DNA of 64,000 nt from Anaerohalosphaera lusitana. Its GTDB lineage: Bacteria > Planctomycetota > Phycisphaerae > Sedimentisphaerales > Anaerohalosphaeraceae. The stretch is taken from the NCBI RefSeq assembly GCF_002007645.1, contig NZ_CP019791.1:4146593-4210592 (forward strand), written 5' to 3'. Below, in pieces: positions 1 to 64,000 of this stretch. The position numbers and the translations under genes were made by a program. Position 1 is the stretch's first letter, and each line of letters starts with the position of its first letter. Under the pieces are notes generated by a model that ran no database searches, was not told the DNA's origin, and saw only the letters and a program-made list of their open reading frames with translations.

Positions 1-866
1 CGTAACCTCATAGGCGATCTCTTCAGCGCTTTTGCTGACCACCTCACCCAGCAGCCTGCTCCGCCGCAGGGCCTTTTCCACCATCTCGCCGTAATCGATC
101 ACGCTGACGTAGTTGAACTCCAGCGCCCGAATCGATTTTTCCAGCATCTGGGCGGTTATACCTTCATGCCGTTCCTCGCTGGTCTCGCAACTGTTGTCCT
201 TGAGCGAAACCTCGATCATCGCCTTTTCGGTCAGCTTCTCGGCATGCTTTTCGTAATCCTTGTTGTCCTTGTATAAATTGGTCAGCCAGTAGTAACCGTG
301 CGCATAGGCGTCGACCCAGTTACCCTTAGCTTCCAGTTCGTCTGCTGCTTCCTTGGCACGTTTGACAAGCTTTTTGACGAACGGCATCTCGTAGATATCG
401 TCCTTTTTGTCCTCGGCCGCATAATCCCGTGCCTTGATCACAGCTACGAAAGCCTCGCTGATCTGATTGGGTTCGCTCGGTATTCCCTCTTCTCTGAATT
501 TCGCTATTTCGTCAAGCTGCTCCTGATAAGCTTCTTTGCGGCTCTTGGCCCTGTGCTCTTCAATGGTATCATATTGAGATAAAATATTGATAAGTGCTTC
601 AACATCACCATTGGTGCCGGGCTCACGGCCTGCAAGAACTCGCCTGGCTGCTGCAAAGTCTCCTTCGCATATCTGCTCAGCTACCAGATCCGGAAGCTTC
701 TGGCCATTCTCAATATCAAGCTGCTGATCGATCTGCTGCCCTTGATTGGCCTCTGCAGATCTGCTTGCAGCATAACCGCACCCTACCAGGCCTGAAACTG
801 CTGCCAGAGTAACCAGAATTGCAATGCTCAGTCGTTGATTAATAGATTTCACTGCTAAACCCCACA
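1..866 (-). CDS. Partial lipoprotein, N-terminal part only; possibly an S41-type peptidase
   Basis: The reading frame opens at ATG 866 and runs off the window start, so only about 288 N-terminal residues are visible. It begins with a hydrophobic signal segment ending in a lipobox (LVGC, Cys about residue 30), so it should be lipid-anchored in the envelope. The rest is charged and alpha-helical, with a stretch AEDKKDDIYEMPFVKKLVKR and a segment KSIRALEFNYVSVIDYGEMV near the cut end. That last segment resembles the region ahead of the PDZ domain in C-terminal processing (S41) peptidases, but no catalytic motif is in view. The lipoprotein call is firm; the enzyme call is a guess. Confidence 0.6.
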
Positions 867-1054
867 TAAATTTAGTTTTTGTCGAAATAATGATCTACCG
901 CATCACTCATAGCGGCAGTTTAAGACACCATTCGACAAAACACCACAATAATACAAAATATGAGCGGCAGAGCCCGCGACAATCCCTGCAAATGCAGAAA
1001 CTGCCACGGACTCGCCCCTCTTAAGACCTACCACTGTAGGTCGATATTACTGAA

Positions 1055-2005
1055 TTACATGCATTCAGCAGCTTTGCCGGCACAACCCAGAACATGAAGT
1101 TTACGCTTAACCATGTCCTTGATCGCTGCACGGCCCGGGCCGAGGTACTTACGCGGATCGAATTCTTCAGGCTTTGTGCTGAATACTTCGCGGATCTTCG
1201 CGGTCAATGCCATACGCAAATCCGTATCGATATTAACCTTACAGATAGCCAGCTTTACTGCCTTGCTGATCGCATCTTCTGGTACGCCGACGGCATCCGG
1301 CATGTTCCCGCCATATTTGTTGATAAGATCCTTAAATTCCTGCGGAACACTGCTGCTGCCGTGCATTACCAGCGGGAAACCAGGAAGTTTTTCATGAACC
1401 TGTTCCAAAACTTCAAAAGCAAGCTTGGGCTCACTCTTGAACTTGTAAGCGCCGTGACTGGTGCCGATAGCGATCGCGAGAGAATCGCAACCGGTCTTTT
1501 CGACAAACTCTACAACCTCATCGGGGTCGGTAAGGTGCTTAGAAACGTCGTCAGCAGCAACACCTACAACGTCTTCCTCGATACCGCCAAGCTGACCAAG
1601 TTCGGCTTCTACCGAAACGCCGTGAGCGTGTGCGTATTCTACTACCTTCTTTGTGATCTCAATGTTTTCTGCAAACGGGCTGTGAGATGCGTCGATCATC
1701 ACAGATGTGAAGCCGTCATCAACGCACTGCTTGCATGTCTCGACCGTATCACCGTGGTCCAGATGCATTGCGATCGGGATGTCCGGATTCTCGGCAACTG
1801 CAGTGTCGATGATCGCCTTGAGGTAGCTCATGCTTGCGTAGGAACGTGCACCGCGAGATATCTGCAGGATCAGCGGAGCCTTTTCTTCGGCTACAGCTTC
1901 CACGATGCCCTGTGTGATCTCCATGTTATTAACGTTGAACGCGCCAACAGCATAGCCATTCTTGTAGGCCATCTCGAACATTTTCTTAGTACCAACTAAT
2001 GGCAT
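1055..2005 (-). CDS. fba: Class II fructose-bisphosphate aldolase
   Basis: Reversibly cleaves fructose 1,6-bisphosphate to glyceraldehyde 3-phosphate and dihydroxyacetone phosphate in cytosolic glycolysis/gluconeogenesis. The 316-residue protein has the class II landmarks: HLDHGD at residues 81-86 (catalytic Asp83, zinc ligand His84), GTSHGAYKF with a second zinc His, and the phosphate-binding MHGSSSVP loop. Its length fits the family. The start is set by a good ribosome site (AGGAG, 7 nt before ATG). It lies 88 bp downstream of the LptD-like gene on the same strand and may be read through from it. Substrate could also be tagatose bisphosphate, which is hard to separate by sequence. Confidence 0.95.
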   Translation of the reverse strand: MPLVGTKKMFEMAYKNGYAVGAFNVNNMEITQGIVEAVAEEKAPLILQISRGARSYASMSYLKAIIDTAVAENPDIPIAMHLDHGDTVETCKQCVDDGFTSVMIDASHSPFAENIEITKKVVEYAHAHGVSVEAELGQLGGIEEDVVGVAADDVSKHLTDPDEVVEFVEKTGCDSLAIAIGTSHGAYKFKSEPKLAFEVLEQVHEKLPGFPLVMHGSSSVPQEFKDLINKYGGNMPDAVGVPEDAISKAVKLAICKVNIDTDLRMALTAKIREVFSTKPEEFDPRKYLGPGRAAIKDMVKRKLHVLGCAGKAAECM

Positions 2006-2093
2006 AAGTTTTCTCCTAATGAATAACTGTCTACAATTTACTATTTTTTTTCAGAAGCTCAAAGCTTCGATTCACGCAAAATTATTAATCCGC

Positions 2094-5000
2094 CTATATC
2101 TGCGGAATGGTCTCGGTAATTCCCACGTAATCACGCGAGCCGATCGCCAGATCATCAACTCCCTGGGGCCAGACACTGAACATTACGCTCTGCTCATCCC
2201 TTGACTCATCGATCTCAAATGTAAAACCATAATACAGCCGATGATACCGCCTGATCAATGTCAGCTCACTTCGAACATTGTGGCCGTAATCGAAATTATA
2301 TTCCTGGGAGATAACAGCGGTATATCGATCGTTGAGATTGTACGTCACCGCCGCGATCAGCGAATTAGAACCTTCTTCGAATATGTCGTCAGCGGGAACA
2401 TCCACGGTAACACGCTTGAGATACCGGTTGCCGATATAGTAGCTCAGATCGGGATATACGTACCGCACAAAACCGAGATCAAACTGTTCGACCGTGCCCG
2501 CGTCGATGTCATAACTTAGGTCACTCAGCAACGTCGAGACATCACTCATCCGCCACGAATAGTCAGCGTTTATCATGTCCCGCTGCAATCCGAAATCAAC
2601 GCTCCGCCGCCTTGCGAACACGGGCACTGCAGGATTGTTATAGATATATTTGTCCGGCCCAACCGGATCGTCAGCCGTCTCGCTGAGGAAAGTCGCATTC
2701 AGATCCAGGCGCATCCAGTTGACCGTACGTTCGAATTCTTCGGTACCCCGGTGCGTCTGCCACCGCTGAGAAAGACCGAGATTCACATAATCACGCATCT
2801 CGAAAACATCGTCGCTGTCGTAATAACCGGCCGCCTCGATATGGGGCTGGACTATGTGCCGCATACCGTCCAGATCCCAGAATTCGGATTTGACCGTCGG
2901 GTCGACGTTCCACAGCATCGTCGAAGCACGAACGCCCGTCTCTCCGAGCCAGACCGTATCTTCACGATTGCCCGGCGTGCCATCTATATTGCGTATGAAT
3001 CCGCCCTGATCCTCATAGCCGAACGTCCCCGCTGCGAATGGAACGACCTGCCACTGACCAACCGTAAGAGGCGCGTCCACCTCGTGCCGTGTCGAAGCAA
3101 ACGTATAAAACTGCTCGGGCGATTGCTGACTGCTGTCCGAGCTGTATCTGTCCTTTAGCCTGCTGACCTGCGTATCGCTGTAGTACGTCAGTCTGTGATC
3201 CCAGAATGACTCGCCCAGCTTGTGATATTCAACCGTGGGCAGCTCTTCGGTTTCAGTGGCCCAATCATTTATTCGCACCTTGTTGAGAATCGAAAAGGCC
3301 CAATTCTCCTTGAGCCGCTTCAGATAAAGCAGCGTCTCCTGTGCCTTGCCGTTATCAAATTCATCCCTGTAAAACGACTCCAGGAAATTCTTGTCGCTGA
3401 GATAACTTACCTCGACCGTTGCCTGCCAGTCATAAGGCAGATAATGCCTGTGCCTCGCGGTAAATCGGCCTCGCCAGTCGGACTCCGGCTCCAGATTTTC
3501 CCGGCTGTTGATCCGCCCCAGGTCATCCTCGCCGCTGTCCTTGATCACATAAGAGCTGACCCAGCCGTAATAATCCTGCCTCTCATACTCGGCTGCAACA
3601 CCGGTGCCCAGGCCCCTTTGACCATAATAGTCGACCGCCAAATCGGTTTCCACACCCTCGGGTTCCTTGATACCGAGCAGCTTGCTGAGATACCAGTTTG
3701 TCTCGACGGAAAAACCGAAATCGCTGCTGTCGCCCACACTCGCGCGTCTGATGGGCACGTCCGGCCGTTCAAAATCCGTCCTGATCTTCGGCCATGCGAA
3801 GATCGTGGCCGTCTTGTATTTCATCCTCGTGTCGTAGAGAACCGCGTCATACTTGCTCTCGGTCTCCTCACGGCTGGCTCGCTCGTCCACCGATGTCATA
3901 TCCGTCAGCACCAGGCTCGACGCCGTCATAGAAACCTGCGGCAGATAAAACTCGCTCGTCGTCAGCGTAATGTCTTCCGCCTCGAAAACATTGTCCGTCA
4001 CCTTCTTAAGCTTTGCCGCACGGAGATAAACCGGAATACCTCGATCCACGTCGTACTGCTGCATCTCCGCTCGAACCGCGATAGCCCGGCGGAAACGGAA
4101 ATCATAGTAAACCTCTTCCGCACGGATCGTCCGAGGCCCCTCGGTCATGATTATATCGCCCTGCACATAAACAGCCTCGGCCCTTCCCGAGCCCAGACTG
4201 TCTCCGCTTGCATCATCGCCCGCGACGCTGAAATTTTCGCCAGAGTAGAATATCACTGCGTTGTCAGCCTGGAACTCAAGCAGTCCCTCGCCGTCCTCGC
4301 TACGCTGCCACATGTAAAACCGCCCGCGTATCGTAGCGATATTCATTCCGCTGGGCAGCTTGCTAGTCTCTATTCGCGGCTGCTCGCTTCCAACTGCCGC
4401 AATCTGTATGGGATACTGATAGACATCGCTGATCGGCTCAGTTTCTCTTTGAACCTGTTTTTGCCCGGCTTCGGACTTTTCACCTGCCGGCACCTGATCA
4501 GCAGACTCATCGACAACCGCCATTTCGTCCCGCATGCGATGCTGATCAACATCTTCAACGGTCGCAGGATCGACATCGCCGGGGATCTTCGCTTCCTCAG
4601 CGATACGCGGTCGAAGGACGACGGGATCTGCAGCACTTATCGCTTCATTGTAGAGTTCGGTGCCCTTGAGCTCACGAAGCCGTGCCTGGTACTGGACGTC
4701 TGCTTTCGAATAAACCTCGCCGGTCACCTTGAAACTCGTCACCAGCGAATGGCCCTGTTCGATCACCGCCTGCCGCATAGCCGTCGACTTGGCGCCCTCT
4801 CCGCGAGTCACAGAAACGTTGCCCTTGAGATATATCTTCGCATTGTAATCGACCTGCTCCACGCCCTGGTGAACCGTCCGCAGTGTGTCTATCCATACTA
4901 TCGCTTGCTCACTTGAAAGATCGTTCGCTCCGATCGACAGCCGGAAGTCGCCCTCGAAAAGCAGAACGTGCCTGTCATCGGCCAGCCCGTTCCCCCCGTA

Positions 5001-5129
5001 AACGGTCATTTCGTCCGCTGAAAGATGCAGGTCCTGCCCGGCAAAATATTCCGCAGCCGGCGCAGCCGATACGGACCCCGCCAGAACTGGCAAGATCAAC
5101 AATAGGATCGCAAGTTTGCCGCTGTGCAT
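2094..5129 (-). CDS. lptD: LptD/OstA-like outer-membrane LPS-assembly protein
   Basis: Likely the outer-membrane beta-barrel that inserts lipopolysaccharide delivered by the Lpt bridge. From ATG 5129 the protein is about 1011 residues with a clear signal peptide (AILLLILPVLAGSVSAAPA). OstA/LptA-like beta-jellyroll stretches follow (for example LHLSADEMTVYGG and IYLKGNVSVTRG), and the last 500 or so residues are rich in alternating aromatic strands (YYGWVSSYVIKD, YYGFTFEIDES) as in a barrel. It is longer than the E. coli protein, as is common in planctomycetes. A GTG at 5198 has a better ribosome site (AGGA, 7 nt away) and would add 23 residues with another hydrophobic stretch, so the start is uncertain. 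No other lpt gene is adjacent. Confidence 0.75.
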   Translation of the reverse strand: MHSGKLAILLLILPVLAGSVSAAPAAEYFAGQDLHLSADEMTVYGGNGLADDRHVLLFEGDFRLSIGANDLSSEQAIVWIDTLRTVHQGVEQVDYNAKIYLKGNVSVTRGEGAKSTAMRQAVIEQGHSLVTSFKVTGEVYSKADVQYQARLRELKGTELYNEAISAADPVVLRPRIAEEAKIPGDVDPATVEDVDQHRMRDEMAVVDESADQVPAGEKSEAGQKQVQRETEPISDVYQYPIQIAAVGSEQPRIETSKLPSGMNIATIRGRFYMWQRSEDGEGLLEFQADNAVIFYSGENFSVAGDDASGDSLGSGRAEAVYVQGDIIMTEGPRTIRAEEVYYDFRFRRAIAVRAEMQQYDVDRGIPVYLRAAKLKKVTDNVFEAEDITLTTSEFYLPQVSMTASSLVLTDMTSVDERASREETESKYDAVLYDTRMKYKTATIFAWPKIRTDFERPDVPIRRASVGDSSDFGFSVETNWYLSKLLGIKEPEGVETDLAVDYYGQRGLGTGVAAEYERQDYYGWVSSYVIKDSGEDDLGRINSRENLEPESDWRGRFTARHRHYLPYDWQATVEVSYLSDKNFLESFYRDEFDNGKAQETLLYLKRLKENWAFSILNKVRINDWATETEELPTVEYHKLGESFWDHRLTYYSDTQVSRLKDRYSSDSSQQSPEQFYTFASTRHEVDAPLTVGQWQVVPFAAGTFGYEDQGGFIRNIDGTPGNREDTVWLGETGVRASTMLWNVDPTVKSEFWDLDGMRHIVQPHIEAAGYYDSDDVFEMRDYVNLGLSQRWQTHRGTEEFERTVNWMRLDLNATFLSETADDPVGPDKYIYNNPAVPVFARRRSVDFGLQRDMINADYSWRMSDVSTLLSDLSYDIDAGTVEQFDLGFVRYVYPDLSYYIGNRYLKRVTVDVPADDIFEEGSNSLIAAVTYNLNDRYTAVISQEYNFDYGHNVRSELTLIRRYHRLYYGFTFEIDESRDEQSVMFSVWPQGVDDLAIGSRDYVGITETIPQI

Positions 5130-5414
5130 ATCAAAAGCCCGCAAAAAAGCCAACAGAAGTAGCGAAAACCAGTCCCGGCGCACAAAATATGCAAACACAC
5201 CGCAATTCCTGCCGTGCCGATCGCTTCAGCGTATCCGGGAATCTGGACTTAGACACATAATTTTGCTGTGATTATATGCATAAACGGCCGAACTTCCAGT
5301 CAAAAACGCCGCCGCCACCCAAAAACCGGCCATAAACAAGCTCATCATGCATTTTTTTAACAGCAATAAGCGATATGGACCAAATCTGCGCAGCTCACCC
5401 CCATTCAGGACCTG
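5130..5414. other. Intergenic region between the S24 repressor and the LptD-like gene
   Basis: About 280 bp that would hold the promoter of the LptD-like gene. Codons of the alternative GTG start (5130-5198) may belong to that gene. I see no convincing hairpin, repeat or RNA gene in the remainder. Confidence 0.4.
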
Positions 5415-6197
5415 TTAGAGCTTCTCATAGCGGATAACAGCCCTGTAAATGCCGTTTACCCTGTCGCCTTCGACAAAACGCGGCGCGTAATTCTGGTTTC
5501 TCGGCTGCAGCCGCAGCCCCGAATCCTCGAAATAGACCCGCTTGAAGGTCGTCTCGTGCGGCATGGTGAACCGCACAAAGCAGTCATCCCCGCTGTGAAC
5601 GTCCGCCGCCGGTGAAAATACCACAATATCGCCCTCGTTGAACTTCGGCTCCATCGAGTCGCCCACAACCCGCACCGCAAAAGCGTTCGGATCGTGCAGG
5701 TCCGGACACCGCACATAATCGTCCGCAAAGCCTGCCGGATAGCCCAGATCGTCAAAATCGACCGGATAACCCGCCGCTACCTTGTTTATGACCGGCACGA
5801 GCTGTCCTGCGGTCACGGGCCGCTTGGCCCCCTCCTCGATATCCAGCCCAAGCTCTTCCAGGCTCACCACGCCCCCGATAGATCCCGGATCGGTCTTTTT
5901 CTCGACGATATTCTTGATAAGCTGCCGGAACTTGCGGTTTTCAGCGTCGATCGCCTCATAATCCCGCCGAATATCCGCAGGCAGACGCTCCAGGTGCGCG
6001 ATATGCTGCAGCAGCCCCTTCTCGAATTGCAGAACCTCCTCCAGCCGCTTTAAAAAATTGTCGCTGGGCGGATTTTTCACCTTCCCCGTCTCCACAGTCG
6101 AGACATAGGGCTTGGAAAAACCTATCTTCGCCGCCACCTCGTCCAGAGTGAGGTTCAGTTCAATCCGTCTTCTGCGTATTATCTGCCCAAGAGCCAT
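5415..6197 (-). CDS. XRE-family repressor with S24 (LexA/CI-like) self-cleaving domain
   Basis: DNA-binding regulator of 260 residues. Residues 5-60 form an XRE helix-turn-helix (LTLDEVAAKIGFSKPYVSTV) and residues 60-100 a helical linker. The C-terminal half is a LexA/CI-type serine protease fold. VVGDSMEP places the nucleophile at Ser181, TTFKRV the general base at Lys219, and AAG at 141-143 offers the Ala-Gly bond such proteins cut. By family, stress or ligand input would trigger autocleavage and derepression. It is not LexA itself, because the HTH is XRE type. It sits alone with no phage genes nearby, so it is probably a host regulator. An inverted repeat just upstream is a candidate operator. 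Confidence 0.85.
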   Translation of the reverse strand: MALGQIIRRRRIELNLTLDEVAAKIGFSKPYVSTVETGKVKNPPSDNFLKRLEEVLQFEKGLLQHIAHLERLPADIRRDYEAIDAENRKFRQLIKNIVEKKTDPGSIGGVVSLEELGLDIEEGAKRPVTAGQLVPVINKVAAGYPVDFDDLGYPAGFADDYVRCPDLHDPNAFAVRVVGDSMEPKFNEGDIVVFSPAADVHSGDDCFVRFTMPHETTFKRVYFEDSGLRLQPRNQNYAPRFVEGDRVNGIYRAVIRYEKL

Positions 6198-6234
6198 AAC
6201 ACAATTATAGCCTCAACTAGCAACTCCGCAATAT

Positions 6235-6260
6235 GTTTGTTTGCTAATTAATAAACAAAC
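6235..6260 (-). promoter_or_regulatory. Inverted repeat upstream of the S24 repressor; candidate autoregulatory operator
   Basis: Perfect 8-bp arms, GTTTGTTT at 6235-6242 and AAACAAAC at 6253-6260, flank the AT-rich 10-bp spacer GCTAATTAAT. The site is about 38 bp upstream of the repressor start, where a promoter would lie. XRE/S24 repressors often bind such sites over their own promoters. The operator role is inferred. Confidence 0.4.
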
Positions 6261-6315
6261 AAACCAAAAAACTGGACCGCCAGCCAAACCGACCAGCGAT
6301 CCATGTGTCTTTTCC

Positions 6316-7293
6316 CTAATTTCTATTGCGACGCCGACCCATCACAAACGCCCCAACACCAAGCAAAACCAAACTGCAGGGCTCAGGAACCAGCGACACC
6401 TTGTCGATATTGAAAACATGGTCACCATTCGTCCAAAGAACATTCAATGAGCCATCTTGATCAAATTTCAGGTCACGAATGCGTATGCCATCATGCCCCT
6501 CCATAAACATCGTAAGTGTTCCGTCTGTGTCCACACTGTAAATATCCGAACCATTGGAAGCATACATTTGCTCATTGAAGAATCCATCGGTGTCAAAAGC
6601 GAAATCTCCCCAGCCAAATTTATCAGGTAGAAATTTCGTCACATCTCCATCAGGATCAATCTTTAATACACCCTTGTAATCATCAAGAACATAATTGCCA
6701 ATGGCTACAAACATGCTCCCACCATAGTTTCCCGTTTCGTCAAAAGCCATATTACCGACAAATGCTCTATCACCAAGATACGGCATGTCTATGAATTCAG
6801 CCACCGAGCCATCACTGAAAATGCGGTATATTTCAGCGGACCTTCGCGTGCCCACAAACATGTCACCCCCATAGTTCCCTGTGTGATCAATAGTAAGGTT
6901 TAGGGGCTCATTTGGGACATTCACAAGTACACCTGACTGACCACTAGTAGAAACCTGCTTAATGGCTTTAGGGTAAACATCTGCCGCATACAGATTGTCT
7001 CCGTATCGTGTTCCACCAGCCCACACGATACCCTGAAGGTTTTCAAAACCACTTCCAATAAACTGTTCATTACCAGACTGGTCAATTTTGAGCACGCCGC
7101 CGGAATCATGACTCACATAAATGTTGCTGGCATCGTCAAATGTAATTTCTTTGGCATGGCCATAGGGGTAGTAGTAGTTAAAACCCGCTACTCTCTCCAA
7201 CTGGTAGTCAGAGTCAACTACAGCCAAACCATAGCTATTACCTACGACACAGAAAACAAACAACAAGCAGCTAATCAAAACAGATTTCTTCAT
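6316..7293 (-). CDS. Secreted PEP-CTERM protein with beta-propeller-like repeats
   Basis: Exported protein of 325 residues. The start is ATG 7293, which has a strong ribosome site (GGAGG, 6 nt away) and opens a signal peptide (KKSVLISCLLFVFCVVG). The body repeats an NHL/SMP-30-like pattern (FDDASNIYVSHDSGGVLKID, FDETGNYGGSMFVAIGN, FDTDGFFNEQMYASNGSDIY) expected to fold as a propeller. The end is a PEP-CTERM sorting signal: VPEP, a hydrophobic helix, then RRRNRN. By family it would be cleaved and transferred by an exosortase, and none is in the window. It starts 23 bp after the methyltransferase gene and may be co-transcribed with it. Ligand unknown. Confidence 0.85.
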   Translation of the reverse strand: MKKSVLISCLLFVFCVVGNSYGLAVVDSDYQLERVAGFNYYYPYGHAKEITFDDASNIYVSHDSGGVLKIDQSGNEQFIGSGFENLQGIVWAGGTRYGDNLYAADVYPKAIKQVSTSGQSGVLVNVPNEPLNLTIDHTGNYGGDMFVGTRRSAEIYRIFSDGSVAEFIDMPYLGDRAFVGNMAFDETGNYGGSMFVAIGNYVLDDYKGVLKIDPDGDVTKFLPDKFGWGDFAFDTDGFFNEQMYASNGSDIYSVDTDGTLTMFMEGHDGIRIRDLKFDQDGSLNVLWTNGDHVFNIDKVSLVPEPCSLVLLGVGAFVMGRRRNRN

Positions 7294-7316
7294 AACTTCC
7301 CTCCATATCCAAATAG

Positions 7317-8306
7317 TTAAATCGATTTTCGCTTCTGACACACGACCAAAGCATAATCACTTCCAACTTCGCCTATCTCAGTCAAGGTGTCTTCAAGGCA
7401 AAAACTCATTTCAAACAGTTTCTTTGTAGTCTCATCCTCATTCAAAAAATTCCCGCCAATGCCTTCAAAAGCAAGGTGCAGAATAGCCCCCGCACAAGGT
7501 CTGTACTCCGCAAAATCGAAATACTTTTTCAATAGCGGCATAATATTTTCGGATTCGATCGCCTCCGATGGATCTTTCATGATCATACTCAGACGGCTTG
7601 GCTTAATGACTTTCTTTATAGAACCATCAATATCATGCTTTCGATACTCTTCAGGAAACATTCCTCTGAGGTGATTAGCCAGTTCAAGCTGCCTGTCAGT
7701 CCACTGAAATCTCGTCGGTCCCACATACTCATTGACAATAAACAGTCCGTCGTTTTTTAACGAGGAAGATATCTTCTGGATCAATGGCTCAAGGGGACTG
7801 AAATGGTGTAGAGCATGGTCTACAAAAATAACATCATAAGTCTTTTCGGGAATATCCACCGTATAGATATCAGCAGTACGATACCTCAAAACCCTGTCCA
7901 ACCCGGCAATGGTGGCTTCTTCCTTTGCAGTTTTTATGCTGTCATCCGATATATCAAACCCCTCTAAGTATTCGAAATCCACAAGTCCGGCCCAAATACG
8001 TTCCCGGCTACCCTTCCCACATCCAAGTGACAAACCCCGCAACCCTTTCTTGTCAGAAAAATATTTTCTGGACAGGTAAATATATTGCCCTATGTTTTCG
8101 TCCCCGGTCATGCATTTGTTAATTCGGCGATTTATGGCAGGTAACTCCCACCATGCAGTAGCTCTTCGTTTTTTCTTTTTCCACGCTTCTTTTACCCTCC
8201 CCACTTTTCCTTTTGTAAGTCTACGGAGAATTGTGCGGCCATAACCATGCCTGAGACCCCACAAAAATCGCGTAAAATCATGCCTGTTCACAAAATTATT
8301 AAACAC
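7317..8306 (-). CDS. SAM-dependent class I methyltransferase
   Basis: A 329-residue protein with a Rossmann methyltransferase core. Motif I LSLGCGKGS (about 92-100) binds S-adenosylmethionine, an acidic residue follows in EGFDISDDS, and YDVIFVDHALHHF is a motif IV-like strand typical of Methyltransf_11/12 members. The first 60 residues are basic (RVKEAWKKKKRRA) and may touch a polyanion or membrane. The substrate cannot be read from sequence; glycan or lipid-linked sugar methylation is plausible by analogy. The PEP-CTERM gene follows 23 bp downstream, so the pair may form a unit. Confidence 0.8.
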   Translation of the reverse strand: MFNNFVNRHDFTRFLWGLRHGYGRTILRRLTKGKVGRVKEAWKKKKRRATAWWELPAINRRINKCMTGDENIGQYIYLSRKYFSDKKGLRGLSLGCGKGSRERIWAGLVDFEYLEGFDISDDSIKTAKEEATIAGLDRVLRYRTADIYTVDIPEKTYDVIFVDHALHHFSPLEPLIQKISSSLKNDGLFIVNEYVGPTRFQWTDRQLELANHLRGMFPEEYRKHDIDGSIKKVIKPSRLSMIMKDPSEAIESENIMPLLKKYFDFAEYRPCAGAILHLAFEGIGGNFLNEDETTKKLFEMSFCLEDTLTEIGEVGSDYALVVCQKRKSI

Positions 8307-8403
8307 AAGGTCCCCTTCAACTTACAAATATCGAACCAGAATTCTACAATACCCCAACATATAAGTCAACTAAAAAGACATAAAAGATTTAACTAACTAT
8401 CCT

Positions 8404-8982
8404 TCATCTCCCGATCAGGTGCTCTGCCAGTATCTTTACGCCGATCCCGATCAGTATCAGCCCGCCGACGGCCTCGATCCTGTTCTCGAACCAGTGTCCG
8501 ACCTTCTCGCCGATCCTGCAGCCCAGCAGCGACAGCCCGAACGTTATTACACCGATCACGATCACCGCCGCGGCCACATGGTCCGTCACCAGCGTCAGCG
8601 TGACCCCCACCGCCAGCGCATCTATACTCGTCGCCACCGAAAGCACCACCACCACCACCAGGCTCGACACATCCACGGAGGTCCCCTCGTCTTCCGTCTT
8701 GAGCTTGAACGACTCATATATCATTTTGCCCCCTATCGCCGCCAGCAAGCCGAATGCCACCCAGTGGTCGTAAGCCTGAACGACATCCTTGAAGCCCATG
8801 CCCGCTGCCCAGCCGACCAGGGGCATCAGCGCCTGAAACGCACCGAAAAACACAGCCAGCCGCAACGCATGGCCGATCTTCAGATCACGCTCAGCCGCAC
8901 CGGCAGCCACCGACACCGCAAATGCGTCCATCGCCAGCCCGACCGCAATAAATATGATCGTAATTACTTCCACACTGAACAT
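8404..8982 (-). CDS. mntP: Manganese efflux pump MntP
   Basis: Inner-membrane Mn2+ exporter protecting against manganese excess. About 190 residues with six hydrophobic helices and two copies of the MntP signature: GLAMDAFAVSVAAG near the N-terminus and VATSIDALAVGVTL in the middle, each with the conserved Asp in a helix. Length fits the family. Start uncertain: ATG 8982 is used here, but GTG 8973 (MEVITIIFIAVG...) aligns better with characterised MntP starts and has a GGA 6 nt upstream; a TTG lies at 9006. No mntP-type riboswitch was recognised upstream. Confidence 0.9.
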   Translation of the reverse strand: MFSVEVITIIFIAVGLAMDAFAVSVAAGAAERDLKIGHALRLAVFFGAFQALMPLVGWAAGMGFKDVVQAYDHWVAFGLLAAIGGKMIYESFKLKTEDEGTSVDVSSLVVVVVLSVATSIDALAVGVTLTLVTDHVAAAVIVIGVITFGLSLLGCRIGEKVGHWFENRIEAVGGLILIGIGVKILAEHLIGR

Positions 8983-9113
8983 CCAAAAAAACGAGACAAA
9001 AATCAACTGCCGAAGTCTACACCAAAACCGCCCTGCTTACAACATCCCGCTGCGCACAAAAAAAGCGATGCCGACAGAACCGACACCGCTGAAAATGTTC
9101 AAAATGTCCCTTC

Positions 9114-10925
9114 TTACGGACAGAAATGCTCGCTCTCCTCGAACCATTCGGGCACACCCGAGATCGTCATCGCAGTATCGATCAGCGCCAGATGACTGTA
9201 TCCTTGCGGGAAGTTGCCCAGAAGCCGCTTGGTCTTGAAATCCAGGTCCTCACTATAGAGCCCAAGATGATTGCTGTGTTCGAGCAGTTGTTCGAACAGC
9301 TCGCGCGCGAGCTTCTTTTCGCCTATGCGATGCAGACTCTTGACCATCCAGAACGAACAGACCGTAAACGACGACTTGGGCACGCCAAAGTCGTCCGCAT
9401 CGCGGTAACGATACATCAGTCCGCCCACGCAAAGCCGCTTATACGTCTCCCGCACGGTGCTGACATAGACCGGGTCCCGCGCACCGATGAACCCGTAATG
9501 TTCCGCCATGAGATTCGCACTGTCCAGGGTGTCCCCGCCGTAATACTGCGTCAGCGCCTGCGTCTCCGGATTCGTGCCGTGTTTGAGCACGTCCGTCTTA
9601 ATGTCATCACGCAGATACGCATAGTCCAGGGCATCCTCGCTCTTGCCGAGCATCCCAGCGATCTTCACCGCCCGGTCCATCGCGACCCAGCAAAGTATCT
9701 TCGAGAACGTAAAGTGCTTGCGGTCCGTGCGGAACTCCCAAATACCCGAATCCAGGTCCTCCCAGTGATACCGAACGTGTCGCGTGAGCGTCCGTACGAC
9801 CGTCCAGAGGTCCTCGCGGTTATCCACCGAGCCGTTAAAGTAACGCAGACTCTGATAGATCACGTCCAGCACAACGCCGTAAATATCGTTCTGCTTCTGA
9901 TGATAGGCATCGTTGCCGATCCGCACGGGCCGACTGCCCTCATAACCCTCTAGCCAGTCGAGTTCTTTTTCTTCCAGTGCACGCTGATTGTTGATCCCGT
10001 ACATGATCTGAATACGCTCGTCCTTGTACGGAACGATATTCAAAATGAAATTCAAGAACCGTTTCGCAACGTTGTAATGCCCCAGCCGAACAAGTACACT
10101 GATGGTCATGGATGCATCGCGAAGCCAGCAGAAGCGGTAATCCCAGTTACGAACCTCGCCTATGGTTTCGGGCAGACTCGTCGTGATAGCCGCCAGTATC
10201 GCACCGGTCTTCTGGTATGCAAGCAGCTTTAAAACGAGTGAACTTCTCTCAACCTCTTCTTCGTAGTCGGAAAACCGCGTGGTCTTCGCAACCCACCCCA
10301 TCCAGTAAACTTTGGTCCGCTCGAACTCCAGGTATATCCAGTCCAGGTCCACGTCAACGAGCTTCTGATTGTAGCTCATGACCATGTAGTGATCCGAGTC
10401 GATCGTGATCGGCTTGTGTTCGACCACCGCTTCCTTGTCAAGATCCGTATACAGGTAAACGGACTCGTAGGACCCTTCCCCTTCGGTGCAGTGCTTTATG
10501 AAATCCGCCTTTACCTCGCACCGAACACCGTATCTCGCCCACGCCGGCTTGGGGTCATAAAACATCCTGACCTGCGGCGAACCTGAAATATGTCTGATAA
10601 GGCGAATAATATCCGGCGGGTAATGATATTTTCCGGACTCCGTCTTATAACGCGGCATAAAATCGATGATCTCGAAACAATCGTGCCCCTTCTTGAACCG
10701 CGTCCGGAGCACGTTGGTCTTGCGAAGATATTTTTGCTTTATCGTGTATTCACCGACAGGCTTTACAGAAAAACTGCCTCCGCGATTCTCATCGAGCAGC
10801 TTCGCAAAAAACGATGACGAGTCGAAATCAGGCAGGCAGCACCAGTCGATGCTTCCCTCTTTGCTCACCAGTGCCGCACTCTTACAGTTGCCTATCACGC
10901 CGTAATCAAGATTGTCCATACTCAT
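9114..10925 (-). CDS. Glycoside hydrolase family 15 protein (glucoamylase/trehalase-like)
   Basis: A 603-residue GH15 enzyme expected to hydrolyse an alpha-glucoside from the non-reducing end. The N-terminal beta-domain starts DYGVIGNCKSAALVSKEGSI. The (alpha/alpha)6 barrel carries NWDYRFCWLRDAS, the general-acid region EDLDSGIWEFR (about residues 387-397), and the C-terminal LYSEDLD...LGNFPQGYSHLALI with the second catalytic Glu. It lacks a signal peptide, so it acts in the cytosol. It sits 35 bp after the trehalose-6-phosphate synthase/phosphatase gene on the same strand, so trehalose or a trehalose-coupled glucan is the best substrate guess. GH15 members of this subgroup include acid trehalases as well as glucoamylases. 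Confidence 0.9.
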   Translation of the reverse strand: MSMDNLDYGVIGNCKSAALVSKEGSIDWCCLPDFDSSSFFAKLLDENRGGSFSVKPVGEYTIKQKYLRKTNVLRTRFKKGHDCFEIIDFMPRYKTESGKYHYPPDIIRLIRHISGSPQVRMFYDPKPAWARYGVRCEVKADFIKHCTEGEGSYESVYLYTDLDKEAVVEHKPITIDSDHYMVMSYNQKLVDVDLDWIYLEFERTKVYWMGWVAKTTRFSDYEEEVERSSLVLKLLAYQKTGAILAAITTSLPETIGEVRNWDYRFCWLRDASMTISVLVRLGHYNVAKRFLNFILNIVPYKDERIQIMYGINNQRALEEKELDWLEGYEGSRPVRIGNDAYHQKQNDIYGVVLDVIYQSLRYFNGSVDNREDLWTVVRTLTRHVRYHWEDLDSGIWEFRTDRKHFTFSKILCWVAMDRAVKIAGMLGKSEDALDYAYLRDDIKTDVLKHGTNPETQALTQYYGGDTLDSANLMAEHYGFIGARDPVYVSTVRETYKRLCVGGLMYRYRDADDFGVPKSSFTVCSFWMVKSLHRIGEKKLARELFEQLLEHSNHLGLYSEDLDFKTKRLLGNFPQGYSHLALIDTAMTISGVPEWFEESEHFCP

Positions 10926-10960
10926 CCAGCTATACTAATCGCCTTGAAGTGAGGCCTCTT

Positions 10961-13153
10961 TTACTGCTCTAACAGACCTCTAAGTATTTTCCTAAGTTCA
11001 TACACAGAGTCGATCCTGTACTTGGCCATCGAGGCTCCGTGCCCGATCTTGAACGAATGGGCATGGCGGGGCAGAACCGAGAACATGTCCTCATCGGTGT
11101 AATCGTCACCTGCTGCCATCACAAAATCCCATTCTTCACCACTTCCGAGCCAGTGCTCAGCGGCCGTACCTTTGGTGATGCCGATATGCTTAACTTCGAG
11201 GACCCTGTCGCCCTCAAATACGCCAATGTCCCTATTGGATGTCAGCGTAAATATGGCATCTTTCAGTTCCTGCATACGAAGCCAGGCCAGTCCGGGGTCG
11301 CTTTTTCTCCAGTGCCAGGCCAAAGAATACGATTTTTCCTCGATTGCGGCACCCGGTGTCCGGTCGACATAAAGCTCCAGAATAGGTCTCAAACTGGCCT
11401 TCCATTCGTCGCTCACGTCTCGAAAACGCCATTCCTGACCTCTCGGCCGGAAAACCGCACCGTGCTCACATACCAGATTGACATTGAGGTCACCGAACCA
11501 TTTCTCGATGATGTCCTTGTCCCGGCCGCTGATAATAACCAGCTCGTTATTCTTGTCTTCGGTCAGATTGCTGATCATGCTTAGCAATTCCGAATCTGGA
11601 ACCGCACCTTGCGGCTTATCGGAATAACCCACAAGCGTCCCGTCATAATCGAGCAGGAATAGTCGTTTATCAGCCTTCGCATAATCCACGTTAAAGGTCG
11701 AGGCCCGCTCAGGGCTGTACCGCCGCAGGGCGAGATCGTCCTGTGTTTTCTTGACATTTTCCATTCCTTCGATGAAGTCGTGAGCCCATCTGCCGACGGT
11801 ATACCGGCTCAAACGAGCCTGCATGCTCTTGTTCCTGCGCCACTGCTCCTCTTTGGACATTTCGATCCCTTTTTTGATCGCCTCCACGACCTCCATCTTG
11901 TTGTGCGGATTTACGGGGATCGCTTCTGCAAGCTCACCGCTGGCGCCTGCCATCTCGCTGAGGATCAAAACGCCCCTGCTGTCCTCACGATTCTTCGTTG
12001 CGACATACTCTTTGGCAACCAGGTTCATGCCGTCGCGCAACGGCGTGATAAGCGCGACATCCGCAGCATTATAAAGGGCTACCAACTGATCGAACGGCAA
12101 CGACCTGTACATGTATGAGATCGGCGTCCAGTTTATGTTGCCGTAAGCGCCGTTGATCCTGCCGATCAGTCTGTCAACCTTTTTACGAAGATCCGCATAT
12201 CTCTTCACCTGTTCACGTGAAGGCACCGCGACAACGACCATACTCACCCTGCCGCGGTACTGAGGATATTTCGTCAAAAAGTAATCGAAAGCTTCCAGCC
12301 TGTTCAGGATACCCTTCGTGTAGTCCAGCCGATCAACCGAGATCACCAGCTTCCTGCCCTCATTGACATGATCGCTGAGCTTTTCTATCTCCGCGCGAAC
12401 CTCCGGCTTTTCACGTGCATTCGCGAATTTGTCATAATCGATACCCATCGGATAGGCATCCACCCGGATAACCCGATTGCCTATATAGATGTCCGACAGC
12501 GAATGGTCATGCCCGCAGATACGATACGCACTACTAAGGAAGTGACGCATGTAGTCGTACTCATGAAAACCCACCAGATCCGCGCCTAGAATACCTTCCA
12601 GAATCTCCTTACGCCACGGCAGCAGCCGCATCAGTTCAAACGTTGGGAAAGGTATGTGCAGGAAGAATCCTATCTGAGCATCGGGCACCCTTTCACGCAG
12701 CATCTGGGGCAAGAGCATGAGCTGATAGTCATGCACCCATATCTTATCGCCGGGTTCGATCACCTTCAGCACTTCCTCACAATAGTGCCGATTTACCTGT
12801 TCGTATGCCTCCCACCCCTTCTCCTCATACGTCGTATAAAGCGGGAAATAATGGAACAAAGGCCATACGGTCTTATTACAAAAACCATAATAAAATTCAT
12901 CCACCTGCGACTCCGTCAGATAAACCGGCGCAAGATTACTGCTGCGCAACTGCCTGCCGATATAATCCTTATCGGACTTATCCAGCTCCTCTTCCGCCAG
13001 ACCCGGCCAGCCTATCCAGACGCTCTCACCCGGCTTGCAGATAGACGATATCCCCGTCGCAACCCCCCCCGTACTATGTGTTATGTTTATTCCCTCTTCA
13101 CCTTTTGAGATCGAAACCGGCAAACGATTCGAAACAATTACTAAACGACTCAT
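10961..13153 (-). CDS. Bifunctional trehalose-6-phosphate synthase/phosphatase (OtsA-OtsB fusion)
   Basis: A 730-residue fusion that would make trehalose from UDP-glucose and glucose 6-phosphate in one polypeptide. Residues 1 to about 470 are a GT20 glycosyltransferase: SNRLPVS start, STGGVATG donor loop, [11 protein letters not shown] and [11 protein letters not shown]. From about 497 comes a HAD phosphatase with the nucleophile motif LFLLDYDGT, the second-shell VIISGRD, and [11 protein letters not shown] near the end. The fusion order is that of yeast/plant enzymes and many planctomycetes. ATG 13153 has a strong GGAGGT site. Probably an osmoprotectant operon with the GH15 gene downstream. 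Confidence 0.95.
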
Positions 13154-13354
13154 TCGAACACCTCCAGTGTGGCACTAACAAAGAATATGAGTTCCTGATT
13201 GAAGCCGGACCCCGCAAATATTCCCGAAAAAAATGGCCCGCACTTCGAAATGATACGCACATAGCATATACTAAATCTTACGACTCGTCAACTAAGGCAT
13301 TCTCTGACTTCCAATCCGTCACTACCGTAATTGTTCCCTGCTAACCCGAAAGAA

Positions 13355-13380
13355 AAGGATCGCCCCTGCGGACGATCCTT
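13355..13380 (-). terminator. Rho-independent terminator downstream of the pseudopilin gene
   Basis: Eight-base arms AAGGATCG and CGATCCTT around a 10-nt loop, followed on the minus strand by TTTCTTTC. It would end transcripts of the pseudopilin gene after they pass through the 149-bp palindrome. Confidence 0.6.
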
Positions 13381-13409
13381 AATTTAAGCCTGTATCATCT
13401 TTGAGGTAG

Positions 13410-13558
13410 CTCTAATAATTGCTTTTGAGCGGCAAGTAGAAGATTTTTGCGTTCCGGCAAGGAAGACAAATCAGCTTTAGTTGTAGCTAAAGCGGTTTTT
13501 GTCTGACGCCGCTCGGAACCAAAAAGATTCGCTTGTCCGCCAAAATGAATTGTTAGAG
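13410..13558. repeat. 149-bp imperfect palindrome resembling an integron attC site
   Basis: The two halves align along their length when one is reverse-complemented, with short bulges. Tips CTCTAATAATT (13410-13420) and AATTGTTAGAG (13548-13558) mirror each other, then GAGCGG-CAAG pairs with CTTGTCCGCC, GTTCCG with CGGAAC, and GACAAA with TTTGTC. The centre is the small hairpin GCTTTAG/CTAAAGC (13474-13493). Read on the minus strand the end CTCTAACAATTCATT followed by GCGGAC is close to the R''/L'' part of classical 59-base elements. On the plus strand the other end has GTTAGAG, near the GTTRRRY core. The core boxes are imperfect and no integrase gene is present. A foldback MITE or a structured 3' UTR are alternatives. 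Confidence 0.5.
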
Positions 13559-13591
13559 GTGCCCTTTACTATTACCAACCGTTACCAGGTT

Positions 13592-14416
13592 TTACTCCTG
13601 TCTTTCTGAGTCGCCCCATTCTTCACTGGTCGTTCTAAAGCCCCTGTTCCACTTAAAGCTCCAGAACTCAGCCAGTCCGGCAGAATCCGCATGCCCGTCC
13701 GCGAAAACAAGATTGGATTTCATCCCATGTCTGTCGATCATCAACCTTCCCATCGAAGTGCCTGCATCGCCGTCATCAAAATTGAAACTGTTCTTGTCGA
13801 TCGTCTCACCCGCCAACGGCCATGCCTCGTACCAAATCGCATCCGCGAACATTGGAACGCTCGCGCTCTGGCGGATCCCGTACAGCTTGCCGCGATAACT
13901 TTTCGATGTGTCCGCGCCGACATTTCCGTTCTGGTCAGGACTGTAAAGCCAACCGTTATATGCATAGCTGCCGCATTCCGTCTCATAGCCCTGCCCCGAC
14001 GAATCACCGTCACCGTTGTACTGTCCGGAATTCTGCGAAGCCGAGTTGCTCAAAACATTGACCGCCCAGCATTTTCTGGCCGTTCCGATGCTGCCTGCAG
14101 AAGCACTTTCGTCGACCTTTGCCGACCCGCAGTACCTTGACTCATCCACGTCACCAACGTAATCCGACATTCGACTGATCCACAGTCTGGCCGGCGTGCC
14201 GTTCTGCTGGACATCATACTGAACCAGCTTGCCGCCGTTCTCAGAAGCGTAGACCGTTGCCCCAAGATAAAGCTGCTTGAGATTCGTTCTGCACACCACT
14301 GAACGCGCCTTTTCCTTGACCATACCTAGAGCCGGCATCATGATCGCCAGCAGCAAAGCAATGATCGAAATTACTACAAGCAGCTCGATCAGCGTAAAAC
14401 CTTTTCTTAGTCGCAT
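13592..14416 (-). CDS. Pseudopilin-like protein, type IV prepilin leader (copy 1)
   Basis: About 274 residues from ATG 14416, which has GGAG 8 nt upstream; a GTG at 14434 is a poorer start. The leader MRLRKG is followed by FTLIELLVVISIIALLLAIM, the signature cut and N-methylated by prepilin peptidase, with Glu5 after the cleavage point. The soluble part ends with the planctomycete pattern RHGMKSNLVFADGHADSAGL then W..KWNR. Most likely a type II secretion or type IV pilus-like minor subunit or surface protein. It is monocistronic, with its own terminator. Four such proteins are scattered through the window, so the family is expanded. Confidence 0.85.
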   Translation of the reverse strand: MRLRKGFTLIELLVVISIIALLLAIMMPALGMVKEKARSVVCRTNLKQLYLGATVYASENGGKLVQYDVQQNGTPARLWISRMSDYVGDVDESRYCGSAKVDESASAGSIGTARKCWAVNVLSNSASQNSGQYNGDGDSSGQGYETECGSYAYNGWLYSPDQNGNVGADTSKSYRGKLYGIRQSASVPMFADAIWYEAWPLAGETIDKNSFNFDDGDAGTSMGRLMIDRHGMKSNLVFADGHADSAGLAEFWSFKWNRGFRTTSEEWGDSERQE

Positions 14417-14816
14417 CTTTTTCACTCCAGTCACAAAAACCTGCCCGGTACCGGGCTCTAATTAAGCGCACCGTATGCGCACACACATCACACAGGGACC
14501 CACCAACGCTGAAAACACGCAACGATCCCGTCAAATATGCTGGAAGCGAAAAAACACGGAATTGAAAAATACTAAGCGAACTTAGCAGTTAAGATGACTA
14601 TACGCTGCCACACATAAAGCCATCAAACACACATATTCCAAATATCACTAACAGCACCCAAGAACCAAAATAGTAGACCAACAAACACACAATGTCAAGG
14701 GAAATCATTTTCGCCCGCTATCTCGCCAGGGTACAGACATCTGAATCTGCAACTGCCCAACAAAAAAGGGACAGGCCAAACGACCCATCCCTTAACAATC
14801 TTCTCAGTGAAAAAAA
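14417..14816. other. 400-bp gene-free region upstream of pseudopilin copy 1
   Basis: Contains the promoter region of the downstream pseudopilin gene and, at 14761-14793, the terminator of the TrpB2 gene. Otherwise AT-rich sequence with no repeat or RNA gene that I can recognise. Confidence 0.5.
14761..14793 (-). terminator. Rho-independent terminator of the trpB2 gene
   Basis: On the minus strand AAGGGA pairs with TCCCTT, with some further pairing inside, followed by TTTTTTG. It begins 24 bp after the stop codon at 14817. Confidence 0.7.
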
Positions 14817-16205
14817 TTACCACTTACCTGTCTTACGCTGTTCGGCTTGTGGATGGTTCTTCAAACATTCTTCCGCACGTGCGATCTCTTCGTCCGGCAA
14901 ATGATACTCCGACAGCTTACCCGAAAGATAAGCGTCGTATCCCGTCATATCCATCAGGCCGTGACCGCTGTAAGTGAAGATGATCGTCTTTTCTTTGCCT
15001 TCTTCCTTGGCCTTTTTGGCTTCCCGGATAGCCGCTGCGATCGCATGGCTCGTCTCCGGCGCACAGATGCTTCCTTCGGTACGGGCCCACAGTAGTGCCG
15101 ATTCATAACACTCCATCTGATCCAGCGCCTGCGGAGTATGCAGACCTTCGACAACGCACTGACATACCAGCGGCGACATACCATGATACCTCAGACCGCC
15201 CGCATGGATGGGCTCGGGTATGAACGAGTGGCCCAGACTGTGCATAGGCATCAGCGGGGTCATGCATGCGATATCGCCGTAATCATAACTGAACGGCCCT
15301 TTCGTCAGCGTCGGACACGCAGTCGGCTCAACCGGAATGATCTCGATGTCAGCACCGTTGATCTTGTCCTGAGTGAACGGGAACGCCAGACCAGCAAAAT
15401 TACTTCCGCCGCCCGCACAACCGATCACAACGTCCGGCAAACCTTCACCGACCATTTCGAGCTGCTTCTTCGCTTCGAGACCAATTATCGACTGATGCAG
15501 CATCACGTGATTCAGCACGCTGCCAAGACCGTAACGAGTCTTGCCGCTCTGATCCGATACTGCTGCCTCGATCGCTTCACTGATCGCGATGCCCAGACTG
15601 CCCGGCGTATCAGGATTCGCATCCAGCACCTGTCTGCCTGCTGCGGTTTCCGTCGACGGACTCGCCACACAGTTACCACCCCATATCTGCATCATGATCT
15701 TGCGGAATGGCTTCTGGTCGAAACTGATCCGAACCATGAACACCCTGCATTCGATACCGACCAGGCTGCATGCAAAAGACAATGCACTGCCCCACTGACC
15801 GGCACCCGTCTCGGTCGTCATCCTCTCTATGCCGAACTGCTTGTTGTACCATGCCTGCGGAACGGACGTATTCGGCTTGTGACTTCCAGGAGGGCTAACG
15901 CTCTCGTCCTTATAGTAGATCTTCGCGGGTGTATCCAGGTACTTCTCCAGGTATGTCGCACGTCTCAGCGGTGCGGGTCGCCACCTGTATAGAATATCGA
16001 GCACTTCTTCGGGAATATCTATCCAACGCTCGGTACTGACCTCCTGCTCGATGAGATTCATCGGGAAAACAGGCGCCAGACTCTCAGGCGAGATCGGCGT
16101 ACCGTCTGCCGTCAACGGCGGAAGCATCGGTGTCGGAAGATCAGCGGCAATATTATACCACTTCTTTGGAATGTCAGACTCACTGAGTAAAATCTTGTGA
16201 TCCAT
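14817..16205 (-). CDS. trpB: TrpB2-type tryptophan synthase beta chain (TrpB-like PLP enzyme)
   Basis: A 462-residue PLP enzyme that would condense indole and serine to tryptophan. The PLP lysine is Lys110 in [10 protein letters not shown], and the phosphate-binding glycine loop is [11 protein letters not shown]. The extended N-terminus ([25 protein letters not shown]) and the [25 protein letters not shown] stretch belong to the TrpB2 group rather than to the TrpA-partnered TrpB1. No trpA or other trp gene is near and the gene has its own terminator, which fits a stand-alone indole-salvage role. A related PLP activity (for example phosphoserine-dependent) cannot be excluded. Confidence 0.9.
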
Positions 16206-16537
16206 ACTATAAATCTCCTTAAGTGCCCAATATCAAAAACCAATCGTTGCATTATAAGCAACACACCCCTCCCATTTCAATTTATTTATCGGCATGACGC
16301 CCCCGCAACTCCATATTATACATACAGTTGCACAGCCAAACGCCTGTTTTTTGCCCTCAAAACAATATCGGACCACCAAAGCAGCCCTTCAAACTGTCAG
16401 CAAGCCGAAAATCCCTTGAGCTTTGAAGGCCGTTTAGTTACCATTGCCGCAATGCTTGTAATGTTGTTTAAGAGGCCGTCTCAAGACGGATTGGACCTCG
16501 CTTTAAGATATGAAAACGTGATCGAAACGGGTGAATA
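16206..16537. other. 332-bp divergent intergenic region (trpB2 / RNase HII-like)
   Basis: Holds both divergent promoters. A perfect small palindrome CCGTCT-CA-AGACGG lies at 16476-16489, about 48 bp before the RNase HII-like start, and could be an operator or hairpin. A plus-strand open frame spans most of the region but its translation looks random and it ends at the next gene, so I do not call it. Confidence 0.4.
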
Positions 16538-17500
16538 GTGGCAATAGTGGTAGGCATAGATGAAGCTGGTTACGGACCCATTCTCGGTCCGCTGGTCGTC
16601 TCCTGCGTAAGCTTTTCCATGCCCGATGACCTCGTCAAAGGCGACATGTGGGAAACGCTCAAACCCGCCGTCGGTAAGGCAAAACGCGGCCTGGCCGGAC
16701 GGATCCTCATCACCGACAGCAAAAAAGCATTCACCAAGGCAACCGGCACCGAACACCTCCAAAAAGCCGTCCTCGCATCCCTCGCATGTACCGACCGGAA
16801 ACCCGCCACCGCAGCCCAGCTCCTCCACCACCTCTGCCCGGACTGCTTCACCCGCGTAAAAGAATATCCCTGGTACGACTCTCTCGACAAGATAATGATC
16901 GATCAGGCCGCCGACCAGACATACATATCCGCGTCGGTCCTCCAACGCACCATGCGGTCAAAAAATATCCAGCTCAATTCGCTGCAGTCCAAATGTCTCG
17001 ACGTAGCACATTACAACTCGCTCGTCGATAAGGTACAGAACAAAGCTGCCGTACTCTTCACCTGCGTCGCCCAGATGATACACAAAACGTTCACAGAAGC
17101 ACCCGCCGGTCAGACAATGCAGTTCCTCATCGACCGACAGGGCGGACGGGTCAACTACTGCCAGGTACTCATGCGAATGTTCCCCCAGGCGGACTTCAAG
17201 ATCATAAAAGAAAGCGAAACTTCCAGCAGCTACGAAATGACCCAGGCAGGCAAAACCGCAAAACTGCACTTCGTCGCAAAAGCTGACCTGCGCTTTCTTC
17301 CCGTAGCACTCGCATCCATGACTGCAAAGTATGTCCGAGAACTGCTCATCGGCTCGCTTAACGATCACTTCGCTGCTAAATGCGGCACCATAAAACCAAC
17401 CGCCGGCTACTGGAAAGACGGCACGAGATACATAAACGAACTGAAAAATAATCTGCCCCCCGACGACCTGCCCCATAGCATGCTCGTTCGAAGCAGATGA
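16538..17500 (+). CDS. RNase HII-like protein, unusually long
   Basis: A 320-residue protein with the RNase HII core: GIDEAGYGPILGPLVVS near the N-terminus (Asp8, Glu9), ITDSKKAFT, FLIDRQGG and KADLRFLPVALASMTAKYVR, which match the DEAGRGP, DSKK, third Asp and AD...ASI.AKV.R blocks of the family. Role by family: cutting ribonucleotides in DNA or RNA/DNA hybrids. Ordinary RNase HII is about 200 residues. Here roughly 100 extra residues, including HHLCPDCF and RTMRSKNIQLNSLQ, separate the motifs. GTG 16538 is used; GTG 16547 is possible. It is followed by the phosphoesterase gene, whose ribosome site overlaps its end. Confidence 0.75.
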   Translation: MAIVVGIDEAGYGPILGPLVVSCVSFSMPDDLVKGDMWETLKPAVGKAKRGLAGRILITDSKKAFTKATGTEHLQKAVLASLACTDRKPATAAQLLHHLCPDCFTRVKEYPWYDSLDKIMIDQAADQTYISASVLQRTMRSKNIQLNSLQSKCLDVAHYNSLVDKVQNKAAVLFTCVAQMIHKTFTEAPAGQTMQFLIDRQGGRVNYCQVLMRMFPQADFKIIKESETSSSYEMTQAGKTAKLHFVAKADLRFLPVALASMTAKYVRELLIGSLNDHFAAKCGTIKPTAGYWKDGTRYINELKNNLPPDDLPHSMLVRSR

Positions 17501-17529
17501 TCAACTTTTCAATTGGAGGCTTTACAAAA

Positions 17530-18756
17530 ATGGATCGTAGAAAATTTCTTTCAACCACACTCGCTGCCGGAACCATCGCGGCCCTCAAACCCGTCAGCTC
17601 TTTCGCAGCAGAGACCGAAAAAGAACAGCCCAAAACGACCGACATGCAGTTTCTTGCAGGACCGTACCTCCAGGCCCCGACCGAGACCAGCATGACGATC
17701 ATGTGGATAACCGACAAGAAAAGCACCGCCGAAGTACACTGGGGTGAAGACGAGTCACTCGGCAAAAAAGCAATAAGCATAACCGACGGCCAGATCGACG
17801 CCAACGAACGAATCCACAAAGTGACCGTCACCGGACTAGAGCCCGGCAAGAAATATTTCTACAAAGTCTCCAGCCGAGAGATCACCAATTACGGCCCCTA
17901 CCGCGTCGACTTCGCAGGCACCAGAGAAAGCGGCATCCACAGCTTCACCACACTAGACACGAACAAAGAAAGCTTCACGTTTATCGTACTCAACGACATA
18001 CACAGTCTCGCAGACGCAATGAAAAAACGCCTCGAGCTCCTCGACGACATCGACTGCGACCTAGTCATGCTCAACGGCGACATCATCCAGGACCCGAAAT
18101 CCGAACAGCAGATCATCGATTACACCTTAAAAACCCTTACCGACGCATTCGCAAAAGAAATCCCCTTCGTCTTCATCCGAGGCAACCACGAGGCCCGAGG
18201 TGTCTACTCACGCCTTCTGGAAAAATATATCGCAACCCCAAACGACAAATATTACTTCACCTTCGAGCACGGCCCTGCACAGTTCCTCGTACTCGACGGC
18301 GGAGAAGACAAGGAAGACTCCCACTGGGCGTACAGCGGCCTCAACGCTTTCGACCAGTATCGTGTCCAGCAGGCCCACTGGCTCGAACAGAAGATCGAAT
18401 TGGGCGAATTCAAGAATGCCCCCTACCGCATCTGTCTGACACACATCCCGCTGTTCGGCTCTGGCGACGCTCACGGCACACTCGACTGCCGTGACAAATG
18501 GGCCGACCTGCTCCAGCAGGCGAACATCGATCTGCACATCTCGGGCCACACCCACAGACCCAACATCCTGGCCCCTTCCGAAGAGCACAACTACCCGATA
18601 TTTATCGGCGGCGCGCCCCAATACGGCCGAGGCACTATAGTCCAGGTCGATGTCACCAAAGACAAGATGCAAGTCAAAATGATAGAGGACAACGGCGAGG
18701 TATTCGGCACCTACCAGATCAAACCCGACCGCAAGCCGTTCCTCGGCATTTTCTAA
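17530..18756 (+). CDS. Tat-exported metallophosphoesterase (purple acid phosphatase-like)
   Basis: About 408 residues from ATG 17530 (GGAGG 10 nt upstream). It begins with a twin-arginine signal (DRRKFLSTTLAAG ... SFAA), so the folded enzyme is exported to the periplasm. An N-terminal fibronectin-like domain (GPYLQAPTETSMTIMW) precedes the calcineurin-type core with dimetal ligands in LNDIHS, MLNGDII, RGNHEARG, CLTHIPLFG and SGHTHRP. It would hydrolyse a phosphomonoester or diester of unknown identity. A strong bidirectional terminator follows. It starts 30 bp after the RNase HII-like gene, on the same strand. Confidence 0.9.
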   Translation: MDRRKFLSTTLAAGTIAALKPVSSFAAETEKEQPKTTDMQFLAGPYLQAPTETSMTIMWITDKKSTAEVHWGEDESLGKKAISITDGQIDANERIHKVTVTGLEPGKKYFYKVSSREITNYGPYRVDFAGTRESGIHSFTTLDTNKESFTFIVLNDIHSLADAMKKRLELLDDIDCDLVMLNGDIIQDPKSEQQIIDYTLKTLTDAFAKEIPFVFIRGNHEARGVYSRLLEKYIATPNDKYYFTFEHGPAQFLVLDGGEDKEDSHWAYSGLNAFDQYRVQQAHWLEQKIELGEFKNAPYRICLTHIPLFGSGDAHGTLDCRDKWADLLQQANIDLHISGHTHRPNILAPSEEHNYPIFIGGAPQYGRGTIVQVDVTKDKMQVKMIEDNGEVFGTYQIKPDRKPFLGIF

Positions 18757-18780
18757 GCATGATCAATCTATCCGCTCACA

Positions 18781-18810
18781 AAAAAGCCGCTCACTTCGAG
18801 CGGCTTTTTT
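18781..18810. terminator. Bidirectional rho-independent terminator
   Basis: AAAAAGCCGCTC and GAGCGGCTTTTTT form a stem of at least 12 pairs with a short loop, and have T-runs in both directions. It serves the phosphoesterase gene (plus) and the glycyl radical enzyme gene (minus), which converge here. Confidence 0.9.
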
Positions 18811-18834
18811 AAATTCAATTTTGCGATCACACGA

Positions 18835-21198
18835 TCAGAACGACTGCTGTTCCGTCCTCGCGATTATCTCATTTTGCAGATCCCTGCCGAGATCCACAAA
18901 GTAATCACTGTAGCCGGCAACCCGCACGATCAGATCGCGGTACTCGTCCGGCTGCTTCTGTGCCTCCCGCAGAGTCTCCGAATCTACCACGTTAAACTGA
19001 ATGTGATGTCCGTCCAGCTTGAAGTACGCCCGCACCAGGTGACACAGCTTGTCCAGCCCCTCACCCTCGAGCACCTGCGGATTGAACTTCATATTCAACA
19101 GCGTCCCGCCCGTCCGCGAATGATCGATCCTCGCCGCCGACTTGACGACTCCCGTCGGCCCATGCGTATCTATACCCTGGCTCGGTGAAATGCCGTCGCT
19201 CAAAGGCACACCCGCCTTCCGCCCGCTAGGCAGTGCACCCGTAACCGACCCGAAGTAAATATGAGCAGTCGTCGGCAGCAGATTCACGCGATAATACCCG
19301 CCCTTCGTATTCCGTCTGCCGTCCAGCACATCGAAGTACGCCTCGAACAACTGCTCCGCGATCCCGTCCGCATACTCATCATCGTTACCATACTTCGGCG
19401 AAGCGTTCAGCAGCTTCTGCCGCACATCTTCTGCACCCTCGAAATCGCATTCAAGCAACCCGAGAATATCTTTCATCGACATCGCGCCGTCGTCATAGAC
19501 GTGCTTCTTCACTGCCGCCATCGAATCCGTCAGCGAACCGATCCCCACGCCCTGTATATACGTCACATTGTACCTCGGCCCGCCGTCATGATAATCCAGC
19601 CCACGTTCGATGCAGTCATCCACCAGCACCGACATGAACGGGCTCGGCATATAATTCGCGTAAAGACGCTCGATGACGTTATTCGCCCTGATCTTCAGAT
19701 CCACGAAATACCGCAACTGCCGCTTATACGCTTCCATCAACTGCTCGAACGATCCAAAGTTCTTCCCCTCGCCCGTCGCAAGGCCGACCTGCTCACCCGT
19801 CCGCGGATCGACACCATTGTTCAGGGTAAGCTCGAATATCTTCGGCCAGTTGCAGTACCCCGTCAACGTGCAGCTCTCCTTGCCGAACGCACTGATCGTC
19901 ACACACCCGCTCGGTCCGCCGCTCCTCGCGTCCGCCATGTTCTTGCCGTCGTGCAGCATCTCGCGGATGATCACATCCGTATTGAAAATGCTCGGCTGCC
20001 CCAGTCCGGTCTTGACTACTTCGCACGCACGCTTGAGAAAACGGTTCGGATTCTTCTTGCTGATCTGAATGCACGAGCTGGGCTGAACAAGCTGCATTTC
20101 CTTGACCACGTCCAGCACGATATAAGAAAGATCGTTCACCGCGTCCGCACCCGTCGCCGGATCCACCCCGCCGACATTGATCAAAGCAAAGTCCGTATAC
20201 GTCCCGCTCTGCTCTTCCGTGATCCCCACCTTCGGCGGCGCGGGCTGATTGTTGAACTTCACCCAGAAACAACCCAGCAGCTCTTTTGCACCCTCCTCGT
20301 CAAGCGTCCCTGCCGCAACCTGCTCCTTATAGAAAGGCCACAGGTGCTGATCGATCCTGCCCGGATTATACGAATCCCACGTGTTCAGCTCCGTAATAAC
20401 GCCCAGGTGCACGAACCAGTACGCTTGCAGCGCTTCGTGAAAATCACGCGGTGCATTCTCCGGCACCCATCGGCAAACCTCTGCGATCTTCTCCAGCTCC
20501 ATCTTGCGTTTTTCGTCAGTTTCTTTCGCCGCCAGCTTAACGGCCTCATCCGCGTACCGATTCGCAAAAGTGATCACCGCATCGATACAGACCGCCATCG
20601 CCTTGAGCTCTTCAGACTTGTCATACGCATCCGGATCATTCAAAAAATCCAGCCGTCCCAGGCTCTCACGAATATCCGCCTTGAACTCAGCCAGCCCCCG
20701 CTTGTAAATCTTATCGTCCAGTATCGCATGTCCCGGCGCACGCTGTTCCATAAATTCCGTAAACACCCCCGCCTCAAACGCCTTGTTCCATTCCTCCGTC
20801 ATTGCACCGAAGACCTTCTCGCGCATCGTCTTACCCCGCCAGAACGGGATCACCTTCTCCGCGTATACCTTCTTAACCTCCGCGCTCACTGCAAAAGGCG
20901 TCCGATCCCGCGACTCCAGCACCGCGAAATCATCCAGCGAATGACAGCAAAGCTCAGGATACGTCGGCGTCGCCTTCGGAGCCGGCCCGCGCTCGCCGAC
21001 TATCAGCTCACCGGGATTGATGCATACCGCCTTGTTCTCCATAAGATGCTTGAACGCAAGCGCCCTGCACATCGGCGCAGACACCTCCATCGCCTTGCCC
21101 TGCTTGTAAAAATCCGTGACCAGCTCGGCCCGCTCTGCCGTTATAAAGGGCTTGGTATTTACACTCTGCTCACGCAGCTTCCTGACTCTGTCGTTCAT
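18835..21198 (-). CDS. Glycyl radical enzyme, PFL2/dehydratase-like, with Cys-x-Thr active site
   Basis: An oxygen-sensitive radical enzyme of 787 residues from ATG 21198 (GAGGA upstream). The C-terminal radical site is RVAGYSDYF (Gly762). The thiyl loop is GGPSGCVTISAFGKES, with Cys432. In glycerol, propanediol and hydroxyproline dehydratases, choline lyase and isethionate lyase the residue two after this Cys is a catalytic Glu; here it is Thr434. The flanking sequence (SGCV..AFGKE....TGY.N..KI.E.TLNNG) most resembles the hydroxyproline dehydratase (HypD) type as I remember it. The activase gene is immediately upstream and there are no shell or transporter genes. The reaction is unknown; a plain C-x-E dehydratase call would be unsafe. 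Confidence 0.85.
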   Translation of the reverse strand: MNDRVRKLREQSVNTKPFITAERAELVTDFYKQGKAMEVSAPMCRALAFKHLMENKAVCINPGELIVGERGPAPKATPTYPELCCHSLDDFAVLESRDRTPFAVSAEVKKVYAEKVIPFWRGKTMREKVFGAMTEEWNKAFEAGVFTEFMEQRAPGHAILDDKIYKRGLAEFKADIRESLGRLDFLNDPDAYDKSEELKAMAVCIDAVITFANRYADEAVKLAAKETDEKRKMELEKIAEVCRWVPENAPRDFHEALQAYWFVHLGVITELNTWDSYNPGRIDQHLWPFYKEQVAAGTLDEEGAKELLGCFWVKFNNQPAPPKVGITEEQSGTYTDFALINVGGVDPATGADAVNDLSYIVLDVVKEMQLVQPSSCIQISKKNPNRFLKRACEVVKTGLGQPSIFNTDVIIREMLHDGKNMADARSGGPSGCVTISAFGKESCTLTGYCNWPKIFELTLNNGVDPRTGEQVGLATGEGKNFGSFEQLMEAYKRQLRYFVDLKIRANNVIERLYANYMPSPFMSVLVDDCIERGLDYHDGGPRYNVTYIQGVGIGSLTDSMAAVKKHVYDDGAMSMKDILGLLECDFEGAEDVRQKLLNASPKYGNDDEYADGIAEQLFEAYFDVLDGRRNTKGGYYRVNLLPTTAHIYFGSVTGALPSGRKAGVPLSDGISPSQGIDTHGPTGVVKSAARIDHSRTGGTLLNMKFNPQVLEGEGLDKLCHLVRAYFKLDGHHIQFNVVDSETLREAQKQPDEYRDLIVRVAGYSDYFVDLGRDLQNEIIARTEQQSF

Positions 21199-21260
21199 CC
21201 CGGCTTCCTCATAAATATAGGGCAACTATTAAATAGTAGTAGCTACTATCGCTATTATAT

Positions 21261-22151
21261 CTAGCCTCCGACTCTCGCATCAAGCCCAAAGGCGGCAAAA
21301 ACATCTAAAATCTTTGACATATCCTCATCCTGCGGCATCTCAAACCGCTCGATCCCGCCGCTATGCCCCAACCGACCGGCCTTTTCGACACCGCCCAGAT
21401 TGTAAGGCAGCACATCTACGCGTCTGACCGTCTTGAGCCCGCTGACGAACTCCGCCGTCCTCGCTACATTCTCCTCATCCGCATTAAAGCCCGGCACGAC
21501 CGGCACGCGCACATACATCTGCTTGCCTATCCCCGCCAGCATCTCGATATTCGCCAGTATCAGCTCGTTGCCCACCCCCGTAGAACTACGGTGCTTTCCG
21601 CTGTCCATATGTTTTATATCGCACAAAAACAGGTCCACATCTCCACTGATCGCCCGCAGCACTTCCGCATCAGCATAACAAGTAGTATCCACAGCCGTAT
21701 GAATATCCTGCCGCCGCAACTGCTCCAGGCATTCCGCAAGAAACTCCGCCTGCATCAACGGCTCACCGCCGGAAAACGTGGCCCCGCCCCCGCTCTCATC
21801 ATAAAAAATAATATCCTTCTCAACCTCCCGCACCACCTGCTCGACCGTCTTCTCCTCGCCGATCACCTCCCGGGCCCCGCTCGCACACGCCGTCACACAA
21901 CCCCCGCAGACCGAGCAAACTTCACCGTCAACACCCCTGCCCGGTTCAGCCGCACCTTTCTCACATGCCTGCACACACGCACCGCACCGCACGCACCTGC
22001 CCGAGCGAACACCGACCTCCGGCCGCAACCGCCAGCTCTCGGGATTATGACACCACACGCACCGCAGCGGACAGCCCTTCAAAAAAACCGTCGTCCGTAT
22101 CCCCGGCCCGTCATGGATCGCATACTTCTTTATGTCAAATACCACTCCCAC
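21261..22151 (-). CDS. Glycyl radical enzyme activase (radical SAM, ferredoxin-like insert)
   Basis: About 296 residues. It would use a [4Fe-4S] cluster and S-adenosylmethionine to abstract hydrogen from Gly762 of the downstream enzyme. The radical SAM motif is CPLRCVWC (Cys27, 31, 34 from the GTG start used). Two further CxxCxxCxxxC clusters follow (CVRCGACVQAC and CSVCGGCVTAC), typical of activases for non-PFL1 enzymes. FSGGEPLMQ is the GGE motif. The start is uncertain among TTG 22157, GTG 22151 and GTG 22145; GTG 22151 has AGG 7 nt upstream. It precedes the enzyme gene by 62 bp, so activation and catalysis are co-expressed. Confidence 0.9.
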   Translation of the reverse strand: MGVVFDIKKYAIHDGPGIRTTVFLKGCPLRCVWCHNPESWRLRPEVGVRSGRCVRCGACVQACEKGAAEPGRGVDGEVCSVCGGCVTACASGAREVIGEEKTVEQVVREVEKDIIFYDESGGGATFSGGEPLMQAEFLAECLEQLRRQDIHTAVDTTCYADAEVLRAISGDVDLFLCDIKHMDSGKHRSSTGVGNELILANIEMLAGIGKQMYVRVPVVPGFNADEENVARTAEFVSGLKTVRRVDVLPYNLGGVEKAGRLGHSGGIERFEMPQDEDMSKILDVFAAFGLDARVGG

Positions 22152-22313
22152 CAACAAACCTCACAAAACCACAGACACAACCTGCCTACTATCCCAAAAC
22201 AGGCATTTAAATATACTACTTCCAGCCCCGCCCCCGCAATCACAAAATAACAACAACCCGACCGGACCAAAACCGATTTCAATACTGCTGATGACTTCCA
22301 AATACCCGCGCAC

Positions 22314-22343
22314 AAAAAAAGCCGCCACCAAAAAAGCGACGGC
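22314..22343 (-). terminator. Rho-independent terminator of pseudopilin copy 2
   Basis: On the minus strand GCCGTCGC pairs with GGTGGCGGC using two G-U wobbles, followed by seven T residues. It lies 22 bp beyond the stop at 22366. Confidence 0.65.
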
Positions 22344-22365
22344 CATCTTAGCTTCTTTAAGCTGC

Positions 22366-23175
22366 CTATCTTTTGCGATCTATAGGCGTATCGTCAGTTC
22401 GCGTCACATCATGCTGGACATTCCAGCCCTTATTCCACGTTACGGACCATAACTCAGCCAATTTTATGTTTTCCGTATGGCCGTCGACAAATGCCATATC
22501 AACACTTCCATTGTGCCGGTCTGTAACACAACGTTGAATATGATTCCCTGGAGAACCTGTTGAGCCACCACCTGCATCGTAACCACCACCTCCAGTATCC
22601 AATTTATACGTCCCGGGAATTGTATCCGTATCCATGGGCCACAAATCAACCCAGATAGCATCTACAAAAAACGGAGTTTTTGATGCCTGCTTTACGGCAC
22701 TCAAGTTACCCCACATTCTTCCACGTTCGCCACCTACTATATACCCCATACTATCAGTATAGGTATACATCCAACCATTCATGCCGTAGCTGCCGAATTC
22801 AGGTTCTTCCCAGGTATCATCCAGCCACCACCACCATGCCTCTGTAGAAGAACCCCATCCATTTTTACCTGCCTCGGTATTACTTTCATTAATTTTGGTG
22901 GATGGGCAATATCGAATTTCATCCATATTCCCCACATAGGGCTCCAACTGTCTGAGAAAAAGCTGGTACGCTCGATATTCCATCAACTTACCGTTGTGCT
23001 CTTCTCCATATATACTGCAGGCAAGGGAAATGCTCCTTAAATTACTTTTGCAAACAAGATTTTTCGCCTTCTCCTTAACCATCCCCAGTGCCGGCATCAT
23101 GATCGCCAATAGCAATGCGATGATCGAAATGACCACCAGCAACTCGATAAGCGTAAACGCTTTACGTTTTTCCAT
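22366..23175 (-). CDS. Pseudopilin-like protein, type IV prepilin leader (copy 2)
   Basis: About 269 residues from ATG 23175 (leader MEKRKA, then FTLIELLVVISIIALLLAIM). The residue before the cut is Ala rather than the usual Gly, as in copy 4. An upstream in-frame start at 23250 would add 25 residues that are unlike a prepilin leader. The soluble part carries RYCPSTKINES and ends DRHNGSVDMAFVDGHTENI..AELW..TWNKGW, the same end pattern as the other copies. Probably exported through a type IV pilus or type II secretion route, with unknown role. Monocistronic, with its own terminator. Confidence 0.85.
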   Translation of the reverse strand: MEKRKAFTLIELLVVISIIALLLAIMMPALGMVKEKAKNLVCKSNLRSISLACSIYGEEHNGKLMEYRAYQLFLRQLEPYVGNMDEIRYCPSTKINESNTEAGKNGWGSSTEAWWWWLDDTWEEPEFGSYGMNGWMYTYTDSMGYIVGGERGRMWGNLSAVKQASKTPFFVDAIWVDLWPMDTDTIPGTYKLDTGGGGYDAGGGSTGSPGNHIQRCVTDRHNGSVDMAFVDGHTENIKLAELWSVTWNKGWNVQHDVTRTDDTPIDRKR

Positions 23176-23502
23176 GCTCACTGCTCTCCACAAAAAATTC
23201 ACACTTTCCCTTTGCACTCTCACGATCTTGCTGCTCTTCGCACCCCGCACTTCTCATTTTATGATTTTCACCAGCAAAATTCAACTCCCCCCCTCTTCTT
23301 CACTCAGCCGGGACAAAAGCGAATAAAAAACCGCTTTTGTGCACACACTCAAATACTCTACACTGCAATATGTTCACACTTACAGGTTTAGCGCAAAAAA
23401 CATAAAAATTACAAAAAAAGCCCGAGCAAGAGATTTCTCCCACGCCCGGGCATGTCGTTAAATTGCAAAAAACTAACATCTGTTTCTGAGCAGGCTTTGG
23501 TT
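23176..23502. other. 327-bp gene-free region upstream of pseudopilin copy 2
   Basis: Contains the AclA terminator (23413-23451) and the presumed promoter of the pseudopilin gene. No other structure recognised. Confidence 0.5.
23413..23451 (-). terminator. Rho-independent terminator of the ATP-citrate lyase operon
   Basis: On the minus strand GCCCGG pairs with TCGGGC, with an inner GAGA/TCTC stem, followed by TTTTTTTG. It lies about 50 bp after the aclA stop. Confidence 0.7.
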
Positions 23503-25578
23503 TTAATCGGCACTGCGCGTCAGCGTCACGCACTCCGAAACCGGTATCCGCATATCCATCGGCGAACCGAAATCCTGATGATCCAAATACTCAGCACCGG
23601 CACCGCCGACCCGACCCATTGCAAAAACCATGAACGCCACATCACAAACTCTTCGAACCGTGAGCCTTTTCTCCTTCAGTGCCGGCCACAAAACTCCCAG
23701 CACAACCGATGCAATAGCACCGTCCAGATTCACCGCCCACACGTTTCGCGATATGCCAATTTCCTTTAGACGATGCGCAAGCCGGTGATAGAAATCCAGG
23801 AAAACGTTGTACTTGCCGTTCTCATCGAGGCACTCGCTGACAATCCGCTCGCGCGGATCGTAGTTCACAGCATCGTTCCTGAACACCGGATGCCCCAGAC
23901 AAGGGATACGCTTGTAATCGATCCCAGCTTCCTTCGCAGCGGACCGCTCAGCCGCGAACCTGTCTGCCTCTGTCTTCACCAAAGCATCCAGATCGATCTT
24001 GTCATCCTTTGCAAACGGATCATCAACATCACTGTCCCGGAATATACCCAGCAGATACTCGACCGCCTTTCGGCCGTTACCGCCGTGCACATCACCGATG
24101 CAAGCCAGCGACGCGATCATCGCGGTATTCGGAGCGTTCCCCGCCGAAGTCGACAGCTTCGCACCCTGCGCCGAGATCGTACCCGGCCCATTCGTCAGCG
24201 ACGCCACAAAACACTTCTCCAGCAGCTCCGCCTCGAACTCACTCGGCTTGATACCAGTCCAGCCGAGCATCAAAGAAGAAACGAACGAACCCGCACGCAT
24301 TTCCTTCTCCACAGAATGGCCGTATATCCTCGTCACCTTACCATCATTGCTCGAAGCATGGCTGGCGTTTCTCATATCTCTCCTCGACGGATTCGCCCCC
24401 AGAGTCTCCTTCATCAACAGTTTCGCCTGCGATTTGTACGGCGCGGGTATCGTGCCCTTGTGCAGCACCAGCTTGCTTTTGAGCTTCTTGCCCGCACCCT
24501 TGTAATCCAGGAACCACGGATTCAGCGCCAACGGCTTGGAAGGCCTGAAATCCCGGTCGATCCCCAAAGCATCGCAAACCAGTCCCGCAGCAGCAGGCAG
24601 ATGATGCAGCGTCCTGACACGGATGCCCTTCTTCAAACAACCGATCAGCTTTTCATCCTTCTTGTACCGCTTCTCAGGATCGAATGCCTCCACGCCGAAA
24701 TAGTCATCGAACATCTGCTGTTTCGCCGTCGCACTCGTCCCCTTACCCTCGACCACCGCACCAGCATGGCCCAGCGCCAGATTGCTCCCCTGGAGAATAT
24801 CGCCCGTGATATACGGTATGATCGGCTTGCCGTAATCCTGGCTGAGCAGCATCTCGATCGCTTCCTGCTCGTACAGTCCGCCCGGCTCGATATACAGCAC
24901 GATCACCTTCGTCCGCTCATCATCCTTCGCCAGCTCCAGCAGATCCTTCAGCGACGTCAGTATCAAAGCATCCTTACCCGTGCTCACACCATATGAGGTC
25001 CCAACACCCGCACTCTGCAGATAGGACGCCATCGTGTTCACCATATTACCGCTGTTCGAGATCACCGTCGCGCTGCCCTTGACGAAACTCTCGAACGGAT
25101 TATCCGCACCGACCGCACCCACGCGGACCTTGTCATGCACATTGATCATCCCAAGTGAATTACAGCCGACCACATCGATATCCGCCTGGCTGCACATCTT
25201 CGCTATCTTCGCCGTCACCTCGATCGAAACATGCTCGGTAATGATAAAGATCGTCTCGACACTACCCGCCCCGTGCTCCACGATCTCCTTGACCTCCCCG
25301 TACACAGCCACAGGCGGCGAATATACAACCACCTTGTTCGGCTGCTTATCATCGGGCAGCGTCTTCAACAGTTCCTGTATCGTCGGATAAACTTCGATCG
25401 GATCCCTGCCAGGTACTTCGATCTTCTGGGCCTCCTTACCAAGCGCCCAGCCGCCCACGATATTGCCGCAAAGCTTATGCGAATTAATGCTCACCGACAT
25501 AGCCTCTCGGCCCGTTATATTCGAAACCGCAACGCGGTCACCTGCTTTAAGCAGTTCGTTCAGTTTTGCAGCTCTCAT
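23503..25578 (-). CDS. aclA: ATP-citrate lyase large subunit (AclA type)
   Basis: With AclB it cleaves citrate plus CoA and ATP to acetyl-CoA, oxaloacetate and ADP. The 691-residue protein joins a succinyl-CoA-synthetase-alpha-like part (CoA-binding SNITGREAM; SNSGNMVNTMASYL; phospho-His271 in LALGHAGAVVEGKG) to a C-terminal citrate-synthase-like domain (NGPGTISAQGAKLSTSAGN, PCLGHPVFRNDAVNYDPRE). That domain separates it from plain succinyl-CoA synthetase and from two-step citryl-CoA synthetase. Its ATG overlaps the aclB stop (ATGA), with a GGGAGG ribosome site 6 nt upstream, so translation is probably coupled. The enzyme is the hallmark of the reductive TCA cycle but could also supply acetyl-CoA from citrate in a heterotroph. 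Confidence 0.9.
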   Translation of the reverse strand: MRAAKLNELLKAGDRVAVSNITGREAMSVSINSHKLCGNIVGGWALGKEAQKIEVPGRDPIEVYPTIQELLKTLPDDKQPNKVVVYSPPVAVYGEVKEIVEHGAGSVETIFIITEHVSIEVTAKIAKMCSQADIDVVGCNSLGMINVHDKVRVGAVGADNPFESFVKGSATVISNSGNMVNTMASYLQSAGVGTSYGVSTGKDALILTSLKDLLELAKDDERTKVIVLYIEPGGLYEQEAIEMLLSQDYGKPIIPYITGDILQGSNLALGHAGAVVEGKGTSATAKQQMFDDYFGVEAFDPEKRYKKDEKLIGCLKKGIRVRTLHHLPAAAGLVCDALGIDRDFRPSKPLALNPWFLDYKGAGKKLKSKLVLHKGTIPAPYKSQAKLLMKETLGANPSRRDMRNASHASSNDGKVTRIYGHSVEKEMRAGSFVSSLMLGWTGIKPSEFEAELLEKCFVASLTNGPGTISAQGAKLSTSAGNAPNTAMIASLACIGDVHGGNGRKAVEYLLGIFRDSDVDDPFAKDDKIDLDALVKTEADRFAAERSAAKEAGIDYKRIPCLGHPVFRNDAVNYDPRERIVSECLDENGKYNVFLDFYHRLAHRLKEIGISRNVWAVNLDGAIASVVLGVLWPALKEKRLTVRRVCDVAFMVFAMGRVGGAGAEYLDHQDFGSPMDMRIPVSECVTLTRSAD

Positions 25579-26819
25579 TTCGAACCTCCCACCATTACTT
25601 CACCCCAGTTGTTCGCAAGCTTCGCAGCATACTCAGCCACCTGTGTCACCGGCGTGTCCGGACCGAACATCACGTAAGGCATGCCCAGAGTATCCAGCGT
25701 ATCCTTCAATGTCAGCAAGCCCTGCAGCAGCCTCGGACCACCACGCCCAACGACGACCGGAATATTGATCGGACCATGCTCATCAACATAATTCTGCAAT
25801 GCATCCGCGATCGCCTTGAACGTCACATCGATCAGCGTATTGTTCGCCTTGCCCCCCAGTATCAAAAGCATTCCCGCCTTGCCAAGATTATGCTCGAAAC
25901 AAAGCTTCGCCGTTCCGTACATCCGCTCGTAAGGAGGATTGCCCCCGAAGTCCGAAAGGAATATCGGGTCCCCGCCGTTCTGCATCAGCGTCTCGGTAAT
26001 GATCGTAGACGCCCCGCCGCCAAACAGCAAAGGCAGTATCGTCTTTCCCCCAAGCTCCGAAACATGAGCCTGCCCGCGATGGCTCGATGCGTTCCACGCA
26101 GCCATCTCTTCCTCGAACAGCGTCGCGTTCGCCGGATACTCGGGCAGATCGAACCCGATGTTCTTGAACTTAAAGTTAGACTCGTCAAATATCGCCTTGA
26201 AATCGCACGCATAGGGTTTTCCCGCCGGCGTGATACGCCACGGATTCACCTCGCACATCCGCATGCCCGTGGAAATGAACATATCCCACAGATCCACAAG
26301 GCTCCGCGACAGCGGGCTGATAACCTTCCGCGGACAGCCAAGCTGCTCCAGCACCTCACTCGCCTGGTAAGCACCCAGCCCCTTGTAAATATCCAGCGGC
26401 AGCGTAACCTTCTTCTCCTCGCCGATCTCCTCGACATCCATCCCGCCGTCAAGCGAGATAGTTATCGAGGGCCCCAGGTACCGCGAGTCGTAAGTGATCG
26501 CCGAATAAACTTCCATCTCGCTCGGAATGAACTCGACCATATACGACGTCCTTGGCAACTGGCCCTGCACCTCTGTACCCTGAATGATCTTCAGCTCGCG
26601 CTGCGCATCGACATAGTCATTGACCTGTCTCAAAACGCCCGCCTTGCCCCGCTTACCCGCCAGGACATCGGGCTTGACTATCGCCTTGCCGCCCCACTTC
26701 TTCAAGAGCTCGCGTACTTTCGTCTGTCCGGACTCCGCCGTCACATACTCCGGCACCGGCAGCTTGAACCGCCCAGCCAGATGCTCCAGAAAAGTCAACT
26801 CAGTGATCTGCGCCGCCAT
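25575..26819 (-). CDS. aclB: ATP-citrate lyase small subunit (AclB type, ATP-grasp)
   Basis: A 414-residue ATP-grasp subunit corresponding to the succinyl-CoA-synthetase-beta-like part of ATP-citrate lyase, which phosphorylates the partner histidine. Visible features are AIVKPDVLAGKRGKAG (ATP-grasp lysine/glycine loop), CEVNPWRITPAGKPYACDFKA (metal-binding), and a C-terminal flavodoxin-like part with LPLLFGGGAST, DFGGNPPYERMYG and VVVGRGGPRLLQG. Size and order (aclB before aclA) match the green sulfur bacterial arrangement. It begins 1 bp after the gntR-type gene's stop codon and overlaps aclA, so the three genes form one tight operon. Confidence 0.9.
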   Translation of the reverse strand: MAAQITELTFLEHLAGRFKLPVPEYVTAESGQTKVRELLKKWGGKAIVKPDVLAGKRGKAGVLRQVNDYVDAQRELKIIQGTEVQGQLPRTSYMVEFIPSEMEVYSAITYDSRYLGPSITISLDGGMDVEEIGEEKKVTLPLDIYKGLGAYQASEVLEQLGCPRKVISPLSRSLVDLWDMFISTGMRMCEVNPWRITPAGKPYACDFKAIFDESNFKFKNIGFDLPEYPANATLFEEEMAAWNASSHRGQAHVSELGGKTILPLLFGGGASTIITETLMQNGGDPIFLSDFGGNPPYERMYGTAKLCFEHNLGKAGMLLILGGKANNTLIDVTFKAIADALQNYVDEHGPINIPVVVGRGGPRLLQGLLTLKDTLDTLGMPYVMFGPDTPVTQVAEYAAKLANNWGEVMVGGSK

Positions 26820-26820
26820 A

Positions 26821-27831
26821 CTAATCTCCCTTTAAGTCTTCACCATTGTCGCCATGCTGCCGCAATTCGAGAAGCGCAACACGTATACTGTTTATTGATG
26901 TCTTGTCCGGTGCGAAAAGAAACTCCACCACCGGCTTGTCCTTTGAAAACTTTTTGACCTCGTCCTTCCGCGATGGCGACACAAGCAGAGAATCCATGCG
27001 ATCCACAAAATTCCGCAACGGCTCACCACCCTCGGGCCTGTGATACACCTCCATCATGTCTTCCTTCAGCTCCATATCTTCCAGCGTCCGGAACATCTCA
27101 TCCAGAAACTGCTTCGAGCCCGCGACCACACCAAGCGTATGACTGCGCGGTATCCTCGCGATCTGAACGATCGTCGACATTTCCGGCTGAAGATGGATCC
27201 CCACGATAGGCGGACCCTTGTCCGGTAGAAGATTCTCCAGCTCTTCCTTGTGATAGAACGACGTCACCACGCATTCCGCATCTTTCAGCTCCGCCATCAC
27301 ATCCTTGTTCTTGCTGCGAATATCCCGAAGCAGCAACGGCACAACCGAAACCCCCGGATCGCTCAGCAGATGCTCGGAAAAATAAAGAAGCTGCTCGCGG
27401 TTGCACTCCACGAAGATCAGCTTTAGATGGCCGAATTTCTCCTCCTTGTCCTTGAGGAAATGCTCAACGCATTCACGATAATCCTGAAGCGTAAACCCCA
27501 TCGCCAGCGATTCCTCCACCGAATGCCGGATCGTCCGCTCAAGTAGTTCACGCCTGCTGTGATCCTCAACCTCTGTAACGCCCCGTAATACTACTGTGCC
27601 CTTGCCGACGTAACTGGCAACGATACCCTCACGCTCCAGCTCCGCATAAGCCATGCTCACGGTGTTCCTGCTTACCCCCAGCCTGCTCGCAAGATCACGT
27701 TGCGGAGGCAGAACCAGCCGTTTAGTGTCCGGCGATCGCGAAATAGCCTCACATATCGCATCCTTGATCTGCGTATAAAGTGCTACACCCCGCTTACGTT
27801 CGATCGATATCTGAATTTCTTCTGCAGCCAT
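26821..27831 (-). CDS. GntR-family regulator of the ATP-citrate lyase operon
   Basis: A 336-residue regulator from ATG 27831 (GGAG 10 nt upstream). Residues about 20-85 are a GntR winged helix: LYTQIKDAICEAI, PPQRDLASRLGVSRNTVSMA, then the wing GIVASYVGKGTVVLRG. The C-terminal 230 residues (LKLIFVECNREQLLYFSEHL ... VVTSFYHKEELENLL ... HTLGVVAGSKQFLDEMF) form an alpha/beta domain I do not recognise as UTRA or FadR type; it is presumably the ligand sensor. As first gene of the operon, with a perfect inverted repeat 20 bp before its start, it probably controls its own expression and aclBA in response to a central metabolite (inference). Confidence 0.85.
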   Translation of the reverse strand: MAAEEIQISIERKRGVALYTQIKDAICEAISRSPDTKRLVLPPQRDLASRLGVSRNTVSMAYAELEREGIVASYVGKGTVVLRGVTEVEDHSRRELLERTIRHSVEESLAMGFTLQDYRECVEHFLKDKEEKFGHLKLIFVECNREQLLYFSEHLLSDPGVSVVPLLLRDIRSKNKDVMAELKDAECVVTSFYHKEELENLLPDKGPPIVGIHLQPEMSTIVQIARIPRSHTLGVVAGSKQFLDEMFRTLEDMELKEDMMEVYHRPEGGEPLRNFVDRMDSLLVSPSRKDEVKKFSKDKPVVEFLFAPDKTSINSIRVALLELRQHGDNGEDLKGD

Positions 27832-27850
27832 TCTGATGTCTCCAAAAACT

Positions 27851-27872
27851 TTGGCCTGATATTTCAGGCCAA
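27851..27872 (-). promoter_or_regulatory. Perfect inverted repeat; candidate operator of the gntR-aclBA operon
   Basis: TTGGCCTGA (27851-27859) and TCAGGCCAA (27864-27872) are exact reverse complements around TATT. The site is 20 bp upstream of the regulator's ATG, where it could block transcription or act as a leader hairpin. The size and symmetry suit a dimeric GntR protein. Confidence 0.55.
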
Positions 27873-28370
27873 TATTAACAATCATCGGATTTCCGGGTCA
27901 ACCCCTTTCAGCCATCTTTTTGAAAAAACCGAAAAATATCTTCAACCCTCTGAGCACAACCCCGGCAACCCAACAAGCCATATGTCATAAACACCTACAT
28001 ATAAACAACTTACATCTTAAAGCCAAAACAGAAAGCCGTCGCAAAAAACACCTGACCAAAACCAGTTCACTTCCCTGTTTGACCACCTTGCAAACCGTTC
28101 CACAAGCCCGCAATTGGCACCCTTTGAAAGTCCAATGCACGCACCTAGGACTGGTTTACCGTGACAAATGGCACCTCAAAACACCCTCACACTCATGCCA
28201 ATACACGACATCCCATTGGGAAAAGCCTTTCTCAGCGTTCCAATCACTCACAAAAGGACCTGATCCCACTATTCCTCTTCGCTATTCAATACCACCCCGG
28301 ATTGCTCTTGAACCTCACCGCAAAAACCCTAAAATGCAAACCGACGATTATCTTTATCCGGAGATTAAAA
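27873..28370. other. Roughly 500-bp divergent region between gntR-aclBA and phosphofructokinase
   Basis: Carries the divergent promoters. Plus-strand open frames cover parts of it (including an in-frame upstream extension of the kinase) but the translations are low-complexity and His/Lys-rich without motifs, so I read the stretch as non-coding. No RNA gene recognised. Confidence 0.45.
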
Positions 28371-29663
28371 ATGGACGCTGCTTCGAAACACGAAAACCAC
28401 TTGCCCGACCTGGCGATAACCTCACTGGGCGCCCCATCCGCCGACTCCCCGCTGACTGAGGCCCGATTCGTCAACGACGAAGAACGCGTACTCGTCCATT
28501 CACGCCTTAGTGACATAGAACCCCTGATCAAAAACAGCTCCGCCCCCTCGTTCGAGATCGCGGGCCCCCGCCGCAAGATATTCTTCGACCCAAAAGACCT
28601 CACCTGCGGCATCGTCACCTGCGGCGGCCTGTGCCCGGGCCTCAACGACGTCATCAGGTCCGTAACCCTGTCCCTGCTCTGGCAGTACAAGGTAAAACGC
28701 GTCATCGGCTTCCGCTACGGCTACAACGGTATCTCCTCCAATGCGTACGAAGACCCGATAGAACTGACCCCCGATACCGTCAGCGCCATACAGCACATCG
28801 GCGGAACCATCCTCGGCTCTTCGCGCGGCCCCCAGTCCCCCGCCGACATGGTCGATCAGCTCATAGCAAACAACGTAAGGATCCTCTACATAATAGGCGG
28901 CGACGGCACATTCGCCGGAGGCCACGACATCGCAAACGAGATCACTAAACGCCAGCTCCCCATCTCCGTCATCGGCATCCCCAAAACCATCGACAATGAT
29001 ATCTACTGCTCCGAAAAGACCTTCGGCTTCGGCACCGCCGTCGAGCACGCCCGCAGCGCCATCCACTCCGCCCACACCGAAGCACGCGGCGCATGGAACG
29101 GCGTAGGACTGGTAAAACTCATGGGCCGTGACTCGGGCTTTATCGCAGCCTCCGCAACCCTCGCCAACAGCGACGTAAACTTCTGCCTCGTACCCGAGGT
29201 CCCCTTCGAACTCGACGGACGCGACGGCTTCCTCGCCCGTCTTGTGGACAGAATAAACCGCAAACGCCACGCAGTAGTCGTCGCAGCCGAAGGCGCAGGA
29301 AGATACCTCGAAAAAACAGGCAGAAAAGATGCATCAGGCAACGAGATCTACCCCGACATAGGCTTTTTCCTCAAGGAACGCATCCGCCGACACTTCAGTG
29401 AACAGAACATACCCGTCACAGTCAAATACATCGACCCCAGCTATATGATCCGATCTGTCCCCGCCAACGCCGCCGACTCACAGTTCTGCATTCAACTGGG
29501 CCAGAACGCCGTCCACGCGGGCATGGCAGGCAAAACCGACATGTTCGTCGCATACTGGAACAACCACTTCACCCACGTTCCCCTCGCAGCCGCGGTCGGC
29601 AGACGCAAAAAGCTGGACCCCGCAAGCGAACTCTGGCAGGGAGTCATTGCCACCACTGACTAA
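28371..29663 (+). CDS. pfkA: 6-phosphofructokinase, ATP-type with plant-like motifs
   Basis: Phosphorylates fructose 6-phosphate, the committed glycolytic step opposite to the aldolase at the window start. 430 residues from ATG 28371 (GGAG 8 nt upstream); the longer open frame is ignored. Motifs: GIVTCGGLCPGLNDVIR (nucleotide loop), IIGGDGTFAG, VIGIPKTIDNDI, GRDSGFIAA and VPEVPFELD. GGDG (not GGDD) at the donor site favours ATP over pyrophosphate, while PKTIDND rather than PGTIDND is shared with pyrophosphate-type and plant ATP-type enzymes. About 100 residues longer than E. coli PfkA. The phosphoryl donor should be treated as probable only. Confidence 0.9.
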   Translation: MDAASKHENHLPDLAITSLGAPSADSPLTEARFVNDEERVLVHSRLSDIEPLIKNSSAPSFEIAGPRRKIFFDPKDLTCGIVTCGGLCPGLNDVIRSVTLSLLWQYKVKRVIGFRYGYNGISSNAYEDPIELTPDTVSAIQHIGGTILGSSRGPQSPADMVDQLIANNVRILYIIGGDGTFAGGHDIANEITKRQLPISVIGIPKTIDNDIYCSEKTFGFGTAVEHARSAIHSAHTEARGAWNGVGLVKLMGRDSGFIAASATLANSDVNFCLVPEVPFELDGRDGFLARLVDRINRKRHAVVVAAEGAGRYLEKTGRKDASGNEIYPDIGFFLKERIRRHFSEQNIPVTVKYIDPSYMIRSVPANAADSQFCIQLGQNAVHAGMAGKTDMFVAYWNNHFTHVPLAAAVGRRKKLDPASELWQGVIATTD

Positions 29664-29703
29664 AAACTTAACAGCCCCAGACAACAACTGACTCGAACTG
29701 CCG

Positions 29704-30531
29704 TCATCTCATCCAGACTGGAAATTCGGCATCGTCGCGGGTCATCTCATTGCTCGTGTCATAATTCCTGTGCCATTTCAACCCCCAAAGCTCGGTGAGC
29801 TTGATCTTCCCCACCGACCCGTCACAATAAACGACATTGGTATATCCGCCATGACGCAGATGACAAAGCTGTGTCATGGAACCATTTCCGCTATTATCGA
29901 ATAATTCATCTTCAGGTCTGTCTGTCTCCCGCGGCCATACATCCACCCAACGGGAATCCAAAAACAATGGCACATTGGAAGCTCTCTTAATATTACTGCG
30001 CCTACCCCAGTAATTCTCCGCAAAATCTCTTCCGGCCCACGAGGGCGCACCACTCATTATCCAGGCATTCGGCGCATAGCTCGCCCACGTCCACTCACCG
30101 GCAGTCGGAGCAGGTTCCTGGTCTCTGCTGCCCCAGCATTCCGTCTCTTTACTGGGTTGAAACACATTGCTGTCAGGCACATCTTCTGGATGTTTCCGGG
30201 CCTGAGCACAAAGGAGGATTTCTGAGTTCCCTTTCATATACTGCTTAAACGGCTGTATCCACCACTGGCCGTGAATATCTCCAAGCGTGTCTCCATCCCA
30301 GTCCTTATCCGGAAAAACACCCTCATTGTCATTTAAATAGAAGTCCACAATAAGACCCCACTGTCTTATGTTAGATCCGCATACCACCGTCCGGGCAACC
30401 TCCTTGACCTTCCTCAACGAAGGCAGCAGTATCGAAAGCAGCAATGCAATAATCGCGATCACCACAAGCAGCTCGATCAATGTAAAACCGCCTGCTGATT
30501 TACGCCTCAAGATACGATCTCCACACTTCAT
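29704..30531 (-). CDS. Pseudopilin-like protein, type IV prepilin leader (copy 3)
   Basis: 275 residues with the longer leader MKCGDRILRRKSAGG, then FTLIELLVVIAIIALLLSIL (Gly before the cut, Glu5 present). The soluble part has ILLCAQARKHPEDVP and ends LRHGGYTNVVYCDGSVGKIKL with ELWGLKWHRNY, the shared end pattern. It differs from the other copies in the second half of the helix (LPSLRKVKEVAR). It converges with the phosphofructokinase gene 40 bp away without a visible terminator. Likely a surface or secretion-system pseudopilin; partners unknown. Confidence 0.85.
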   Translation of the reverse strand: MKCGDRILRRKSAGGFTLIELLVVIAIIALLLSILLPSLRKVKEVARTVVCGSNIRQWGLIVDFYLNDNEGVFPDKDWDGDTLGDIHGQWWIQPFKQYMKGNSEILLCAQARKHPEDVPDSNVFQPSKETECWGSRDQEPAPTAGEWTWASYAPNAWIMSGAPSWAGRDFAENYWGRRSNIKRASNVPLFLDSRWVDVWPRETDRPEDELFDNSGNGSMTQLCHLRHGGYTNVVYCDGSVGKIKLTELWGLKWHRNYDTSNEMTRDDAEFPVWMR

Positions 30532-30809
30532 CTTATCACCTCTTTGCCTGTTAAGACCTTTTTTAAAGATACCCGCTTCTCAAAACGCGGTGACAGTTCG
30601 ACACCGGCCCGGCCCGAACATTCGATGAAGCATCAGTGCGGCAAAAAGAAATGTCCCGATTATACAGGCGCATTTATCCCGGCAACCCAGGCGAACCATT
30701 ACAATGCCATATATTGCCATTATAACAATTTTTACAAAAATTGCTATTACAAATTCAGCATTTTGGTTTTTGACTGACATAATTTGTAAAATCAATCTGA
30801 GAGATACCG

Positions 30810-31907
30810 CTAGCCCGCACGCCTTTCAGCCTCCCCTTTGGCAGACTTTTCCCCAGTATCAGATGATCCGGGCAGCTCACCGCTCAACAGCCTCCCCACA
30901 GGTTGCAGCGTATCGAACTGCATCAGCACGATCCGTATCACAGCCGTGATCGGCACCGCAAGGAACATACCCGCAACCCCCCACAAAAGTCCCCAGAACG
31001 CCAGCGCCATCAAAACCGTCACCGGGTGCAGGTCCAGCCCACGACCCAGCAGCTTCGGCTCGATCACGTTCCCCACCGTCATCTGGACCGCACCTGGCAG
31101 CACGATAGCCAGGCTGATCATCCAGAAATTCTGAAACTGCGCGACCGCCACAGGCAACGGTAGAAAAGTCGCGATTATCGATCCAACCGACGGAATGAAA
31201 TTCAGCAAAAACGCCAGCATCCCGAACACCGCCGCCAGCTCCAGCCCCAGAACCCGCAAAATGATATACACCAGCACGCCCGTGATCGACGAAATGATCA
31301 CCTTCGTCCCGATATACCGCCGTATCCCGTTGTCGATATCCGCATAAACCCCCTTGCGTATCACATGCGGATTTCGTCCCGAAAGCAGGAAGATCACAAA
31401 GATCGAGACCAGCACAAAACTCGACACAAACCCCATCACCGTATCGAAGGTATCCGTCACCAGGTTCGGTATTTTCTTCCGCAGCTCCTCCATTACGCTG
31501 TCCTGGCTCAGATCCAGCCCCCACTCCTCGAACTGCACGAACACCTTGTCCGTAAACGTCTCCACGCTGTCCATATAAGGCTTGACCGTAGAAACCACCG
31601 TCTGCACCGCCTCCGACACAGCCAGACACGTCGCAACGATCACCGTCAGCACCACAAGCAAAGTAATGCAAACCGCCATCGTCCGGTTGAACTTCAGCTT
31701 TATCACCTGGTAGTCCAGCAGCGGCGACACAAGCGACACGATGAATATCGAAAGCACGAAAGGTATCATTATCGTCTGCGTATAGTGCAGAACCATCGCG
31801 ATCGCAACCATTGCCAGGATCAGCAGACATATCGTCATCAGCCAGAAATGCTCTTTACGCACGCGAGTTGCCGCCTGACCATTCTTACCATTGCCTTCAC
31901 TCTGCAT
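30810..31907 (-). CDS. AI-2E family (PerM/TqsA-like) inner-membrane transporter
   Basis: A 365-residue integral membrane protein of the UPF0118/AI-2E exporter family. Two N-terminal helices (FWLMTICLLILAMVAIAMVL, IMIPFVLSIFIVSLVSPLLD) precede a soluble stretch, and five or six further helices follow, with the family patch FGMLAFLLNFIPSVGSIIA and VIEPKLLGRGLDLHPVTVL. Family members export autoinducer-2 or exchange ions such as Na+/H+; the substrate here is unknown. The C-terminus is a short charged tail. It is divergent from the NAD-salvage pair with 208 bp between them. Confidence 0.85.
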   Translation of the reverse strand: MQSEGNGKNGQAATRVRKEHFWLMTICLLILAMVAIAMVLHYTQTIMIPFVLSIFIVSLVSPLLDYQVIKLKFNRTMAVCITLLVVLTVIVATCLAVSEAVQTVVSTVKPYMDSVETFTDKVFVQFEEWGLDLSQDSVMEELRKKIPNLVTDTFDTVMGFVSSFVLVSIFVIFLLSGRNPHVIRKGVYADIDNGIRRYIGTKVIISSITGVLVYIILRVLGLELAAVFGMLAFLLNFIPSVGSIIATFLPLPVAVAQFQNFWMISLAIVLPGAVQMTVGNVIEPKLLGRGLDLHPVTVLMALAFWGLLWGVAGMFLAVPITAVIRIVLMQFDTLQPVGRLLSGELPGSSDTGEKSAKGEAERRAG

Positions 31908-32115
31908 ATTGAACCTTTCGCTCAGTAATCTCTATATGATTCCCGCCCTCTATACTCACGGTAAACTCATTTGCACGTCCAAAAATTACCGTATCGGCAA
32001 CATTATTGCAAGTTCTTCCTCTTTCCACCCTCGAAACATACCGCACTTGCCCTTATATTATAGGTAGGAACTATAGTGACAACTTTCTCGACGAACGCCA
32101 ATTGAAAGGAATGCT

Positions 32116-32781
32116 ATGGATATCACGAAACTAGACAAACGCAAGGTCCTCTTCTGGGACATCGACACCCAGTACGATTTTCTCAAACCCGATGGCAAAC
32201 TCTATGTCCCCGACAGCCAGCCGATCATAGACCGCATAAGCCGCACCCGCAGACTCGCCCTCGACAACGGCTATTCCATCGTCGCCTCCACCGACTACCA
32301 CAGCATTGACAACGAAGAGATATCCCTCGAACCGGACATGCAAAAAACTTTCCCGCCGCACTGCATGAAAGGCGAACCCGGAGCCGCCCGCGTAGGCGAC
32401 CTCGGCGACCTGCCCGTCAACTACATTGAAAGCGGCGTCCTCAACCAGCCCCTCGTCGAAGACGTATGCACACGCGATCAGTTCCACATCGTCGTCCGCA
32501 CCGACACCGTAAACATGTTCGACAACCCGAACACCCAGCTCATCCTCAAGACCGTACAGCCCCGGCTCAACATCGTCTTCGGCGTCGCCCTCGACATATG
32601 CGTAAATCACGCCGTCGAAGAGCTGCTCAAAGCCGGCTTCGGCCGCATCATACTGTTAACAGACGTCACCAAAGCCATCGATGACGAGGCCGGCGAAAAA
32701 TACCTCCAAAGCTTTCAACAGCGAAACGTAAGACTCGCAACTCTCAACGAAATTGAACAGGAGCTCATATGTACCTGCTGA
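32116..32781 (+). CDS. pncA: Nicotinamidase-like cysteine hydrolase
   Basis: An isochorismatase-superfamily hydrolase of 221 residues likely to convert nicotinamide to nicotinate in NAD salvage. Visible sites: Asp17 in WDIDTQYDF, metal-site residues Asp60 and His62 in TDYHS, the nicotinamidase-type FPPHCMKGEPGA, and the nucleophile Cys162 in GVALDICVNHAV. The position where these enzymes usually have the catalytic Lys seems to be Arg128 (IVVRTDT), which is unusual. ATG 32116 follows AAGGA. It overlaps the next gene, a nicotinate phosphoribosyltransferase, by 13 bp, which supports the function. Confidence 0.8.
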   Translation: MDITKLDKRKVLFWDIDTQYDFLKPDGKLYVPDSQPIIDRISRTRRLALDNGYSIVASTDYHSIDNEEISLEPDMQKTFPPHCMKGEPGAARVGDLGDLPVNYIESGVLNQPLVEDVCTRDQFHIVVRTDTVNMFDNPNTQLILKTVQPRLNIVFGVALDICVNHAVEELLKAGFGRIILLTDVTKAIDDEAGEKYLQSFQQRNVRLATLNEIEQELICTC

Positions 32782-34058
32782 ACCAAAGCCCCGCACTACT
32801 CACCGACCTCTACGAACTCACCATGGCGCAGGTTTACTGGCAGAAAGATTTCAACGACCACGCCTGCTTCGAGGTCTTCATCCGCAAGCTCCCCGACGAC
32901 TGGGGTTTCTTCGTAATGAGCGGCCTGGCCGAACTCAAAAGCTATCTCCAGAATGTTCGCTTCACCGAAGACGACATCCACTACCTCCGCACGCTTGACA
33001 TGTTCGATCCCGCGTTCCTCGACTACCTGCAGAACATAGACTTCGAATCCGTCGAGATCCGCGCCCTGCCCGAAGGCACGCCCTTCTTCCCCAACGAGCC
33101 CATCCTCGAAGTCAAGGGCCCCATCCTGACCGCACAGCTCCTGGAAACCTATATACTCAACATCCTCGGCTTCTCGATCATCCAGGCAACCGCCGCATCC
33201 CGCCTGCAGATCGCAGCACAGGGCCGTGCCGTCGTAGACTTCGGCATGCGCCGAGCCCAGGGCCCCGTCTCCAGCATACGTGCAGCCCGTGGAGCCGTCA
33301 CCGCCGGCATGCCCGCCACCAGCAACGTCCTCGCCGCAAAACTGCTCAACGCAAAACCTTCCGGCACAATGGCACACTCCTTCATCCAGGCCTACACAAA
33401 AGAAGAAGACGCCTTCGAAAGCTTCGCCCGCACCTACAAGTCGAAAGCCGTCCTGCTCGTCGACACCTACGACACCGTCAACGGCATCAAGCTCGCCGCA
33501 AAAGTCGCCCGCAAACTCGACACCGAAGACAACATCCAAATCCGCGGCATTAGGATCGACTCCGGCGACCTCGTTAAAATGTCCAACTTCGCCCGCCGTC
33601 ACTTCGACGAAAATAACGTCGAATGGATCAAGATCTTCGTCAGCGGCAACCTCGACGAATATAAGATTGACGACATCGTTCAGCAGCGAGGTCAGGTCGA
33701 CGGCTTCGGCGTCGGCACCTCTCTCGCAGTCTCCAGATACGCTCCCTCTGTCGACATCGCATACAAACTCGTCCGCTACGGCGACCGCGACGTCTATAAA
33801 AAATCCGAAAACAAGGCCACCCACCCCGGCCGAAAAACCCTCCACCGAACGTTCCGAGACAACCGCTACGAACACGACGACGTCATAAAATACCAGCCAT
33901 CATCCGATGACCTGCTCCGTCCCTTCAGCGAACCCGAACCGCTGCACAAAATAGCCGAACGCCTCAACACCATGCTCTACCATCTCGCCCCCGCATACAA
34001 AAAGATCCGCAACCCAGAAACCTTCCCCGTAAACTTCCACATCAAACTACCCGAATAA
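32769..34058 (+). CDS. pncB: Nicotinate phosphoribosyltransferase
   Basis: A 429-residue enzyme making nicotinate mononucleotide from nicotinate and PRPP, the second step after the upstream amidase. Family landmarks: LLTDLYELTMAQVYW near the start, DFGMRRAQGP, GTMAHSFIQAY, LLVDTYDT, IRGIRIDSGDL and GFGVGTSLAVS. Length fits the PncB subgroup of bacteria and archaea. Translation starts inside the end of pncA, so the two are coupled. The codons are strongly C-ending, as in the neighbouring plus-strand genes. Confidence 0.93.
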   Translation: MYLLNQSPALLTDLYELTMAQVYWQKDFNDHACFEVFIRKLPDDWGFFVMSGLAELKSYLQNVRFTEDDIHYLRTLDMFDPAFLDYLQNIDFESVEIRALPEGTPFFPNEPILEVKGPILTAQLLETYILNILGFSIIQATAASRLQIAAQGRAVVDFGMRRAQGPVSSIRAARGAVTAGMPATSNVLAAKLLNAKPSGTMAHSFIQAYTKEEDAFESFARTYKSKAVLLVDTYDTVNGIKLAAKVARKLDTEDNIQIRGIRIDSGDLVKMSNFARRHFDENNVEWIKIFVSGNLDEYKIDDIVQQRGQVDGFGVGTSLAVSRYAPSVDIAYKLVRYGDRDVYKKSENKATHPGRKTLHRTFRDNRYEHDDVIKYQPSSDDLLRPFSEPEPLHKIAERLNTMLYHLAPAYKKIRNPETFPVNFHIKLPE

Positions 34059-34133
34059 CCCACCAACCCGGTATCTGTCAGCCGCCGCAAACGGCCCCAG
34101 CATAAATCAGCCCTCGCGCAGCAACTCCATATT

Positions 34134-34174
34134 CTGTCACTGCTAGGAGCAAAGCGACGTGGCAGTCTCAACCG
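34134..34174. repeat. Dispersed REP-like palindromic repeat, copy 1
   Basis: Core GGAGCAAAGCGACGTGGCAG, flanked by CTGTCACTGCTA and TCTCAACCG. It matches copy 2 at 38621-38661 at most positions, and belongs to the widespread intergenic family of the GTCATTGCGAGGAGC...GCGACGTGGCAATCTC type. Confidence 0.6.
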
Positions 34175-34304
34175 CACAATAAAGCTGACTCATCTCCCAA
34201 ACTGTATCAACGCAACGCCTTTTATCAAAAATTCAATTTGAAATCCAGAGAATGCATCGCCAGCCGCAACAACATATCACCCCCTTCCACCCGCGCAAAA
34301 GAAT

Positions 34305-34340
34305 GGTCGAAAGCTGCATGAAGGGGGACAGCTTTCGACC
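34305..34340 (-). terminator. Hairpin terminator of the encapsulin operon
   Basis: Perfect 12-bp arms GGTCGAAAGCTG and CAGCTTTCGACC around a 12-nt loop, followed on the minus strand by ATTCTTTTG. It lies 31 bp after the encapsulin stop. The T-run is short, so part of its role may be mRNA 3' protection. Confidence 0.6.
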
Positions 34341-34371
34341 GTTTCACTACTATATACTTCACCTTTGCATT

Positions 34372-35178
34372 CTATTTCAAAACGCACACCGCCTCGGGCC
34401 TGTTCAGCTTCAGCGCTGCCGTCTCAGAGATCGAAAACTCATACGACGTCCCCTCCGGCCCAATGAATCCGGTCATCAGATCCTGACCAAGCACGATAGA
34501 CGCAAACTGCTTACCCGTCTGCATCATAACACCGCCTTTTTCAAGCGAATTAGCCTTGATGATTCCCCCCGTCGCTATCTGCTTTATATGCTCCAGCTCG
34601 GTCATATCCCCGTCAGGATAACGCCTGTAAAGATTCTCGAACAGTGTCGGCGAAAGCGCCAGCACATATGGCCCGACAAACCCCTGCTTATCCAGCAGAG
34701 TCGCACCCGAAATAACATCATCCGCAGCCTTGCCGACTTCTTGCCAATTGCCGATCTTGTGCGATCCACCCCCCTTAGCAGTCAACAGCCCCTGCGTGCC
34801 GAGCTCCTTACTGCCGTTGAACACGACAGTATCTTCCATCCTCGCACACTTGATCGCAGCCTGGGCAGCCTGCGCCATGCTAAGCGGAGCACCGTTGCTC
34901 TCAAAAGCCGCAATATCCCGAGCGGGCACCTTGAACGAGCTCGATATCATTACCAACGGCGTACAACAACCAGCATATGCGCTGATACCCTCCTGAGAAG
35001 TAACTTCGTTGTCGCCCGTGCTTATCGACTTGAGTCCCAGTCCGAATGGACCCTCCGTATGCAGCAACTTCCGTCCGCACATCTGAGCCTTCGCGGCACC
35101 AACAACTGTCTCATCTATCATCTGCCATACTGCCGGGCTGAACGGCGCTTCGTCTCGGTGCAGAAATTTTTCGCTCAT
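34372..35178 (-). CDS. Encapsulin shell protein (family 1, linocin M18-like)
   Basis: A 268-residue HK97-fold protein that self-assembles into a protein nanocompartment. The N-terminus has the family start (LHRDEAPFSPAVWQMIDETV, then AKAQMCGRKLLHTEGPFGLG), which forms the cargo-binding inner surface. Other family marks are IKCARMEDTVVFNG, GPYVLALSP, GGVMMQTG, DLMTGFIGPEG and YEFSISETAALKL. Length matches family 1 shells. GGGAGA precedes the ATG. It is directly downstream (30 bp) of an encapsulated-ferritin gene on the same strand, which makes the cargo and an iron-storage role clear. A terminator follows. Confidence 0.95.
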   Translation of the reverse strand: MSEKFLHRDEAPFSPAVWQMIDETVVGAAKAQMCGRKLLHTEGPFGLGLKSISTGDNEVTSQEGISAYAGCCTPLVMISSSFKVPARDIAAFESNGAPLSMAQAAQAAIKCARMEDTVVFNGSKELGTQGLLTAKGGGSHKIGNWQEVGKAADDVISGATLLDKQGFVGPYVLALSPTLFENLYRRYPDGDMTELEHIKQIATGGIIKANSLEKGGVMMQTGKQFASIVLGQDLMTGFIGPEGTSYEFSISETAALKLNRPEAVCVLK

Positions 35179-35208
35179 TTTATCTCTCCCGTCTATAACA
35201 AGTTGGAG

Positions 35209-35583
35209 TTAATCTTCTCTGATATCGCCTATAGTAGGTACTTCTTTCGTCTCTTCTTCCTCTGCTGGCCCCTCTTCTTCCTCGTGCTCGCCGGCCGCCA
35301 GCTCCTCAACTTCTTCCTCACCCTCATCCAGCTTGGCCTGCTCATCGGGAAGCAGTATTTTCAGCAGCTTCTGGAACTCACCCACATGCACACGCTCTTC
35401 ATCAGCCACGTCCCTCAGTACCGCTGCCGCCAGCGCATTGTCCGTCGCATCAGCATGCGCCTCGTAAAGATGTATCGCTTCGAGCTCAGCAGCAATGTTG
35501 AGTCTTATCGCCCGCGCAAGCTCTGAATCCGTCAGCTTCCTGTCCGGAACTTTACCCGAAAATGGATTTGGAAATTCTGGCAT
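35209..35583 (-). CDS. Encapsulated ferritin-like cargo protein (EncFtn)
   Basis: A 124-residue ferroxidase that oxidises Fe2+ inside the encapsulin shell. ATG 35583 is chosen because AGGAGG lies 6 nt upstream. The helical core carries the EncFtn metal ligands Glu33 (IAAELEAIHLYE) and Glu63/His66 (ADEERVHVGEF), one position later than in the Rhodospirillum rubrum protein. A Glu-rich linker (about 86-114) follows. The end, PTIGDIRED, resembles the encapsulin targeting peptide T-[VI]-G-x-[LI]-R. Only half a classic ferritin bundle is encoded, so it must oligomerise. It is first in the operon with the shell gene. Confidence 0.92.
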   Translation of the reverse strand: MPEFPNPFSGKVPDRKLTDSELARAIRLNIAAELEAIHLYEAHADATDNALAAAVLRDVADEERVHVGEFQKLLKILLPDEQAKLDEGEEEVEELAAGEHEEEEGPAEEEETKEVPTIGDIRED

Positions 35584-35667
35584 TTCAAGCCTCCTGTGAT
35601 TTTCATTGATGATTTGCAACCCCGCACCGGAAAAACATAAGGCACGGATTCGTCAAACGACTCAGAT

Positions 35668-35734
35668 GGCAATTTTAGTTCCCCAACGCAAATCCCGAAA
35701 TAGGGACCATGCCTATTTGCTATTGGGAATTGCC
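35668..35734. repeat. Imperfect inverted repeat upstream of the encapsulin operon
   Basis: GGCAATT...CCCCAACGCAAAT at the left pairs with ATTTGCTATTGGGAATTGCC at the right, with a 6-nt bulge, and an inner CCC/GGG. It lies between the Mth938-like gene end and the EncFtn start. It could be a foldback element or a regulatory structure for the iron operon; neither is proven. Confidence 0.35.
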
Positions 35735-35759
35735 TTATTATTACGCCCAAATATCACCC

Positions 35760-36104
35760 TCAGCAGGTCAGATGAAACGCCCCCGCCACCTTCACATGAT
35801 GCCGTACCTTGTCGTTGAACATCTCAGCCGCCCTCTTCGTGTTCGCGGTAATCAGCTTTATTCCCCTACCCTCGATCATCCTCCGACAACCCCCGTTTAT
35901 CTTCATACTGCACGACTCACCCTGCCCAACTACCAGCTCATCGATATCTCCTTCCAGAATTTCCTCCAGATCTTCACAATTGAGCACATGCCCCTCGATA
36001 CGCCACCACCCGCTCACGATCTTGCCAGGCAGTATCACCAGGTCGTCATGATACTCCTTGCCGTCAACGACCATACGACCAAAACTGTAGGAATATATCT
36101 GCAT
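35760..36104 (-). CDS. Mth938/AAMDC-like domain protein
   Basis: A 114-residue protein of the Mth938-like (NDUFAF3/AAMDC) family: short beta/alpha fold with IYSYSFGRMVVDGKEYHDDL at the start, GWWRIEGHVL, DELVVGQGES and RGIKLITANTKRAAEMFN. ATG 36104 is preferred over the upstream in-frame start at 36140 because the family begins at this point. The molecular role of bacterial members is unknown; eukaryotic relatives act in respiratory complex I assembly or gene regulation. It stands alone, divergent from the THEP1-like gene. Confidence 0.8.
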   Translation of the reverse strand: MQIYSYSFGRMVVDGKEYHDDLVILPGKIVSGWWRIEGHVLNCEDLEEILEGDIDELVVGQGESCSMKINGGCRRMIEGRGIKLITANTKRAAEMFNDKVRHHVKVAGAFHLTC

Positions 36105-36286
36105 GTCAAAACCCCCGAATTGATTGACTCCCGATTTCAACTCTCCATTCTATAACCGCCCCCGCCAACAGGACAACCTTGTATTCAAATAAAATACGAA
36201 AACGTCCTCTGTCAGCCGTCATGTTTTTTTATTTTTTCGCAATTTTGAACATTGCCGCAAATGAGACCGGTTCTAAAATTATATGT

Positions 36287-36820
36287 ATGAATGATAAGCC
36301 GTTCAAAATCTTGATCGAAGGACCGCCCGGCTGCGGCAAGACCACCGCCATCAAAGAGATCACCTCCGAACTGCCCGGCTGCGCCTTCTCAGGCTTCTAC
36401 ACCAACGAAATGCGAGAAGAAGGCCGCCGCGTAGGCTTCACCATCACCAATTTCGCCGACCACTCCGAAGTCTTCGCACACCAGGATTTCGACACCCCCA
36501 CAAAAGTCGGCAGATACAGCGTCGACGTGCAAACCTTCGAAAAGATCGCACTGCCCGCCATCGACATCGACCACACCACTGCCCCCCTGCTCATCATCGA
36601 CGAAATAGGCAAAATGGAATGCCTCTCCGAACCCTTCCAGCAGCTCATCCTCAAGGCCTTCGACTCCCAGCGGGACATCATCGCCACCGTCCCCAACAAA
36701 GGCACGGGCCTCATACAGCAGATCAAAAAACACCCCAGCGTAAAGATCACCCGCCTCAGCAAGTCTAACTTCAACGAGACCATCTACCAAATCCTCAAAA
36801 CCCTCCAGGTCGCATACTGA
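36287..36820 (+). CDS. THEP1-type nucleoside-triphosphatase
   Basis: A 177-residue P-loop NTPase of the THEP1 family. Walker A is EGPPGCGKTT (residues 11-20) and Walker B LLIIDEIGKMEC; GFYTNEMREEGRRVGF is a family block. The start is ATG 36287, since the 36 codons before it look non-coding. THEP1 enzymes hydrolyse NTPs slowly in vitro and their cell role is not settled. A second P-loop protein of the Clp1/Grc3 type lies 92 bp downstream on the same strand, which hints at an RNA-end or nucleotide-related function. Confidence 0.85.
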   Translation: MNDKPFKILIEGPPGCGKTTAIKEITSELPGCAFSGFYTNEMREEGRRVGFTITNFADHSEVFAHQDFDTPTKVGRYSVDVQTFEKIALPAIDIDHTTAPLLIIDEIGKMECLSEPFQQLILKAFDSQRDIIATVPNKGTGLIQQIKKHPSVKITRLSKSNFNETIYQILKTLQVAY

Positions 36821-36912
36821 CCCCGCAGACTGATCACCACTTCTAACGTTGACAAAACCGCCTCGCCCCCACAACATATGTAAATAACTTCCATCGTTAT
36901 AGAAAACCAGCC

Positions 36913-37761
36913 ATGCGAATGCAGATTAACGAACTCACACAAAAGATCATCGCCGAAAAACCGCGTACCATCCTCGTCCTCGGCGCCTGCGACACCGGCA
37001 AAACCACCTTCACCCTCGACCTCGCCAAAAGACTCGTCCAGCACTCCCCCACGGCCATCCTCGACTCCGACACAGGCCAGTCCCACATAGGCCTGCCCTC
37101 CACCATCGCATACGCCAACCTAACCCCCGGCACCACAGACTACCAAAGCCTCACCGCCAACGCCCCCGCGTTCATCGGCGACGTCACCCCAACCGGCCAC
37201 CTCCTCCAGTTCTGCGCCGCCCTGCACAACTGCCTCCGATCCGCCCGCGAGCACGCTCACACCGTCCTCATCGACACTCCCGGCTACATCTCAGACTCAA
37301 CCGCCCGCGCACTTTGGCACGAAACATACCGCCTGATCGCCCCCGACCTCATCATCGCCCTGCAGAAAGAGAACGAACTCGAACACATCCTCGCCTCCCT
37401 GCCCAAAAACGCCCGCATCACCCGCATAATCGCCCCCTCGCACATCCCCGCCAAAACACCCGCTGCCCGCCGGGCATACCGCAGCAACCTCTTCCGACGC
37501 TACTTCAATAACGCCCGCACCTGGACCGTCGACCTCAAAACTACCCCATACCAGTCCCGCTCAAACCTCACCCCACAAAACATCGCGAACCGCGTCCTCG
37601 CCCTGCGAAACTACAACTCCCACGACACCGCCCTCGCCATAGCAAAAGAATACGACCCACGCACCCGCCAGTTAACCATCCTCTCGCCCGCAACCCCGTG
37701 CTCCGACATCGCCGCCCTAATCTTCGGCGACTTCACCCTCGAACCCGCCGCCATCCCCTAA
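36913..37761 (+). CDS. Clp1/Grc3-like P-loop protein (putative polynucleotide 5'-kinase)
   Basis: A 282-residue protein with Walker A VLGACDTGKTT (residues 22-32), the DSDTGQSHIGLPSTI motif that marks Clp1, Grc3/Nol9 and related polynucleotide 5'-hydroxyl kinases, and VLIDTPGYI as a Walker B-like strand. In eukaryotes and archaea this family phosphorylates RNA 5'-OH ends in tRNA splicing and rRNA processing. A bacterial member may act in RNA or DNA repair, but no ligase gene is adjacent. Kinase activity is inferred only. Downstream it meets the DUF72 gene head-on, 13 bp away. Confidence 0.75.
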   Translation: MRMQINELTQKIIAEKPRTILVLGACDTGKTTFTLDLAKRLVQHSPTAILDSDTGQSHIGLPSTIAYANLTPGTTDYQSLTANAPAFIGDVTPTGHLLQFCAALHNCLRSAREHAHTVLIDTPGYISDSTARALWHETYRLIAPDLIIALQKENELEHILASLPKNARITRIIAPSHIPAKTPAARRAYRSNLFRRYFNNARTWTVDLKTTPYQSRSNLTPQNIANRVLALRNYNSHDTALAIAKEYDPRTRQLTILSPATPCSDIAALIFGDFTLEPAAIP

Positions 37762-37774
37762 CTCATTTGAATGA

Positions 37775-38509
37775 TCACATCAGCATATCCCGCAGCGTCA
37801 TAGCGTTCCGCACCGCGTTCCCCTCAACGTCATTATTGAAATAGGCGTACACCGCCTTAATCCCCTTCTTGTGCTTCTTCACCCAGTCCGCCCACTCGCT
37901 AAGCTGCCCATCGGTATACCCGCCGGAATACTCCCCCTGCGTCCCGTGAAACCGCAGATAGATCACATCCCCCGTCCGCTCTTTCGGCGACTCCACGCCT
38001 CCCATATCATGCACACAGAACCCGCACCCGAACTCGTCCAGCACATCCAGCACATCGTCGTCATACCAGCTCGCATGCCGAAACTCGAACACCGTATTAT
38101 GCCCCTTCGGCAGCATCTCACAAAACGCCCTCAGCTTCTCCATCTTCTTGTGCAGATTCGGCGGAAGCTGATACAGCACGGGTCCCATCGTCTTCCCCAA
38201 ATGCCCCATCCGCTCATAAAAATTGTCCAGCGCATCCCCCGGATCGGACAGCTTCTTGATATGGGTAATATAACGGTTCGCCTTCACCGTGTACAAAAAT
38301 CCCTTCGGCGCCTCCTCCGCCCAGTCCTTCACCGTCTTCTCGTCCGGCAGCTTGTAAAAAGAATTGTTCACCTCCACCGTATCAAAGTGCTTCGCAAAAA
38401 AACCGAACCACTCCGACGTCTTCAGCTCCTCGGGATAGAACACCCCCCGCCAGTGCTTATAATGCCACCCGCTCGTCCCAACTCGTATCTCACACTTAGA
38501 TTTACCCAT
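37775..38509 (-). CDS. DUF72 (YecE-like) TIM-barrel protein
   Basis: A 244-residue DUF72 member: RVGTSGWHYKHWRGVFYPE at the start, FDTVEVNNSFYKLP, FLYTVKANRYITHIKKL, GPVLYQLPPN, VFEFRHASWY and YLRFHGTQGEYSGGY. The conserved His, Glu, Arg and Tyr residues line one face of the barrel in family members. The fold suggests a phosphodiesterase or sugar-handling enzyme, yet no activity is established for the family. Single gene between the Clp1-like gene and the IS4 element. Confidence 0.9.
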   Translation of the reverse strand: MGKSKCEIRVGTSGWHYKHWRGVFYPEELKTSEWFGFFAKHFDTVEVNNSFYKLPDEKTVKDWAEEAPKGFLYTVKANRYITHIKKLSDPGDALDNFYERMGHLGKTMGPVLYQLPPNLHKKMEKLRAFCEMLPKGHNTVFEFRHASWYDDDVLDVLDEFGCGFCVHDMGGVESPKERTGDVIYLRFHGTQGEYSGGYTDGQLSEWADWVKKHKKGIKAVYAYFNNDVEGNAVRNAMTLRDMLM

Positions 38510-38840
38510 ACCCCCATCCTAACAACCAACCCAAAACCGTGAACCCAAAAAACCAAAAATTCCAGTTCATCAACATCTGATGACTGCCATCGCAACCACC
38601 ACCCCGCATCAACTCAATATCTGTCATCGCGAGGAGCCTAGCGACATGGCGACCTCAACCGTGAAGATTTCAAAATAGGGACAGTCCCAATCCTGTTCGG
38701 CACGGGGATTGCTCTTTTATGATTTAACGCAGCATTTGACCATTTAGGCTGTATTATAGTCCGGCTGGGGATGTTGGCCAAGTTATTTGTGCGCAGCATT
38801 TACGCCGGCGTATCTGAGGGCAGACGCCGGCCTGGTGGGG
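38510..38840. other. 331-bp region with REP-like repeat and IS4 left end
   Basis: Holds the presumed DUF72 promoter, copy 2 of the dispersed repeat (38621-38661) and, from 38680, the left inverted repeat and non-coding end of the IS4-family element. Confidence 0.55.
38621..38661. repeat. Dispersed REP-like palindromic repeat, copy 2
   Basis: CTGTCATCGCGAGGAGCCTA followed by GCGACATGGCGACCTCAACC. It matches copy 1 at 34134-34174 over about 41 bp, including the 5' AACTC-ATAT flank and the CTCAACCG end. It lies 19 bp from the IS4 end. Confidence 0.6.
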
Positions 38841-40028
38841 CTAATCCTGTGGTCTGAGCCGGCCTATATGGGCCAGCAGTTCCTCTTCGTCGGCCATGCC
38901 GGTGAAGTACCAGCAGAGCATTTCATAGGTTCGGATCGTCGGTTTTTTGCCGGTCCAAAGTGAGATCAGCATGCATGCGATGATTGCCGCATAGGTTTGC
39001 AGTTCGATACCATTGTGGCAATAGCTCAGAAGGTGCCTGCAGCCAAGAACATGCTTGAAGAAGCGGAAGAATATTTCAATCGTCCACCGTTGCTTGAAGA
39101 TCAGGGCGATAACGTCGGCATCGAGATCAAGTCGGTCGGTGGCTACCAGCAACGTCTGGCCCTGTTCGGGCCCGCCTCGTCCTGTCTTGGCACGCTTGAT
39201 ATGAGGCGTACATTTGATCGCGACCAGTCGAACCGGTGATGAGAGTTTTTGCTTCATTCTCAGGTTAGAGCCGAGACGGACGGTGCGGTCGAACAATACA
39301 CTTGCATTTCTGGCATCTTCGCTGAGACTGTGCTCTTCGAGGGTTTCGTAGGCCGCATCATCATGCAGCCGACACACGAACGAACTGCCGGCATCGATGA
39401 TTTGCTGGAACAACGCATAACTGGCGTATCCGCGGTCTTGAACGTATATACGGCCTTTTTCGAGATTGCCGGCAAGCGTCCGCCGTTCGTCTTCTTTACC
39501 TTCGGTGATGGTCAGTTTTAGCGGAACGTGCTTTTCCAAATCGAATTGGGCGTGGGCCTTGACCGCGTTCTTGTCGGTCTTCCAGAAGGCCCATGTCATC
39601 TTCGACAGAGCCGGGATTACCGTGCCGTCAACAGCCGTCAGTATCCCGGATAGGTCATTGAGTTTGCTGTTGAGGGAAACAGGGCCAAGCTTTGCTGCAA
39701 GGTCGTCAACAATCTCCTGCATTAGCTGGCTGTCGAAAACCCGGGCTGCTTCTGAAAGACTGCCCAGCGAAGTACGAGGACAGCCAAGCTTGCGTTGAAC
39801 CTTTTTGAGCTCACTGGCCTGCTGAACAGCCCGCAGTGAGGTGCAGATCGGGTTGAACATATAGAGCAGCAATAAGGACATGTACTGGTCCATGTGCAGC
39901 AGCCGATTGCCCGCCCGGTCATTCTCGCAGCCGGCCTCATGCAGCGATTCAAGCATCCCGGAGATGGACTTGAAATACTTAAAACCAGCAAGCTGATGCT
40001 CTTTGATTTTTTTACGCTTGGCCGTCAT
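38841..40028 (-). CDS. IS4-family transposase
   Basis: About 395 residues from ATG 40028 (an upstream in-frame start lies at 40064). A helical N-terminal domain (LHMDQYMSLLLLYMFNP) precedes an RNase H-like DDE core with TAVDGTVIPAL (first Asp), YVQDRGYASYALFQ (second Asp) and the IS4-type YREK-like helix QRWTIEIFFRFFKHVLGC (Glu). The frame is intact, so the enzyme may be active, although the nested insertion lies between its start and the IS right end. Base composition is less C-skewed than the flanking chromosome. Confidence 0.9.
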   Translation of the reverse strand: MTAKRKKIKEHQLAGFKYFKSISGMLESLHEAGCENDRAGNRLLHMDQYMSLLLLYMFNPICTSLRAVQQASELKKVQRKLGCPRTSLGSLSEAARVFDSQLMQEIVDDLAAKLGPVSLNSKLNDLSGILTAVDGTVIPALSKMTWAFWKTDKNAVKAHAQFDLEKHVPLKLTITEGKEDERRTLAGNLEKGRIYVQDRGYASYALFQQIIDAGSSFVCRLHDDAAYETLEEHSLSEDARNASVLFDRTVRLGSNLRMKQKLSSPVRLVAIKCTPHIKRAKTGRGGPEQGQTLLVATDRLDLDADVIALIFKQRWTIEIFFRFFKHVLGCRHLLSYCHNGIELQTYAAIIACMLISLWTGKKPTIRTYEMLCWYFTGMADEEELLAHIGRLRPQD

Positions 40029-40093
40029 AAACGCCATTACAACAAAGCATAAGCGATGGCGCAAGACCTAAATACGAGAAAAGTAAAAAATTA

Positions 40094-40843
40094 GGTTCAA
40101 GGGAAGATAACTTGACTATAGATGGCGTTAAGTTATTATCCCACAATGATTAACAAGTACAAAAAGCGTTCAAAAATTTCGGAGGCCAAATTCCGGCAGA
40201 TCGTAAAGCTGTTCGCCCTGGATATCGAGGCCACCAAAATTGCTGAGCTGACTGGTCTTTCGAGAAAGACCATCAACACGATTCTTTACAAAATTCGAAT
40301 ACGGATCGCCGAATACTGTCAGCAGCAAAGTCCGTTTGACGTCGGCGAGATTGAGATCGACGAAAGCTATTTCGGAGCCCGAAGGGTGCGTGGCGTTCGA
40401 GGCCGTGGTGCTAAGGGCAAGCACATTGTCTTCGGCCTGATAAAACGCGGCGGTAAGGTCTACACGCAGGTGGTCAGAAACTGCTCTAAAAGCACGCTGA
40501 TGCCCATTATAAAGCAAAAGGTTGATAAGGATTCGATCGTGTACACCGATGGTTTCAAAACCTATGACGGCCTGGTTGACTTTGGCTACAAGAAGCACTA
40601 TCGCGTCAAACATGGAGAGAACGAATTTGCTGAAGGTCACAATCACATTAACGGAATTGAGAACTTCTGGGCGATTGCCAAAGGTCGGCTCAACAAGTTT
40701 CGAGGAATCAGCAAAGGTACCTTTGCTCTGCACCTGAAAGAATGTGAATTTAGATTTAACCATCGACACGATGACCTGTACAAGTTACTGTTAAAAATAC
40801 TCAGAAAGAACCCAATTTAATCCAAGTTATCTTCCCTTGAACC
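40094..40843 (+). mobile_element. IS1595-family insertion sequence inside the IS4 element
   Basis: A 750-bp element with perfect 21-bp inverted repeats at 40094-40114 and 40823-40843 (outer end GGTTCAAGGGAAGATAAC). It is flanked by the exact 8-bp direct repeat AAAAATTA (40086-40093 and 40844-40851), the duplication size expected for IS1595. Intact ends, intact duplication and intact transposase indicate a recent insertion. Confidence 0.93.
40122..40820 (+). CDS. IS1595-family transposase
   Basis: A 232-residue transposase (possibly 223 from ATG 40146, MINKYKKRS). A helix-turn-helix (ATKIAELTGLSRKTINTILY) precedes the ISXO2-like DDE domain: IEIDESYFGARR, IVYTDGFKTYDG and HINGIENFWAIAKGRLNKFRG. 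The reading frame is complete and nearly fills the element between its inverted repeats. It encodes no accessory gene. Confidence 0.92.
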   Translation: MALSYYPTMINKYKKRSKISEAKFRQIVKLFALDIEATKIAELTGLSRKTINTILYKIRIRIAEYCQQQSPFDVGEIEIDESYFGARRVRGVRGRGAKGKHIVFGLIKRGGKVYTQVVRNCSKSTLMPIIKQKVDKDSIVYTDGFKTYDGLVDFGYKKHYRVKHGENEFAEGHNHINGIENFWAIAKGRLNKFRGISKGTFALHLKECEFRFNHRHDDLYKLLLKILRKNPI

Positions 40844-41091
40844 AAAAATTATATACAAATCACGTGCCGAACAGGATTGTGACTGTCACCCATTTTCACC
40901 CAACTGTCGCCTCGAAAACCAAACGCCAACCGCACCCATCAACAATAACAGCACCAGACCCATCAAACTCACCAGTAAAGAAACGCGAGCGTCGACCAAG
41001 ACGCGAGTCCCTACCTAACGCCAGCCGAAACTCCCTAACGCCCCAACCACCCCCTTGCAATCTCCAGCCGAACTAACTACAATCCACACCC

Positions 41092-41901
41092 ATGACCAAA
41101 ACCAGACAGCAAAATCTGACCGACTGCCACCTCCACCTCCAGGCCTTCACCGACGACCTGGACGCGGTACTCGACCGCGCCCGCGCCGCCGGCGTCAGCC
41201 GTTACATCTGCAACGCAACCCAACCCAGCGACTGGCCCGCCGTCAAACAGCTCGCTGCAACCCATCCAGACATGATCCCCGCCTTCGGCCTGCACCCGCA
41301 CTTCGTCACCGACCAGCCCGAAAACTGGCTCGACCGCCTCGAACAGTACCTCACCGCAACCCCCTCCGCCGCCGTAGGCGAAATAGGCCTCGACCGCCAC
41401 TTCACCAGAGAAACGTTCCAAGCCCAGCGAACCGCCTTCATCGCCCAGCTCGACCTCGCCCGCAAACTCGACCGCCCCGCTATGATCCACTGCCTCCGCG
41501 CCGACGGTCCAATGATCGACATCCTCACCGACCAGCCCAAGCAGCCCCGCCCCATCCTTATGCACGCATACTCCGCCTCCGCCGAAATGCTCCCCCGCTT
41601 CGCCCGCCTCGCCGCATACTTCTCCTTCGGCGGCGCAGCAATCCGTCAGAACGCCAAAAACGCGCACCACGCCCTAACCGCCGTCCCAGACGACCGACTC
41701 CTCATCGAAACCGACTCCCCCGATATGACACCGCCCAAAAAGTATCAATCCGCAGACATCCCAAACCCCGACCGAAACGAACCGGCCAACCTGCCGCACA
41801 TCCTCACCCGCATCGCCGAAATACGAAATACCGACCCCGAAAAATTAACTGAACAAATCGCCCGCAACACCGAAAAGTTCCTTGCAAGTCTCAAACCCTG
41901 A
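41092..41901 (+). CDS. TatD-family metal-dependent hydrolase
   Basis: A 269-residue TIM-barrel hydrolase with the TatD metal sites: TDCHLHL at the start, FGLHPHF, GEIGLDRHF (bridging Glu), MIHCLRA, LMHAYSAS and LIETDSPDM. TatD enzymes degrade DNA 3' ends and take part in oxidative DNA repair; some members act on D-tyrosyl-tRNA or other phosphodiesters. It lies 38 bp before TcdA on the same strand, and the two may be co-transcribed. Codons are very C-rich. Confidence 0.9.
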   Translation: MTKTRQQNLTDCHLHLQAFTDDLDAVLDRARAAGVSRYICNATQPSDWPAVKQLAATHPDMIPAFGLHPHFVTDQPENWLDRLEQYLTATPSAAVGEIGLDRHFTRETFQAQRTAFIAQLDLARKLDRPAMIHCLRADGPMIDILTDQPKQPRPILMHAYSASAEMLPRFARLAAYFSFGGAAIRQNAKNAHHALTAVPDDRLLIETDSPDMTPPKKYQSADIPNPDRNEPANLPHILTRIAEIRNTDPEKLTEQIARNTEKFLASLKP

Positions 41902-41939
41902 ACCATAAACAAATTTTCACCCTCAACCCCCCAATTAGT

Positions 41940-42737
41940 ATGACCCAACAAAATTTCCACAAACGATTCGCACGAACCGCACGCCTCGTCGGACCCGAAG
42001 GCGTCAAACGCCTCTCCTCAGCCCATGTCGCCGTCATAGGCCTCGGAGCCGTCGGCAGCTATGCGGTCGAGGCCCTCACCCGTGCAGGCGTCGGCAATCT
42101 CACCCTCGTAGACTTCGACCAGATCACCCACAGCAACATGAACCGCCAGCTCTACGCCCTCGAATCCACACTCGGCCAACCCAAATCCGAGATCGCCCGC
42201 CGCCGCGTCCTCGACATCAACCCCGACTGCAATGTCCGCGCCCTGCACACCTTCATCCACCACGATACCGTCCGCTCCGTACTCGAACCGCGTCCGGACA
42301 TCGTCATCGACGCCATCGACTCACTAAACCCCAAGGTCGAACTGCTCACCGCCCTGCACGAACTCGCCATCCCCACCGTCACCAGCATGGGAGCGGCCCT
42401 GCGCACCGATCCTTCCGCGATCCGCGTCGCCAAACTCAAAAAATCCTACAACTGCCCCCTCGCCCGCCTCGTCCGCAAACGCCTCCGCCGCCGCAACATC
42501 CCCCTCGACTTCACCTGCGTCTACTCCACCGAAACCACCGACAACCTCCCCGACCACGCAATAGGCTCGGACCGAGCCGACGAACACGACCACTCATTCC
42601 GCGGCCGACAACGATCCACCCTCGGCTCACTGCCCACCATAACAGGCATCTTCGGCCTCACCGCCGCAAACACCGCTATAAAGATGCTTGCCGGGGAAAC
42701 GGCACAGCGGGAACCAAAGGCCCGAAAAACAGGCTGA
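41940..42737 (+). CDS. tcdA: tRNA threonylcarbamoyladenosine dehydratase
   Basis: A 265-residue ThiF/E1-like enzyme that activates the carboxylate of t6A37 with ATP to form the cyclic ct6A modification in ANN-decoding tRNAs. It shows the family order: RFARTARLVGPEGVKRLSSA, the ATP loop VIGLGAVGSYAVEALTRAG, DFDQITHSNMNRQLYAL, IDAIDSLNPKVELL, and GSLPTITGIFGL. Length fits TcdA/CsdL. It converges on the bestrophin-like gene 13 bp away without an obvious terminator. Confidence 0.93.
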   Translation: MTQQNFHKRFARTARLVGPEGVKRLSSAHVAVIGLGAVGSYAVEALTRAGVGNLTLVDFDQITHSNMNRQLYALESTLGQPKSEIARRRVLDINPDCNVRALHTFIHHDTVRSVLEPRPDIVIDAIDSLNPKVELLTALHELAIPTVTSMGAALRTDPSAIRVAKLKKSYNCPLARLVRKRLRRRNIPLDFTCVYSTETTDNLPDHAIGSDRADEHDHSFRGRQRSTLGSLPTITGIFGLTAANTAIKMLAGETAQREPKARKTG

Positions 42738-42750
42738 AGGTCCAGCTCAT

Positions 42751-43551
42751 CTATTCTTTCAACTGCATTGTCTTTTGAAGCTCCAGCATAGGACCTTGAT
42801 TTACAACCATTGTACCTGTCGATGTCCGGTCGAGGTCCACAACGAGCAGTAGAATAGCGGAAAAAGTAAGTGCTACCGCAATTACTATCAAAGTACTGCC
42901 CCTGCCGGAAAGCCCCATCTGGTAGCCAACTGCCAACATTGAGAGAATCATTGCCACATAAATTATGTACCAGACAATTGCCTGGAAACGGTACCTTGTC
43001 ACAACCACTCTGCTGGTATGCAGATCAAACAATTCGTTTAATGAACTTATAAACACCGCTTCAACAGGTGACTTATTGTCTGCCTCCACCATTTTTTTTG
43101 TCTGAAGCCACATCAAATCCTGCAACTGTTCAGATCTTGCAATCAACTGCTTCATCTTTTCCGGATCTGCTCGGACTGCCTCATCTGCCACCAGCGTCCG
43201 AATATCCACATATTTTTCGAGGAGTTTTTTAATTTCGCGGCCGTATGGATCTTCAAGCAAATGAGTACGAAGGTAGGCAGTCCCTATGGCATTGACTTCA
43301 TCCAGAAGAAGCTGTTTGCGCGTTTCCAGACGTTCGTTCGAGAGGGCAAATGCGAACGCGATCAGGAAACCTACCATCGCCAGTGTGGCGCCGACAGCTG
43401 GACCTACCGAACTGTCAGGCTCATGTTCTGGCCGTTTAGCCTTGAATCTTCCCCAAAAAACACCTGTTGACAGTGCCAGCAGAACAAGAATAAATGTGGC
43501 TGCAAACAGCCATGGCAATGACAGATAATCCAGGAAGCTGACCTTTTCCAT
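42751..43551 (-). CDS. Bestrophin-like (DUF4239) membrane protein
   Basis: A 266-residue inner-membrane protein of the bestrophin-like/DUF4239 group, related to anion channels. ATG 43551 has GGAGA 7 nt upstream. Hydrophobic helices: near the start (LPWLFAATFILVLLALSTGV), VGATLAMVGFLIAFAFALS, then a cytosolic helical stretch (about 80-185), and two more helices (AIVWYIIYVAMILSMLAVGY; STLIVIAVALTFSAILLLVV). The end DLDRTSTGTMVVNQGPMLEL is typical of this group. Channel function is inferred from family only. It follows the beta-barrel gene on the same strand. Confidence 0.8.
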   Translation of the reverse strand: MEKVSFLDYLSLPWLFAATFILVLLALSTGVFWGRFKAKRPEHEPDSSVGPAVGATLAMVGFLIAFAFALSNERLETRKQLLLDEVNAIGTAYLRTHLLEDPYGREIKKLLEKYVDIRTLVADEAVRADPEKMKQLIARSEQLQDLMWLQTKKMVEADNKSPVEAVFISSLNELFDLHTSRVVVTRYRFQAIVWYIIYVAMILSMLAVGYQMGLSGRGSTLIVIAVALTFSAILLLVVDLDRTSTGTMVVNQGPMLELQKTMQLKE

Positions 43552-43657
43552 GGTTTCTCCAACTTGCACGGATGAAATCTGTTTCTAATGCGATCTTATT
43601 TCTGCACCAGTCTTTCCATCTTTTACCCATACCTGCAAATAAACACGGACAGAGCCA

Positions 43658-44470
43658 TCAGAACCTGACTGCCAACCCCAAAATTGGTCCCTTAAACCTT
43701 GTATCGAGGCCGAATTTTTCAGTACCGCTGCCGTTACTGTAATCCATATCAAAAATGCGATAGCCAAACCTCACACTTGTCGTCTCGCAAAGCTCATAAT
43801 CGATCCCTGCAAGTATGTTCCACGTCAGCTTTGAGGCTTCACCAACACTGAAACCGCCTATATCACCACGACAGAGAAAAGCTATATTTCTGCCCCATTC
43901 CCAGCGTAATCGCCCTCCCACCAGCGGCTCAACCCACTCGCCCCGCCTCTCAAAACTACCGCCGGAAACGACATCAGCAAGAGGGCCTGATGTCACGATA
44001 TCCAGTTCACCTTTGATATTCTGATATCTGCCCCCAGCCAGCAGATCCACATCAAATCCGGCAGCTGTGCCATCCCCCCCGTCTGATTCGATCAGATGAT
44101 ACCCCAGACCGAACTCAAGGATCGTCCAGTCAATATCCACATCACCCGACACCAGAGCACCCGGCGTTGTGAAATCACTCTCCAGATCCAGGTACAGGCC
44201 GTCAACAAACCATCCCCACCTCTCTCGCCATCCTTCGATGCGCCCCATCAAGCCTATATTTAGATTGTCCCAGATATCGCTGAAATTCGCATCTACATCA
44301 CCCGTCCGGCCTCGAAGCGTCATATCACCTTCCACCTCTGCCGCCCAAAAATAGGGAGTAAACTCAAAATCCCATCCACCTAAATCAACCTCTTCCTGTG
44401 CCCCTTGTGCCATCGCAAATGGAACAACGGAAACCAGTGTAATCGCTGTAAATATCCTCAAAAGAATCAC
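43658..44470 (-). CDS. Outer-membrane beta-barrel protein
   Basis: A 270-residue protein with a signal peptide (ILLRIFTAITLVSVVPFAMA) and about ten amphipathic strands (FEFTPYFWAAEVEG, WGWFVDGLYLDLES, LEFGLGYHLIE, LLAGGRYQNIKGEL), ending with FRF-like aromatic residue GLAVRF, the usual barrel assembly signal. A small outer-membrane porin or structural barrel is likely; no specific family is recognised. The next gene on the strand is the bestrophin-like protein, 106 bp on. Confidence 0.7.
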   Translation of the reverse strand: MILLRIFTAITLVSVVPFAMAQGAQEEVDLGGWDFEFTPYFWAAEVEGDMTLRGRTGDVDANFSDIWDNLNIGLMGRIEGWRERWGWFVDGLYLDLESDFTTPGALVSGDVDIDWTILEFGLGYHLIESDGGDGTAAGFDVDLLAGGRYQNIKGELDIVTSGPLADVVSGGSFERRGEWVEPLVGGRLRWEWGRNIAFLCRGDIGGFSVGEASKLTWNILAGIDYELCETTSVRFGYRIFDMDYSNGSGTEKFGLDTRFKGPILGLAVRF

Positions 44471-44806
44471 GGCATCTCCTTTTATCTTTATTTAGAGTTT
44501 GTTTGCACCTCAAATGCTAATCGCTAAGTTGAATACTTCAGCGCATGCAGAACATTTTAAAGCAAACAGTATATTTGACCATAGGGCCCGCCAAACATTC
44601 TTGTATAAGGGTATCACGAATATAGTTCCCACCCGTGCTCTTATACACAGTGGAGCCTTCTGAACAACTCGTTAGTTTACGTTTAGTCCCATGATTTTTG
44701 CGATTTTAATATTTTCGTTGCTTGCTTTAGCTCTTTTACAATTTAATTCAGCCTATTTTATGCTGCCGAGCAGGCCGTTTGGCCCGGTCGGCGCGCACCG
44801 GTGGCG
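44471..44806. other. 336-bp region with IS5 left end
   Basis: Holds the beta-barrel gene's upstream region and, from 44653, the left end of the IS5-family element. No further feature recognised. Confidence 0.5.
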
Positions 44807-45874
44807 CTAAGCCCTCGCTTTGTGCAGGCTGAAGCTCCTCTTGAAGTTGTACGCAACGGCATGCATCGCAAAGTCCAGGCGGTTGCGTTCCAGCCCGCGG
44901 TAACGAACCTTACCATAGCCTGCGTTCTTCATCCACGCGAACGGATGCTCGACCACCGCACGCACTCGCGAGATGATCCGGTTGATAATCTGCCGCAGCT
45001 CATTGAGTTCTGCTTGCCCCCGCTTTCGCCGATGAACGATGCCCGCCAGCACGCCTTTTTCCCCAAGCCGCTCCTCGCGTTCAGCACTCATATAAGCGCT
45101 ATCGGCCCACACGCTTTGCGTTTCATTTTCAATCAGCTCGTCAATAAACTTAGAGTCATGATGCCTCGCCGAGCTGAAGCGATAATCCTTCACCATGCCG
45201 TTCGTATCGGTCGCGATATGAGCTTTATACCCATGATAAGAGCGACCGTTCTTTTTCGTGAAACCGGCCTCTGCGTCCCGTGTATTGCTTCCGTCGGCCC
45301 TTTTGCGTCCGCGAGGGGCTTCGACGATAGTCGCATCGACACAAGTTCCTTCGGCAAGGATAACGCCGCGAGTAGATAGTATTTCCAGAGTTTTCTCAAA
45401 CAGCGTACGGTCATGGCGGTGCTCGCGAAGACGTTTGCGGAAGCGAACGAACGTAGTCTCATCCGGCGTGTTGTCATCCATGCTCAGGCCTACGAACCGG
45501 CGGAACGAAAGACGGTCCAGCAGCATCTCTTCGAGCATGGGATCGGAGAGATTGAACCACTTCTGCAGCATGATACATTTGACCATCATTATTACCGGCC
45601 AGTTGCTCGCACCGCCTTTGCTCGTGTTGTTGGAGTACATGTCTTTGAGCGGCTTAGCAAGCTCGTCCCACGGGATATATTTGTCGCACTTGGCAAAAAA
45701 CTTCGCAGTGCGTCTGCCGCCAAGTTCGCTGATTACGTTGTCGAGAAAAGTAGGCTGATTTCTGCTGCGTTCCATGAATGCCTCCATGCAGTAAAGATGT
45801 TATTTCAATGCAGACATTTTAAACGATTACAAAATCCGTGTCGCGCGAAAAATGGCAAGTTTTTCAGAGGCCTC
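44653..45874 (-). mobile_element. IS5-family insertion sequence
   Basis: About 1.22 kb. The ends GAGCCTTCTGAACAACTCG (44653-44671) and, reverse-complemented, GAGGCCTCTGAAAAACTTG (45856-45874) match at 15 of 19 positions. Both are flanked by AGTG (44649-44652 and 45875-45878), a plausible 4-bp target duplication. The divergence between the two ends means the boundary call is less certain than for the neighbouring elements. Confidence 0.65.
44807..45787 (-). CDS. IS5-family transposase
   Basis: A 326-residue transposase of the IS5/IS1182 type: N-terminal domain with PVIMMVKCIMLQKWFNLSDP and FRRFVGLSMDDNTPDETTFV, then DDE core with AEGTCVDATIVEAPRG (first Asp), SVWADSAYMSAERE (second Asp), and ISRVRAVVEHPFAWMKNAGY (Glu). 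The reading frame is complete, with no programmed frameshift needed. M5 (ATG 45775) is an alternative start. No passenger gene. Confidence 0.92.
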   Translation of the reverse strand: MEAFMERSRNQPTFLDNVISELGGRRTAKFFAKCDKYIPWDELAKPLKDMYSNNTSKGGASNWPVIMMVKCIMLQKWFNLSDPMLEEMLLDRLSFRRFVGLSMDDNTPDETTFVRFRKRLREHRHDRTLFEKTLEILSTRGVILAEGTCVDATIVEAPRGRKRADGSNTRDAEAGFTKKNGRSYHGYKAHIATDTNGMVKDYRFSSARHHDSKFIDELIENETQSVWADSAYMSAEREERLGEKGVLAGIVHRRKRGQAELNELRQIINRIISRVRAVVEHPFAWMKNAGYGKVRYRGLERNRLDFAMHAVAYNFKRSFSLHKARA

Positions 45875-45935
45875 AGTGGTAAAAATACCCAAATCCAAAC
45901 CACGCTCACAGTGGTTCAAACAGCCCATAAAAAAA

Positions 45936-47243
45936 GGTTCATCACGGAATACCGGGGAAATAGACATCAACGGCAGTACTTTGTAGCTTTTAGTTACCCG
46001 ACTATTAGCTCAAAGGAGACTGCCGTTGACTGGACAACATCTTATCAAAAAACTCGGCCAATGGGAAGGATATCGTGTTGGAACTGTTGGGCCTGCTAAG
46101 AAAGGCCGTGAATTCTGGGTCGAATTGATCCCGGAAAATGGATTCGGAACCTGTGACGGCTGCGGCCAGGAATGCAGCAGCGTTCACGAGACCGTCCAGC
46201 GTTGGATCCGCGATCTGCCGGTCTTCGACAAGACTACCCACCTGCTCGTTCACCGAAGGCGTCTGCTGTGCCCCAGATGCGGGCCGAAGCTTGAACGAAT
46301 CTCCTGGCTGGACCGTTACAGCCGCCACACCACCCGGCTGGTAGAATCGGTCGCCCGGCTGTGTGATGTGATGAGCATAAAGCATGTGTCTGAGTATTTT
46401 TCGCTGTCCTGGTCGACCGTCAAGGACATCCACAAGCGGCATCTCAAGAAGAAGCTGGGCCCTGTCGACCTGTCGAATGTGGAGCTGCTGGCGATGGATG
46501 AATTCGCCATTCAAAAGGGCCACAGATATGCAACGGTTATCATCGATCCGACCTGCAAGAAAGTGCTCTGGGTGGGCCGAGGGCGTTCGAGAGCCTCTAT
46601 CAGGCCATTCTTCGAAATGCTCGGCGACCGCTGCAAAGACATCAAAGCAGTAGCAATGGACATGAACGCCAGCTTCGAGCAGGAGGTTCAGCTGCATTGT
46701 CCGCAGGCAGAAATAGTTTATGATCTGTTCCATGTCGTGGCCAAGTACGGCCGTGAAGTTATCGATCGGGTCAGGGTCGATCAGGCCAATCGACTACGAG
46801 ACGACAAGCCCGCCCGCAGGGTGATCAAGGGCTCGCGCTGGCTGCTGCTTCGCAATCGTGAGAACATCGAAAAGCCTGAGGACCTGGTTCGCCTCGATGA
46901 GCTGTTGGCCGCCAACGAGTCGCTGATGACGACCTACGTGATGAAGGATGATCTCAAGCTGCTGTGGAATCTGAGCGATCGCAAGGCCGCCGAATCGTGC
47001 TGGGGTCAGTGGCTCGATCGAGCCATGCAAAGCGGGATTGAGCCGCTGATGAAGTTTGCCAAAAGGCTGAGCAAATACGCCGCCGGAATCATCGCACACA
47101 GCAGATGGCCGCTGCATACGTCACTGCTGGAGGGGATCAATAACAAGATCAAAACCATCAAGCGACAGGCATACGGCTATCGAGACGATGAATATTTCTT
47201 CCTGAGAATAAGAGCAGCATTCCCCGGTATTCCGTGATGAACC
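45936..47243 (+). mobile_element. ISL3-family insertion sequence
   Basis: A 1308-bp element with perfect 24-bp inverted repeats at 45936-45959 and 47220-47243 (outer end GGTTCATCACGGAATACC). Exact 8-bp direct repeats TAAAAAAA flank it (45928-45935 and 47244-47251), as expected for ISL3. The target was the T-tract of the chemoreceptor terminator on the other strand. Only about 60 bp separate it from the IS5 element. Confidence 0.95.
46026..47237 (+). CDS. ISL3-family transposase
   Basis: A 403-residue transposase. The N-terminal zinc-binding part has CDGCGQEC and CPRCGPKLER; a helix-turn-helix follows (MSIKHVSEYFSLSWSTVKDI). The DDE domain shows LLAMDEFAIQKGHRY, VAMDMNASFEQEV and SLLEGINNKIKTIKRQAYGY. 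The final codons and the stop (TGA 47235-47237) lie within the right inverted repeat, so the repeat sequence itself is coding. The frame is intact. Confidence 0.93.
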   Translation: MTGQHLIKKLGQWEGYRVGTVGPAKKGREFWVELIPENGFGTCDGCGQECSSVHETVQRWIRDLPVFDKTTHLLVHRRRLLCPRCGPKLERISWLDRYSRHTTRLVESVARLCDVMSIKHVSEYFSLSWSTVKDIHKRHLKKKLGPVDLSNVELLAMDEFAIQKGHRYATVIIDPTCKKVLWVGRGRSRASIRPFFEMLGDRCKDIKAVAMDMNASFEQEVQLHCPQAEIVYDLFHVVAKYGREVIDRVRVDQANRLRDDKPARRVIKGSRWLLLRNRENIEKPEDLVRLDELLAANESLMTTYVMKDDLKLLWNLSDRKAAESCWGQWLDRAMQSGIEPLMKFAKRLSKYAAGIIAHSRWPLHTSLLEGINNKIKTIKRQAYGYRDDEYFFLRIRAAFPGIP

Positions 47244-47277
47244 TAAAAAAATCCCTGCCGGCCTTACACCGACAGGG
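47244..47277 (-). terminator. Terminator of the chemoreceptor gene, hit by ISL3
   Basis: On the minus strand CCCTGTCGG pairs with CCGGCAGGG (one wobble) around TGTAAGG, followed by ATTTTTTTA. The T-run is the 8-bp target duplicated by the ISL3 element, so the terminator survives on this side. Confidence 0.85.
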
Positions 47278-47299
47278 ACGTCCTTCTGTGCGTTTCAAC

Positions 47300-49246
47300 C
47301 TACATGTTGAAACTGTCTATTTCTTCGCCTGCGGACACTTGCTCCGCTGCGTCACTGGCAATCGAATGAAACGTCTGATCCGAGCCCTTGAACTCAGATT
47401 CAGTCGCCCTTTGTTTTTTATGACCGGTCCCCGTCGATCCGCCGACAAGCTCCACGAGCTGCTGTACGACATGCGTCATCTGCTCGGCCTGTGCGCTCAG
47501 TTCTTCCGAAGCACTCGCGCTCTCCTCGGCATTCGCTGCGTTCTGCTGCGTAACCTTGTCCATCTGCGTCACAGCCGTATTCACCTGGTCGATACCCTGT
47601 GCCTGCTCCTGGCTAGCCGCAGCGATCTCTCCAACAAGGTCGGTCGTCTTACCAACCCGGTCAACGATCTCGTCCAGCGACTTGCTCACGAGCCCTGCGA
47701 TCTCAACGCCGTTATGGCTCTTCTTGACCGATTCCTCGATCAGCGTGCTAGTATCCTTCGCAGCCTCAGCCGACCGCAATGCGAGATTGCGAACTTCCTC
47801 AGCCACAACCGCAAAGCCCTTGCCTGCCTCACCTGCTCTCGCTGCTTCGACCGCTGCATTAAGAGCCAGCAGATTAGTCTGGAACGCGATCTCGTCGATT
47901 ACCTTGATTATCTTCGCCGTCTCGTTCGAAGACTTTTCGATATCCTCGATCGCGGCATTCATCTTCGACATGTTCCCGCTGCCCTCATCAGCAGCACCGC
48001 TCGCCTCGCCTGCCAGCGTACTGGCCTGCTGAGCATTGTCCGCGTTCTGCTTGGTCATGCTGCTCATCTCTTCCAGGCTCGACGATGTTTCTTCCAGACC
48101 CGCCGCCTGCTCGGTTGCACCCTCAGCCAGCGACTGAGAAGCGCTGCTGACCTGCCCCGATGCACTTGCAACCTGCTCACTGCCCTCGTTAAGCGAATCA
48201 ATGATATTCTTGAGTACACCAACGATCGAACGGATCAGTACAAACGCAATACCCGTACCCGCGACAATACAGATCGCCGAGCAGATAAGCACCAGCCACG
48301 TCACTGCCCTCTGCGTCTTATCGAAACTCGCACTCGCTGCAAGAGCTTCCTCATGAAAACTCTCGGAGATTTTGTTAGCCATTTCCTCGATCACTGTCAT
48401 TTGAGCATCTGACTCATGGTCATACTTTACAACCCGTCTCTCAAGCTTTCTTTCCACCTCGGGCACGATCTGTTCAAAGAACATCGCATCGAACTTGGCG
48501 TCGATCTCATTCGCCTCAGCGATCCACTCCTTCTCGGCATCCGTATCCACTGCAGCATTGAGCTTTTCTTTATACTTATCAAACTCAGCCGCAGCAGCCT
48601 CAAACTCTTCAACACCAGCCAGATCTTCGTTAATGATCGTATCAGCCTGCGCCTGGTATTGTTTGACCAGCCAGTACAGATACATATTCGCCGCATGCAT
48701 ATCTTCAGCACGCTTTGCGATCGCCTGCTTATCACCACCCTCTACAGCCTCGTTGAACTCTTCCAGAAGCGATTTGCGTATATTCTGCGCAAGCTCCTCG
48801 GCCCTGGACAAAAGCGCATCTGCTTCCCCATCACATTTCCTGATCAACTGCTTATTCTGATGCGCAACTTCAGGAACGACATTCTCTCTGAATATTCTGT
48901 CAAACTCAATGTCCGACTCCAGCAGCTTATTAAACCATTCCTTCTCCTCAGGCGTATCCACCATTTCGCGAACCTGCTCACGGTAAATATCCATCTGCTC
49001 TGCGGACTTGTCAAATTCCTTGGCCACTTCCAGATTACCGCTTATTATCAGATCCGCCTGGTTCTGGTACTGCTTGACCGTCCAGAACGGAACCTGAACC
49101 GCAACAGCCGCCTGCTCGTCCCGCTTACTAAGTTCATTTTTCGCACTCTCAAGCCTCTTGAGACCTGTCAGGCTAATTATGCTTATTATGACAGTAAGCA
49201 CGACAACTACAGCAAACCCAAATGTCATTTTTCTTCCAATGGTCAT
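47300..49246 (-). CDS. Methyl-accepting chemotaxis protein with duplicated sensor module
   Basis: A 648-residue chemoreceptor. One membrane helix at about 8-27, a periplasmic region to 315, a second helix at 316-338, then the cytoplasmic coiled coil with the kinase-contact tip [20 protein letters not shown]. The sensor contains two related helical modules (about 52-160 and 190-298) sharing VKQYQ.QAD, EKEW and VPEV, an internal duplication. After the second helix the signalling domain begins almost at once ([20 protein letters not shown]), so a HAMP domain is short or missing. Ligand unknown. No che gene is nearby. Confidence 0.9.
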
Positions 49247-49547
49247 TTCTTACCTTTCACCCTGAATTTAATTACTCAGTTTCTCACTCGCAGACTCCTC
49301 TGCAGCAGCAAACGAATTTTCGACTGTAAACAGGTTAACCTTAACGCGCACGTTGAAATTAAATCAGGAAATACACCTAAAGACGAATAGGCCCTCCTCC
49401 CCTGCGTAAACTTACGTACAAGAAGCACAGCAAATTAGTATACTTTACGACACTTTTGGATAATTATAACGAACAGGATTCAGTGCAAAATTTTTATTCG
49501 GACGTTAGACCACCCCGCGTTGAGATGTATGAAGCCCCCACTGCCCG
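49247..49547. other. 301-bp region upstream of the chemoreceptor
   Basis: AT-rich stretch holding the chemoreceptor promoter. I looked for a flagellar-sigma-type promoter and did not see a convincing match. No other feature. Confidence 0.4.
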
Positions 49548-50318
49548 CTAACCCCCAAACCGACCCTCAAATTCCCGCACAACCTCCCCCAGCTCCACAT
49601 CAAGGCGCCTCTCCGCCTCGGCCCGAATTTCCCCCGGCACACCCCCGTAAAACGCCTCCGCAACCGCCCCCGCCATACACGCCTGCGTATCACTGTCCCC
49701 GCCCAGCGAAACCGCCTTGCGAACCGCATCCTCAAACCCCTCCGACTCCCCGAACGCGATCATCGCCTCCGGCACACTGCCCGCACAACTGGAATCGAAC
49801 CCATAACCCGGACGTATCTCGTCCAGCCGCCTGTCCAGATCATACTCGAACCGTGCCCCCACCTCCGCCACTATCTCCGCCTTGCTAAACCCTCGCCTGG
49901 CCAGATACACCGCCATCGCGACAGCCTGCGCACCCTTGATTCCCTCCGGATGATCATGCGTCACCGCCGCACTTCGCTCCGCCTCTTTCAAAACCTCCTC
50001 CACGCTCTCAAACGCCCACGCCACCGGACTCACCCGCATCGCCGAACCGTTCCCCCAGCTCCCGTACGCCCCCATCGAATCGCTCCTCAGCCACTTCGCA
50101 AAGTTCCCGCCGTACCCCGCACCGGGCCACTTCCTCCCGAACCGCTTATACGCAACCCCGTAATCCTCACCCCGCAATATCGCCCACGCCGTCGCCACCG
50201 TCAAAACCGTATCATCCGTAAACCGACACCCTGCCCCGAACAATTCGAAATCCTCCCGCTTCGTCCCCCGCCACTCAAACACCGACCCGACAATATCACC
50301 AACGATCGCCCCGATCAT
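49548..50318 (-). CDS. ADP-ribosylglycohydrolase family protein
   Basis: A 256-residue all-alpha dimetal hydrolase of the DraG/ARH family, which removes ADP-ribose from proteins or small molecules. ATG 50318 has GGAGGG 6 nt upstream; the longer frame to 50402 overlaps the upstream gene's end and lacks the family start. Metal-site motifs: GDIVGSVFEW, RFTDDTVLTVA and LGGDSDTQACMAG. It follows the propeller/di-heme gene by about 80 bp on the same strand and is the last gene of that run. No ADP-ribosyltransferase is in the window, so the substrate is unknown. Confidence 0.9.
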   Translation of the reverse strand: MIGAIVGDIVGSVFEWRGTKREDFELFGAGCRFTDDTVLTVATAWAILRGEDYGVAYKRFGRKWPGAGYGGNFAKWLRSDSMGAYGSWGNGSAMRVSPVAWAFESVEEVLKEAERSAAVTHDHPEGIKGAQAVAMAVYLARRGFSKAEIVAEVGARFEYDLDRRLDEIRPGYGFDSSCAGSVPEAMIAFGESEGFEDAVRKAVSLGGDSDTQACMAGAVAEAFYGGVPGEIRAEAERRLDVELGEVVREFEGRFGG

Positions 50319-50398
50319 GTTCCCTCCGCAAATCTCAAAATCACAGCAACGAACAGCACCTCGCACCTCCCCCACCATACAACCACAGCACTCCCCCG

Positions 50399-52204
50399 TC
50401 AAAGACTCAGCACATACTCCACCAGATCACGCACCTCCTGCTCACTCAGCCCGCTCGTCCTGCCGTGCCTGTCACCCTCGTTATGTTCCGTGAACACCTC
50501 CGCAAGCTCCGCCGCCCTGCCGTCGAACAGATACGGCGCCGTCCGCCAAAGCTCCACAAGCGTCGGCGTTTCCAACTCACCAACCGACTCCTCACCCGTC
50601 CAAACGTCATGCTTTTTCATGTCAGTAAAATATTCACCCGAATGACAGTGCCCGCACCCCGCTGTCTCAAAGATGTTCTTACCCCGTACCGCCGACTCAC
50701 TGAGTTCCCCGTCCACCAGCCGCGGACTCGCCACAGGCCTAAGCGACTTCAAATACGCATCTATCGCCCGCGCCTTCTCCTCGTCCACCTCGGCAAACTG
50801 GATATGCCTGATCCCCGCGCGAACCGCAACCTCCGCACTCGCCCGCACGCCCGTTATCATCGCCGCCCCGGTCTCGTGACTCGCCAGCAGACTCTTCGTG
50901 TTCTTCGGATTCCCGATCCCGTCATTCAAAAGATCCCAGTTCAGCGCATCCGTCCTCGCCTCGCCCGGATGACAGCTCGCACAGCTCTGCCATCCCTGAA
51001 AGCAAAGCCTCGCATCGTTGAAATACATCTCGCCCTTCCGCACCAGCGACATCTCACCCGCCTCACCGAGCGACACAGATGCAGCCGCTCCGTCTGCTAG
51101 ACCAACAACCGCAACACTGTCCGAAAAATACTCAGCCGCAAAAACCTTCCCCCCGCCAACCGCAACACCCCTCGGCCCAACACCCTTCAACTTGATACGC
51201 CGCCTGATCCCCCGCAAAAACGACATGTCGTTCTTGACCGCGTCCGCACTCGACGTAACCTCCGTCACCTTCATCCCCCGCTCGGCCCGACTCAGCCTCT
51301 CATGCATCGCCTGCCTGTAGATCACACTGACCTCCCCCGTCCCCGCATGACTGACGCACAAAAACTTTCCGTCATCCGAACAATCCACGCCCCACGGATT
51401 CGCCGCCCCCGCCGCGACATCGTCCAGCAAAACGGTATTCACCAGCTCGCGCTCGTCCACATCTATCACACTCACAGCGTTCGTATTCATCCACCCACGC
51501 TGCAACTGCGTCGTCGGCAACTGGAACCGCGCCAGCACATGCGTCACATAAACGAACTCCCCGTCAGGCGATAAACACATGCCATGAAGATCGACACTCC
51601 CGTTCGGCAGCGCAATGTTTTCGCACACCAACCCCCTCTTGACATCCACCACCGAAACGCACGCCGCCACATGTTCCTCATCAGCCGCTCCCGCAGGCAG
51701 TAAATTCGCAACGAAAAGATATTTCCCGTCCCGCGAAACAGCCACCGCCACCGGCTCACGCGCAACAACAACCCGCGCCCGCTCCTTCATCCTCCCCGCA
51801 TCGATCACAGATACATCATCACTGAACCGATTGCACACAAACACCGTCCCCCCGTCCGCACTTACCTCAACCGCGCCCGGCGTATGACCCACCCGAACCG
51901 AACCGACTATCTCACCGCTGCCCGCATCGATCTTCAACAGCTTACCGTCAACCCCACCGACCGCGGCATACAAATACTTACCATCCGCAGACACAGCAAA
52001 CCCGCCGCACTCACTGCCAATATCTATCTGCCGCTCAACCTCCAGCAACTCCGCGCCAATAACCGCGATCCGCCCCGCAGCCGACTCGTTCACATAAATC
52101 TTCCCACCCGGACCATCGACCACATCCGAAGGCGCCGAATACTCCGCCGCCGAACCAGATACTGCTGCCGCAAAAACCAAAACAATCACAAAGATCGATC
52201 TCAT
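50399..52204 (-). CDS. YVTN beta-propeller fused to a di-heme MauG/cytochrome-c-peroxidase-like domain
   Basis: About 601 residues from ATG 52204 (AGAGG 7 nt upstream), starting with a signal peptide (RSIFVIVLVFAAAVSGSAA), so periplasmic. Residues about 25-395 are YVTN/SMP-type propeller repeats (AVSADGKYLYAAVGG, EVSADGGTVFVCNR, AVSRDGKYLFVAN). The rest is a di-heme c module: CASCH (Cys408, Cys411, His412) followed by DALNWDLLNDGIGNPKNTKS, and CGHCH (Cys517, Cys520, His521) with TPTLVELWRTAPYLFDGRA. This is the MauG/bacterial peroxidase arrangement. Propeller plus di-heme peroxidase are also the beta and gamma parts of hydrazine synthase, and an HzsA-like gene lies 35 bp upstream. Actual reaction unknown. 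Confidence 0.85.
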   Translation of the reverse strand: MRSIFVIVLVFAAAVSGSAAEYSAPSDVVDGPGGKIYVNESAAGRIAVIGAELLEVERQIDIGSECGGFAVSADGKYLYAAVGGVDGKLLKIDAGSGEIVGSVRVGHTPGAVEVSADGGTVFVCNRFSDDVSVIDAGRMKERARVVVAREPVAVAVSRDGKYLFVANLLPAGAADEEHVAACVSVVDVKRGLVCENIALPNGSVDLHGMCLSPDGEFVYVTHVLARFQLPTTQLQRGWMNTNAVSVIDVDERELVNTVLLDDVAAGAANPWGVDCSDDGKFLCVSHAGTGEVSVIYRQAMHERLSRAERGMKVTEVTSSADAVKNDMSFLRGIRRRIKLKGVGPRGVAVGGGKVFAAEYFSDSVAVVGLADGAAASVSLGEAGEMSLVRKGEMYFNDARLCFQGWQSCASCHPGEARTDALNWDLLNDGIGNPKNTKSLLASHETGAAMITGVRASAEVAVRAGIRHIQFAEVDEEKARAIDAYLKSLRPVASPRLVDGELSESAVRGKNIFETAGCGHCHSGEYFTDMKKHDVWTGEESVGELETPTLVELWRTAPYLFDGRAAELAEVFTEHNEGDRHGRTSGLSEQEVRDLVEYVLSL

Positions 52205-52239
52205 TTGCATACCTCTATAACTCATACCCGTCACCCAAC

Positions 52240-55200
52240 TTAATCTTCACAAATAACCCTGAAACCAACATTATACACCTTCTGCCATGGCTCATACCCC
52301 AGCCGATACCCAGCCGTCGCCCTCTTTGGCCTGTCGCGCCACGACCCGCCGCGTACCACCTTTTTGCCCTGATCTTCACCCCCGCCATAGGGCCCCATCA
52401 TACTGCTCGTCCATTCCGCGACATTGCCGTGCATATCATAAAGGCCCCACGCATTCGCCTCATACTTACCAACATCACTCGCAACCATCGCTCCGTCATC
52501 AACACTGTCCACTCTCGGCACAAAAGCATACCTCGGGCCCGGATTTGCGATCGGCTTAGGATCAACACCGCTCACCGCAAGCTTCTTCAGACTCACGTCC
52601 GCAAGATTCGCAAACTTCCCGAAGTCCGTATCGGCCGAACCGTACAACATACTCTCCGCACTGCCCGCACGACACGCCCACTCCCACTGCGCCTCGCTCG
52701 GCAATGAAAACTTCTTACCCGTCTTCTCACTAAGCCATTCACAGAACGCTCTCGCCTCTTCCCACGACACCCTGATCACGGGCTGCCCAGGCCGATTCGC
52801 CGGATAACCCGGCCGCGTATGATCCTTCCACTGCTGATCGTAATACCTGCTGTCGTGCCCCGGATCGAATACGTTGTACTGCGCATTCGTCACCTCAGTC
52901 TGGCCCATCCAGAACCCATCTTCAACCTTCGCAACCTCCCCCGGCCGGGCATCAGGATCATGAGGATCGCCCATCACAAATTCACCCGCCGGCACATACA
53001 CCAGCTTCAGCTTCAACCCACCCCCAAGCTCGACAACCCTGCGAACCTCATCCCCCGCCTGCTCCTGCTGCATCTTCTCCGCAGTCTCAGCATCAAACGC
53101 CCAGTCCAACCCAGCATCGCCACCGGCCGTCTGCACCTCCGCCTTTTTCGCAGGCATTACAGGCTCAATCTCCCTTCCCTTCGCCTGCTCCACCAGCTCC
53201 AGATACTCCCCCTCAGGGTCGTCATCCACGAACGCATACTTCTTCTGCAGCTCGAGCCGGTACTGTCTCTGATCGTGCCCCTTCCACTTCCCCGGCATCC
53301 ACGCCCCGCCGTGCGGCACGTTCAGATCGATCCACGCATAGATCTTCTCCCATTCCTCATCGCTCAACTCAACCCCGTGATGCCCCTTCACCAGCATCTG
53401 CACCAGCTCACTCGTGCTCGCATGATACTCCATCGGCTCGAGTATATGATAGTCACTCTCAGGACCAGGCCTACGCACATACGGATGCAGCGAATTATAA
53501 GAATCATCCGCCCAGTGATTCAGCCCGTTCCCCCGCGCGACAAACTTGGGCTTCTCCCCCTTCGTATCCTCTCCATGACAACCCGCACACTTGCGATCCA
53601 GCACAGGCTGCACCTCGTACCTGAACGTGAACGGCCTCGCCTCCCCGCCCCACGGCTCGATCATGTCAGGCTCCCGCTGAGCCGCCGCAGTCTGCTTGCC
53701 CGGCGACACCATATTCTGCGACTCATGACAGCCCACACACGAAACGTTCTCACCCGGCATACCCACGAACCAGCTCCGTATCAACTGCATCGCCCGCCCC
53801 TTCTCATCCAGCGGCTGCAGCGAAACAGGCCTGTTCGCCGGCACCTTGAACATCGCCGACCCGTCCTCCTCAACCGGCACCGTCCCAAGTATCCGCTTAA
53901 CGTCCCAGCCGCCCTCATTACTTATCGCGTTATGTCCACCCGTCCCCAGGTAACAATAATGATACGAAAACAGCCGCAGCTCCTTCACCGCACCCCGCGG
54001 CACACCCGCAAGCCCTGGCCCCTCGTATATGTCCGTTATATAAACCGTCGCATACTTCTCATCCTCAACAACCCTGCTCGGAACCACCGGCGGCTTCTCC
54101 CTCGCCCGCAAGGGCAATGGCTCCAGCAATGCCGAATCCTCGACCTCCTTGATAAGCGTCACATTGTCAAACACATCAACAAGGTATATCCCCCAAAGCG
54201 AATTCCGATCCAGCTTCCCCGCCGCCAGAAAATACTTCTCGCTCAGCGGATACGGATGCAGAAACTGAGGCCACACACCGTCCACCAGTCGATCCGCGAT
54301 CTTGCCCGCAACATCGTCCCTGCCCGGTATCTCCGCGATTACGCCCTTTGCCTCGCGTCTGCTCTTGCTCGGATCGAACAGCAGAAGCCTCCCAGACTTC
54401 GCCGTCCCGTGATGCCCGCTCACGATCCCCACGAACTTAGTCGCATCCCCCGGCACAGGCCTCGCAAAAAACAGCGAGTTCGGCCAGTACGAATTGCTCC
54501 CGTAAAACTCCTTCTGCTCCGTTCCGTCCGGATTACAACTGAAAAGTATCCGCGTGAAATAATGCGCCGTATCCGTATACTCCCACCGCGTAAACATCAA
54601 CCGCCCATCGTTCATCACCGTCGGGTTCCATATCTGATCCTGATCGAACGTCAGACGTCGAACAGTCCCCGCCGAACTGTCCCACAGATACATGTTCCCC
54701 ACAGGCGACCCGCCGCCGATACAAGGCACACCCGCGATCGGCGCCGTCGAAACGAACGCAACATTCCCGTCCGGCAGATAGCACGCGTCATGATTGTCAA
54801 TATCCTTCTCGCCTATCAACGGAAGCTGCCTCAACCCCTCGCCCGAAACACTCACCTCAAATATCTGCCACGTCCCGTCATCCGCCGGCATCGAAAACAG
54901 CACCCGCTCACCCCCAAAGTGCAGATCCACATCACCAACGAACCGTCCGCCATCGGGCCGAAACACCGTCTCAACACTCCCGTCTTCAAGCGACAACGCC
55001 GCTATTTCGTTGTCCCACCCCCGCTGGGGCAGATGCGAATTGTTCAGCCAGTTGTTCACCATCCCAAGCTGATTACCCATAACTCGCCGCGCACGCTTCG
55101 GATCATACATCCGCCGAACCACCAACAGCTTATCAAAATCCAGCAGCGGATTCGCAAGCAGCGCCCCACGTCCCGCCTCGACCATCCGCTCCGCCGTCGC

Positions 55201-55509
55201 AACCGCCCCCGCATCCCCGCTCCGGACCTTCTGCAGCACCTCCCCCTTCTGCTCACCTGCCGCACGCAGCCGCGCAAGCACATCCTCCGCACCCTCAAAC
55301 TCCTCACCGAAACTCGCCCGCATATCCTCAACACCCGCCGCGACCTTCGCAAAATCCATCCGCTCAAGCCGCCGCTCCGCCTCACGCGCACGCTGCTTCG
55401 ACACCGCCCCAAACGTCACACCCGCACAATAGACCATCACCAGCCCCAGCAACCCAGCCGCGCCCATACGACCACCGGCAAAATCTCTCATCGCCTTGAC
55501 TAACCCCAT
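52240..55509 (-). CDS. HzsA-like di-heme protein with C-terminal SUMF1/FGE-like domain
   Basis: A 1089-residue exported protein: signal segment about 15-36, helical stretch to 120, then a TolB-like propeller (DLHFGGERVLFSMPADDGTW, CYLPDGNVAFVST, NDGRLMFTRWEYTDTAHYFT). Next is a middle domain like that of hydrazine synthase alpha (LRLFSYHYCYLGTGGHN; GSAMFKVPANRPVSLQPLDE) with two c-type hemes, CVGCH (591-595) and CAGCH (641-645). From about 836 comes a formylglycine-generating-enzyme fold (YVPAGEFVMGD ... MHGNVAEWT ... VVRGGSWRDRP ... GFRVICED). The Cys pair of true sulfatase-activating enzymes is absent from the end, so that domain is probably binding or structural. No anammox genes are visible, so a hydrazine role is not claimed. 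Confidence 0.8.
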   Translation of the reverse strand: MGLVKAMRDFAGGRMGAAGLLGLVMVYCAGVTFGAVSKQRAREAERRLERMDFAKVAAGVEDMRASFGEEFEGAEDVLARLRAAGEQKGEVLQKVRSGDAGAVATAERMVEAGRGALLANPLLDFDKLLVVRRMYDPKRARRVMGNQLGMVNNWLNNSHLPQRGWDNEIAALSLEDGSVETVFRPDGGRFVGDVDLHFGGERVLFSMPADDGTWQIFEVSVSGEGLRQLPLIGEKDIDNHDACYLPDGNVAFVSTAPIAGVPCIGGGSPVGNMYLWDSSAGTVRRLTFDQDQIWNPTVMNDGRLMFTRWEYTDTAHYFTRILFSCNPDGTEQKEFYGSNSYWPNSLFFARPVPGDATKFVGIVSGHHGTAKSGRLLLFDPSKSRREAKGVIAEIPGRDDVAGKIADRLVDGVWPQFLHPYPLSEKYFLAAGKLDRNSLWGIYLVDVFDNVTLIKEVEDSALLEPLPLRAREKPPVVPSRVVEDEKYATVYITDIYEGPGLAGVPRGAVKELRLFSYHYCYLGTGGHNAISNEGGWDVKRILGTVPVEEDGSAMFKVPANRPVSLQPLDEKGRAMQLIRSWFVGMPGENVSCVGCHESQNMVSPGKQTAAAQREPDMIEPWGGEARPFTFRYEVQPVLDRKCAGCHGEDTKGEKPKFVARGNGLNHWADDSYNSLHPYVRRPGPESDYHILEPMEYHASTSELVQMLVKGHHGVELSDEEWEKIYAWIDLNVPHGGAWMPGKWKGHDQRQYRLELQKKYAFVDDDPEGEYLELVEQAKGREIEPVMPAKKAEVQTAGGDAGLDWAFDAETAEKMQQEQAGDEVRRVVELGGGLKLKLVYVPAGEFVMGDPHDPDARPGEVAKVEDGFWMGQTEVTNAQYNVFDPGHDSRYYDQQWKDHTRPGYPANRPGQPVIRVSWEEARAFCEWLSEKTGKKFSLPSEAQWEWACRAGSAESMLYGSADTDFGKFANLADVSLKKLAVSGVDPKPIANPGPRYAFVPRVDSVDDGAMVASDVGKYEANAWGLYDMHGNVAEWTSSMMGPYGGGEDQGKKVVRGGSWRDRPKRATAGYRLGYEPWQKVYNVGFRVICED

Positions 55510-55562
55510 ACCCGTAACCTTTCACAAACAATGTTCACACACACAAAACAACCTGCACAGCC

Positions 55563-56567
55563 CTATTGCGGCTCACCAAGTCCTTCCACATCACTGCGAA
55601 TTTTCGCAATATCCGACTCCGCAAGCTCCAGCCCGCCAGCCTTCGCGTTATCCAAAGTCTGATCGACCCGCCTCGCACCGCACAGCACATGCGTCACACC
55701 TCTCTGCTGCGCCGTCCACGCGACAACCAACTGCGCCAGCGTACACGAATACTTCTCCGTCAGGCCCTTCCAGCCCGCCAGCATATCCAGTATCTTCGGC
55801 CGATTCACCTTCTTGAACCACGGATTCCAATCCTCATTGCTCCGCCACTCGTCCTCGCCGAAATCACGATCCATACCGACCTTACCCGTCAGCAGGCCCT
55901 GCTCCAGCGACATATACGTAAGCGTCGAAACGTTATTCTCCGCACAGAACGGCAGTATATTCTCCTCCGGCTCACGATACAGCATGCTGTACCGGAACTG
56001 ATCGCTCACGATTTCGCCGTGCTGCATATTCTCCTTCAGCTCATCAACCGAAACGTTCGACACGCCTATCGCCCGGATCTTCCCCTGATCCTTCAGTTTG
56101 TTCAGACACGCCATTGTATCCTCTATCGGCGTCTTCTCAGGCTCAACCGCAGGCCAGTGCGTCTGATACAGATCGATCCGATCAGTCCCAAGCCGCTTCA
56201 AACTGTCCTCGATCTCTATCTCGATCGTATCAGGCCTCAGACTCTTGAACACCTTCTCACCATCGAAAGGCCCAAGCAGCGAACCCCTCTCGTCGTGCCA
56301 CCACAGTCCGCATTTCGTTGCAAGTATCACCTCGTCCCTGCGTCCCTTGATCGCCTTGCCCACAACCTCCTCACTCCTGCCGAAACCATACAGCGGCGCA
56401 GTATCTACCAGATTGATCCCCTCGTCCAGCGAAGCATGCACCACCCGGATCGACTCATTATCATCCGGCTCCTTGCCCCATATACTTCCGCCCCCCATAA
56501 CCCACGTACCAAGTCCGACGATCGACGCGTTCATGTCCGTATTGCCAAGCTGCCTGTACTTCATCAA
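55563..56567 (-). CDS. Aldo/keto reductase
   Basis: A 334-residue NAD(P)H-dependent oxidoreductase with an (alpha/beta)8 barrel. The catalytic tetrad is visible: Asp55 and Tyr60 (NLVDTAPLYGFG), Lys85 (ILATKCG), His137 (DLYQTHWP). GVSNVSVDEL and a C-terminal GARRVDQTLDNAKA cofactor-binding stretch match the YajO/Tas-like group. The carbonyl substrate is unknown. It lies 53 bp before the HzsA-like gene and 121 bp after the IclR regulator on the same strand, suggesting one transcription unit, perhaps for a sugar or sugar-derived compound. Confidence 0.9.
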   Translation of the reverse strand: MMKYRQLGNTDMNASIVGLGTWVMGGGSIWGKEPDDNESIRVVHASLDEGINLVDTAPLYGFGRSEEVVGKAIKGRRDEVILATKCGLWWHDERGSLLGPFDGEKVFKSLRPDTIEIEIEDSLKRLGTDRIDLYQTHWPAVEPEKTPIEDTMACLNKLKDQGKIRAIGVSNVSVDELKENMQHGEIVSDQFRYSMLYREPEENILPFCAENNVSTLTYMSLEQGLLTGKVGMDRDFGEDEWRSNEDWNPWFKKVNRPKILDMLAGWKGLTEKYSCTLAQLVVAWTAQQRGVTHVLCGARRVDQTLDNAKAGGLELAESDIAKIRSDVEGLGEPQ

Positions 56568-56688
56568 TATATCCCTTCAAATTGCATTATCAAAACTGAT
56601 CCCGGCGATCCGCCATCCCCCACGCGCCCGGCCGGGCTTTATTACAAGTCACCGCAAGCGGTTCCAAACCGCTTGCATCATCTATATA

Positions 56689-57477
56689 TTACTGCGCGGG
56701 CCCGTATCCAAGCCTCCGCGATATCTGCCTCGCATACTCAACCGTTTTCCTCCCGGCCTCCTCCAGACCAGCCTTTTCCATCCGTTCGCTCGGCCCGGTT
56801 GACCATATACTCGCAACCGGATACCCGTGCTGATCCAGAACCGCCGCTCCCACGCACCGCACGCCCTCCACCTCTTCCGCCCTGTCTATCGCATACCCAG
56901 CCTCCCGCACTCGATCGAGCTCCTCATGCATCGCACCCTTATCCGTGATCGTATTGTCATTATACCGTTTCAGCTCCACCCGTTCCAGCAGCATCTCCCG
57001 CTCCCTAGCCGGTAAAAAGGCCCACATCGCCTTGCCCGGCGCACTTGCATGCAGCGGAAACCGCCTGCCCGGATTGACCATAAACTTGAAAAGATGACTC
57101 CCCACGACCTGCTCCAGCACCACCCCGTAAGTGCCCGACAATATCCCGATAAGCACCGTCTCTCGCACCTCGTCCCGAAGCTCCCGCATTATGTCCAGTG
57201 ATTTCTCCACCAGGCTGTACTCCGAAACCGCCCCATAACCCAGCGTAAGCATCTTATGCGTCAGCGTAAAAACCTTCGTATCATCCGCTCGCCTCAGATA
57301 CCCCCGATCCAGCAAAGTCTTAGTAATCCTGAAAACGCTGTTCTTCGGATACCCCAGCTTCTCAACCACTGAAGTCAGACTCAGCCCCTCACCATGCTCC
57401 GACAGAAGCTCCAGTATCTCAAGCGCACGCTCCAGATTCGGCACATGATACTTTGATGATTCCCCGTTCCCATTCAT
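56689..57477 (-). CDS. IclR-family transcriptional regulator
   Basis: A 262-residue regulator from ATG 57477; the longer frame adds hydrophobic, non-family sequence. Residues about 10-75 are the winged helix (ERALEILELLSEHGEGLSLT, then YPKNSVFRITKTLLDRGYLR). The C-terminal effector domain has SLVEKSLDIMRELRDEVRET, PLHASAPGKAMWAFLP, EVEGVRCVGAAVLDQHGYPV. IclR proteins usually sense small carbon compounds and control adjacent catabolic genes. Being first in the run IclR-AKR-HzsA-like-propeller, it probably controls that group. A short inverted repeat upstream is a candidate operator. Confidence 0.88.
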   Translation of the reverse strand: MNGNGESSKYHVPNLERALEILELLSEHGEGLSLTSVVEKLGYPKNSVFRITKTLLDRGYLRRADDTKVFTLTHKMLTLGYGAVSEYSLVEKSLDIMRELRDEVRETVLIGILSGTYGVVLEQVVGSHLFKFMVNPGRRFPLHASAPGKAMWAFLPAREREMLLERVELKRYNDNTITDKGAMHEELDRVREAGYAIDRAEEVEGVRCVGAAVLDQHGYPVASIWSTGPSERMEKAGLEEAGRKTVEYARQISRRLGYGPAQ

Positions 57478-57522
57478 AAATATGCTCTCAAAAAACCACC
57501 ACACACAGCCAGTTTTATATAA

Positions 57523-57535
57523 CAAACCAAGTTTG
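57523..57535 (-). promoter_or_regulatory. Short inverted repeat upstream of the IclR gene
   Basis: CAAAC-CAA-GTTTG, 46 bp before the IclR start, adjacent to TATATAAAA on the minus strand, which could be a -10 region. Size and position suit an autoregulatory operator. The arms are short, so chance is possible. Confidence 0.3.
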
Positions 57536-57781
57536 ACAAGCAGTATAACATCCCACCCGCCCATGTCAACTGCATAAATAGCGGCACTCAACCAAACAGC
57601 CCCCAATGACGAATTTTTCAAAAACCCTGTAACATCCCCCACCAAACTGCGTCTATACAGTCAGCAAAATTAACTAAAAACAGGACAACAACCTCTCACA
57701 GCTCCGGAAAATGCATGACAACCCGACAAAAATCTGATATTTTCAGTGCCGCATCGTTTTTCCGAACAGAAAGGTTCACAA

Positions 57782-58249
57782 ATGGATACGCTAAAAGATT
57801 TCCTCAAACCCGAAATAATCTGGTGCCTCGTCGGCCTCGTCCTCCTGCTCATGGAGTTCGCCGTCCCGGGCCTGATTCTGTTTTTCTTTGCGATCGGAGC
57901 ATGGATCGTTGCACTCGTCTGCCTCTTCTGGGATTCCGCGGGCCTTGACGCCCAGCTCATCATCTTCCTTATCGCCAGCATAACATCTCTGCTCGCTCTT
58001 CGCCGCTACCTCAAAAATATCTTCCACGGCCACATCCGCTCCGTCCAGTCCGGCAAACAGGACCTCGATGAATTCGTCGGCCAGCGAGTCACCGTCAGGT
58101 CAGCGATCCCCGCCAACGGCACAGGCCGCGTCGAGTTCCGCGGAACAGAATGGAACGCAACTTCCGACGACCCCCTCGCACCAGGCGAACCCGCCGAGAT
58201 AATCAGCAAAGACAACCTCACACTCAAAGTCAAAAAACTCGACCAATAA
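57782..58249 (+). CDS. NfeD-family membrane protein
   Basis: A 155-residue short-type NfeD protein from ATG 57782. Three to four N-terminal membrane helices (IIWCLVGLVLLLMEFAVPGL, ILFFFAIGAWIVALVCLFW, LIIFLIASITSLLALR) are followed by a soluble OB-fold (LDEFVGQRVTVRSAIPANGT to LTLKVKKLDQ). NfeD proteins work with SPFH-domain proteins in membrane microdomains and quality control. The matching SPFH gene is two genes downstream, with a TM2 protein between them, all on the same strand with 35-40 bp gaps. Confidence 0.88.
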   Translation: MDTLKDFLKPEIIWCLVGLVLLLMEFAVPGLILFFFAIGAWIVALVCLFWDSAGLDAQLIIFLIASITSLLALRRYLKNIFHGHIRSVQSGKQDLDEFVGQRVTVRSAIPANGTGRVEFRGTEWNATSDDPLAPGEPAEIISKDNLTLKVKKLDQ

Positions 58250-58288
58250 GCCATATTAATCAATCTTAATTCTTTTCAAGGAGTGAAG

Positions 58289-58510
58289 ATGTCAAACGAA
58301 ACAGAAAAAAGCGGCGTAGTATGTTTATTGCTTCTATTGCTGGTAGGCTTTCTCGGCGCACACAGATTCTACGTCGGTAAGATCGGCACAGCCATTCTCT
58401 TCATCTTGACTGGCGGCGGCCTCGGGATATGGGCACTTATCGACCTCATCATGATCATCACAGGCAAGTTCACCGACGCTCAGGGCAACCCGATCCCACT
58501 CGGCAACTGA
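58289..58510 (+). CDS. TM2-domain membrane protein
   Basis: A 73-residue protein with two membrane helices and the TM2 signature: VGFLGAHRFYVGKIGTAILF, then GGGLGIWALIDLIMIITGKF followed by TDAQGNPIPLGN. ATG 58289 has AGGAG 5 nt upstream, better than the in-frame GTG at 58283. TM2 proteins are widespread small inner-membrane proteins without settled function. Its place between nfeD and the SPFH gene suggests a part in the same membrane assembly. Confidence 0.9.
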   Translation: MSNETEKSGVVCLLLLLLVGFLGAHRFYVGKIGTAILFILTGGGLGIWALIDLIMIITGKFTDAQGNPIPLGN

Positions 58511-58545
58511 CAATCACAAATATACCGTTATAAGGAGACCACCAA

Positions 58546-59490
58546 ATGTTATCAGCAGTAATTGGCCCCGTTGCCGTCATCCTCATCGTAGTCATCGTCA
58601 TCGCCGCCATCGCCTTCTTCAAGACCATCCGCATCGTACCCCAGAAATCCGCCTACATCATAGAAAGCCTTGGCAAATACTCCAAAACCCTAGAAGCGGG
58701 CTTCCACATCCTCGTTCCCTTCATCGACAAAGTGGCTTATAAACACACCCTCAAGGAACAGGCCGTGGACGTCCCGCCGCAGACCTGCATCACCCGCGAC
58801 AATATCGCAGTCGAAGTCGACGGCATCCTCTATATGCAGGTCGTCGACGCAAAACGAGCCTCCTATGGTATCGACAACTACCTCTTCGCCGCCAGCCAGC
58901 TCGCCCAGACCACAATGCGTAGCGTCATCGGCAAGCTCGACCTCGACAAAACCTTCGAAGAACGCGACAACATTAACAGCGTCATCGTCGAAGCCGTCGA
59001 CAAGGCCTCCGACCCCTGGGGCGTAAAGGTCACTCGCTACGAAGTAAAGAACATCGTCCCGCCGCAGTCCATCAAGGACGCCATGGAAAAACAGATGCGT
59101 GCCGAACGTGAAAAACGCGCAATGATCGCCGAGTCCGAAGGTGAACGCCAGTCCCGCATCAACCGCGCCGAAGGTGAAAAACAGCAGCTCATCGCCCAGT
59201 CCGAGGGTGAAAAGCAAAAACGCATCAACGAAGCCGAAGGCCGAGCCGCCGAGATCGAAAAGGTCGCCGAAGCCACCTCGCTCGGCATCAAACGCATCGC
59301 AGCAGCTATCATCGAAGAAGGCGGCTCACAGGCTGTCGACCTCCGCATCGCCGAACAATACCTCGACGAATTCGGCAAACTCGCCAAGACAAACAACTCC
59401 ATGATCATCCCCACGGACCTCTCAGACATTGCAAGCGTAATAAAATCCGCAAAAATGGCCCTCAGCCAACAGAAAACACCCACAAAATAA
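58546..59490 (+). CDS. qmcA: SPFH/Band 7 protein (stomatin/QmcA-like)
   Basis: A 314-residue membrane-anchored scaffold. One N-terminal helix (GPVAVILIVVIVIAAIAFF), then the SPFH domain (VPQKSAYIIESLGKYSKTLE, ITRDNIAVEVDGILYMQVVD, LRSVIGKLDLDKT-like segment), then a long charged coiled coil with AEGEKQ-type repeats (about 190-245) and a C-terminal helix. This order matches QmcA/paraslipin, which forms ring assemblies that organise membrane microdomains with NfeD and FtsH. It closes the nfeD-TM2-SPFH operon and is followed by a terminator. Confidence 0.92.
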   Translation: MLSAVIGPVAVILIVVIVIAAIAFFKTIRIVPQKSAYIIESLGKYSKTLEAGFHILVPFIDKVAYKHTLKEQAVDVPPQTCITRDNIAVEVDGILYMQVVDAKRASYGIDNYLFAASQLAQTTMRSVIGKLDLDKTFEERDNINSVIVEAVDKASDPWGVKVTRYEVKNIVPPQSIKDAMEKQMRAEREKRAMIAESEGERQSRINRAEGEKQQLIAQSEGEKQKRINEAEGRAAEIEKVAEATSLGIKRIAAAIIEEGGSQAVDLRIAEQYLDEFGKLAKTNNSMIIPTDLSDIASVIKSAKMALSQQKTPTK

Positions 59491-59512
59491 CCACCCCAAA
59501 CCTGCATATCAA

Positions 59513-59545
59513 AAAGCGTCCTCAGCCACCCGCTGGGGACGCTTT
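59513..59545. terminator. Bidirectional terminator (SPFH operon / VanZ gene)
   Basis: AAAGCGTCC and GGACGCTTT pair perfectly, extended by CAGC/GCTG inside. On the minus strand it is followed by TTTTTGATA, on the plus strand by TTTATTTC. The VanZ stop codon overlaps its edge. Confidence 0.75.
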
Positions 59546-59912
59546 ATTTCTCCTTACCGCGCCCCCAACCGCCTGCAACCCGGACAACCCCAAGCACCAC
59601 AACGATCCCCACAACATTCGCCGCCCAGTCATCGACCCCGCAGGTCCGCCCAACCCACGGCTGCGTCAACTCGTCAACCACACCCAGTCCCGCCAGCATC
59701 ATGGCAAGCCCGACATACCCTCGCCAGCCGCGCCCAAAACCGACCGCCCATATACCCACAAATGCGAGAACCCCATAAGCCCCAGCATGCAGAATTTTGT
59801 CAAAATTCCCCACACCCAGGTCAGAAGGCATATTCACCTGCGGAATATGCGTCAGCGTAAATACCACTGTAATCACAAAAACAAAAATAACCCATCGACC
59901 AACTTTGACCAT
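59544..59912 (-). CDS. VanZ-family membrane protein
   Basis: A 122-residue protein with four membrane helices and the VanZ-like pattern: FDKILHAGAYGVLAFVGIWA (helix 2), GLGVVDELTQPWVGRTCGVDDWAANVVGI (helix 3-4 with conserved Asp-Glu and Asp-Trp). VanZ-like proteins are common in planctomycetes and their role outside teicoplanin resistance is unknown. Single gene, minus strand, sharing a terminator with the SPFH operon. Confidence 0.85.
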   Translation of the reverse strand: MVKVGRWVIFVFVITVVFTLTHIPQVNMPSDLGVGNFDKILHAGAYGVLAFVGIWAVGFGRGWRGYVGLAMMLAGLGVVDELTQPWVGRTCGVDDWAANVVGIVVVLGVVRVAGGWGRGKEK

Positions 59913-60069
59913 TTGCTAACCTCAAAGAAACACCGAGTTAAGAATAATAAACCATTTATTGTCAATTCGCAAACACCATACTTTTTTCTTGGAATCCACA
60001 ATGATATAAATTAAAATATGCTCAAATCTATGTGTTTTAAAGAGTGTTACTCAAACTAACGGAAGACCC

Positions 60070-60846
60070 ATGAATCATAAAAAAGCCTTCACCCTCATCG
60101 AACTACTCGTAGTCATCTCAATCATCGCCCTCCTCCTCGCCATCATGATGCCGGCACTGTCCATGGTAAAAGAAAAAGCCAGAGCTGTAGTTGGCATGTC
60201 CCGTGTAAAGCAATGGGGCCTCTGCTACCAACTCTTCACCAACGACCACGACGGCAGCTTCCCCGAATTCACCCCCGAGACCACCAATACTACCTTCATG
60301 TATGACCTTAAGGACTATTACTCCGACATCGACGAAATGCGTTTCTGCCCTTCCGCAAAGAAAATCTCACAGTCCAACCCTACAGGTGTTCAGCAAGGTA
60401 GCTTTTTCGGAAGCACGCTCCAGGCCTGGAAAGTAAACGCCGGAGAAGCCAACTGGTTGGAAGACGACGACATCGGTGCAGGCAGCTACGGTGAAAATTC
60501 ATATATTAGAAAACGCGCTGGCAGCTCCAAGGCATGGGGGCGAGCGAATATGCCCCGTGCAAATACTGTACCCGTGCTCATGGATGCACGCTGGAACAAT
60601 GCATGGCCGGACAACAACCAGCCACTTCGAACCTCCGCGACAACTGAAGAGGAATTCTATAACTATAACAACTGGTCAACCATCTCATGCTTCGTTATGA
60701 AACGCCACGGCGACGGCATTAACATGACTATGGCAGATGGAAGCGCCATCAAAGCCGACGCCGAAGAACTCTGGCAATTCAGATGGAACCGAGACTTCGA
60801 ACGCGAAGAAAACAAGGACCTAAGCTTCATGAAATGGGACAATTAA
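60070..60846 (+). CDS. Pseudopilin-like protein, type IV prepilin leader (copy 4)
   Basis: 258 residues with the short leader MNHKKA, then FTLIELLVVISIIALLLAIM; Ala precedes the cut, as in copy 2. The soluble part has MRFCPSAKKISQSNP and ends KRHGDGINMTMADGSAIKADA with ELWQFRWNRDFE, the common end pattern of all four copies. It is the only copy on the plus strand. Monocistronic, with a following terminator. Likely exported by a type IV pilus/type II secretion-like machine encoded elsewhere. Confidence 0.85.
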   Translation: MNHKKAFTLIELLVVISIIALLLAIMMPALSMVKEKARAVVGMSRVKQWGLCYQLFTNDHDGSFPEFTPETTNTTFMYDLKDYYSDIDEMRFCPSAKKISQSNPTGVQQGSFFGSTLQAWKVNAGEANWLEDDDIGAGSYGENSYIRKRAGSSKAWGRANMPRANTVPVLMDARWNNAWPDNNQPLRTSATTEEEFYNYNNWSTISCFVMKRHGDGINMTMADGSAIKADAEELWQFRWNRDFEREENKDLSFMKWDN

Positions 60847-60861
60847 TCCTCAAACCAACCC

Positions 60862-60888
60862 AAAGCCCTGCAACACGCGGGGCTTTTT
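60862..60888 (+). terminator. Rho-independent terminator of pseudopilin copy 4
   Basis: AAAGCCC pairs with GGGCTTT, extended by a wobble pair, followed by TTC; 16 bp after the stop codon. Confidence 0.7.
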
Positions 60889-61050
60889 CATGCGCAAAAC
60901 CAGACCATGAAACGGGCTCAAAGATCATCATGCCAACACTCCCAAACCGTGCCCCAGCATGTATAAATAGGGACAGCCACCCGTTTCAACCTGCAAGACC
61001 TCCCGACCAACTAAACCACGATCTTCAAACACATGCACGCCGCAATTGCC

Positions 61051-61935
61051 CTACCGCACCATCCCCCAAAGCACCCTGCCGTAATCGCCCAGCGTGATCA
61101 CAACCGCCCCCTCGGGCAGCGGCATCCGATCCGCGAACACCCGCGAATGCTCCCGAACGTTCGTATGATGCAGAACATGTTCCCGACAATCCCCGTGCAC
61201 CATAAACAAAAACGCCTTCTCCCACACCGTCTCCCGCCGAAGGTTCCTACTCCTTATGTTCCGCTCCTTCACGTCTCCCTCAACGATCAGCCCCCCATGC
61301 TGCACAAGCTGATCCTGATGCACCCAGAACGCACCAAGCCAGAAACTAAGCCCGATCGCGACCACCGCCTGCCACACCGCAACACCCCACACAAACACCG
61401 CCGCCGTACCGATCCCACCGTAAAACACCGTAACCGCCGCAAGACTCACCAGCAGGCTCCTCAACCGCCACTTCTCCCGATACCGCTCATGAAACCCCAG
61501 CACCGCCGTCAACAACCCGAAGGTCCATATCACCCCCAGCAATATCTCCGCCGCATTATACATCCGCCGTCGCCAGCCCTCCCGCACCTCTCCCACCGGA
61601 TGAAACTCCGTATCCTCCCAACTGTTCACCTTGCTGTGATGAAACCCGTGCACCAGCCTGTAATTCTGCGGATCCGTCCCAAGCATCCACGAATAAACCT
61701 TGTATAGCCCCTCGTTCGGCACGTTAGGCACATACTTGTGCCAGCATTCATGCATCAGACAACCGATCCACGTATACAGCCACGCTCCAGACCAAACCAT
61801 CAGCAAAACCGCCCACCAGCCGAACGCATCGAACACAGCAGGTATGCAGAAAAGATAAACGGGCCACGCCAGAACCACAACCCAGTACTTCCATGCCTGC
61901 CTCCGCAGTTCCTCATCACTGATGTAGCGTTCCAT
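61051..61935 (-). CDS. Membrane fatty-acid desaturase family protein
   Basis: A 294-residue integral membrane di-iron enzyme with the three histidine boxes HECWH, HGFHHS and HVLHH in the order and spacing of fatty-acid desaturases and hydroxylases. Four or more membrane helices surround them (YWVVVLAWPVYLFCIPAVFD, WWAVLLMVWSGAWLYTWIGC). ATG 61935 is preferred over an in-frame upstream start at 61956. It needs oxygen by family mechanism, which sits oddly with a glycyl radical enzyme in the same genome and suggests a facultative lifestyle. Substrate (acyl lipid, sterol-like or carotenoid) unknown. Confidence 0.85.
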   Translation of the reverse strand: MERYISDEELRRQAWKYWVVVLAWPVYLFCIPAVFDAFGWWAVLLMVWSGAWLYTWIGCLMHECWHKYVPNVPNEGLYKVYSWMLGTDPQNYRLVHGFHHSKVNSWEDTEFHPVGEVREGWRRRMYNAAEILLGVIWTFGLLTAVLGFHERYREKWRLRSLLVSLAAVTVFYGGIGTAAVFVWGVAVWQAVVAIGLSFWLGAFWVHQDQLVQHGGLIVEGDVKERNIRSRNLRRETVWEKAFLFMVHGDCREHVLHHTNVREHSRVFADRMPLPEGAVVITLGDYGRVLWGMVR

Positions 61936-62044
61936 CAGACACCCCCATAATAACAAACAGTACTCTCAACCCCTATTATACGAATTTTCAACCGGCACAA
62001 ACCAGCTTAAATCTTGACTTTCCATGCGATAAGATTAAAAGCTT

Positions 62045-63190
62045 CTAAGAAACCGCCTCCCGTTCGGTCTCATTGCTCTCTTCGCCAGGCAAACATATAA
62101 CAAACTCGCTGCCCTCACCGGCACTGCTCTTGATCAGCAGTGACCCCCCAAGCACATCCAGCCGTTCCCGCATACTCAAAAGCCCAAATCCCTTGTTCGC
62201 ACCTCCCAGTACCGAATCAACATCGAAACCCTTCCCCTCATCGCTCACGATGATCTGTATTTGCTCCCCGCTTCTTTGCATGTTGACCCTGACCCGATCA
62301 ACTCCTGCATGTTTCACCGCGTTGAAAACCAGCTCCCTCACACTCTTAAATGCAAAGGACCTTATTTCCTCTGTATCAGGCTCGGCTTCCGTACCGATTA
62401 TGACCTCCAGCGTAAGATCATATAGATCACCCATCTCTACCGCCAGCCACTCAAACGCTGCACCCAGCCCATACTGACTCAATACCGGCGGACACAACTC
62501 ATGCGATAAGTTCCTGCTCTTCTTGATAGCTCCGTCCAGCAGCTTGCCCGCCTCCTCGAGCTGCTCAGCAACATCCTCGTTCATATTTGACCTGCTCGCG
62601 GCAATATTTATCTGAAATTTCGCCGCCACAAGCCGTTGCTGCAGATCGTCATGCAGCACCTCGGACAGCCTCTCACGCTCCCGATCCTCCGCTGCCGAAA
62701 GAGCTGCCGACATCTTCTGAAGCTGCCTGGCTCGCTTCTCCAGTTTTTCATTCGCCTCCTTGAGCCGCTCCTTCGCCCGCGTCTCCGCAGTGACGTCCTC
62801 AAGGGTGAAAACCAGGTACTTAATAGCACCCTTATAGTCCAGAATAGGAAAAAGCTTCCAGTTCCAGTAAGTCGTACCTCGCTCAGGCTGATCGGGATGC
62901 TCAAAAGGCTTTGCCAACGCAAGATAGGGCTTCTTATTATCCACCACACTTCTGAATATCCGCTCATTCTCCTCATGCGGATACAGATCGAAATGATTCT
63001 CCCCGATAAAATCATCACTCTCCCGCGATGCTATCTTTGCGTAGGCGTCATTTACCCGGATAAAATTAAATTCGGCATCCAGTATCGCCATCGGCTCCAG
63101 CGTATGACTGAAAAATGCCTCCATAATAGGCCCGGCCTGCTCGTTCCAAAGTGCCGTATTTTTCGCTCTCATCTTTTCCCTTGAATGCAT
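62045..63190 (-). CDS. PAS-domain sensor histidine kinase (HisKA_3 / NarX-UhpB type)
   Basis: A 381-residue soluble kinase. Residues about 25-137 are a PAS domain (LEPMAILDAEFNFIRVNDAY ... YLVFTLEDVTAETRAKERL). A coiled coil follows (140-170), then HisKA_3 with the phosphorylated His180 in SEVLHDDLQQRL, and a HATPase_c domain (NAVKHAGVDRVRV, DEGKGFDVDSVLGGANKGFG, MRERLDVLGG). No membrane helix, so the signal is cytosolic. Its partner would be a LuxR/NarL-type response regulator, which is not adjacent. ATG 63172 is an alternative start. Confidence 0.9.
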   Translation of the reverse strand: MHSREKMRAKNTALWNEQAGPIMEAFFSHTLEPMAILDAEFNFIRVNDAYAKIASRESDDFIGENHFDLYPHEENERIFRSVVDNKKPYLALAKPFEHPDQPERGTTYWNWKLFPILDYKGAIKYLVFTLEDVTAETRAKERLKEANEKLEKRARQLQKMSAALSAAEDRERERLSEVLHDDLQQRLVAAKFQINIAASRSNMNEDVAEQLEEAGKLLDGAIKKSRNLSHELCPPVLSQYGLGAAFEWLAVEMGDLYDLTLEVIIGTEAEPDTEEIRSFAFKSVRELVFNAVKHAGVDRVRVNMQRSGEQIQIIVSDEGKGFDVDSVLGGANKGFGLLSMRERLDVLGGSLLIKSSAGEGSEFVICLPGEESNETEREAVS

Positions 63191-63368
63191 ATAATCCTGC
63201 TAACAGCCCTTATCCGAGCAATCTAACCGCAAACCGATTAAAGAACCATCTTCAGCGAAGCAGCCGCAAAAACAACTTCTCAATACTACAACACTAACCC
63301 AATCAATTTACATGTCCAGACTTATCGGTGGACCTGCAGTGTCTTCTATCAATGACGATCTCACCGAT

Positions 63369-64000
63369 TCATCCGAACACCAGCTCCCCGAAAAACTCCG
63401 GCCGATGGAAATCAGGCTCTTCGACAACGATCGGGTTCCATGTCATAAAGTGCGGCCGCGACGTCTCGTCCCCGCACTTGTAAAAATTCGCCCTCCACTT
63501 CACACCCTCACCAGGCTCATCAAACGAAGGCGCATACTTTCGGACCACCTCAAAGGGCAGCCTATACTGCAGCGACCACACAACCTCCTCCTTGATCTCA
63601 GGCTCGATGATCTTATCCAGCGAATGGTATATCTCCACCTTATCACAATCCGCCTCACCAACAGCGACATTCTCAACGCCCCTCTCCTTCTGTCGATTGA
63701 ACAGCATTGTCCCCCCGCAGTTCGTCTCCACATTAAAATACCCCTCGCTCACATCCTCGCCAGGCGTAAAGAAAAACTCCACACAACTATCCTCCCACAC
63801 CGGCCCGTGATACCCTCGCGCAACCGCCCGCACATACTTATCCTCCACCCGAAAATTCACATATATCGCCCCCTCATCATAAACCGCCTTCACCCTCGCA
63901 CAAGGCCGATCCCGGTCCTCACCCCCAAGCCAACTGTCGATCTCCGCCGCCTCAACACCACCCCACAAACCTTTATCCCACTCCCCACACAAACCGGGCC
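63369..64000 (-). CDS. Carbohydrate-binding family 9-like protein, partial
   Basis: About 210 residues are visible and the N-terminus runs off the window end. The pattern WDKGLWGGVEAAEIDSWLGG, AVYDEGAIYVNFRVEDKYVR, PVWEDSCVEFFFTP, YFNVETNCGGTMLFN and the closing WRANFYKCGDETSRPHFMTW are typical of the CBM9-like family found in planctomycete and Bacteroidetes sugar-utilisation genes. It may bind glycan ends or act with a glycosidase. A TTG near 63992 is in frame but is not likely to be the start. Confidence 0.8.
   Translation of the reverse strand, partial: PGLCGEWDKGLWGGVEAAEIDSWLGGEDRDRPCARVKAVYDEGAIYVNFRVEDKYVRAVARGYHGPVWEDSCVEFFFTPGEDVSEGYFNVETNCGGTMLFNRQKERGVENVAVGEADCDKVEIYHSLDKIIEPEIKEEVVWSLQYRLPFEVVRKYAPSFDEPGEGVKWRANFYKCGDETSRPHFMTWNPIVVEEPDFHRPEFFGELVFG

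Follow-up and report, generated by a model that had tools for sequence, protein, structure and literature searches.

A hydrazine synthase-like gene pair with an FGE-like fusion in Anaerohalosphaera lusitana and its relatives across several bacterial phyla

Hydrazine synthase and its homologues outside anammox bacteria

To our knowledge, hydrazine synthase (HZS) has so far been seen as exclusive to anammox bacteria, and how it originated is a matter of debate. The enzyme is a complex of alpha, beta and gamma subunits, in which heme alpha-I has Tyr591 as a ligand, zinc is bound by His587, and heme gamma-I forms three cysteine bonds and has Asp168 near by (PMC12607021); the third heme-bound cysteine of the gamma subunit is numbered Cys165 (PMC12758564). 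Gene pairs of the kind described below are already known from bacteria outside the anammox group through papers of 2023 and 2025. The former described hzsABC-like genes in the Phycisphaerae UBA1845, with alpha upstream of a fused beta-gamma, and proposed the carriers as new anammox bacteria (PMC10732223). The latter distinguished four clades of co-located HZS homologues, placed two Anaerohalosphaera lusitana clusters in clade IV, where gene order is taxon-specific, noted beta-gamma relatives in Bacteroidota, and rejected an anammox role for the homologues that it examined (PMC12758564). In its main text, key HZS residues are described as unconserved in clades I-III, the clades whose residues are treated in sections 7 and 8 (PMC12758564).

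Since that study names two A. lusitana clusters, the pair analysed here is probably already on record in this very species, and it resembles clade IV and the other co-located homologues in that alpha adjoins a fused beta-gamma and that A. lusitana carries two such clusters (PMC12758564). What we add is a branch of alpha proteins fused to a SUMF1/FGE-like domain, together with its catabolic gene cluster. The main text of PMC12758564 makes no mention of SUMF1; we found no report of either in print, although supplements may mention them.

The gene pair and its surroundings

The stretch of DNA analysed (the window) comprises 64,000 nucleotides of the A. lusitana genome, and all features given here lie on its minus strand. 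In order of transcription, these are an IclR-family regulator (56689-57645), an aldo-keto reductase (55563-56567) 53 nt upstream of alpha, the alpha-FGE gene (52240-55509, 1089 aa), the beta-gamma gene (50399-52234, 611 aa), and an ADP-ribosylglycohydrolase-like ORF (49548-50402) sharing 4 nt with beta-gamma. The best NCBIfam match of the aldo-keto reductase is the methylglyoxal reductase YdjG, at a score below the cut-off (325.4 vs. 550). The IclR-family regulator is possibly part of the same transcription unit as the pair, and it is uncertain whether the ADP-ribosylglycohydrolase-like gene belongs to the system. A first-pass annotation of this DNA had placed the two main genes 35 bp apart; this distance matches a start of beta-gamma at Met11, whereas its longest ORF begins only 5 nt past the alpha stop codon.

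The domain layout given in that annotation agrees with the ORFs, the Pfam assignments and the motifs for both proteins. Alpha consists of N-terminal helices, a beta-propeller, an HZS_alpha middle domain (PF18582, E 8.3e-33; residues 505-595, 53725-53997), a cytochrome c region and a SUMF1/FGE-like domain (PF03781, FGE-sulfatase, E 2e-39; residues 835-1085, 52255-53007). The heme alpha-I motif CVGCH (residues 591-595, 53725-53739) forms the end of the HZS_alpha domain, and the heme alpha-II motif CAGCH follows at residues 641-645 (53575-53589). In the second protein, a seven-bladed YVTN-type propeller is fused to a di-heme MauG/peroxidase-like module, recognised in Pfam as CCP_MauG (PF03150, E 5.3e-10, 40.6 bits over 25.6) and Cytochrom_C. 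The PF03150 domain carries two c-heme motifs, gamma-I (CASCH, residues 418-422, 50969-50983) and gamma-II (CGHCH, residues 527-531, 50642-50656), as in MauG and di-heme cytochrome c peroxidase. All four CxxCH motifs are thus present, two in alpha and two in gamma. Both proteins are probably exported, as each has an N-terminal hydrophobic stretch that reads by eye as an export signal. In the genome, alpha/beta-gamma clusters occur twice and an alpha outside them once; two cytochrome c assembly matches lie above the PF01578 cut-off.

Sequence and fold relationship to hydrazine synthase

When compared by sequence with solved structures, beta-gamma has the HZS subunits beta (E 6.3e-30) and gamma (E 3.9e-27) as its top two matches. 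Alpha matches HZS alpha only over residues 524-603 (E 2e-7), ranked below several SUMF1-like matches. A chance resemblance is excluded. The alpha model (59 sequences, mean pLDDT 90.5, pTM 0.88) superposes on chain A of the Kuenenia HZS structure 5C2V (Z 33.1, rmsd 3.0, 555 residues), and the beta part of the beta-gamma model (20 sequences, pLDDT 81.7, pTM 0.84) superposes on chain B (Z 44.0, rmsd 2.7, 337 residues). Because the latter model is poor between residues 425 and 480, with stretches of pLDDT under 50, the gamma fold rests on the Pfam and structure-sequence matches; the HZS gamma chain is absent among the matches listed for this model, which is no evidence against gamma. The homology of both genes to HZS proposed in the first-pass annotation is borne out, as is its expectation that the singly predicted alpha and beta structures superpose on the HZS chains.

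Taken together, these results lend good support to a multiheme oxidoreductase built like HZS. The pair shares with Kuenenia HZS the alpha and beta folds, the gamma module by sequence, the four c-heme motifs and the clustering of the genes. Unlike Kuenenia HZS, it has an additional FGE-like domain and a fused beta-gamma with alpha upstream, lacks the tyrosine ligand and the gamma Cys165/Asp168 loop, and scores far under the NCBIfam equivalog cut-offs (46 vs. 800 bits for alpha, 150.6 vs. 1250 for the beta-gamma fusion, 108.1 vs. 560 for beta, and 97.4 vs. 625 for gamma). On the strength of these scores and of the missing ligand and loop, we rejected the assignment as hydrazine synthase proper.

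A branch of alpha proteins carrying an FGE-like domain

The search for FGE-fused loci in named genomes used the peptide pattern G[RM][IVL][LVM][YF]xRW[ED]Y. From at least 586 loci, the best 80 were kept, and both the phylum spread and the conservation seen at residues 302-311 are shaped by this search. The FGE domain is present on alpha in 77 of these 80 loci; in the remaining three (L107, L133, L138), the contig ends within alpha. Within the best 80 loci, going by their record titles, the branch extends over Planctomycetota, Verrucomicrobia, Lentisphaerae, Kiritimatiellae, Hydrogenedentota and Bacteroidota, and single FGE-fused records are titled Bryobacterales and Chthonomonas. Gut Bacteroidota are among the carriers; those from this phylum include Bacteroides cellulosilyticus DSM 14838, B. 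clarus YIT 12056, Parabacteroides massiliensis, Rikenella microfusus and Millionella massiliensis. An NPCBM carbohydrate-binding-type domain was found in two scanned Bacteroides alphas, and the Pfam scan detected none in the window alpha.

One E-value threshold yields 90 FGE-fused alphas and a stricter one 89. The alpha tree, with 125 sequences, has a split of support 1.0 that puts the 90 FGE-fused sequences and the three truncated ones together on one side, and the window alpha joins the 18 Bacteroidota tips (support 0.77). In the beta-gamma tree, which has 73 tips and omits fragments, hits with E above 1e-100 and lengths outside 300-700 residues, no group of 25 or fewer tips contains the window protein. 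Matching positions of the two window proteins had been expected but were not observed; as the trees place the proteins differently, a common transfer of the pair gains no support.

Alpha residues 815-1089 superpose on the SUMF1-like structures 2y3c (Z 29.4) and 5hha (Z 29.3). These are a Treponema variable protein and PvdO, respectively, both SUMF1/FGE-like proteins without FGE activity, which share the fold of the window domain; unlike in these two, the domain is joined here to an HZS-alpha-like protein. The catalytic cysteines of human FGE, at what we take to be their positions, would fall at Ala1064 and Arg1069 of the window protein, in agreement with the claim of the first-pass annotation that the domain lacks them. 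Across 59 aligned homologues, the Ala1064 column holds a cysteine in seven, and the Arg1069 column is outside those with more than two cysteines. With the presumed catalytic pair missing, a working formylglycine-generating enzyme was rejected, and the domain may instead serve as a non-catalytic binding domain.

Probable partnership of alpha and beta-gamma

A same-strand beta-gamma gene lies within 7 kb of 22 of the 80 FGE-alpha ORFs, of 14 of the 33 that have 5 kb of sequence on both sides, and of 12 of 17 in Bacteroidota. The other 19 well-flanked loci are without one inside 7 kb, and the obligatory adjacency that had been expected did not hold. The first-pass annotation had called for a gene-neighbourhood survey; at the genome level, the pair does co-occur: among the matches listed, a strong beta-gamma match is present in 15 of 15 relatives with an FGE-alpha vs. 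6 of 25 without (Fisher p 1.4e-6, with shared ancestry left in the counts). Beta-gamma was also found in every one of the 25 genomes in which 26 of the 80 loci lie; these loci comprise 18 of the 19 well-flanked loci without an adjacent beta-gamma and eight of the 14 with one. Furthermore, a distant homologue (L061) joins alpha, beta and gamma in one chain of 1730 aa.

These observations bear on the possibility that the two proteins work separately rather than as one enzyme. Beta-gamma would then be a MauG- or peroxidase-like protein for electron transfer or maturation that serves several alpha-like partners, and alpha would act alone or be mainly ligand-binding. The 19 well-flanked loci without a partner and the different placement of the window proteins in the two trees speak for such an arrangement, as do several beta-gamma loci with no alpha nearby (e.g. 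L021, L025, L028, L030 and L035). Alphas are also much commoner: relatives have up to at least 23 alpha-like matches each among the matches listed, and alphas therefore far outnumber beta-gammas. Nevertheless, we consider separate functions unlikely in view of the fused L061 chain, the co-occurrence by genome, the adjacency both here and in the second cluster of the same genome, and the fact that HZS itself is such a complex (PMC12607021).

The related complex of unknown chemistry suggested in the first-pass annotation thus has the folds, the adjacency in the window, the genome co-occurrence and L061 in its favour, and the adjacency in only 14 of 33 loci and the discordant trees against it. 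On balance, our analysis favours a related complex of alpha and beta-gamma, and the two proteins are likely to assemble into it.

A putative catabolic gene cluster around the FGE-fused branch

In the B. clarus locus (L129), beta-gamma is followed by a chorismatase-like/Rid protein, an exported cupin and an alpha with NPCBM and FGE domains, and then by a ResB/CcsA-type cytochrome c assembly protein, a 104-aa protein, Dak1, Dak2, an aldolase and a Mala_s_1-like protein; a hybrid two-component regulator lies upstream of the cluster. Another Bacteroidota cluster (L124) has an IclR gene directly upstream of beta-gamma. The aldolase matches E. coli LsrF (358 bits) and exceeds the NCBIfam cut-off (453.8 vs. 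297). The cupin profile leads to D-lyxose/D-mannose isomerases (E 1.7e-27), the profile of the 104-aa protein to glyoxalases (VOC, E 1.4e-4), and the Dak1 and Dak2 kinase parts are under their NCBIfam cut-offs.

The counts of these neighbour genes rise with iterated search. As scored here, the 80 named loci contain LsrF in 18 cases, Dak1 in 16, Dak2 in 17 and VOC in 14; in another set of loci, these four genes occur in one of ten FGE loci (L077) and in none of 51 non-FGE loci. The cupin is found in 14 of the 80 named loci, one of the ten and one of the 51 (L025), and the chorismatase-like gene in 13 of 80, none of ten and three of 51. The full set of LsrF, Dak1, Dak2, VOC and the cupin is present in loci of four phyla, namely Planctomycetota (L077, L091), Hydrogenedentota (L088), Verrucomicrobiota (L113) and Bacteroidota. 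Across whole genomes and among the matches listed, LsrF exceeds the cut-off in 12 of 15 relatives with an FGE-alpha vs. one of 25 others (p 9.5e-7, shared ancestry again left in the counts), and it was found in 20 of the 25 fetched genomes behind the 26 loci; the E. coli control fell short of the cut-off in these scans.

An LsrF route had also been expected in A. lusitana but found no support, as the NCBIfam search gave no LsrF match in its genome; the argument from the cluster therefore reaches the window by homology only. An aldo-keto reductase of the family found in the window adjoins the FGE-alpha in two Hydrogenedentota loci (L087, L114).

The neighbours, the NPCBM domains and the regulators suggest carbohydrate or dicarbonyl chemistry. 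We tentatively propose, with a little less than even confidence, that the pair is an exported, HZS-homologous multiheme oxidoreductase with a chemistry other than that of HZS, and that the FGE-fused branch acts on a carbohydrate or a sugar-derived dicarbonyl. Alpha and beta-gamma would assemble as in HZS, with gamma-I (MauG/peroxidase-like) and alpha-I as the active hemes and gamma-II passing electrons; alpha-I, having no tyrosine, may be ligated by the histidine of its own CxxCH motif. The redox reaction would take place outside the cytoplasm. In most members of the branch, the product may then be isomerised, phosphorylated and cleaved by the LsrF-type thiolase, and in A. lusitana it may be reduced by the neighbouring aldo-keto reductase.

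A more specific version, which we regard as rather doubtful, is that the HZS-type tetraheme machine of the FGE-fused branch, which Planctomycetota and gut Bacteroidota share, converts a sugar by oxidative rearrangement or cleavage, outside the cytoplasm, to an AI-2-like dicarbonyl, which would reach central metabolism through a conserved isomerase, a DhaK-type kinase and the LsrF-type thiolase; HZS would then be one offshoot of a family in which the other branches act on carbon compounds. If one branch of the HZS relatives does serve sugar catabolism in culturable gut bacteria, the function of the family and the raw material of the anammox enzyme would become testable by ordinary genetics and biochemistry.

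Residues compared with the anammox enzyme

The first-pass annotation had pointed to a ligand tyrosine four residues past the first heme histidine of the anammox protein and an asparagine, Asn599, at this place in the window. The alignment agrees, pairing Asn599 with Tyr591: the tyrosine is present in six of six anammox sequences, in none of 89 FGE-fused alphas and in one of 30 others (L034), and 76 of the 89 FGE-fused alphas have an asparagine. The zinc ligand Cys303 of HZS corresponds to Asn339, a position that varies even among anammox bacteria (PMC12758564). The distal His772 of the bis-His heme alpha-II aligns with His711 of the window, one residue from the conserved His710.

In gamma, Cys165 and Asp168 are present in eight of eight anammox sequences, and the alignment places a gap opposite them in all 50 of the others. 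A direct look at this loop revealed a cysteine in eight of the 50 non-anammox sequences, six of them as QCG, in agreement with the clade I cysteine of PMC12758564; no cysteine was found between residues 452 and 485 of the window beta-gamma.

These residues also bear on the idea that the pair acts on small nitrogen species, for instance by reducing NO or hydroxylamine, and makes no hydrazine. The MauG/peroxidase-like gamma-I with its normal heme motif and the descent shared with HZS are compatible with this, but the missing Cys165/Asp168 loop and the carbon-metabolism-like neighbours make it improbable. That the pair represents an overlooked hydrazine synthase from a new anammox lineage is highly improbable, for although alpha lies upstream of a fused beta-gamma as in UBA1845 (PMC10732223), the role proposed there is unsupported for the window pair, given NCBIfam scores far under the cut-offs, the missing HZS ligands, the spread into gut Bacteroidota and the rejection of an anammox role for the homologues examined in PMC12758564.

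The place of HZS gamma His144 is taken by a catalytic tryptophan in MauG and di-heme cytochrome c peroxidase (PMC12758564); it is Ile460 in the window and a tryptophan in 15 of 50 non-anammox sequences, in a region where the alignment is unsure. A cysteine at residue 411, just ahead of heme gamma-I, is found in 37 of 50 non-anammox and none of eight anammox sequences. Finally, the FGE-fused alphas have an invariant set of their own that includes Cys263, His316, His366 and His367 (59 of 59).

Heme gamma-I and organization of the beta and gamma homologues

A cysteine precedes the heme gamma-I motif (CASCH, residues 418-422 of the window beta-gamma protein) by seven residues in 37 of 50 non-anammox sequences and in none of the eight anammox sequences. 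The window residue, Cys411 (codon at window 51002-51004), may substitute for the third heme-bound cysteine of heme gamma-I, which is Cys165 in anammox bacteria. In a Planctomycetota genome (locus L061, 4542-9734), the alpha, beta, and gamma homologues are naturally fused into one chain of 1730 aa.

Repeatedly, in Planctomycetota and Bacteroidota, beta-gamma genes adjoin a gene encoding a chorismatase FkbO/Hyg5-like protein with a Rid domain (L028 11549-12769, L067 7454-8575, L129 5114-6211, and others). A. lusitana encodes a relative with 32% identity (G000:C1:675752-676819), located apart from the window pair.

Multiplication and genomic context of the alpha homologues

HZS-alpha-like proteins are strongly multiplied in Phycisphaerae relatives (G006, G013, G032, G037, and others), with several genomes having at least 20 P0001 (HZS-alpha-like) matches. 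The third homologue of A. lusitana (G000:C1:295595-295888; L019 7780-10302) comprises 840 aa and lacks the FGE domain, and no beta-gamma gene was found in the 17 kb examined around it.

The second alpha/beta-gamma cluster of this genome is flanked by two identical ISL3-type transposase copies in the same orientation, an arrangement resembling a composite transposon. Eight near-full copies of this transposase (99%-100% identity) are present in the genome, and an ISL3-type transposase gene also lies near the window pair; the coordinates for these transposase genes are window 46026-47237, L018 12150-13361, and G000:C1:2796078-2797286.
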